From IMG/VR virus record IMGVR_UViG_3300008012_000154, positions 1-26,252 of that record: a stretch of 26,252 nt of DNA. One strand, given 5' to 3'. The position numbers were made by a program, and so were the translations under genes. Position 1 is the first letter of the stretch. Each line of letters opens with the position of its first letter. The notes beneath the pieces were generated by a model that saw nothing but the letters and a program-made list of their open reading frames with translations, made no database searches and was not told the DNA's origin. The DNA comes from a virus. Shown one piece after another: positions 1 through 26,252 of this stretch.

Positions 1-90
1 AGATATAACGTATTATAAAAATCAAATAAAATAATTAACCAGTACTCTAAAAACAAGGAACCCTTGAGTGCTTATAATAGGGAAACCAAT

Positions 91-543
91 ATGAAAACTA
101 ATGAAATTAGAATCTATTTGCTGAACGATAGATCGGCACTAGACAACAAAGGTATTGAACTAGAATACCTAGAAGCAGCAACATCAGATAAAAAGTGGGA
201 CGAGTTCCTACTGTCTGATAAATATGACGATCTGCTTGCAGCAGTCAAAGCTAACCCATACGAAAGAGCTCACCAAGCATTTCGTAGAGAAGAAGCACAT
301 ACGATCATTAAATCAGTTAATAAAGCTGAAATGAAAGTAACAATGCTAGACGGTCAAACCCGTAGAGCAAAGTTCTTTGATAACAATTTCTTCAAAATGG
401 AAAAGTGGATCGAAGATCAGAACGCTTCATATAATAAACGCAAGCGTAAGTTCATAAATACTTACCTCGCTAAGTTTAAGAAGAAACAGATTAGTAACTT
501 CCACATAGCTAGTAATAAGCTTGGAGATTTCTTACAGAAATAA
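91..543 (+). CDS. Hypothetical early protein, 150 aa
   Basis: I do not recognise this family. The product is soluble, with no signal peptide or membrane segment. Its N-terminal two thirds are mixed charge, and the C-terminal 40 residues are strongly basic (KRKRK and KFKKK clusters), so nucleic-acid binding is possible but is only inference. The frame is also open from a TTG at 64. I prefer the ATG at 91 because it follows an A-rich stretch, as other starts here do. It is the first gene of the + strand series, and its stop overlaps the start of the next small gene (TAATG). Bases 1-90 hold no gene or clear promoter. Confidence 0.7.
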   Translation: MKTNEIRIYLLNDRSALDNKGIELEYLEAATSDKKWDEFLLSDKYDDLLAAVKANPYERAHQAFRREEAHTIIKSVNKAEMKVTMLDGQTRRAKFFDNNFFKMEKWIEDQNASYNKRKRKFINTYLAKFKKKQISNFHIASNKLGDFLQK

Positions 544-650
544 TGTGGTTATATATCTGGTTGGGCATAGTGGTATTATACTGCTATGCTCTTTACGACT
601 ATCATAAAGATAGAATAAAAGAATCAATAAAAAATAGAAAATCATGGTGA
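543..650 (+). CDS. Single-pass membrane micropeptide, 35 aa
   Basis: A short frame begins at ATG 543, overlapping the preceding stop as TAATG, and ends at TGA 648-650, inside the start of the next gene. The product has a hydrophobic N-terminal segment (WLYIWLGIVVLYCYAL) and then a short Lys/Arg-rich tail (about residues 22-35), so it would sit in the inner membrane with its basic end in the cytoplasm. The overlap with both neighbours suggests translational coupling and supports a real gene. The function is unknown. A host-takeover or membrane-modulating peptide is conceivable but unsupported. Confidence 0.55.
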   Translation: MWLYIWLGIVVLYCYALYDYHKDRIKESIKNRKSW

Positions 651-904
651 ACGAAAAATCGGTAGACAGCTACCACCAATTATTAGAGTCTGGTACATTA
701 AGTAAAAGACAAGCACAAGTATACGAAGCTATAATGACGCTTGAGAAATGTACTAACAGACAAATAGCTCAAGCTTTAAGCTGGGATATAAATAGAGTGA
801 CAGGACGTGTTACAGAACTACGTGAAAAACATGTAGTAATATATGCAGGAGATTATAAAGATCCTGAAACAAATAGAACAGTTAATTTATGGAAAGTAAA
901 ATGA
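644..904 (+). CDS. Winged helix-turn-helix DNA-binding protein, 86 aa
   Basis: This is a small transcription-regulator-type protein. Residues 18-65 read as a winged HTH: a first helix (SKRQAQVYEAIMTL), a helix-turn-helix (TNRQIAQALSWDINRVTGRVTELR) and a wing ending in DPETNRTVNLWKV. This layout is common in short phage proteins that resemble MarR-like winged helices. It has no other domain, so it probably acts as a dimeric repressor or as a regulator of phage or host promoters. The start at 644 lies inside the end of the upstream micropeptide, and its stop overlaps the next ATG as ATGA, indicating an operon. The fold is fairly certain; the target is unknown. Confidence 0.8.
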   Translation: MVNEKSVDSYHQLLESGTLSKRQAQVYEAIMTLEKCTNRQIAQALSWDINRVTGRVTELREKHVVIYAGDYKDPETNRTVNLWKVK

Positions 905-1011
905 AAGAAAAAATAATGTATCAAATTGAAGAATTTGAAATGGGCTCCATAAGTCCATATATATTAATAAAAAGAATTAAACAAATTTTAGAATATGAAA
1001 GATCCAATTAG
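901..1011 (+). CDS. Small hypothetical protein, 36 aa
   Basis: A short frame from ATG 901 to TAG 1009-1011 overlaps the upstream stop (ATGA) and runs past the start of the next gene at 995. The peptide is soluble and helical, with an acidic N-terminal half and a basic C-terminal half. No known family is recognised. The evidence is gene packing: without it there would be a 90-base hole in a block where genes otherwise abut. Confidence 0.45.
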   Translation: MKEKIMYQIEEFEMGSISPYILIKRIKQILEYERSN

Positions 1012-1279
1012 TAAATGGGCTAACGAAGCCCAAAAAAGAAACAAAGAAAACTTTTCAGATATGCGTGAAGCAGAACTTGCAAGAAAAGATATGTTAGATG
1101 AAGCGTTAGACGCAATGAATGAGTTACACATATTAAAAGAACTCATTGAAGAAAGACTAGCTCTGCATCGCAGACACATATCAGACTTTGTTGATGATGT
1201 ATATGACGAAACAGTTATGGCTAGGTTCGATGAACTTACCAAACTGAAATATTACCTAAATACTAAACTTAATAAATAA
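995..1279 (+). CDS. Hypothetical helical protein, 94 aa
   Basis: The product is highly charged and almost certainly all helical. Long Glu/Lys/Ala/Leu stretches (about residues 17-60) suggest a coiled-coil hairpin. There are no cysteines, catalytic motifs, signal peptide or membrane span. It starts inside the preceding small gene and is followed after 7 bases by a membrane-protein gene. A long antisense frame over the same bases is explained by the helical codon bias of this gene. The function is not recognised. Confidence 0.7.
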   Translation: MKDPISKWANEAQKRNKENFSDMREAELARKDMLDEALDAMNELHILKELIEERLALHRRHISDFVDDVYDETVMARFDELTKLKYYLNTKLNK

Positions 1280-1286
1280 AATAATT

Positions 1287-1514
1287 ATGAGCATTGTAAT
1301 GATGAGTGCAGCTAGCGCTGCTGGTTTCTACTTGATCCTACGTAAAGTAATGTCAAGAAAAGCATTTTTAAAAACTAATGTATTATGGGATGTCCTGCTT
1401 ACGCTTGGACTACCATTATTATTCCTGGGAACATTCTCAGGTATGATAACAGCTATCTTAACAGGGCTGATCTTTACCATTGGTACATCACTAATGAGAA
1501 AATACAATATCTAA
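1287..1514 (+). CDS. Small integral membrane protein, 75 aa
   Basis: Three hydrophobic stretches are visible: residues 3-19 (weak), 33-50 and 52-68. They are separated by a basic loop (RKVMSRKAFLK) and end in a basic tail (MRKYNI), consistent with a two- or three-pass inner membrane protein. It is in the early block, far from the lysis-type genes of the - strand, so an early membrane function is more likely than a holin. It could protect against superinfection or modify host membrane proteins, but nothing in the sequence decides this. Confidence 0.65.
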   Translation: MSIVMMSAASAAGFYLILRKVMSRKAFLKTNVLWDVLLTLGLPLLFLGTFSGMITAILTGLIFTIGTSLMRKYNI

Positions 1515-1533
1515 TACCAAAAACAATAAAACT

Positions 1534-1902
1534 ATGTCAAATTTAATTAAAGGTAAATTCCAATCATTCGTTGATCCTAGAAATGGAACTAAAAAAATTA
1601 ATGCGTTAATCAAACTTAAAACATTAATTGAAGCAGCCAACGAAGATGGCGAGGTAGCAATTACTATCATACCTCAGAAAGAGGAGAACATGGAGAATAA
1701 AAAGCACATACAAATGTATGGCGATCACTATGCTATCCAGAATACACATTATGATATTGCCAAAGGCAAAGCGATACGCAAAGCTAAAGAGCTTGCTCAA
1801 TCAGTCATAATGAATCCTGAAATAAAAGAACTAGAAGCTGAAGCTACATTTACAGATGAGGAACTAGATATGTTATACGATAATAAATTAAATAATTATT
1901 AA
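1534..1902 (+). CDS. Hypothetical protein, 122 aa
   Basis: A soluble protein with two visible parts. Residues 1-50 read like strands and helix (KGKFQSFVDPRNGTKKINALIKLKTL). Residues 55-122 are mostly helical, with an acidic C-terminus. No motif, cysteine cluster or membrane segment is seen, and no family is recognised. A Met in frame at about residue 53 could allow a shorter product, but the upstream codons look coding. It is followed after one base by the next gene. Confidence 0.65.
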   Translation: MSNLIKGKFQSFVDPRNGTKKINALIKLKTLIEAANEDGEVAITIIPQKEENMENKKHIQMYGDHYAIQNTHYDIAKGKAIRKAKELAQSVIMNPEIKELEAEATFTDEELDMLYDNKLNNY

Positions 1903-1903
1903 G

Positions 1904-2116
1904 ATGAATAAAACAGTTAAAGAAAAAGGATATGATTACTGCGTAACGGTAATCAATTCATGCGAATCTCAACAGCAATTAGATGATGTTAAGAATCTTG
2001 CCGAAAACTTCTTAAGAATTAACGGTGAGAATGCTATGGCAGAATACCTATTCTTACAGAATATGATATTTAACAAAAAATTAGTTTTAGATAATGCGCC
2101 AAGAGATATTAAATAA
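1904..2116 (+). CDS. Small hypothetical protein, 70 aa
   Basis: A short, mostly helical soluble protein with two cysteines and no recognisable motif. It starts one base after the preceding stop. Its 3' end overlaps the next small gene in another frame by 23 bases. No function is assigned. Confidence 0.6.
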   Translation: MNKTVKEKGYDYCVTVINSCESQQQLDDVKNLAENFLRINGENAMAEYLFLQNMIFNKKLVLDNAPRDIK

Positions 2117-2243
2117 GCTACGAGGCATACAGAAAACTGTAGAACAGTTTGATGAAAATAAATATAAGCGTAACATGGGGCATCTCAAGGTTGAGCTTAA
2201 ATACAGATATAATAGATTAATAGAAAAATTAAAAATTAAGTAA
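2094..2243 (+). CDS. Small basic hypothetical protein, 49 aa
   Basis: The frame from ATG 2094 to TAA 2241-2243 fills the gap between two clear genes. The product is rich in Lys, Arg and Tyr and is predicted all helical, with two amphipathic helices. The strong positive charge is compatible with nucleic-acid binding or with disrupting a protein interface. The start lies within the previous gene and the stop is two bases before the next ATG, matching the packing of this operon. Confidence 0.5.
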   Translation: MRQEILNKLRGIQKTVEQFDENKYKRNMGHLKVELKYRYNRLIEKLKIK

Positions 2244-2245
2244 TT

Positions 2246-2719
2246 ATGGGACTAGACATGTATTTAACCAAGAAAACATATCTTGGTACACAATGGGAAC
2301 ACAGAGGTGTTACAGCAGAAATCACAGTAAAAAGTGAAGGTAAAACTGTTGACGTAGGTATAAACCCACATAAAATAGAAGAAATAACTGAATCGGCTAT
2401 CTATTGGCGTAAAGCAAATCACATTCATAAATGGTTTGTAGAAAACGTACAAGATGGAGAAGATGACTGCGGTCTATATAACGTTACATTAGATCAACTC
2501 AAAGATTTGAGAGATCTGTGTGAAGAAGTCATAAACAATAGAGATAAAGCTGAGGAGTTGTTGCCAACACAATCAGGTTTTTTCTTCGGTGGTGAACACT
2601 ATGATGAATACTATTTTGAAAGTCTTATTTACACTTACAATAGTCTCAGAGAAATAATAGATAATTATCCATCAGGAACATTATTCTACGTTGATTATAT
2701 GTATAGTTCTTCCTGGTAA
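2246..2719 (+). CDS. MGLDMYL-family phage protein, 157 aa
   Basis: The N-terminus MGLDMYLTKKTYL is the hallmark of a widespread uncharacterised phage and bacterial family that I recognise by this motif. Members are about this length. Conserved-looking features are the YWRKANHIHKWFVENVQ segment (about residues 53-69), an Asp/Cys stretch (GEDDCG) and an aromatic C-terminal half with an FFFGG loop. No catalytic role is known to me. It starts at an AATTATG context and its stop overlaps the next gene as TAATG. It belongs with the MGTRSLT and MPNWC proteins further along, families that often travel together in phage early regions. Confidence 0.8.
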   Translation: MGLDMYLTKKTYLGTQWEHRGVTAEITVKSEGKTVDVGINPHKIEEITESAIYWRKANHIHKWFVENVQDGEDDCGLYNVTLDQLKDLRDLCEEVINNRDKAEELLPTQSGFFFGGEHYDEYYFESLIYTYNSLREIIDNYPSGTLFYVDYMYSSSW

Positions 2720-3006
2720 TGAGTTACGATAATTGGAAACTATCCAATCCACAAGACGATGGCTGGACCTCTGACGAGGTTACCAGCTGTTGTGGCGTGG
2801 AACAGGAAGGAAGCGGAGCAAGTAATTGCTGTGACGCTAGATTCTGGTCAGAAACAGATATTTGTGGCGAGTGTAAAGAACACGCTGACGAGTATATGAT
2901 CTGCTCCGAATGTGGCGATGACGAAACATGCTACACTATGATAAGTGAACATGAATATAATGAACGCAGACGAGAGGATGCACAAGAATATAACAAAGAT
3001 GAGTAA
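2719..3006 (+). CDS. Cysteine-rich putative zinc-binding protein, 95 aa
   Basis: Nine cysteines fall in pairs: CC at 24-25, CC at 37-38, CGEC at 49-52, CSEC at 62-65 and C71. The CxxC pairs suggest one zinc ribbon or treble-clef-like site, with possibly a second from the CC pairs. The protein is very acidic, with a charged helical tail (residues 78-95). Similar short CCGA-type proteins are common in phages, and none has a function known to me. The acidic charge argues against direct DNA binding, so a protein-binding role is more likely. Start and stop both overlap neighbouring genes. Confidence 0.7.
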   Translation: MSYDNWKLSNPQDDGWTSDEVTSCCGVEQEGSGASNCCDARFWSETDICGECKEHADEYMICSECGDDETCYTMISEHEYNERRREDAQEYNKDE

Positions 3007-3193
3007 AAGACATTTGTACAGTAGACTAACACAAGGAGAAATGCATGTATATGCAAAATGGTTGTTAGAAGAATGTAACGAACCAATAGATGAAATTGTA
3101 TGGTTGTTACATCATTGTATGGCACATGACAAAGAACATGTAACCATACAGGTAAAACAAGTAGTTGAACATTTACCTAATCATGACGATTAA
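2999..3193 (+). CDS. Small hypothetical protein, 64 aa
   Basis: The frame is open from a GTG at 2945, but the ATG at 2999 overlaps the preceding stop by 8 bases, like other pairs here, so I take it as the start. The product is helical, with an acidic middle and several His and Cys residues (LLHHCMAHDKEH). That could be a metal site but is not a known motif. The 3' end overlaps the next small gene. Confidence 0.6.
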   Translation: MSKRHLYSRLTQGEMHVYAKWLLEECNEPIDEIVWLLHHCMAHDKEHVTIQVKQVVEHLPNHDD

Positions 3194-3317
3194 ACAAATG
3201 AGAGACAGGGAAATGAAAAGAGCCCTGAAACTATGTAAAACTGTAGAGATGGCAGCCAAGAAACTAGGAATTAGTGCAAGGTTGCTATATTTATTTAAAA
3301 GAAAAAATAAATTATGA
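3183..3317 (+). CDS. Fis-type helix-turn-helix mini-protein, 44 aa
   Basis: The small frame from ATG 3183 to TGA 3315-3317 encodes a basic peptide. Its C-terminal half reads ALKLCKTVEMAAKKLGISAR followed by LLYLFKRKN, the pattern of the Fis/NtrC C-terminal helix-turn-helix (AAxxLGIS then LYxxxKR). Almost nothing else is present, so the protein is essentially a bare DNA-binding domain. It would need to dimerise, or act as a decoy or regulator. It starts inside the previous gene and its TGA overlaps the next ATG, so it is firmly embedded in the operon. HTH type is fairly confident; target unknown. Confidence 0.65.
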   Translation: MTIKQMRDREMKRALKLCKTVEMAAKKLGISARLLYLFKRKNKL

Positions 3318-3556
3318 TTAAAGATCCAAGAAAGTACTGGACTAAAGAAATTGCTAAAAGACTTGAAGGTCGCACTATCGTTAAGATAGAATATATGCCT
3401 GAAGAAGAGGTAAAAAAATGGATGTGGTATAAAACACCAGTCGTAATACATCTTGACGATGGCGGTATGCTTATACCGTCTATGGATGATGAAGGTAATG
3501 ATGGTGGTGCTATCATTACAAACTATGAAAAACTAGGAACAATACCAGTAATATGA
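3314..3556 (+). CDS. Conserved phage hypothetical protein, 80 aa
   Basis: I recognise the pattern LEGRTIVKIEYM, then an acidic stretch and WYKTPVVIHLDDGGMLIP, followed by SMDDEGNDGGAI. It is a common short phage family predicted to form a small beta-rich fold with a conserved acidic DDEGNDGGA loop. No activity is known to me. It starts in an AATTATG context overlapping the stop of the Fis-type gene, and overlaps the next gene by 4 bases (ATGA). Confidence 0.75.
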   Translation: MIKDPRKYWTKEIAKRLEGRTIVKIEYMPEEEVKKWMWYKTPVVIHLDDGGMLIPSMDDEGNDGGAIITNYEKLGTIPVI

Positions 3557-3822
3557 AAGTTAAATTATTACAACGACAGGTCTTCTACAAAATAGGCATG
3601 ATCGAAATAGATGTCCCAGATTTTGTTGATCCATTAAGTGAAACACAAATATGGTTACATAATAATGAAGATCTGTGGGTAGATAAGCTTGCAGAAAACA
3701 TGGACGAAGGTCCATTGAATCACGGTTTTGGATTATGTGATCTGACTAATAGATGGTCAGACGCAACAGAAGAAACTGAATATTTATACGAACTGCCTAA
3801 CGGAAATGGAGGGCACATTTAA
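3553..3822 (+). CDS. Acidic hypothetical phage protein, 89 aa
   Basis: A small acidic protein, probably alpha+beta: an N-terminal strand (KLLQRQVFYKIGMIEIDVP) followed by a helix containing NNEDLW. It resembles in style the other short strand-helix phage proteins nearby (5505-5768), though I cannot show homology. It overlaps the upstream stop (ATGA). No function is assigned. Confidence 0.65.
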   Translation: MKVKLLQRQVFYKIGMIEIDVPDFVDPLSETQIWLHNNEDLWVDKLAENMDEGPLNHGFGLCDLTNRWSDATEETEYLYELPNGNGGHI

Positions 3823-3829
3823 TACTATT

Positions 3830-4702
3830 ATGGATAATAATCAAAAGATTTTTGACGCATTGTACAATACTAACACAGCTTGGTCTGTACAAAAAGAACC
3901 ATTGTTTACACAAGATGGGAAAAAAACACAAAGTTACGGTTTATTTAGATCTGACAATAACGCTTGGTTAAGCACCGTAGGCGAAAGATACGTTCCTATG
4001 CAGAACGAAGAACTAGCAGAAATTATGGTTAGAATACAAAACAAATTTGGTGGTGACATTAAAGGTGATGCTATGGGTAGAATTCCAGGACAAAAGATTT
4101 ATTATCAATTGTCATTAGAAGATTACAATATAAATGGTGACAAATTAAAGCGTCACATTACCTGTCTTAACTCACACAATGGTTCACACGCTATTGGTTT
4201 TGGTTCTACCAATACAGTTATATCGTGTTCTAACACCTTTCACATGGCTATGAAAGATCTAACTAAGTTTAGACATACTATGAGCGCATCTCAAAGATTA
4301 CAGTTTGCTGTAGACGAGTTTGAAAAAGCTTTGATTCTTGATGACAATCTTATGCTTACATACAAAGCAATGAATAGAGTTCCTGTGGATCAGACTATTA
4401 TTGAAAATGTTATGCAAAAGATATTTAAGGTTGACATGAATAGCAAAGTAAGTGATAACTCTACTCGTAAGAAAAACCAAATCGAAGGCTTTGGTAAAGC
4501 TTTGCAGCACGAGCTTGCAGCTAAAGGTAATACCCTTTGGGGATTATTCAATGGCGTAACTTATTACACGAATCATATAGATGATAAAGGTATTGATAAT
4601 CTTATGACAGGCTCTGGCTACAAAAAGAACCTGATAGCCTTTAAAACCATTGAGGATAAGTTAATGGAAAAAGGAATGTTAGTTAATTTACAAGAAGTAT
4701 AA
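3830..4702 (+). CDS. DUF932 / phage-plasmid-like protein, 290 aa
   Basis: This matches the DUF932 family (also described as phage/plasmid-like protein TIGR03299) in length and pattern. The N-terminal part has LYNTNTAWSVQKEPLFT and then an STVGERYVPMQNEELAEIM segment. The central part has a conserved CLNSHNGSHAIGFGSTN region followed by VISCSNTF. The C-terminal part is helical, ending in a Lys-rich segment. The family is widespread on phages and plasmids and its biochemical role is not established. I choose ATG 3830 (context ATTATG, 7 bases after the previous stop). An in-frame ATG at 3806 would add 8 residues and overlap the upstream gene. Its stop overlaps the next gene (TAATG). Confidence 0.8.
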   Translation: MDNNQKIFDALYNTNTAWSVQKEPLFTQDGKKTQSYGLFRSDNNAWLSTVGERYVPMQNEELAEIMVRIQNKFGGDIKGDAMGRIPGQKIYYQLSLEDYNINGDKLKRHITCLNSHNGSHAIGFGSTNTVISCSNTFHMAMKDLTKFRHTMSASQRLQFAVDEFEKALILDDNLMLTYKAMNRVPVDQTIIENVMQKIFKVDMNSKVSDNSTRKKNQIEGFGKALQHELAAKGNTLWGLFNGVTYYTNHIDDKGIDNLMTGSGYKKNLIAFKTIEDKLMEKGMLVNLQEV

Positions 4703-4917
4703 TGGATAGAAATAAACATATATGGGAAGGCTGGACAGTTGGTGATTTTATTGACGATATAGAGCCAACATTTGACATGGTAAACAGCGGAAATGCTAAA
4801 AATTGGAGCTTTCCAAATAAAAAAGCATTAAAAAGCTGGGTTGCAGGTGAGCAACCTTATTACAAAAAACACATACCAGAAGTGTATGAATATTTTTTAG
4901 AAAAATTAAAATTATAA
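4702..4917 (+). CDS. Conserved phage hypothetical protein, 71 aa
   Basis: The N-terminal HIWEGWTVGDFIDDIEPTFDM and the later SWVAGEQPYYKKHIPEVYEYF match a short family I recognise from marine phages. It is small, aromatic-rich and probably helical. No activity is known to me. It overlaps the DUF932 stop as TAATG, and may be coexpressed with it as a pair. Confidence 0.7.
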   Translation: MDRNKHIWEGWTVGDFIDDIEPTFDMVNSGNAKNWSFPNKKALKSWVAGEQPYYKKHIPEVYEYFLEKLKL

Positions 4918-4922
4918 GTATA

Positions 4923-5255
4923 ATGGATGTAAAAGAACATAAAGTATACGTAGCAAGCTACGAAGAAACGCATGATGAGTTTCAGTACGAAGACTATTTG
5001 TACGATATGGTGAATGCGTTAAAAGACATGGGTTGTAGTGTTTGGGATGTAGAAGTCTCAAACGGAAACTGGCGTGGACAAACAGGATACATGACATCAA
5101 GTGATCCTGAAAAGATAGCAGATGCATTACTAATGCACGATGGACGCTGTCGCACAGACGTGTGGATGGATGGTGATGGACTCTCAGGAGTCTGTTACCA
5201 CCATGACGCACCTACTGGATCTTGGTTCACAATTAAAATTAATGAAGATGAGTAA
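4923..5255 (+). CDS. Hypothetical protein, 110 aa
   Basis: An acidic, soluble protein. Visible elements are a strand (HKVYVASYEE), a helix (YEDYLYDMVNALKDMG), a strand with aromatic residues (WDVEVSNGNW) and a C-terminal strand pair (GSWFTIKINED), which suggests a compact alpha+beta fold. No catalytic motif or family is recognised. A long antisense frame over it is a shadow. Confidence 0.65.
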   Translation: MDVKEHKVYVASYEETHDEFQYEDYLYDMVNALKDMGCSVWDVEVSNGNWRGQTGYMTSSDPEKIADALLMHDGRCRTDVWMDGDGLSGVCYHHDAPTGSWFTIKINEDE

Positions 5256-5502
5256 AATAGATGATTTATCAAACTACGTAACTGTTAATGGTTGGAAGTT
5301 TGAGTTAGTTAAACAAGACGTGGATGATATATTTTATCAATGTCGTGGTGCAACAATGTACGATGACTATCACGATCAAGTACCAGAGCCAGAGCTTTGG
5401 GTAGCAGCAATGAAATTAGAAACAATGTTGCACAAAGATGGCTATAATGTAAACGCTGATCACAGCGAAAAAGGTTGGGTTGAAGTAACTGTAAATATTT
5501 AA
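5248..5502 (+). CDS. Hypothetical protein, 84 aa
   Basis: The frame is open upstream to 5140, but that region is the preceding gene in another frame. The ATG at 5248 (an alternative lies at 5242) overlaps the previous stop by 8 bases, as at many junctions here. The product is small and acidic, with an N-terminal strand-rich part (YVTVNGWKFELVKQDVDD) and a final strand (GWVEVTVNI). No family is recognised. Confidence 0.6.
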   Translation: MSKIDDLSNYVTVNGWKFELVKQDVDDIFYQCRGATMYDDYHDQVPEPELWVAAMKLETMLHKDGYNVNADHSEKGWVEVTVNI

Positions 5503-5504
5503 TT

Positions 5505-5768
5505 ATGAAATACTTTAAAATAGAAGTCGAAAGAACATATACTACTGAAGTATATGTAAAATGTAAAGACGAAAAAACAGTGCAAGATGTTTTGGATGCT
5601 ACTTTTTCCAATAAAGAATTGTTTGTAGCACAAACAAATTTATGGGATCATATTGTTGAAGAAGAAATGGAACAATGTGTTGTTTTAGATTCAATTACTA
5701 CTGTTAAAGAATGTCACAAAAAACCTGACTGGTCTTTTGATTTAAATGCACAAATAATAGAAGATTAA
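5505..5768 (+). CDS. Hypothetical protein, 87 aa
   Basis: A small acidic protein beginning MKYFKIEVERTYTTEVYVKC. This strand-turn-strand is followed by a helix (KTVQDVLDATFSN) and a second helix-strand unit, a layout seen in many short phage proteins of unknown role. It starts in an AATTATG context two bases after the preceding stop. Three cysteines are scattered and do not form a clear metal site. Confidence 0.65.
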   Translation: MKYFKIEVERTYTTEVYVKCKDEKTVQDVLDATFSNKELFVAQTNLWDHIVEEEMEQCVVLDSITTVKECHKKPDWSFDLNAQIIED

Positions 5769-5770
5769 TT

Positions 5771-6172
5771 ATGGGAACAAGAAGTTTAACAAAAATCATA
5801 CAAAAGTATGATGATGGTCAAGAAAATGTATTAACAACTATGTATCGTCAATTCGATGGATACCCTGATGGACATGGAGTAGATTTGGCTACATGGCTTT
5901 ATCCTTTTAATGTGGTAAATGGTATTGGATTAGATGAAAAAAGACAAATTGCAAATGGTTCAGATTGTTTAGCAGCACAAATGTTTGCCCAATTTAAAGA
6001 TGGTCCTGGAGGTATTTATTTGATGCATCCAGACGCACATGATTGCGGAGAGGAATATATATATTATATATATGTTCATCATGATGACATAACAATTAAA
6101 GTTTATGATACTTATGATGACAAAGTAATCTTTGAAGGTAAACCACGTAAATTAGTAGAAAAATATGCCTAA
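5771..6172 (+). CDS. MGTRSLT-family phage protein, 133 aa
   Basis: The N-terminus MGTRSLTKI, followed by MYRQFDGYPDGHGVDLA, is the signature of a common uncharacterised phage and bacterial family that I recognise. The invariant-looking residues are concentrated in RQFDGYPDGHG (about residues 26-36), which looks like an active or binding site, but no activity is known to me. The C-terminal half is strand-rich (YIYYIYVHHDDITIKVYD). It starts at AATTATG and overlaps the following gene by 8 bases. Here it lies directly before an MPNWC-type protein. Confidence 0.8.
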   Translation: MGTRSLTKIIQKYDDGQENVLTTMYRQFDGYPDGHGVDLATWLYPFNVVNGIGLDEKRQIANGSDCLAAQMFAQFKDGPGGIYLMHPDAHDCGEEYIYYIYVHHDDITIKVYDTYDDKVIFEGKPRKLVEKYA

Positions 6173-6743
6173 TTGGTGTTGGAATAATTTACATGTAACG
6201 TGCACAGAAGAGCATGTTGCTGAACTACAAGATTTTGTAGAAAAATCCACAAGTATCAAAGATACAGAGTTTTCTTTTGAAGGGACTTTGTTTCGTGGTG
6301 ATCGTGAAGACTGGTATAACTGGTCTTTAGATAACTGGGGTACTAAATGGGATGCGTGTGAACCATATATAAATGAGTCAGAAGCACAATGTTTTAACGT
6401 TACTTTTGATACAGCGTGGGGCCCACCATGCAATTGGATTCAAAACATTATGCATAAGTATAAAAACCTAGAGTTTGAACTTGAGTATGATGAACCTGGT
6501 TGTTGTTTTGCTGGTGTTTTAAATGCACACGGTGCGCGAGGAACGTTTCATGATCATTATTTTGAAACAGATTCAGCGTCACAATGCTGTCAAGCAAAAA
6601 TATATTACCAGGATGATGAAGAATACACTCTAACAGAAGATGATGTTAAAGGATCTTATCCTACAGAATATCAATGTTCTGAATGTAAAGAAGAGTGTGA
6701 AACATTTATGATGAAAGAAAGCGAAATAAAAAATAATGATTAA
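6165..6743 (+). CDS. MPNWC-family (DUF1281 / Api92 ferredoxin-like) protein, 192 aa
   Basis: The N-terminus MPNWCWNNLHVTC is the hallmark of the DUF1281 group, whose N-terminal part is described as an Api92-like ferredoxin-like fold. The middle has an aromatic, acidic stretch (WYNWSLDNWGTKWDACEPY), also typical. The C-terminal 30 residues carry a CSECKEEC cluster that may bind zinc. The family is common in phages and conjugative elements and its function is unknown to me. It overlaps the upstream gene by 8 bases. The 23 bases after it contain no clear promoter. Confidence 0.75.
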   Translation: MPNWCWNNLHVTCTEEHVAELQDFVEKSTSIKDTEFSFEGTLFRGDREDWYNWSLDNWGTKWDACEPYINESEAQCFNVTFDTAWGPPCNWIQNIMHKYKNLEFELEYDEPGCCFAGVLNAHGARGTFHDHYFETDSASQCCQAKIYYQDDEEYTLTEDDVKGSYPTEYQCSECKEECETFMMKESEIKNND

Positions 6744-6766
6744 ATTTAACGCCCCAAAAAAATGTG

Positions 6767-8077
6767 ATGCACGATGAATTAATTAAATATGAGTTAGAAG
6801 CAGTTCTGCTTTCTAAATTACTTATGCACCCAGAGCTTTACTATCAAAACGCAGAAAAGCTGAACGTTAATATGTTTGACAATATGTTTCATAAAAGAAT
6901 TTATGAACAGTTTTTGGTTATGCAATCAGAGCAAAAAGATATAGATTTATTGTCTATGTCTAATGCTCTTGGTTGTAGTCACGAAGAAAACATACAGCTT
7001 TCAAATGTATACACTTTTGATTCACAGTTTATTTCTGTTAAGTCAGCTATTGACTCATTGCATGAGCAAAGTCGTAAAAAGACAATGCATACGCTTATTA
7101 CTGAAGCGCAAAATAAATACCTCAACGGAGAATCTACAGACGAAATAATTGCATTTATAAATAAAATGAATGCAAAAATGATGGTCGTTCAAGATAGCGA
7201 TGTTGCAGATATTAAATTGCAGATGAAAGAATTTTTGATAGACATTGATAAAAGGATAGCATCAGACGGTATTATAGGTGTAACAACAGGTTATAAATCT
7301 CTTGATGAGTTTACTGGTGGTTGGCAAGGTACAGATCTTGTTATCATTGGTGCAGCCTCATCAATGGGTAAAACAAGTTTAGCATTGAATCTTGCATATA
7401 ACGCAGTTAAGCATGCAGATGCACCTGCGCTTATATTTAGCTACGAAATGTCGGTAAATCAACTTATAATGCGTTTAGTTGCATTAGAGTCAGAGATACC
7501 AATACGTTGGATACAAAACGGTGAACTCAAAGATGAAGACATCAGACGAGTTCAACAGACAGCCAGCGATATAATAGAGCGAAAGATCTATATCGATGAA
7601 TGTAAGCAAACATCATTGAATTATTTAATTTCTAAAACTAGACAATATGTACACAGTTGCGGTATTAAGCTTGTGTTTGTTGACTACTTACAGCTTGTCA
7701 CAGCGAGTACAGGATCAAAAGGAACCAGAGAGCAAGAAGTCTCAAAGGTTGCTAGGGCCCTCAAAAACCTCGCTAAAGAACTAAACATTACAATTGTTGC
7801 TTTATCACAGCTCAATCGTGGTGTTGGTTTCAGAGCTGAAAGCAAGCCAACACTATCTGATCTGAGAGAATCAGGTGAGATAGAACAAGCAGCAGATGTA
7901 GTTGCATTAGTTTACAGGCCAGAATATTACGGTATCAATCAAGATGAAAACGGAGAGTCTACACAAGGCAAGGCACAGATTATCTTTGCCAAAGGACGTA
8001 ACATCGGTGTTGGTACTGTTACGCTAAACTTTATTAGCGAACTGACTAAATTTAAGGAGAATACCTTAGATTTTTAA
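6767..8077 (+). CDS. dnaB: DnaB-like replicative DNA helicase
   Basis: This hexameric 5'-3' helicase would unwind phage DNA at the replication fork. The N-terminal DnaB domain occupies about residues 1-100. The RecA-like ATPase domain has Walker A GAASSMGKTS (about 195-204), Walker B LVFVDYLQL (about 302-310), the SQLNR motif (about 347-351) and SDLRESGEIEQAAD (about 364-377), all characteristic of DnaB. At 436 residues it is close to usual phage length. The start is the ATG at 6767; a GTG just before it is in frame. It opens the replication module followed by HU-like, annealing, SSB-like, RusA-like and DnaA-like genes. No primase was recognised in this window. Confidence 0.95.
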   Translation: MHDELIKYELEAVLLSKLLMHPELYYQNAEKLNVNMFDNMFHKRIYEQFLVMQSEQKDIDLLSMSNALGCSHEENIQLSNVYTFDSQFISVKSAIDSLHEQSRKKTMHTLITEAQNKYLNGESTDEIIAFINKMNAKMMVVQDSDVADIKLQMKEFLIDIDKRIASDGIIGVTTGYKSLDEFTGGWQGTDLVIIGAASSMGKTSLALNLAYNAVKHADAPALIFSYEMSVNQLIMRLVALESEIPIRWIQNGELKDEDIRRVQQTASDIIERKIYIDECKQTSLNYLISKTRQYVHSCGIKLVFVDYLQLVTASTGSKGTREQEVSKVARALKNLAKELNITIVALSQLNRGVGFRAESKPTLSDLRESGEIEQAADVVALVYRPEYYGINQDENGESTQGKAQIIFAKGRNIGVGTVTLNFISELTKFKENTLDF

Positions 8078-8100
8078 GTATAATTTTAGTAAATTTATAC

Positions 8101-8334
8101 GTGGCCAAACACACAAAACTAAGACAAATAATTGCAGAAATTGCACACGACTTAGGTATTGATAAGAAGCTTGTCAAACGAATACTCATTGCAGTATTTA
8201 GAGAAGTAGGCTTTGCTATTATACTAAGAGGTCGTCCTGTTATGTTCAGGAAATTTCTGAAGATCGTATTTGCGATACGTGCAGGTAAAAAGACGCACGA
8301 AATGTTTAATAAATATGAAACACGAAAAAAGTAA
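8101..8334 (+). CDS. Small basic HU/IHF-like DNA-binding protein, 77 aa
   Basis: A very basic short protein. Residues 8-36 form two helices like the HU/IHF dimerisation helices (IAEIAHDLGIDKKLVKRILI). They are followed by GFAIILRGRPVMFRKFLKIV, which resembles the LxxGxxVxLRGFGxF start of the HU beta arm. The rest of the arm and the last helix are missing or replaced by a Lys-rich tail, so it is shorter than typical HU (about 90 aa). It starts at GTG, the only plausible start in the frame. Its place between helicase and recombination genes supports a DNA-architectural role. The family call is moderate; a generic basic helical protein is the alternative. Confidence 0.55.
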   Translation: MAKHTKLRQIIAEIAHDLGIDKKLVKRILIAVFREVGFAIILRGRPVMFRKFLKIVFAIRAGKKTHEMFNKYETRKK

Positions 8335-8337
8335 ATT

Positions 8338-8844
8338 ATGGCAAAATTAAAAACAGTTAACATTAAAGGTAAAGAATACGTTGAGGTTAACGAAAGGCTA
8401 AAACATTTTAGATCTAACTTTAAAGGCTGGTGTCTAACATCAGATGTTGTAGATCTTACTGAAGATCGTTGTGTTATCAAAGCTACAATCTTTGATGAGA
8501 ACGGAAACATACGCTCCACAGGACATGCGTATGAAAAAGAAGGTTCGTCCTTCATTAACAAAACAAGTTTTGTAGAAAACTGTGAAACATCAGCTTGGGG
8601 CCGTGCTCTTGCTAATTTAGGTATTGGCTTAGATACATCGGTTGCTTCTTATGAAGAGGTAGCTAACGCTGTAAAACAACAATCTGCACCAGCAGTTAAA
8701 CCAGAGCTTGATGAAGATAAGTTTAACAACATGATCAAAGCTATTGAAGCTGGAAAAGGTGATGCTGTTAAGGCTAAAATGCCAAACTACGACATACCAG
8801 AACATATGTTGAAAGTATTAAATGATAATCTCAAATCCAAATAA
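8338..8844 (+). CDS. Candidate single-strand annealing / recombination protein, 168 aa
   Basis: The central part contains GHAYEKEGSSFINKTSFVEN followed by CETSAWGRALANLGIGLD. This is a signature found in many phage proteins encoded beside SSB and RusA genes, and it resembles the ETSA(I/V/W)GRAL segment of some Rad52/ERF-like annealing proteins. The N-terminal part (VNIKGKEYVEVNERLKHFR) is strand-rich. The C-terminal third is a charged helical region with a Pro/Ala linker. The gene sits four bases after the HU-like gene and two bases before the SSB-like gene, which supports a role in handling single-stranded DNA. I recognise the sequence pattern; the biochemical function is inferred from context. 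Confidence 0.55.
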   Translation: MAKLKTVNIKGKEYVEVNERLKHFRSNFKGWCLTSDVVDLTEDRCVIKATIFDENGNIRSTGHAYEKEGSSFINKTSFVENCETSAWGRALANLGIGLDTSVASYEEVANAVKQQSAPAVKPELDEDKFNNMIKAIEAGKGDAVKAKMPNYDIPEHMLKVLNDNLKSK

Positions 8845-8846
8845 TT

Positions 8847-9434
8847 ATGAGTAATGTAATTGCATTTAACTTGGCTGAGTGCCAGGTAAAACCTACTAAA
8901 GTAGTAGAAAACAAAACATATTTTAAAGAAGGTGCTCACAGATGCCAAGTGTTGTCTGTGTCTAACTCTTCACAAAGACAAAACTATAATGGTGCGCCAT
9001 ATATAGAGTTTGATGTTGTAAACGCACAAGGTGAATATGGTAGAGCAAAGTTTTGGGCAGTCAGAGAAACTGATGCACCTAAGTCTGCTGAATGGAAAAA
9101 GAATACACTACACGAGTTTCTTACAAACTGTGGTGTAAAAGACTTTTCTAATGATATTGAGTCTATTAAAGCAGCTGTAGGATCATGGGTAAACATTTGT
9201 TTTACGTTTGAGGAATACATGACTGTGAAAGATGGACAGCCAGTAAAAAGAAAAGCTGTTCGTTATCGTTGGTCTAGTGCTGATGGTGCTAAAATTAAAT
9301 ACGATCCTAAGTACAATAAGCCTATTTCACCACGAGATGAACAAGAGTTTATTGAAGCAAACACCATGAATGGTGGCTCTGTCGCACCAGTTATCGGTAG
9401 TTTTGATGAAAAGGGTGATAATTTGCCATTCTAA
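8847..9434 (+). CDS. Single-stranded DNA-binding (SSB-like) protein, 195 aa
   Basis: The protein ends in an acidic, flexible stretch whose last residues are DEKGDNLPF. This closely resembles the bacterial SSB C-terminal tip (DDxPF) that recruits replication and repair partners. The body (about residues 20-140) is strand-rich, with conserved-looking YNGAPYIEFDVV and YGRAKFWAVRET segments compatible with an OB fold. Length and tail fit phage SSB-type proteins. It follows the candidate annealing gene by two bases and precedes a promoter and a RusA-like gene. Function is inferred mainly from the tail and neighbourhood; no standard bacterial ssb sequence identity is claimed. Confidence 0.7.
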   Translation: MSNVIAFNLAECQVKPTKVVENKTYFKEGAHRCQVLSVSNSSQRQNYNGAPYIEFDVVNAQGEYGRAKFWAVRETDAPKSAEWKKNTLHEFLTNCGVKDFSNDIESIKAAVGSWVNICFTFEEYMTVKDGQPVKRKAVRYRWSSADGAKIKYDPKYNKPISPRDEQEFIEANTMNGGSVAPVIGSFDEKGDNLPF

Positions 9435-9451
9435 ATAATTTCGTAGTTTTG
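9422..9451 (+). promoter_or_regulatory. Bacteroidota-type promoter before the RusA-like gene
   Basis: TAGTTTTG at 9444-9451 matches the Bacteroidota -7 element TAnnTTTG. TTTG at 9422-9425 lies 18 bases upstream, in a good position for the -33 element. The predicted transcript would begin shortly before the ATG at 9470 and drive the RusA-like, DnaA-like and following genes. This is the best two-part promoter I see in the window. Confidence 0.7.
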
Positions 9452-9469
9452 TAAACCAAACACAAAATT

Positions 9470-9835
9470 ATGATCTTCATTCAAGGTAATGTACCTTCAA
9501 GTAAAAACTCTAAACGTTGGACTGGTAAAATGCTTATCAATTCTAAGACGGTTATGAAGTACATTAAAGAAACCAAAAGTCAGTATGAGGAGAATCGCAT
9601 TAATTTTCAAGAGATGATAACAGGGTTAGAGTTCCCTGTTGTTGTTTCGTTTAAGTTTATACGCGGTTCTAAACATAAATTTGACTACATAAATCCTGCA
9701 CAAACTGTACAAGATCTTATGGTAAAAAATGGTTGGATAGAAGATGATAACTGTGATTTTATGATACCTACTTTTGTCGAGTATGAGTATAACAAAGAAA
9801 ATCCAGGAGTAGAAATAAATGTTTATGGAAGATAA
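9470..9835 (+). CDS. RusA-family Holliday junction resolvase-like protein, 121 aa
   Basis: The N-terminal GNVPSSKNSKR resembles the RusA start (PxSKNxxR). The central segment FDYINPAQTVQDLMVKNGWI, followed by EDDN, follows the RusA active-site pattern in which Asp residues bind metal; the candidates are D72, D82, D92 and D93. RusA enzymes cut four-way junctions in replicated or recombining phage DNA as dimers. The length of 121 residues is normal. It is the first gene after a clear promoter and overlaps the DnaA-like gene by 17 bases. The canonical second Asp position is altered (NPAQ instead of the usual DxDN), so activity is likely but not certain. Confidence 0.75.
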   Translation: MIFIQGNVPSSKNSKRWTGKMLINSKTVMKYIKETKSQYEENRINFQEMITGLEFPVVVSFKFIRGSKHKFDYINPAQTVQDLMVKNGWIEDDNCDFMIPTFVEYEYNKENPGVEINVYGR

Positions 9836-10280
9836 TACAATACCATTGATTGAGTTTTTAGACTCATACGTGGTAACTAACGACATTGATAGAAAAAAGT
9901 TTTTATCACCTAATAGATCTAGAGAAATAGTAGATGCACGAATGATATTCTGCGCTGTTGCTAGAAAAGAAGGTGGATATACATTAAAGCATATAGGTCA
10001 GACTTTAAACAGAGATCATGCCACAGCTTTACATGCTATTAAAAACTATAAAATACTATCAACTGTAGATAAGAAAATCAAACAAGACTATAATAAAGGT
10101 GTTACTTTATTTAGGACATTGTCATACAGACCACGCTGGACAAACGCTGGTTTGATAGATACATTATTCGTAAGCAATCAAAAGCTTAGAGAAATGATCC
10201 AAATACGAGATGGTAAAATCTCTGTATACGAAGACAAGATACAGTCTTTGAAAAATGAATTAAAAACAATTACAAATTAA
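9819..10280 (+). CDS. Stand-alone DnaA domain IV-like DNA-binding protein, 153 aa
   Basis: Residues 34-82 match the DnaA C-terminal DNA-binding domain. SREIVDARMIFCAVARKEGG corresponds to the first helix-turn-helix part. TLKHIGQTLNRDHATALHAI contains RDHATALHA, the DnaA signature (RDHTTVxHA) that contacts the DnaA box. There is no AAA+ ATPase domain. The N-terminus is about 30 residues, and the C-terminus (about 110-153) ends in a charged coiled-coil-like helix. It could recognise DnaA boxes at a phage origin, compete with host DnaA, or recruit the DnaB-like helicase. An alternative start is ATG 9825. It follows the RusA-like gene with overlap. The domain call is confident, the role inferred. 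Confidence 0.8.
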   Translation: MFMEDNTIPLIEFLDSYVVTNDIDRKKFLSPNRSREIVDARMIFCAVARKEGGYTLKHIGQTLNRDHATALHAIKNYKILSTVDKKIKQDYNKGVTLFRTLSYRPRWTNAGLIDTLFVSNQKLREMIQIRDGKISVYEDKIQSLKNELKTITN

Positions 10281-10282
10281 TT

Positions 10283-10615
10283 ATGTCAAAAACACAAAGA
10301 AAATCAATCAACATTGATGGCAAGGATGTAAAAGTATCCAACAAAATTTATGGTGTTATTCAAAACCTTACAGAGGCTTTGAAGCAGCATGAAGTAGCTT
10401 TGCTTACTTGGGTACACAAAGTCTTCAATGAAAAAACTGAGCATACTAAAGATGAAATATTGATACAACAATACTGTATGCAGATACCTGATGCACCAGG
10501 AATATTATCAAGAATGAGACAAATAGATGAAGAAGTTGCCAAGAAAGGATCTGATGAAAGCGCAAATCCAGTCGGAGATGCAGAGAATATCGGATCTTCT
10601 GATACAGAAGAATAA
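10283..10615 (+). CDS. Hypothetical protein, 110 aa
   Basis: Begins with a short strand-rich stretch (SINIDGKDVKVSNKIYGVIQ), then a helical middle, and ends in an acidic, Ser/Gly-rich disordered tail (about residues 88-110). The last part overlaps the next gene in another frame, so the tail composition may be shaped by that overlap. It starts at AATTATG two bases after the DnaA-like gene. No family is recognised. Confidence 0.65.
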   Translation: MSKTQRKSINIDGKDVKVSNKIYGVIQNLTEALKQHEVALLTWVHKVFNEKTEHTKDEILIQQYCMQIPDAPGILSRMRQIDEEVAKKGSDESANPVGDAENIGSSDTEE

Positions 10616-10826
10616 CGCATACGGTAATTCTGCAACACAACCAGCTAAAATCTTTTCAAAAGGTGATGCGGTTGAAAGTATTAGCGCACGTATTGACGAT
10701 AAGTTGATGCGAATTGCTAATAGAGGTATTAACGAAAATACATTAGATACCGTGGATGATTTAATAGGATATTTAGTTCTGTTGAAAATTGCATGGTATG
10801 AAAGAGAAATGCAAGATGGTAAATAA
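10554..10826 (+). CDS. DUF1599 / Nmad1-like protein (MazG-type fold), 90 aa
   Basis: The pattern ISDLLIQKNNAYGNSA, then ARIDDKLMRI, then DTVDDLIGYLVLLKIA matches DUF1599, also called nucleotide modification associated domain 1, a branch of the all-alpha NTP pyrophosphatase (MazG-like) superfamily. The acidic DDK and DTVDD residues are the expected metal-binding positions. Such proteins may clean up or supply nucleotides during phage replication, though activity is not proven. The frame is open from ATG 10527. I choose ATG 10554, while 10578 is also possible; all choices overlap the preceding gene. Confidence 0.7.
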   Translation: MKAQIQSEMQRISDLLIQKNNAYGNSATQPAKIFSKGDAVESISARIDDKLMRIANRGINENTLDTVDDLIGYLVLLKIAWYEREMQDGK

Positions 10827-10827
10827 C

Positions 10828-10835
10828 TATCTTTG
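10828..10835 (+). promoter_or_regulatory. Promoter -7 element TATCTTTG
   Basis: TATCTTTG matches TAnnTTTG exactly. It stands two bases after the preceding stop, at the start of the longest + strand intergenic gap (about 100 bases). No convincing -33 element is seen. It is the first of two such elements before the zinc-ribbon gene at 10929. Confidence 0.5.
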
Positions 10836-10846
10836 CATAATTCTTT

Positions 10847-10859
10847 GGACGTTCTGTCC
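10847..10859 (+). promoter_or_regulatory. Small inverted repeat between tandem promoters
   Basis: GGAC-GTTCT-GTCC forms a 4-bp stem with a 5-base loop about 12 bases downstream of the first -7 element, followed by a T-rich stretch. It could be an operator half-site pair, or a weak attenuator at the start of the first transcript. It is short enough to occur by chance. Confidence 0.3.
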
Positions 10860-10871
10860 TAGTGTTTTTCA

Positions 10872-10879
10872 TAGTTTTG
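10872..10879 (+). promoter_or_regulatory. Second promoter -7 element TAGTTTTG
   Basis: TAGTTTTG matches TAnnTTTG and lies about 50 bases before the ATG at 10929. Together with the element at 10828 it suggests tandem promoters for the last group of + strand genes. No clear -33 element at normal spacing. Confidence 0.45.
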
Positions 10880-10928
10880 TTTGGTTGTGGTATCCTGGTT
10901 AATAGCTGGGATACCCATATCTACACAA

Positions 10929-11258
10929 ATGGAAGAAATACAATATTGGCAAATAGATAAAATAGAATCTTTATTACAGTTATGTCCTTATGACGATGAT
11001 ACAAAAGAATCTATTTATAACAACATTCCTGAAACAAGAGAAGAAGCTGATGAGCTTATAAAGCAACTCTGGTTTGATCACATACCACGTGATCCTAGAG
11101 ATCAATTTGACAAAATGATGAAAATGAATACATTAGTTAAAACAGATCATAAATACGAATACGTATGCAATGACTGTGGAGAAAACTGGATTAGCAGCAG
11201 CGAAGATACTCTTTGCACAAGCTGCTTAAGTCCCAATATAAAATCGTTAGATGATTAG
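10929..11258 (+). CDS. Zinc-ribbon hypothetical protein, 109 aa
   Basis: The C-terminal part carries CNDC (C80, C83) and CTSC (C96, C99), a four-cysteine zinc ribbon with a 12-residue spacer. The N-terminal 75 residues are helical and acidic, and no known domain is seen. Zinc ribbons of this kind often bind nucleic acid or RNA polymerase, but the acidic charge leaves the partner open. The frame is open upstream to a TTG at 10881, but that would place the start on top of the second promoter. The ATG at 10929 is preferred. It overlaps the next gene by 8 bases. Confidence 0.7.
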   Translation: MEEIQYWQIDKIESLLQLCPYDDDTKESIYNNIPETREEADELIKQLWFDHIPRDPRDQFDKMMKMNTLVKTDHKYEYVCNDCGENWISSSEDTLCTSCLSPNIKSLDD

Positions 11259-11532
11259 TAAACAAGACCAACAGGACATAGATTTAGTTTTATGTATAGC
11301 AATGTTTAGATGCTTCAATGAACAATTATATACTTTAGTTGGTAAAGACTCTAAGATGGCTAAGAAAAAGTTTAATAGACTAATTAAAGTAGCTAAAATG
11401 TACGATGATGAGATTATTAGAAATGGTAATCACGATGACGACATAGATGTTATATATGACAAACTAATGGATATTATCATTGAAATGAAAGAATTAATTA
11501 TTAAAGAATATGACTTCGAAACAACACCGTAG
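11251..11532 (+). CDS. Hypothetical helical protein, 93 aa
   Basis: A soluble, all-helical protein with a basic middle (KMAKKKFNRLIKVAK) and an acidic second half. There is no recognised motif. It starts inside the end of the zinc-ribbon gene and overlaps the next gene by 23 bases. Confidence 0.6.
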   Translation: MISKQDQQDIDLVLCIAMFRCFNEQLYTLVGKDSKMAKKKFNRLIKVAKMYDDEIIRNGNHDDDIDVIYDKLMDIIIEMKELIIKEYDFETTP

Positions 11533-11710
11533 ACTAGCGTCTAAATTGCTAACCAATGTATCACATTGGATGGAAAACTCATCTACAGATTATGAATTAG
11601 TAGATTTAGAGAGAGCCTTAGACGAGGCAAAACAGCACTATGCAAATTATTTAGCTGTAAAAAACAACAACAAAGATCAAGTTGTCATTGAAAGAAAAAG
11701 TTATAAATAA
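11510..11710 (+). CDS. Small hypothetical protein, 66 aa
   Basis: A short, helical, moderately charged protein with no recognised motif. It overlaps the upstream gene by 23 bases, and its stop overlaps the following ATG as TAATG, so it is probably translated by coupling. Confidence 0.55.
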   Translation: MTSKQHRRLASKLLTNVSHWMENSSTDYELVDLERALDEAKQHYANYLAVKNNNKDQVVIERKSYK

Positions 11711-12102
11711 TGAGTAAAAATACAATAGTATTTGAAGGCGGTATAGACAATATAAGAACACTTGCCGACAACACAGTTAGAGTATCTCTAGGTACTCCTG
11801 AATTATCACCTGAGATAGTAGGTAGTATGTATGGGATGCTAAAGCAACCAGGATACGTAGTTATATCTACAATGCCTATATCTCAAAAACAATTAGACGC
11901 TGTGGAAACAGCTACAATTGATCGTGAGTTTGAAAATAAAACTCCATCACAAAGATTACGAAATGTATTGTACGTGCTATGGGAACAACAACAACCTAAA
12001 GAGGTTATGCCTAATGGATCAACTCAATACATTGATTTTGATTTGTTTTACAAAAGAAAAATGAATGAATTTATTAAATTTGTAAAAGACAAATTAGTCT
12101 AA
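11710..12102 (+). CDS. Hypothetical protein, 130 aa
   Basis: The N-terminal half looks strand-rich (NTIVFEGGIDNIRTLADNTV). The middle holds a turn-rich segment, and the C-terminal half is helical and basic (QRLRNVLYVLWEQ and YKRKMNEFIKFVKDKL). The SQRLRNVLYVLWEQ helix followed by a conserved-looking YIDFDLFYKRKMNEFI resembles other phage proteins, but I cannot name the family. It is followed by a promoter-like element. Confidence 0.65.
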   Translation: MSKNTIVFEGGIDNIRTLADNTVRVSLGTPELSPEIVGSMYGMLKQPGYVVISTMPISQKQLDAVETATIDREFENKTPSQRLRNVLYVLWEQQQPKEVMPNGSTQYIDFDLFYKRKMNEFIKFVKDKLV

Positions 12103-12111
12103 AATATTTAT

Positions 12112-12119
12112 TATCTTTG
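12112..12119 (+). promoter_or_regulatory. Promoter -7 element TATCTTTG
   Basis: TATCTTTG followed by C matches the Bacteroidota -7 element exactly. It lies about 20 bases before the ATG at 12140, giving a short leader. No -33 element at normal spacing is obvious. It would drive the last two small + strand genes. Confidence 0.55.
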
Positions 12120-12139
12120 CACGCCAAAAATAACAGGTA

Positions 12140-12250
12140 ATGAAACATAATAAATATAAAAAATATACCATAATAGCAGAAGGCTTAGTAATGTATTTTG
12201 GTTTTCTTGCTATGATTTTATCAATTGCATATAATTTATTTATAAATTAA
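12140..12250 (+). CDS. Single-pass membrane micropeptide, 36 aa
   Basis: The frame from ATG 12140 to TAA 12248-12250 encodes a basic N-terminus (KHNKYKKY) followed by one hydrophobic helix (about residues 14-35, rich in Phe, Leu, Ile and Ala). It has its own promoter element just upstream, and its stop overlaps the next start as TAATG, which makes it more than a chance frame. It is likely an inner membrane peptide with its N-terminus in the cytoplasm. Function unknown. Confidence 0.6.
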   Translation: MKHNKYKKYTIIAEGLVMYFGFLAMILSIAYNLFIN

Positions 12251-12432
12251 TGAAAAAGAAAACACATAAACTATTAGAAAAAGCACATATGATTATAAAT
12301 AGTGCTACTGGTATTGACGTAACTAAAACAGCTAGAGAAAATGCTAAACGTGAAGCCAGAAAAATTTATAAACAGATCAAAGAAATTGATCCTAAAATAT
12401 ATAACGTATTAGAACCAGAAATAAATGAATAA
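12250..12432 (+). CDS. Small basic hypothetical protein, 60 aa
   Basis: A Lys-rich, all-helical small protein with an acidic last ten residues. It is the final gene of the + strand block, translationally coupled to the membrane peptide before it, and faces the convergent late block 18 bases away. No family is recognised. Confidence 0.6.
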   Translation: MKKKTHKLLEKAHMIINSATGIDVTKTARENAKREARKIYKQIKEIDPKIYNVLEPEINE

Positions 12433-12447
12433 TATAATAGTTATCTG

Positions 12448-12462
12448 GCCTAATTTATAGGC
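12448..12462. terminator. Weak hairpin between the convergent blocks
   Basis: GCCTA-ATTTA-TAGGC forms a 5-bp stem with a 5-base loop exactly where the two transcription blocks meet, and it includes the stop codon of the - strand gene. The stem is short and no clear U-tract follows on either strand, so termination is a guess from position. Confidence 0.3.
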
Positions 12463-13742
12463 ACGTTATAATTAAGTTTAGCTTGTACCCCATTGTTTAT
12501 ATTCCAAACAAATGCGCTAGCTTTCTTAATGTTACCTACATATCCTTTCATGTCGTGCCACTCATCGGTGGCCGACATACTGGATAAGTTTCTTACGGTT
12601 AAGCCGTTCAGCTCTTCTACCGCTTGCATCTTGTAAGATTTATTAGTATGATAGTGTCCTCTATGCACTTCTACATGAGCAACCTCACTCCAAACATCTC
12701 TATATCTTTGAGATACAATACCTGGCAGATCATTTAACTTTGGGCCATCACCATGATCGTTAATGATCAAACACCTTCCATAATGATATGACTTCATCAT
12801 AGACATAGAATTGTCTACTGATACATTGTCATCTTTTTCAAAAAACAACTCTAAAGCATCACCAATGTGCATCATTGATTCACGATCATGATTTCCTGGT
12901 ATCACCATTACATGTACATCACTATACTCTTTTAACATATGTATACATTCTATTAGCAGTTTTCTACCTGCTCTATACATTTCCATATGTTTGTTCGTGT
13001 TAAACTGTGGTGTACCTCTTGTTGTGCTAGGCACAGGCCAATCACCATCTGCATTTAAAAAATCATTACCTACTACAAATAAAATTTGATTTATATAAAA
13101 ACCACTAGCTCTTTTAACTAAGTGTTCTAAAGCTTTTATCAATCTATATCTTGCTATATCAATACTGTACTCATCTCCTTCTATCCCTATCTTTCCTATA
13201 TGTAGATCGCAAGCATTGATTTCTAAAAGATGTGCATCATCTTCTTTAAAACTAGATGGCCTTATTATATGATCATGTCTAGAATCAAAAAGAGGAACTA
13301 AGTCTTCGACCAATTCCTCTCTTATCTTTTGTATATTCATTGTAGGATCTATACGTTTTAACCAAGCTTTTGTCCTAAACATTGGTATCGTTATAGGTTT
13401 TTTAGCTTTATCAAAACCTGTAACTTCATAGGTTCCTATATCGTATTTGTCAACTTCCCATACATTTAGATCTATACTGCATGCTTTTATAAGATCATCT
13501 AAAGACTTTACCCTTCTGCTATCTTCACAAGTTATGGTAGCACCGTCTTTATTCTCTTCAAAGTTTGTTGTTTCTTTACTATGTTGTGGATTGATTTTTT
13601 CTCTAAGTCTTCTTGCTATACCTCTTATAGCTTCGTAGTTAGTGTCAAATAATTTTGCTGTTTGTGCGTACTTAGAGTTTAGTAGTTCTGGATTGGCTAA
13701 AAGATATTCTTCTATCTTTTTAGTATTGTTTCTTGATTTCAT
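12450..13742 (-). CDS. Calcineurin-like metallophosphoesterase with N-terminal HTH-like region, 430 aa
   Basis: Metallophosphoesterase motifs appear in order: DLH (D179, H181), GNDFLNAD (about 225-232), GNHD (283-286), NDHGDG (about 328-333) and GHYH (362-365). These are the two-metal ligands of calcineurin-type phosphoesterases and Mre11/SbcD-type nucleases. Residues 10-48 (YLLANPELLN ... TNYEAIRGIARRLREK) look like a helix-turn-helix, so DNA is a plausible substrate. It is long for a simple phosphoesterase. It is the last gene of the - strand block, overlapping the upstream gene by 4 bases. A repair or end-processing nuclease is likely; a phosphatase for another substrate is not excluded. 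Confidence 0.85.
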   Translation of the reverse strand: MKSRNNTKKIEEYLLANPELLNSKYAQTAKLFDTNYEAIRGIARRLREKINPQHSKETTNFEENKDGATITCEDSRRVKSLDDLIKACSIDLNVWEVDKYDIGTYEVTGFDKAKKPITIPMFRTKAWLKRIDPTMNIQKIREELVEDLVPLFDSRHDHIIRPSSFKEDDAHLLEINACDLHIGKIGIEGDEYSIDIARYRLIKALEHLVKRASGFYINQILFVVGNDFLNADGDWPVPSTTRGTPQFNTNKHMEMYRAGRKLLIECIHMLKEYSDVHVMVIPGNHDRESMMHIGDALELFFEKDDNVSVDNSMSMMKSYHYGRCLIINDHGDGPKLNDLPGIVSQRYRDVWSEVAHVEVHRGHYHTNKSYKMQAVEELNGLTVRNLSSMSATDEWHDMKGYVGNIKKASAFVWNINNGVQAKLNYNVPIN

Positions 13743-13993
13743 TGGAATATTTTTTCATCCTCATATTTTGGGCCATAGCCATGTTGAGTTTTTAGTTTTA
13801 CGTTTACGGCTTTCAAGTTATACTTTTTTGTGCCCTTTCTCAACTTACCCAAAGCTCGACTTACCAACATTTCATTGTTAATAATGTCTTCAGATGACAT
13901 TCCTTTTACTATTACATCCTTGATTACATACCTGTAACCTTTTTTTGTTTCGAACGTCCAGTCAGACATCCAAATAGGTAACTTATTTTTCAT
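13739..13993 (-). CDS. Small basic hypothetical protein, 84 aa
   Basis: A basic, soluble protein with strand-like ends and a central helix (SSEDIINNEMLVSRALGKLR). No known domain. Its stop overlaps the metallophosphoesterase start (ATGA), so the two are likely coexpressed and may act together. A long + strand frame over it is a shadow. Confidence 0.6.
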   Translation of the reverse strand: MKNKLPIWMSDWTFETKKGYRYVIKDVIVKGMSSEDIINNEMLVSRALGKLRKGTKKYNLKAVNVKLKTQHGYGPKYEDEKIFQ

Positions 13994-13994
13994 T

Positions 13995-14603
13995 TTATTT
14001 GATTACTGTAATATCTAAAGCTCCACTTGATATTGAATTTACTATCGCATATATAAAATACGGCCTGCTTTCAGATCTTGTAAATCCTGCTAATAACCCT
14101 CCTGTCATTGCGCTTAGTGTTGTAGTGCCTTTTGCAGCTAGTTCTTTTTGATTTATAAGAAAAGCTGTGCTATCAGAATTATCTATGCTAGTATTAAATT
14201 CTGATGTTGTTCTATTTTTTTCTGGTATGTTATCTATATCAAGAGTAGTAATTCTAAGATCAAATGTAATAGCATCAGTTCTGCTTGTATTACAAAATAT
14301 TATATCAGACAGTTTATCATTTTTTTTACCATCAAAAATAACTTTTCTTGTAGCTACAGTATCAAAAGGGTAGTTACGTAATATAAATACACCGCCAGAC
14401 GATAGTTTTTGTTGCTGTATTCTACGTTGTACTCTACTTGTTTCGGTAATTTTAACAGGCGATGATGAGCTAGTTGGAGTTGTTGTGGTTGTAGTTGTTC
14501 CTGAGGTTCCGCCAAGATCAACAGCTTGTTTTACTTCTCTTTTCGGATCTCTTGGATCTTTAGAATATTTATCTTTAAAACCTTGTCTTCTTTCCTTACT
14601 CAT
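13995..14603 (-). CDS. Putative structural protein with Thr/Ser linker, 202 aa
   Basis: The N-terminal 30 residues are highly charged. A low-complexity Thr/Ser linker follows (about residues 32-50, including a run of six Thr), then a helix rich in Arg and Gln, and then a strand-rich C-terminal domain (about 70-202) with Asn/Asp/Thr-rich turns. A charged anchor plus linker plus beta domain is typical of phage minor structural or fibre-associated proteins, but the family is not recognised. It overlaps the upstream gene by 8 bases. Confidence 0.6.
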   Translation of the reverse strand: MSKERRQGFKDKYSKDPRDPKREVKQAVDLGGTSGTTTTTTTPTSSSSPVKITETSRVQRRIQQQKLSSGGVFILRNYPFDTVATRKVIFDGKKNDKLSDIIFCNTSRTDAITFDLRITTLDIDNIPEKNRTTSEFNTSIDNSDSTAFLINQKELAAKGTTTLSAMTGGLLAGFTRSESRPYFIYAIVNSISSGALDITVIK

Positions 14604-15066
14604 CGTAATCTTGGTAAGTAATTGTTACTTCCTCTCCGTTTTCTATGGCTTTTGCAATAGAAGGATAAATCCTTTTATACGCGTTAACACTCTTACCAAT
14701 GAATCCATCAGGTAATAGTTGGTTGTTTTCTTGTGAGTCACCCACGAGCAAGCACCCAGCAGTATGTTCGTCAGTATTTCCAGTATGAATAAGTATATAC
14801 TCAAAATTAGGAACATCGGTAACATGCAACATACCACGGTGTAAACCAGGATATTTTTTAGTATATCTTTCATGAAATCCCCCTTCTTTTCTTAGTTCTA
14901 TTTTATATGTGCCAGCAGGTACACGTGTTTCTCCACGAACTTTTAATGCCCTTGCCTCATCTTCTAGAGTATAACACAAAAATCTTTTGCCTATATCCCT
15001 ATGTTCAAAAAGCAGACCATGTGTAGAGTCTGCTTCTGAACTAAATCTCAATACTATGAGTTTCAT
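14596..15066 (-). CDS. DUF5675 protein, candidate peptidoglycan-active enzyme, 156 aa
   Basis: The pattern matches DUF5675: CYTLEDEAR near residues 31-39, VPAGTYKIELR at 49-59, and YILIHTGNTDEHTAGCLLVG at 90-109. The H94 ... H101 ... GC(104-105) arrangement recalls the His and catalytic Cys of L,D-transpeptidases (HxxxxHxxGC), a resemblance noted here by eye. No conventional muramidase or amidase is visible in this window, so this is the best local candidate for the lysis enzyme or a wall-modifying enzyme. There is no signal peptide, which would fit holin-dependent release. The family call is confident, the activity inferred. Confidence 0.75.
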   Translation of the reverse strand: MKLIVLRFSSEADSTHGLLFEHRDIGKRFLCYTLEDEARALKVRGETRVPAGTYKIELRKEGGFHERYTKKYPGLHRGMLHVTDVPNFEYILIHTGNTDEHTAGCLLVGDSQENNQLLPDGFIGKSVNAYKRIYPSIAKAIENGEEVTITYQDYDE

Positions 15067-15072
15067 ATGTTA

Positions 15073-15501
15073 TTAATCGTCTGATGCAATTCCTGTATCA
15101 GGACCATCACAAATTAAAAATTGTACTTTTTGTGCAGCCGTTGTAGCAGCAATATCTAAGTTAGCTGAATCATTACCTGCTCCATCTACATGTATTGGAG
15201 AAAACATACATTCACCTGGTTTAAGATCTGCAATTACATCACCATCTGGCTTTACAGCTACTGGATAATCTGTGTCTACATTTTTTATAAATGTAAAAAT
15301 CATATCCTTATTGTGACTTGCTAAGTTAATTGTAGTGTCGCTTGTTCCGTTTGTTAAAATTTCACCTGTAGAAATTAACGCTGAATCAACAGTCGTGCTT
15401 GCAGTTGAAAATGAAGGTGAAAAACTAAGTACAGAATTACCATCTGAATCTACTAATGATAATGTACCTGATACTGTTACTGATAATGCTTGTGTTGCCA
15501 T
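15073..15501 (-). CDS. Putative virion beta-protein, 142 aa (paralogue of next gene upstream)
   Basis: A Ser/Thr/Asp-rich, strand-rich protein without cysteine clusters or signal peptide, in the late block. Its segment MIFTFIKNVDTDYPVAV, then IADLKPGECMFSPIH, aligns with FIYVRNLDDTNFVKIYD, then IGILEPGQFLMTIIR, of the protein encoded at 15512-15901. The two are likely diverged duplicates. The composition and small beta architecture fit head-decoration or tail-associated proteins, but no specific role is shown. Confidence 0.65.
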   Translation of the reverse strand: MATQALSVTVSGTLSLVDSDGNSVLSFSPSFSTASTTVDSALISTGEILTNGTSDTTINLASHNKDMIFTFIKNVDTDYPVAVKPDGDVIADLKPGECMFSPIHVDGAGNDSANLDIAATTAAQKVQFLICDGPDTGIASDD

Positions 15502-15511
15502 GTTTTAATTA

Positions 15512-15901
15512 TTATGCGTTAGCGTCTATTTCTATTGCAGCATACTCAATTGTTACAGTAGCTGTATCTGCTTTTGCTATAGTTGTTCCTGTGCCTCTAA
15601 TAATAGTCATTAAAAACTGTCCTGGCTCTAAAATACCAATTAAATCAGCAGCACTTGATGCTCCATCATAAATCTTTACAAAGTTTGTATCGTCAAGGTT
15701 GCGCACATAAATAAATCTACCTGCCGTTGTTGCGGCCATAATTTCTTTATCACCATCATGATCTACATCTAGTCTACCTGTTGTAACTTGATCTACACCA
15801 GTTATATTTAAGGTTTTACCACCTGTTTGACTTTGCGAATAACCTGAAGCTGAATTAGCTGTCATGTTAAGTGAATAAGTCAAAGTATAATTTTTTGCCA
15901 T
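15512..15901 (-). CDS. Putative virion beta-protein, 129 aa
   Basis: A strand-rich protein with the central segment RFIYVRNLDDTNFVKIYDG and LEPGQFLMTIIRG, related to the neighbouring protein encoded at 15073-15501. Gly, Thr and Ala dominate the ends. It is the first gene after a promoter-like element at 15922-15929 on the - strand, so it may lead a subsidiary late transcript. A small structural protein is the most likely role. Confidence 0.65.
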   Translation of the reverse strand: MAKNYTLTYSLNMTANSASGYSQSQTGGKTLNITGVDQVTTGRLDVDHDGDKEIMAATTAGRFIYVRNLDDTNFVKIYDGASSAADLIGILEPGQFLMTIIRGTGTTIAKADTATVTIEYAAIEIDANA

Positions 15902-15921
15902 TTTATTCTATTATTAGATTA

Positions 15922-15929
15922 CAAAGATA
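15922..15929 (-). promoter_or_regulatory. Promoter -7 element TATCTTTG on the - strand
   Basis: Read on the - strand, this is TATCTTTG, an exact TAnnTTTG match, about 20 bases before the ATG of the gene at 15901. It is in one of the few real intergenic gaps of the late block (15902-15952), beside an A/T tract. No clear -33 element at normal spacing. Confidence 0.5.
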
Positions 15930-15952
15930 CATTTTTTTTTATTTAATAAAAA

Positions 15953-16192
15953 TCAATATGGTACATCATCTGGTTCTATATTTTCTAATGAACCATTACC
16001 ACCAGACGGACTTGTTGGATCAACACCATCAGTTGATGTAGCTTGTTGGTGAGTAGAACCAGCCATATATCCAGTTACACCATTTACTTCATGAGTATGA
16101 TAGCCAGTTAAACCATTGCTTACCCCATAAGCTAAAGCTTCTGCTAATGTGCTATATACAGGCACCCCATCTATTCTAGTTAATTCTGCCAT
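15953..16192 (-). CDS. Putative small structural protein (GLTGYHTHEV motif), 79 aa
   Basis: The segment GLTGYHTHEVNGVTGYMAG (about residues 27-45) matches a short motif I know from many marine tailed phages, where it lies in structural gene regions. Before it is a short domain beginning MAELTRIDGVPVYSTLAEAL. The C-terminal part is disordered and acidic. It starts by overlapping the upstream stop (TAATG). A virion component is likely. The metal-binding possibility of the HTH residues (here the amino acids His-Thr-His) is speculation. Confidence 0.65.
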   Translation of the reverse strand: MAELTRIDGVPVYSTLAEALAYGVSNGLTGYHTHEVNGVTGYMAGSTHQQATSTDGVDPTSPSGGNGSLENIEPDDVPY

Positions 16193-16428
16193 TATTTAAT
16201 TTTGTTTTTAAGTACTTCACACTTTTCATATTCTTCTGTTAGAATATAATATTCGATCATATCTTCTAAAAGAATATTCATTTTATTCTTATCTTTTAAT
16301 ACGTCAGGTGACATAGCACAATAAACGATCTCTTTGTTAAGATTAAATAAACTATCAAAGGTTAATTCACCATTTATAATGCTGTATGCATTATTCATTG
16401 CTTCTGATAAACATTGTTCACTATGCAT
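16192..16428 (-). CDS. Helical hypothetical protein, 78 aa
   Basis: An acidic, all-helical protein. The C-terminal half (LLEDMIEYYILTEEYEKCEVLKN) resembles a single helical-hairpin repeat, as in UvrB/UvrC-type motifs (EEYEKCxxLK), though much too short for a firm assignment. It is packed between a small basic protein (8-base overlap) and the GLTGYHTHEV protein (1-base overlap). Confidence 0.6.
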   Translation of the reverse strand: MHSEQCLSEAMNNAYSIINGELTFDSLFNLNKEIVYCAMSPDVLKDKNKMNILLEDMIEYYILTEEYEKCEVLKNKIK

Positions 16429-16735
16429 GTTGTTCGTTCAAACGAGACATTCTCGCTCCACAACAACACATGTTTTTGTCAGCAAGTTTACCTCTATAGT
16501 TACCACCATGTTTGTATCTACTTACCCTACCTTTTTCTCTTTTTTCTTTTGCCGCTCTTGCTTTATCACCTTTACTTAATTGACTCCAAGTTTTTGGTGT
16601 CTTTTTACTTATTTTTTTAGTAGGACGAAATGTATTTTCACCTTTACTATAGTCTTTATTACCACGAGGAGTACGCCAGTCTTCTTTAAACCAACGCTTT
16701 AATCTTAATCCAGCTGCTGTTTTACGTACTGCCAT
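16421..16735 (-). CDS. Basic phage protein with RWFKEDWRTPRG motif, 104 aa (DUF5872-like)
   Basis: A very basic protein. The segment LKRWFKEDWRTPRG, then ENTFRPTKKISKKTPKTWSQ, belongs to a small-basic-protein group that I recognise from aquatic phages (DUF5872-like). The C-terminus carries a CCCGARMS cluster. It is the last of four consecutive small basic genes. Their charge and position in the late block suggest packaged proteins that condense DNA or coat the interior, an inference not tested here. A zinc- or disulfide-bound tail is possible. Confidence 0.65.
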   Translation of the reverse strand: MAVRKTAAGLRLKRWFKEDWRTPRGNKDYSKGENTFRPTKKISKKTPKTWSQLSKGDKARAAKEKREKGRVSRYKHGGNYRGKLADKNMCCCGARMSRLNEQHA

Positions 16736-16917
16736 TAATCAAGTTGTCTTAACATTCCACCGCTTTTGTATTTCATACCTTTAGCAGCTTTCTTTTTACT
16801 ATTTCCCCAATTAGCAGCTCCAACCTTACGACATTTAGCCATCGCACCACTTCTATATGCAGATGTTTTAGGACCATATCTTGATACTACTTTATTATAA
16901 CATGCATCTTTTGCCAT
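16735..16917 (-). CDS. Basic phage protein of the SAYxSGAxxKCRKVGAxNWG family, 60 aa
   Basis: The core CYNKVVSRYGPKTSAYRSGA, then MAKCRKVGAANWG, matches a short conserved sequence found in many aquatic phages and, as I recall, in some giant viruses. Its function is unknown to me. Two conserved Cys (C6, C29) and many Lys/Arg are visible. The last 18 residues (ending KGMKYKSGGMLRQLD) are nearly the same as the tail of the next gene upstream (16919-17095), although the bodies differ. Stop and start overlap with the adjacent gene (TAATG). Confidence 0.7.
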   Translation of the reverse strand: MAKDACYNKVVSRYGPKTSAYRSGAMAKCRKVGAANWGNSKKKAAKGMKYKSGGMLRQLD

Positions 16918-16918
16918 A

Positions 16919-17095
16919 TTAGCTTAATTGTCGAAGAGAGCCTCCTAATTTATATTTCATACCTTTACTCGCCTTTTTAGGTTTGCTATGAGTATATCCT
17001 TTCTTTTTCATATCTAAATGATCTTGCATAGTATTAGCCATAAAACCTTCACCGCTTTTACTATACATCATATGTTTTTTAAATTTCTTTGCCAT
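16919..17095 (-). CDS. Basic 58-aa protein sharing its C-terminal tail with its neighbour
   Basis: Read from ATG (17093-17095) to TAA (16919-16921) on the - strand. The body (MAKKFKKHMMYSKSGEGF ... HLDMKKKGYTH) is Lys- and Met-rich and not recognised. The tail KGMKYKLGGSLRQLS matches the tail of the 60-aa protein downstream with only a few changes. The gene fits exactly between its neighbours, with a one-base gap on each side. It is probably a virion-associated small basic protein like the others in this group. Confidence 0.65.
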   Translation of the reverse strand: MAKKFKKHMMYSKSGEGFMANTMQDHLDMKKKGYTHSKPKKASKGMKYKLGGSLRQLS

Positions 17096-17096
17096 A

Positions 17097-17408
17097 TTAA
17101 CTTAATTGATCGTACCTACAACCAGCATTACAGTTCCATTTACGAAGAGATTTATTAATTCTTGAGTTAGGATCTCTTGCTGTTTTAGCAGAAGTTAATC
17201 TTTTTTTCATACCGCTCATACGAGCACAAAAAGATTTTCTACGCTTTGCTGCTTTAGATCCTTTTTTAAGTTTAGAAGGCTTAGTAGTTACTGCTGTCTT
17301 AAGTTTACTTCCAGGATTAGCTTTTCTATAAGAGGCTACGCCTTTTTTATTAAGACCACCAGATGGATTTTTACCAGCCTTTCTTTGCCATGCTGCTGTT
17401 CTAGCCAT
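17097..17408 (-). CDS. DUF6321-like small basic protein, 103 aa
   Basis: The sequence AWQRKAGKNPSGGLNKKGVA, then SKLKTAVTTKPSKLKKGSKA and RRKSFCARMSGMKK, followed by LRKWNC, is the pattern of DUF6321, a widely distributed aquatic-virus family of unknown function. It is extremely basic, with cysteines at FCARMS and near the C-terminus (WNCNAGC). The frame is open further upstream inside the holin gene. The ATG at 17408 is chosen because it overlaps the previous stop by 8 bases and begins MARTAAWQRK. It ends in QLS, echoing the RQLS tail of the following protein. Confidence 0.75.
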   Translation of the reverse strand: MARTAAWQRKAGKNPSGGLNKKGVASYRKANPGSKLKTAVTTKPSKLKKGSKAAKRRKSFCARMSGMKKRLTSAKTARDPNSRINKSLRKWNCNAGCRYDQLS

Positions 17409-17823
17409 TACTATTATCGTTATTCTTTTTGCTGCTCCCTCCAAAAAAGAAATCTACAATAGTATTTACTTTAGCACTCATTGCTCCAAATATTGTAGAT
17501 ATAAAACTAATTTCAAACTCTCCTAAATTTATATCTCCCAATACAAAATGATTAAACATAACAAAACTAATCCCAAAGTATGCAACGGTAAACAATGTTG
17601 CTAATACCTTTTGAATAATTGCATCATCTTTATACATATCTCTTGCAGACTTACGATCTTCTACTTCTTTAGCAAAAGCTTCTTTTTCTGCATCCAACAA
17701 CACTTTGCGTAGCTGTAGTTTAGCTTCATCTCTTTCCTTATCAGTTGTTATAACTTTATCTAAGATACCCTCAGCGTTATCTACAACCTTTCCTAATATG
17801 CCTCCTAAAAGATTATTAATCAT
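17401..17823 (-). CDS. Holin-like membrane protein, 140 aa
   Basis: The N-terminal 65 residues form a charged helix rich in Lys, Glu and Asp. Hydrophobic segments follow at about 68-90 (IIQKVLATLFTVAYFGISFV) and 101-125, and the tail (GGSSKKNNDNSNG) is polar. This matches the layout of the 3TM holin family of phages and gene transfer agents (GTA-type holin), in which the conserved part is SARDMYKDDAIIQKVLAT. It would form lesions in the inner membrane at lysis and release the wall enzyme. It overlaps the downstream end of the T9SS-sorted protein gene by 8 bases. Confidence 0.75.
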   Translation of the reverse strand: MINNLLGGILGKVVDNAEGILDKVITTDKERDEAKLQLRKVLLDAEKEAFAKEVEDRKSARDMYKDDAIIQKVLATLFTVAYFGISFVMFNHFVLGDINLGEFEISFISTIFGAMSAKVNTIVDFFFGGSSKKNNDNSNG

Positions 17824-20068
17824 TTACTATTACTTTTATTGATATATATAATTGATCATGTTTTACAATTGCATTGTAAATGCCAGGACCGATTTGTAAA
17901 GATACGAAATTTACAGATTTATGTTCAGATATTTTTTTACCTAACATATTATAGAATGTTACGTCTACATTTTTTGTAAAGTATATATTTCCTTTTGTTG
18001 GATTTGGATAAACGCTTAATACAGATGATCTTATATTCTGAACATCTGTTGGTCCACTCCATCCATCAAGACAATATTGATATAAATTATCACATGTTGC
18101 GTCCCAAGTATTATCACAGCAATATTGATCAATATCAATCACCCATTCAAAACACTCATTAGGAATATAATATATATCACCAACGTTGCAGCCAGCAGAA
18201 AAATAACACGTACTGTCTTCCACGTTAGCTGACGAATTGTAATTAACAGCGGACGGATCAGTACACCCAGGCAAAGGATAAATACAGCTACCATTATTAG
18301 TATTCGCATTATCATCATAGTTAATTGCAGTACTGTCTGTGCATCCATAATAGTAAGGTATACAATTTCCATTATCTGTATTGCACGTATCGCAATAATT
18401 CCACATTGTAGGATCTATGCATCCAAATACTACAGGAATGCAACTGCCATCATCTGTGTTTGCTAATACATTAAAGTTGAAGGCTGCACCATCGGTACAA
18501 CCCCAAACAACGGGTATGCATGAACCATCGTCTGTATTCGCTAATATACTATAGTTAAAGGCTGTACTGTCAGTACAACCCAATACAACATCTATACATG
18601 AGCCATCATCAGCATTTGCTAATTGGCTATAATTTATTGCATCCTGATCTGTACAGCCATAAACAAAAGGAGTACAAGATCCATTGTCTGTGTTAGCTAA
18701 TGGATTATAGTTAAACATGGTGTCGTCAGTACACCCGTACACAAACGGTATACAGCTACCATTATCTGTATTAGCATTTATGTTGTAGTTGAACATACTT
18801 GCGTCTGTACAGCCATATATATAAGGTATGCAGGTGTCTGATGCTGTAGCTAATGGATCATAATTAAACATTATTGGATCCATACATCCATATACGTAAG
18901 GTATACAAGATCCTGATAGCTCTACATTTGCTAAGGGATCATAATTATATGCTGTGCTATCCATACAACCTAATACTACCAGAGTAGCACACGATCCATT
19001 ATCATAATCGTAAGAAGCATCATATTCTAGATATATGGGATTGGTACATCCTGGATTATAATAACAGCTCCCATCGTCTGTATTTACTGTATCGTTATAG
19101 TTTACAGCTAAACTATCTATACAGCCATAAGTTTTTTCTACGCATGTATTTCCACAATATGGTTGCCCTATAACAGGAAAGAATGGTGGTATAGGATTTA
19201 CAAATCCACCTTCTATATCTATTGCATAGTAATCTTCAGAATACAAACTATAACCACATTGTACTGCTGTAAAATCTGATTGCTGCGTTATTTCAAACAC
19301 CGCCCTTACAGGATAGCCTGCTGCTAGATTTATAAAGAATGTTGTATCAAAACCATCTACCAATGTGTATGTACCAATGTCTTGATAATTAAACGGTGGT
19401 ATCATGCTAGTTGCTTGCGACAGTTTGAGTGTAGAGCCAGCCCAACCGTTTCCAGCTAGGTCAGTTAGTTCAAGCTCATGCAGACAGCTATCTATAGCTA
19501 TATCTGTATTAGCTGAATCTATATAATTATATGCTAATGAGTCTGTACATCCATATACTTTTGGTGTAAAACACATCCCCGTGTCTACTGTAGCAGCTAA
19601 GTCAAACTCTACAAAGCTGCTATCCATACAACCAAATACTGGTGGAGGTGGAGGACAGCCAGACGTATATATTACATCCCATATTTGATTACCAAAATCA
19701 GCTGTATCTAATTGCCATATAGTATCACCACATTGTTCTATGTATACAGAACCATCATTACCACCCCATAAACTACCTGCCACACCATCTCCATACGTAT
19801 CATTTAGCACAAAGTAAAAGCTATCTACAGGTAAACATATACTTGCATATTGCGGTTCATAATCCACTATATTACTGTACGGACCACCTTCTAACAAAGT
19901 ATCTCCAAAGAAAGTCATTATATACCAAGATGTTTCTTCAGGATATTGATCAGGATTAACTGTAACGTTTAAACTCCATGTATTAGGAGGGCATTGTCCG
20001 AATGCAGTACCTATAAAAAATACTACAATCATAATTAAAGCGTATAAAAACCTTGTAAACTTGTTCAT
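17816..20068 (-). CDS. Exported repeat protein with T9SS C-terminal sorting domain, 750 aa
   Basis: Residues 1-25 are a signal peptide ending AFGQ. Residues 26-140 form a module with NDTYGDGVAGSLWGG, like the DSYGDGI modules of flavobacterial secreted proteins; a related module is at about 197-300. Fourteen Cys-paired repeats (GCTDxxAxNYNxxANTDxGSC) occur at about 146, 172, 314 and 340, then ten in a row at 366-622 with a period of about 26 residues. A CC...WD..C module (about 633-670) follows. Residues 684-750 (VYPNPTKGNIYF ... ) match the type A T9SS sorting domain (TIGR04183/Por secretion tail). It is predicted to cross the inner membrane by Sec and reach the host surface by T9SS. It lies between holin and thioredoxin-fold genes. 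Role unknown: adhesion, receptor masking or superinfection exclusion are possibilities. Confidence 0.85.
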   Translation of the reverse strand: MNKFTRFLYALIMIVVFFIGTAFGQCPPNTWSLNVTVNPDQYPEETSWYIMTFFGDTLLEGGPYSNIVDYEPQYASICLPVDSFYFVLNDTYGDGVAGSLWGGNDGSVYIEQCGDTIWQLDTADFGNQIWDVIYTSGCPPPPPVFGCMDSSFVEFDLAATVDTGMCFTPKVYGCTDSLAYNYIDSANTDIAIDSCLHELELTDLAGNGWAGSTLKLSQATSMIPPFNYQDIGTYTLVDGFDTTFFINLAAGYPVRAVFEITQQSDFTAVQCGYSLYSEDYYAIDIEGGFVNPIPPFFPVIGQPYCGNTCVEKTYGCIDSLAVNYNDTVNTDDGSCYYNPGCTNPIYLEYDASYDYDNGSCATLVVLGCMDSTAYNYDPLANVELSGSCIPYVYGCMDPIMFNYDPLATASDTCIPYIYGCTDASMFNYNINANTDNGSCIPFVYGCTDDTMFNYNPLANTDNGSCTPFVYGCTDQDAINYSQLANADDGSCIDVVLGCTDSTAFNYSILANTDDGSCIPVVWGCTDGAAFNFNVLANTDDGSCIPVVFGCIDPTMWNYCDTCNTDNGNCIPYYYGCTDSTAINYDDNANTNNGSCIYPLPGCTDPSAVNYNSSANVEDSTCYFSAGCNVGDIYYIPNECFEWVIDIDQYCCDNTWDATCDNLYQYCLDGWSGPTDVQNIRSSVLSVYPNPTKGNIYFTKNVDVTFYNMLGKKISEHKSVNFVSLQIGPGIYNAIVKHDQLYISIKVIVND
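18203..18973 (-). repeat. Ten tandem about 78-bp coding repeats (GCTD...GSC units)
   Basis: Within the T9SS-sorted protein, ten consecutive units encode YGCTDxxxxNYNxxANTDxGSC plus a 4-residue linker such as IPFV. The nucleotide copies differ at many third positions and in some residues, so the array is old or under selection rather than freshly duplicated. Four further diverged units lie outside the array toward the N-terminus (to about 19633). Each unit has two Cys, likely a disulfide, and several Asp/Asn that could bind calcium. Confidence 0.8.
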
Positions 20069-20391
20069 TAAAATTTGCTTATTATGAGTTCGTCAATGTA
20101 ATTTTGTATTTCTTTTTTTGTTGCAACCATAGAAAAACTAATGTCAGCTTGAAATCTTTTAACTTCTTCGCCATCATCAAATATTATTATAGTTGGCACT
20201 ACAGCTATTTTGTATTTAGTTTGATTATCATTTTGCTCTATCAAAAGTGCTTGTCTATCACATTCTTTTAATTTTGAGAACCAAACTACATCATTGTTTT
20301 TATTCCAATCTGCATTAAAGTGCACAGCTTTTATTTGAGCTATACACGAAGATGAAATAAAAATTATAATGAAGGTTATTAAAGCTTTCAT
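20068..20391 (-). CDS. Exported thioredoxin-fold protein lacking CxxC, 107 aa
   Basis: The N-terminus is a signal peptide (KALITFIIIFISSSCIAQ), with cleavage likely after CIA; the SSSC could alternatively be a lipobox. The mature part follows thioredoxin: AVHFNADWNKNND at the active-site position, and VVPTIIIFDDGEEVKRFQA with the conserved cis-Pro and following strands. The WCGPC motif is replaced by WNKNN, so it cannot do thiol-disulfide exchange there. Only one Cys (KECD) remains in the mature protein. It starts at the stop of the coiled-coil gene (TAATG). A chaperone, adaptor or binding role in the periplasm is likely. Confidence 0.75.
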   Translation of the reverse strand: MKALITFIIIFISSSCIAQIKAVHFNADWNKNNDVVWFSKLKECDRQALLIEQNDNQTKYKIAVVPTIIIFDDGEEVKRFQADISFSMVATKKEIQNYIDELIISKF

Positions 20392-20663
20392 TATTTTAAT
20401 GCATCAATTTTGTCTTCCATTCTGATCATACGCTCTTCCAATTTCTCTACGTTTCTTTCCGTATTCTTAATTGATTGGCGTATATTAACATCTTTCATAT
20501 CAAATTCCATTTTTGATATTTCAGGTTTTGGAAGCTCTTTAGCTTCAGATATGTCAGCTTGTAATGTAAACCACATACCGACAAGCGTGAAAATTAAAGC
20601 AGCAATACCACCAAGTGTTTTGATGCTTACATTAAAGCTTGTATCTTCATTCAATTGTTTCAT
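20391..20663 (-). CDS. Membrane-anchored coiled-coil protein, 90 aa
   Basis: From ATG at 20661-20663: a short polar N-terminus, one transmembrane segment (about residues 17-35, GGIAALIFTLVGMWFTLQAD), a Pro-containing hinge, and a charged coiled coil (about 50-90, SIKNTERNVEKLEERMIRME). This is the architecture of an inner-membrane spanin or of a tail/lysis accessory protein. No lipoprotein partner (o-spanin) is evident beside it. A TTG at 20711 would add 16 residues, but a separate 28-aa gene occupies that region in another frame. Role inferred from topology and place in the cassette. Confidence 0.6.
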   Translation of the reverse strand: MKQLNEDTSFNVSIKTLGGIAALIFTLVGMWFTLQADISEAKELPKPEISKMEFDMKDVNIRQSIKNTERNVEKLEERMIRMEDKIDALK

Positions 20664-20664
20664 T

Positions 20665-20751
20665 TTACTTTTTACATTTTTTGCCACAATGTCCAAAGCA
20701 CACTTTGCCAAAAGTTAATTTTGTAATTAATTTGCAGATAAAATTTTTCAT
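20665..20751 (-). CDS. Cys/Lys-rich micropeptide, 28 aa
   Basis: Read from ATG (20749-20751) to TAA (20665-20667) on the - strand: MKNFICKLITKLTFGKVCFG, then HCGKKCKK. It fits exactly between the barrel gene stop and the coiled-coil gene start, with one base on each side, which supports translation. It has four Cys, eight Lys and an amphipathic N-terminal helix. Similar short MKxFICKL...C.C peptides occur in other phage genomes as I recall. A membrane-active or metal-binding peptide is possible; no function is known. Confidence 0.5.
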   Translation of the reverse strand: MKNFICKLITKLTFGKVCFGHCGKKCKK

Positions 20752-20752
20752 C

Positions 20753-21784
20753 TTAAAATATTATATAGTTAATTCCTAATTTAAAATCGTACCACTCTCT
20801 GTTCCAATACTTGTGATACTTTCCTTCTACAAAAGTACCTAAATGTTTGTTTATTTTCAAACCAAATATTAGGCCTCCTGAATAATCATACCATTGTTCA
20901 TTATCATTAAAATTATGATATGAGTACAAACCTCCATCATTATAGTGATAGGGCATTATATTTGCCCAGGTATGTAACCAAAAGTTTTTACTATAATAAT
21001 AGTAATCTAATCCAGCTACTAAAGAGTACTGCCATTGATTAGCTAATTCATTTCTTTTCTTTTCTACGTAGTTTTCTAACACATTAGGTATTACAACTTC
21101 GTTCCATATTTCATTATTAGTAGCAACTATATTATTATTTGGATCAGTATAAATAGATTCAAATACATCAATATTGTATCCTTCTTCTATTGCTAATTGT
21201 GTATAATGTATATTGCCAGACTCCATAATCCAGTCAGATAACGGATCATAACCATAAGGTTCTGCAAGACGTTGAGCAAATCCTAAATTAAAAGAAAGTT
21301 TTTTATTTCCGTTAAGTCTAAGTCTTTGACTTGATTCAAAATATTTTATATCTGCAAATCCATCTACCATGTATTCTACCTTGGCAAACCATTTTGGATT
21401 TACATATCTTATAAAATGATGTTGATCTAAATACTTAATACCTTCTTGTCTTTTGTAATCAACTTCAAATAAAAATTCAAATGGAGCAAGACCTATATTA
21501 GCAGCATCAGAGAAAGATGTTTCTGTCCCATCTTTAAATGGTGACGTAGCTTCGTAATTAAATCTTTTGATTTTACGTATACCCATTGTTAATGAGTAAT
21601 CATATGGAGTAAATATAGTGTCATACATTAATGTACTTTCATCAACAGAATATACATCTCTATCAGATAATGATGTTCCTCCATTAGCTGCAACATAAAA
21701 AGTAGAAAACTTAAATAGTTTTTTAATCTGTGCATTTCCATTTACAGAAACAAATAAAAATAATATAATTAAAAACCTAATCAT
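20753..21784 (-). CDS. Predicted outer-membrane beta-barrel protein, 343 aa
   Basis: The N-terminus is a signal peptide (MIRFLIILFLFVSVNGNAQ), typical of Bacteroidota. The mature part has many alternating aromatic/hydrophobic strands (KFSTFYVAANGGTSL, FEFLFEVDYKR, LSFNLGFAQR, YSLVAGLDYYYY, GLIFGLKINKHLGTFVEGKY). It ends in FKLGINYIIF, with the C-terminal aromatic residue that signals BAM-dependent outer-membrane insertion. A long loop or plug region lies at about 180-245. A phage copy could alter the host surface (receptor blocking, lysis aid) or have been taken from the host. It overlaps the LamG-like gene by 8 bases. Confidence 0.7.
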   Translation of the reverse strand: MIRFLIILFLFVSVNGNAQIKKLFKFSTFYVAANGGTSLSDRDVYSVDESTLMYDTIFTPYDYSLTMGIRKIKRFNYEATSPFKDGTETSFSDAANIGLAPFEFLFEVDYKRQEGIKYLDQHHFIRYVNPKWFAKVEYMVDGFADIKYFESSQRLRLNGNKKLSFNLGFAQRLAEPYGYDPLSDWIMESGNIHYTQLAIEEGYNIDVFESIYTDPNNNIVATNNEIWNEVVIPNVLENYVEKKRNELANQWQYSLVAGLDYYYYSKNFWLHTWANIMPYHYNDGGLYSYHNFNDNEQWYDYSGGLIFGLKINKHLGTFVEGKYHKYWNREWYDFKLGINYIIF

Positions 21785-23015
21785 GCCTTAAATTTGAATA
21801 TGTACTTTTATAATATTCTTGTAATAATACAATCTGCGCATCTGTCAATGCAGAATCATATATGGTTATAACTCCCATTGAACCTTGAAAATCACCAGCA
21901 TCATTTGACAATGCACCAATATGATTTATTTGAAATCTACCTTCGGGAGTAGCTGCTGCATTATTAGGATAACCATCTACAATGGTATTAGAGTTATTTG
22001 CCATTTCTTCACCAACTAAATTAGCGGCATCGTATACATACACTTTTTGTTTACTGTCATCTAAATTTGTTTCAGAAACCACAATTAATAATTCATTTTC
22101 ATCTTCTATTATAGATTCATTTGATCCGCCTTTGTCTACTGGAGTTCCTCTTGATCCAGTTTGATATGTATCAGTATCATTAAGTCTTACTGTGGCAAAT
22201 TGATTTCCAGTACCTGTCGCATTAAATCTAAATAAAACTGTATTAGCATTTACCTTTAATTGATTTAAACCAGCAATAGTACCGCCTAGTATAGCGTCAC
22301 TAGCTACTGAACCTTCCATTCTAAAAGCAACAACAATAGTAAAATCTATTCCACCCGTAAGCACAGCTGCATCTAATGGCAATCTATCATTTCCTCCATC
22401 AAAATTGAGAGCAGGTCTTGATGCTCCAAAAACGCCTGAAACATTCTTACAACCAGAAGGTCTTATAGCTGGATCTTTTGGTATTACATAATTTACATTA
22501 GTATTTTTACCTTCGCTAGGTACTTTTAATAACGTATCAGTCCATTGACTGAAATCAAATAAACCAGTACCATCACCTGAAGATAAACCAGCACTAACGT
22601 TATGTATGTTTTGGTATTCTCCTGCAATTAAAGTTATACTATCTCCTGCAGAAAATCCAGCAGCAGTTGATGAGCTCACACCTCTTGTTATATTATACAA
22701 AATACTAGCTGTACCGCTAGCTATTCTAAAACCTGAATATGATATATATTCACTACCAACTAAAATAACACCAGCATCTGGCCAAAGACCTGCGTCAGGT
22801 TGCGTACCGCTGGCCATTCTAAGGTCGACAGTAGATGTTTCATCAGATATAGTATCGTTACAGGTTGGGCTTGTGTCTGGTTTTCTAGGAAATCTAAAAG
22901 TATTTGCTACTTTTGAAAAATCAAAATGCAACAAAGGTTCTCCTAAATCGTGTAATGGATCAAACGACTTACGGTGAGAAGGATTCTCGAGTCCCATATG
23001 TAAGCCCATATGCAT
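21777..23015 (-). CDS. LamG/concanavalin-like lectin domain protein, 412 aa
   Basis: The C-terminal part (about residues 195-412) follows the LamG/concanavalin-A-like pattern: RPALNFDGGNDRLPL, then IDFTIVVAFRMEG, then RFQINHIGALSNDAGDFQGS, then MGVITIYDSALTDAQIVLLQ. This domain binds glycans. The N-terminal half is a beta-rich Ser/Thr/Gly region with VDLRMASGT and ILVGSEYISYSG segments, like tail-fibre or baseplate proteins. There is no signal peptide, so it is more likely a virion part that binds host surface glycans than a secreted protein. Start chosen at 23015 (Met also at 23009 and 22997). It precedes the envelope cassette genes. Confidence 0.75.
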   Translation of the reverse strand: MHMGLHMGLENPSHRKSFDPLHDLGEPLLHFDFSKVANTFRFPRKPDTSPTCNDTISDETSTVDLRMASGTQPDAGLWPDAGVILVGSEYISYSGFRIASGTASILYNITRGVSSSTAAGFSAGDSITLIAGEYQNIHNVSAGLSSGDGTGLFDFSQWTDTLLKVPSEGKNTNVNYVIPKDPAIRPSGCKNVSGVFGASRPALNFDGGNDRLPLDAAVLTGGIDFTIVVAFRMEGSVASDAILGGTIAGLNQLKVNANTVLFRFNATGTGNQFATVRLNDTDTYQTGSRGTPVDKGGSNESIIEDENELLIVVSETNLDDSKQKVYVYDAANLVGEEMANNSNTIVDGYPNNAAATPEGRFQINHIGALSNDAGDFQGSMGVITIYDSALTDAQIVLLQEYYKSTYSNLRHD

Positions 23016-23018
23016 ATC

Positions 23019-23399
23019 TTAGGAAGCTTGTACGTTAAGACCTGGATGAGCTCCTGAAGCAGGCGCTACATATGCAATGCATTTACCGCTTTCTAGCTTA
23101 ACTGCAGTCCATCTTCCATAAATAGTTACACCAGTTGGAAATGTATCTGTACCTGCTACAGCTTTACCAAATGCTCCAGCAGCAGCTGTAGTCATATAAG
23201 CTGAGTGTTTTGAACCTTCCACGTAAGATGTAAGTGTTTCAAAAGTACATTCTTGCAACATTGTAATAGCTACAACATGATGAGGAACCTCACCTGCTGT
23301 AGATAAATTTTGCACCTCTTCATCTGAAGAAGTTGAATCTAAATATGCGCTACCAAAATAACCTGTAGCTACTGAAAATAAATCGTTTGTATTTGCCAT
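23019..23399 (-). CDS. Small structural protein, 126 aa (paralogue of 23834-24220)
   Basis: A beta-rich soluble protein whose C-terminal half has PTGVTIYGRWTAVKLESGKC followed by IAYVAP. The protein encoded at 23834-24220 has PAGVTIYGRWTSIEI and GAFIAYIG in the same order, and both begin with (N/Q)DLF ... G. They are clearly duplicates. Both are in the late block without export signals, so virion proteins (head decoration or tail) are likely. Confidence 0.7.
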   Translation of the reverse strand: MANTNDLFSVATGYFGSAYLDSTSSDEEVQNLSTAGEVPHHVVAITMLQECTFETLTSYVEGSKHSAYMTTAAAGAFGKAVAGTDTFPTGVTIYGRWTAVKLESGKCIAYVAPASGAHPGLNVQAS

Positions 23400-23403
23400 A
23401 ATT

Positions 23404-23745
23404 TTATGTTCCTAAGGCTAAAGTGCCTCTGTTATTCCAAAGTTTACCTGATCCATCTCTTGGATCAGCTGAAGGTAATGATTGATATGTTGTATTGTTG
23501 TCTATAACAATCGTGTCATCTGAACTATTATCTAAAGACAAAACTAATACTGTTAAAAATGCTCTTAATTTTTCTGCTGTAATCTGTCTAGTTTTAGTTT
23601 CGAACAATTCTTCTACCATATCAAGTAGTTCTGCTCTTGTTCTTTTGTCATCAGAAGCAACAGTTACTTTAGTTAATGTTTGTCGTCTTACTAAAGTTCT
23701 GTAGCCAGCTCTTCTTGTTGCATTTGTGTAATCTCCTTTTGCCAT
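23404..23745 (-). CDS. Small structural-type protein, 113 aa
   Basis: The N-terminal half is basic and helical (NATRRAGYRTLVRRQTL, then a charged helix). The C-terminal half is turn-rich and ends in Gly/Asn/Trp (SADPRDGSGKLWNNRGTLALG). It lies between the two GVTIYGRW paralogues, so it is probably a virion protein acting with them. The family is not recognised. Confidence 0.6.
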   Translation of the reverse strand: MAKGDYTNATRRAGYRTLVRRQTLTKVTVASDDKRTRAELLDMVEELFETKTRQITAEKLRAFLTVLVLSLDNSSDDTIVIDNNTTYQSLPSADPRDGSGKLWNNRGTLALGT

Positions 23746-23747
23746 AA

Positions 23748-23834
23748 TTAACCTCCAAAATCACCATTAAACTCTCCTGAAAAAGCTCCAGCAGGCTTAA
23801 CTGTTTTTATTACTATTCCTAATCCTAAACTCAT
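23748..23834 (-). CDS. Gly-rich micropeptide, 28 aa
   Basis: Read from ATG (23832-23834) to TAA (23748-23750) on the - strand. The ATG overlaps the stop of the upstream structural gene as TAATG. The product MSLGLGIVIKTVKPAGAFSG, followed by EFNGDFGG, has a hydrophobic start and a Gly/Phe-rich end. It fills the gap between two structural genes precisely. It may be a small virion component or linker; the function is unknown. Confidence 0.5.
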   Translation of the reverse strand: MSLGLGIVIKTVKPAGAFSGEFNGDFGG

Positions 23835-24220
23835 TATCTACCAATATAAGCTATAAATGCTCCTGTTTCACCATTAGCAATTTCTATACTTGTCCATCTA
23901 CCGTATATAGTTACGCCAGCAGGAAAAATGTTTCCATTATCTACTATAGCTCCACCTGATCCCTCTGTCAATGTTTCATTACCTGCACCTAAATTATGAG
24001 CAGCTACATCTGTTCCCACAAACTCTATAGATGGATTACTTGTATCAGCTGTTAGCCCTCCTGCGTTTGTACCCAATGTTTCTAATTTTGTATCAGCTAT
24101 AAACGTAATAGCTATAAACACTTTATTAGTTGGCGGTTTAATTGGCGTATCTGCTGTATCACAAAACACAGATCCTAATTGACCGTAGTTTTGTCTAAAT
24201 AAGTCTTGAATGTTTGCCAT
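23834..24220 (-). CDS. Small structural protein, 128 aa (GVTIYGRW family)
   Basis: Beta-rich, with PAGVTIYGRWTSIEIANGET then GAFIAYIGR at the C-terminus and IQDLFRQNYGQLGSVFCDT at the N-terminus, matching its paralogue encoded at 23019-23399. It is the first gene after a - strand promoter element at 24235-24242, so it leads a late transcript with the four or more genes that follow. The conserved GVTIYGRW segment is probably a core strand of the shared domain. Confidence 0.7.
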   Translation of the reverse strand: MANIQDLFRQNYGQLGSVFCDTADTPIKPPTNKVFIAITFIADTKLETLGTNAGGLTADTSNPSIEFVGTDVAAHNLGAGNETLTEGSGGAIVDNGNIFPAGVTIYGRWTSIEIANGETGAFIAYIGR

Positions 24221-24234
24221 TTTATTATTTTTTA

Positions 24235-24242
24235 CAAATATA
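24235..24242 (-). promoter_or_regulatory. Promoter -7 element TATATTTG on the - strand
   Basis: Read on the - strand the sequence is TATATTTG, matching TAnnTTTG, 14 bases before the ATG at 24220, in a 29-base intergenic gap. The leader would be very short. No -33 element is clear. It probably starts a transcript for the small structural genes and the LamG-like protein. Confidence 0.5.
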
Positions 24243-24249
24243 GTTAATT

Positions 24250-26252
24250 TTATTCTCTAAATAAAGGTTCAGTTATAGCCTTGGCTGGTGTTATTTTACG
24301 AGCCGTGCTAAATGCTTTTAAATCTCCTTGCTTGCCAAACTCACCACTACGCTCATATCTTTGCAATGTTGCTAGTTCTTTACTAAACTGTAACACATTT
24401 TTACCTGTATTGATCGAAGCTGGCGGTAAAGTATAGTTAACAAATCTATTAACATCAGTAAATATTAAAGCATCATTAGAAAGCTTTTGTATTCTATCTG
24501 CATAAAAATCATCATCATCAGCAGCCATGCCCATAAGCAACAACATTGCGGTCATTCCAAAACCTCTTAATAGTGCATTGATTGCATCTTTTCTGTGCTG
24601 TGGTAATGCTTCAAACTCTGCACGCATTTCAGATAGCTTGCTTGTGCCATTCATCATACGCATTACAAAGTCATATCCTGCTCTGTAAGAGCCTATCTCG
24701 TATTCACCGAATCTGTTTATGTCCTCTTGCTTAAGTCTGTTATAAGCCAATGTTATAAACCATCTTTTAAATTGTTGCGCAGCCACACCTAATGAATAAA
24801 CACTTAATAGTCTTTGATCTATTTTAGTATAACCTTCACCGTGTAGTGTAGCTATCTTGTTGTTTATTTCCATAACTCTTTCGTCACTTACAATACCCGA
24901 CTCATATTCTTGCGGAGTAAGCTCACCCAAGAAAGCAGTACCTTGTATCCAATATTCAGATAGCTCCATAGGTAAAAATGCCCATTGTTCTATTTTACTA
25001 AATGAATCACGATCACCTACTACATCACTAAACGATAATTCAATAACTCTGTATTTTTTTAAAAGCTCTATGCCTTTCCATCCGTCTTTATTCAAAGATG
25101 TCCAGAATCGTTTTTCTCCTAAAGCAAACTTAGATCCACCTTTATCTCTTAGCTCTTGGTATTTACCAGCAAGTATATTGCCAATACCCACACTTGTACT
25201 AAAACCTAAGTGTATTAGAGCTGTCCATCTAACCATAAACTGTATAGCTTTGTCAGCAGTTTTACCAAATATAGATGTTTGTCTTTGATTTCTTAAAAAG
25301 TTATCTCTCCATACACGCTGTACATACTCAGCTGTATTCTCATTACCCATCTCTCTATTTACAGCTATAACTCCATCAACTAAGGTAGCTACATCATTAA
25401 ACCCTCTAAAGCTTTGATCTACTGATCCGTGTACAAATGTTACAGATCTAACATATTGTCTAAGATTGTCTGATAGATCATAACTCGTTAGTTCTTTAGC
25501 TCTTGTAGTACGACTTGCATTAAACCTTGAAAACAGACCACCCTCCATTAGTGTATCCATTTCTAAGTTAGTTGCAACTATATCTGTTCCGTCTTCATGT
25601 TTGCCTAAAGCTAATTGTTTTTCAGCTCTTTTTTGTAGCTGTCTAAGATGTCTTACTTTAGTTATTTGATTTTCTTCAGATGGTTTTGATATACCGTCTG
25701 TGTAATCTTTCTTCCATGCTCCAAACGATTTAGGTTCTTTTTGTGCATACTTACCAACTCCTGTAAGCTTAACGTTATCTATATTGGATGTTGATCCTAG
25801 GTGAAGAGCGTACAAGCCAAGAAGACCTCTTGCAGATAATGCTTCAAGATTGCCCATTTGGAAATGAGGAATATATAAATCTTGCCCTTTACGTTTTAAT
25901 AGTTTTTTATAACTATTTGTTATGTCTTGATATTTATTGTAGAAATCTATTTCAGCTTGGGTAGGATTTTTTTTCATAAATTCTTGTCTGCTAAAAAGAC
26001 TTATACTGCCATCTGGCTGTACATCAATCATATTTCCATACAACAATTGAAATCTAGCTCTTGGATTAAATAAATTTCTTAAGCCTAAGTTTTTACTTTT
26101 TCTTAAAGCTTTTTCCATTTTGTTCACTTCGGCTATTTGTTTTTTAACTTCAACAGCATACAATCTATATTGTCGCTGTATTTCATTGATCATCTCTTGA
26201 ACCTCTGGTCTTTTGGATGTCATGTTGTTTGCACCAAACCATTTACGAATTA
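24250..26252 (-). CDS. C-terminal part of a large, probably virion-associated phage protein (partial)
   Basis: The frame is open from the right edge to the stop at 24250. An ATG at 26223 exists, but the codons before it (ending WFGANN) are also open, so this is most likely the C-terminal 667 residues of a longer protein. It is charged and mostly helical. Hydrophobic helices are seen around TALIHLGFSTSVGIGNILAG and GFGMTAMLLLMGMAADDDD. The pattern of a hydrophobic helix followed by an Asp cluster near the C-terminus resembles the large polyvalent proteins (LPD-type) and internal virion proteins that phages inject with DNA. The exact family is not recognised. It lies at the upstream side of the small structural genes. 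Confidence 0.65.
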   Translation of the reverse strand, partial: IRKWFGANNMTSKRPEVQEMINEIQRQYRLYAVEVKKQIAEVNKMEKALRKSKNLGLRNLFNPRARFQLLYGNMIDVQPDGSISLFSRQEFMKKNPTQAEIDFYNKYQDITNSYKKLLKRKGQDLYIPHFQMGNLEALSARGLLGLYALHLGSTSNIDNVKLTGVGKYAQKEPKSFGAWKKDYTDGISKPSEENQITKVRHLRQLQKRAEKQLALGKHEDGTDIVATNLEMDTLMEGGLFSRFNASRTTRAKELTSYDLSDNLRQYVRSVTFVHGSVDQSFRGFNDVATLVDGVIAVNREMGNENTAEYVQRVWRDNFLRNQRQTSIFGKTADKAIQFMVRWTALIHLGFSTSVGIGNILAGKYQELRDKGGSKFALGEKRFWTSLNKDGWKGIELLKKYRVIELSFSDVVGDRDSFSKIEQWAFLPMELSEYWIQGTAFLGELTPQEYESGIVSDERVMEINNKIATLHGEGYTKIDQRLLSVYSLGVAAQQFKRWFITLAYNRLKQEDINRFGEYEIGSYRAGYDFVMRMMNGTSKLSEMRAEFEALPQHRKDAINALLRGFGMTAMLLLMGMAADDDDFYADRIQKLSNDALIFTDVNRFVNYTLPPASINTGKNVLQFSKELATLQRYERSGEFGKQGDLKAFSTARKITPAKAITEPLFRE

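Follow-up and report, generated by a model that had tools for sequence, protein, structure and literature searches.

A stand-alone DnaA domain-IV protein in the early replication and recombination cassette of a phage

Here, we report a genuine DnaA domain IV that is encoded, without the ATPase, as a small protein of its own in the genome of a phage of marine bacteria (IMG/VR record IMGVR_UViG_3300008012_000154; positions 1 to 26,252, the whole 26,252-nucleotide stretch analysed and hereafter "the window"). We tentatively propose that this early protein serves phage DNA replication as an adaptor lacking the ATPase: it would read a specific site and tether a partner through an added tail. This is based on the identity and predicted layout of the protein, its gene neighbourhood and its relatives in other phages.

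Identity and predicted layout of the protein

The gene is a 153-aa open reading frame at window 9819-10280 (+). Its true start is probably at 9825, giving a product of 151 aa, since the first Met of its relatives corresponds to that position. Three features are used below (residue numbers follow the 153-aa frame):

9819..10280 (+), stand-alone DnaA domain-IV protein, likely start 9825 (Pfam, starts of relatives, dN/dS)
9882..10043 (+), Bac_DnaA_C (PF08299) core (Pfam match and alignment to Escherichia coli domain IV)
10146..10274 (+), long C-terminal helix of about 43 residues (model residues 108-150), a tail that may form a coiled coil or bind a partner (block pLDDT 71-91 along the greater part)

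Pfam places PF08299 (Bac_DnaA_C) on residues 22-75 (E 2.7e-12, 46.9 bits against a cut-off of 31.5), and phmmer recovers both E. coli domain IV with DnaA-box DNA (1j1v, E 8e-6) and Mycobacterium tuberculosis domain IV (3pvp, E 0.002); the PHROGs matches are weak (best E 0.0026). The RDHATALHA motif named in the original prediction is indeed present, at residues 65-73. From the alignment, we take residues of the core to be equivalent to the E. coli contact residues R399, R407, D433, H434, T435 (here Ala) and T436. The likeness to DnaA domain IV (PF08299; 1j1v, 3pvp) thus comprises the fold over about 95 residues, the HTH signature, the basic-loop arginines and the DH-x-T motif, whereas the window protein differs in standing alone, in having the domain at its N-terminus and in the Ala at the Thr435 position. 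It is also one residue shorter before NRDH than most cellular DnaAs. The gene is under purifying selection, with a dN/dS of 0.11 against its homologue in record G005 (78.8% amino acid identity) and of 0.135 against that in G012 (52.8%); given this low dN/dS and the conservation at the protein level, it is therefore not a chance ORF.

What is missing is the remainder of DnaA. Pfam finds neither an AAA+ domain nor an IstB/DnaC-type AAA+ loader domain in the protein, the AAA+ domain of DnaA (Bac_DnaA, PF00308) is absent from all 25 records searched, and DnaA domain I has no Pfam match, with only 21 residues preceding the domain match. The NCBIfam DnaA equivalog reaches 42.9 bits, below its cut-off of 343.9. 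With the PF08299 score and the fold match to 3pvp_A described next, the absence of an AAA+ match bears out the earlier description of the protein as a DnaA domain IV without the ATPase.

An AlphaFold model built on 14 aligned phage proteins with clean starts (alignment A4; mean pLDDT 85.7) has the domain IV helices within residues 8-100, and residues 108-150 form a helix of their own. VIA-align places the model on 3pvp_A with a Z score of 15.9 (96 residues, 1.5 A) and on 1j1v_A with a Z score of 15.0. In cellular DnaA, domain IV ends the protein, with 6-19 residues after the core in 79 full-length frames. The viral frames, at 49 loci, all span 132-220 aa (a few are cut by contig ends), and 46 of the 49 have at most 39 residues before the core and at least 35 after it, the exceptions being L030, L143 and L149. 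As modelled, then, the window protein is not a truncated DnaA: an N-terminal domain IV is followed by the helix of about 43 residues, and this added tail would make it a two-part protein. The tail is the fastest-changing part, 45.5% identical to G012 compared with 58.7% for the domain. The Pelagibacter phages have the reverse layout, with the extra part N-terminal and the domain C-terminal.

The early cassette

The gene lies in a run of genes on the same strand:

6764..8077 (+), DnaB-like replicative helicase (PF03796, E 1.8e-85; PHROGs)
8101..8334 (+), HU-like DNA-binding protein (PF00216)
8338..8844 (+), phrog_11717 protein (PHROGs), which we take to be SSAP-like from its ETSAWGRALANLGIG motif
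8847..9434 (+), SSB-like protein with the C-terminus DNLPF (phrog_378, sequence)
9423..9451 (+), promoter-like element TTG-N18-TAGTTTTG, presumably of Bacteroidota type, upstream of both rusA and the DnaA_C gene
9470..9835 (+), RusA-like Holliday-junction resolvase, running into the beginning of the DnaA_C frame (Pfam, PHROGs)
10283..10615 (+), conserved 110-aa protein 3' of the DnaA_C gene (conservation in relatives)
10527..10826 (+), phrog_1485 protein (PHROGs, comparison with relatives)

The window lies at 99.4% identity inside a 65.5-kb contig (G002), and the gene order DnaB, HU-like, SSAP-like, SSB-like, RusA, DnaA_C is identical in G012. Against G012, the DnaA_C protein is 53% identical, compared with 79-88% for DnaB, HU, SSAP, SSB and RusA; the 110-aa ORF that comes next is at 58%. 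With its low dN/dS, the DnaA_C protein is thus constrained, yet fast for its cassette. That the order of the cassette is kept despite this divergence, around a domain whose identity is beyond doubt, argues for the replication adaptor. The part of the promoter-like element beyond the ssb stop codon, which is non-coding, is kept in four aligned sequences. This is better evidence for the element than the pattern count, which in the window is 8 against 4.1 expected and was reached in 7 of 100 shuffles (not significant).

The position of the gene also bears on a role in transcription, and DnaA itself regulates transcription. As an HTH protein with a dimerising tail, the product might control its own operon, or else genes of the middle or late phase. 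Consistent with this, the gene comes late in the early operon, after the resolvase and before the converging late genes, and the promoter-like element precedes rusA and the gene. However, a k-mer comparison of G002 with G012 revealed no clear repeated intergenic operator and the neighbourhood is one of replication and recombination, so that we consider a phage transcription regulator unlikely.

Further elements were observed around the cassette. The early region of the window also encodes a DUF932 protein (3806-4702, +; PF06067, E 1.3e-23) and a DUF1281_C/Api92-like protein (6165-6743, +; PF18406, E 3.6e-10). G002 contains, about 1.2 kb before the window begins, a candidate type III hammerhead ribozyme (L017:11321-11375, equal to G002:31321-31375), and a second candidate is found in G012 (L154:3475-3529). 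Both lie in conserved non-coding DNA that precedes the early operon and match RF00008 over its full length at 44.1 bits (E 4.7e-8; G002) and 45.2 bits (E 2.4e-8; G012), just under the gathering score of 48.5. The non-coding DNA of G002 further includes a segment common, by eye, to G012 and with a terminator-like end (L017:11126-11300) and a hairpin resembling a tRNA T-arm (L017:11665-11707); ARAGORN found no tRNA or tmRNA in this non-coding DNA. An early gene of G012 (L115:12070-12924) has, by eye, the look of a radical-SAM repair enzyme of the spore-photoproduct-lyase type. Elsewhere in the window, a 750-aa repeat-rich protein (17816-20068, -) has a match to a type IX secretion C-terminal sorting domain (PF18962) at 21.7 bits, below the cut-off of 27; such a domain is unusual in a phage gene. 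A thioredoxin-like ORF (20068-20391; weak match) adjoins it.

Is the neighbouring helicase its partner?

A DnaB-like helicase 1.7 kb upstream had been predicted, and the ORF at 6764-8077 (PF03796) is found there, 1.74 kb from the gene. The same prediction had the protein loading this helicase, as a loader or DnaB-recruiting initiator. Its synteny with DnaB is kept in the close clade, and a search for another loader, of the IstB/DnaC family, found none in any of the 25 records. These were chosen, for the DnaB, IstB/DnaC and AAA+ searches, from the wider set with 49 viral loci (L159-L162 lie outside the analysis). DnaB scored above cut-off in only six of them (the window, G002, G005, G007, G012 and G013); among the other 19, many of which are fragments, three had weak matches below cut-off and 16 had none, and the G006 record starts past the expected place of DnaB. 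No DnaB was found in the complete genome of Harreka_1. DnaB is therefore a neighbour in the clade of the window and not a constant partner of the DnaA_C family. Moreover, the parts of DnaA that handle DnaB are domain I and the AAA+ domain, both of which the protein lacks. On these grounds the loading claim is not supported, and we regard direct loading of the phage DnaB as very improbable.

Relatives in phages and cells

Stand-alone DnaA_C proteins are already known, by annotation, in Cellulophaga, Olleya, Flavobacterium and Pelagibacter phages. Named carriers are Harreka_1, phi46:1, phi19:3, an Octadecabacter phage, Flavobacterium phages and six Pelagibacter phages, and a Foldseek search of BFVD returned 58 matches at E <=0.001, with many among the matches listed named "Chromosomal replication initiator, DnaA C-terminal". 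A paper on Polaribacter phages P12002L and P12002S names among their proteins a "replication initiation protein DnaA" (PMC4615864), and the main text of the ISME J paper describing Harreka has no mention of DnaA (PMC8776804). A literature search, with most subscription journals outside its coverage, found no study on the function of such a protein from a phage.

The "DnaA protein" of Olleya phage Harreka_1 and of Cellulophaga phages phi46:1 and phi19:3, along with the DnaA-HTH protein of the Flavobacterium tooticki group, resembles the window protein in its domain, its size (112-170 aa) and its place in the early region, but the neighbours differ (with no DnaB match in Harreka_1) and the tails are not confidently alignable. 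The Pelagibacter proteins, namely the "DNA replication initiation (DnaA)" proteins of HTVC024P, 034P, 035P, 100P and 204P and the Bac_DnaA_C protein of Greip, share a domain IV within 160-186 aa and a gene downstream of an SSAP gene; they differ in that an unrelated N-terminal part precedes the domain and in having a DHTT motif. Two NCBIfam models of about 140-150 aa (NF004686/NF004687; PRK06030, hypothetical protein) are matched weakly by the HTVC204P protein through its DnaA_C part and are not matched by the window protein.

In support of the adaptor, isolated phages place the gene among recombination and replication genes. It lies among RecT, an exonuclease, SSB, RusA and a replication protein in Leeuwenhoekiella phage Arctus, and with RecT and a DNA replication protein in phi19:3. 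In three Pelagibacter phage genomes it accompanies a nuclease and an SSAP gene; no helicase or polymerase is annotated anywhere in them, and the DnaA_C protein is the sole annotated replication-initiation protein. Presumably, these three phages depend on the host replisome.

A different reading, also raised in the original prediction, is that the protein is directed at the host: by occupying host DnaA boxes at oriC or at DnaA-controlled promoters, it would block or redirect initiation and free the replisome. The protein consists of a DNA reader and a tail and nothing else, and it is the fastest-changing member of its cassette against G012, as might be expected of such a competitor. The residue at the Thr435 position points the same way. 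Among phages that represent few independent lineages, it is Thr in all seven alphaproteobacterial phage proteins, and Ala (four) or Ser (two) in six named Bacteroidota phages; the window has Ala. In the 79 full-length cellular frames, gathered with a search pattern that admitted only A or T at this position, 56 have Ala and 23 have Thr; going by record titles, the former are Bacteroidota with the one exception of L073, and the latter are without exception Pseudomonadota. Some viral contigs that are assigned to neither host group (L027, L028 and L143) have Thr. Judged on these residues, the position appears to match the host group. Together with the relatives and the promoter-like element, residues of this type lead us to infer that the host of the window phage is a member of the Bacteroidota.

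The match may, however, reflect ancestry rather than adaptation. We computed a tree of 82 domain rows over 91 columns, few for so many rows; duplicate loci, L031-L033 and, within each class, rows with more than 85% likeness had been removed beforehand. A starred branch (98/90) separates most viral rows from cellular DnaA, so the match of residues could be inherited, and the tree settles neither this point nor the origin of the viral copies: those of phi19:3, Arctus and the Octadecabacter phage group within cellular DnaA, and long branches meet. Cells also carry additional copies: among 149 genomes of one class (sampled via G030), 145 have a DnaA_C match and nine have two, which argues that host cells tolerate such proteins. 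Five of the second matches are listed, in frames of 149-240 aa, and the other four are not listed. Weighing also against the competitor are the restricted residue pattern and the place of the gene amid phage replication genes. We therefore hold a host-directed competitor to be possible but not probable.

Which DNA might it read?

The original prediction suggested scanning for clustered DnaA boxes and minima of GC skew, and its own check for box-like sequences in phage DNA turned out negative. Exact TTATCCACA occurs three times against 3.9 expected, summed over nine phage genomes with the gene (25 shuffles each), a count to be read with the caveat that the box of the true host may differ. With up to one mismatch there are 123 sites against 119 expected in the nine genomes, never more than two within 400 bp; in G006, counted apart, the one-mismatch sites number 27 and form no cluster, where 20.4 are expected and 20 shuffles ranged from 13 to 28. 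Exact and degenerate canonical boxes in the window and its relatives are at chance, which is in keeping with a target on the host chromosome, and the verdict on boxes is not final because the letters of the host box are not established. A search for 9-mer clusters around 56 chromosomal dnaA genes yielded no Bacteroidota box; paired TTATCCACA occurs in none of six host genomes and paired TTATNCACA in one of 16. In an independent study, predicted DnaA sites likewise showed no positional asymmetry, whichever subset of alphaproteobacterial phages was taken (PMC9437464).

GC skew was rejected as an origin mark, as its turning points coincide with changes in gene direction. Nor is the gene accompanied by an array of iterons, whether in the window or in five other phages: the window has one two-copy 15-nt direct repeat only, and repeat families with three copies are confined to Harreka_1 (16 nt, 88-94%, spaced 397 and 274) and HTVC204P (36 nt, 64-72%). 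The iterons or clustered sites near the gene by which a protein working like lambda O would be recognised were therefore not found. The lack of box clusters and iterons, with a skew that follows transcription only, counts against the adaptor.

Proposed role

What, then, might the protein do? We consider a sequence-specific replication adaptor the most likely role, with a competitor at host oriC close behind and direct loading of DnaB the least likely. As an adaptor, the protein would use its DnaA domain-IV fold to read a specific double-stranded DNA site, and the extra helical tail would tether a partner there, most likely a replication component of the phage or the host. This would take the place of the DNA melting and DnaB loading carried out by DnaA. 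In a broader and rather unlikely version of the host-directed reading, tailed phages of Bacteroidota and Alphaproteobacteria would carry ATPase-free DnaA mimics with a recognition helix adapted to the host's own variant of the DnaA box. Their target would be the host chromosome instead of phage DNA, and by sitting on oriC boxes they would halt or divert host initiation.

Whether phage or host DNA is the target decides between an ATPase-free initiator and a shutdown of host replication. Isolated host-phage pairs exist for Olleya Harreka_1, Cellulophaga phi46:1, Flavobacterium tooticki and the Pelagibacter phages, making the question directly testable. A phage protein as widespread as this may be the sole replication-initiation factor supplied by small marine phages themselves.
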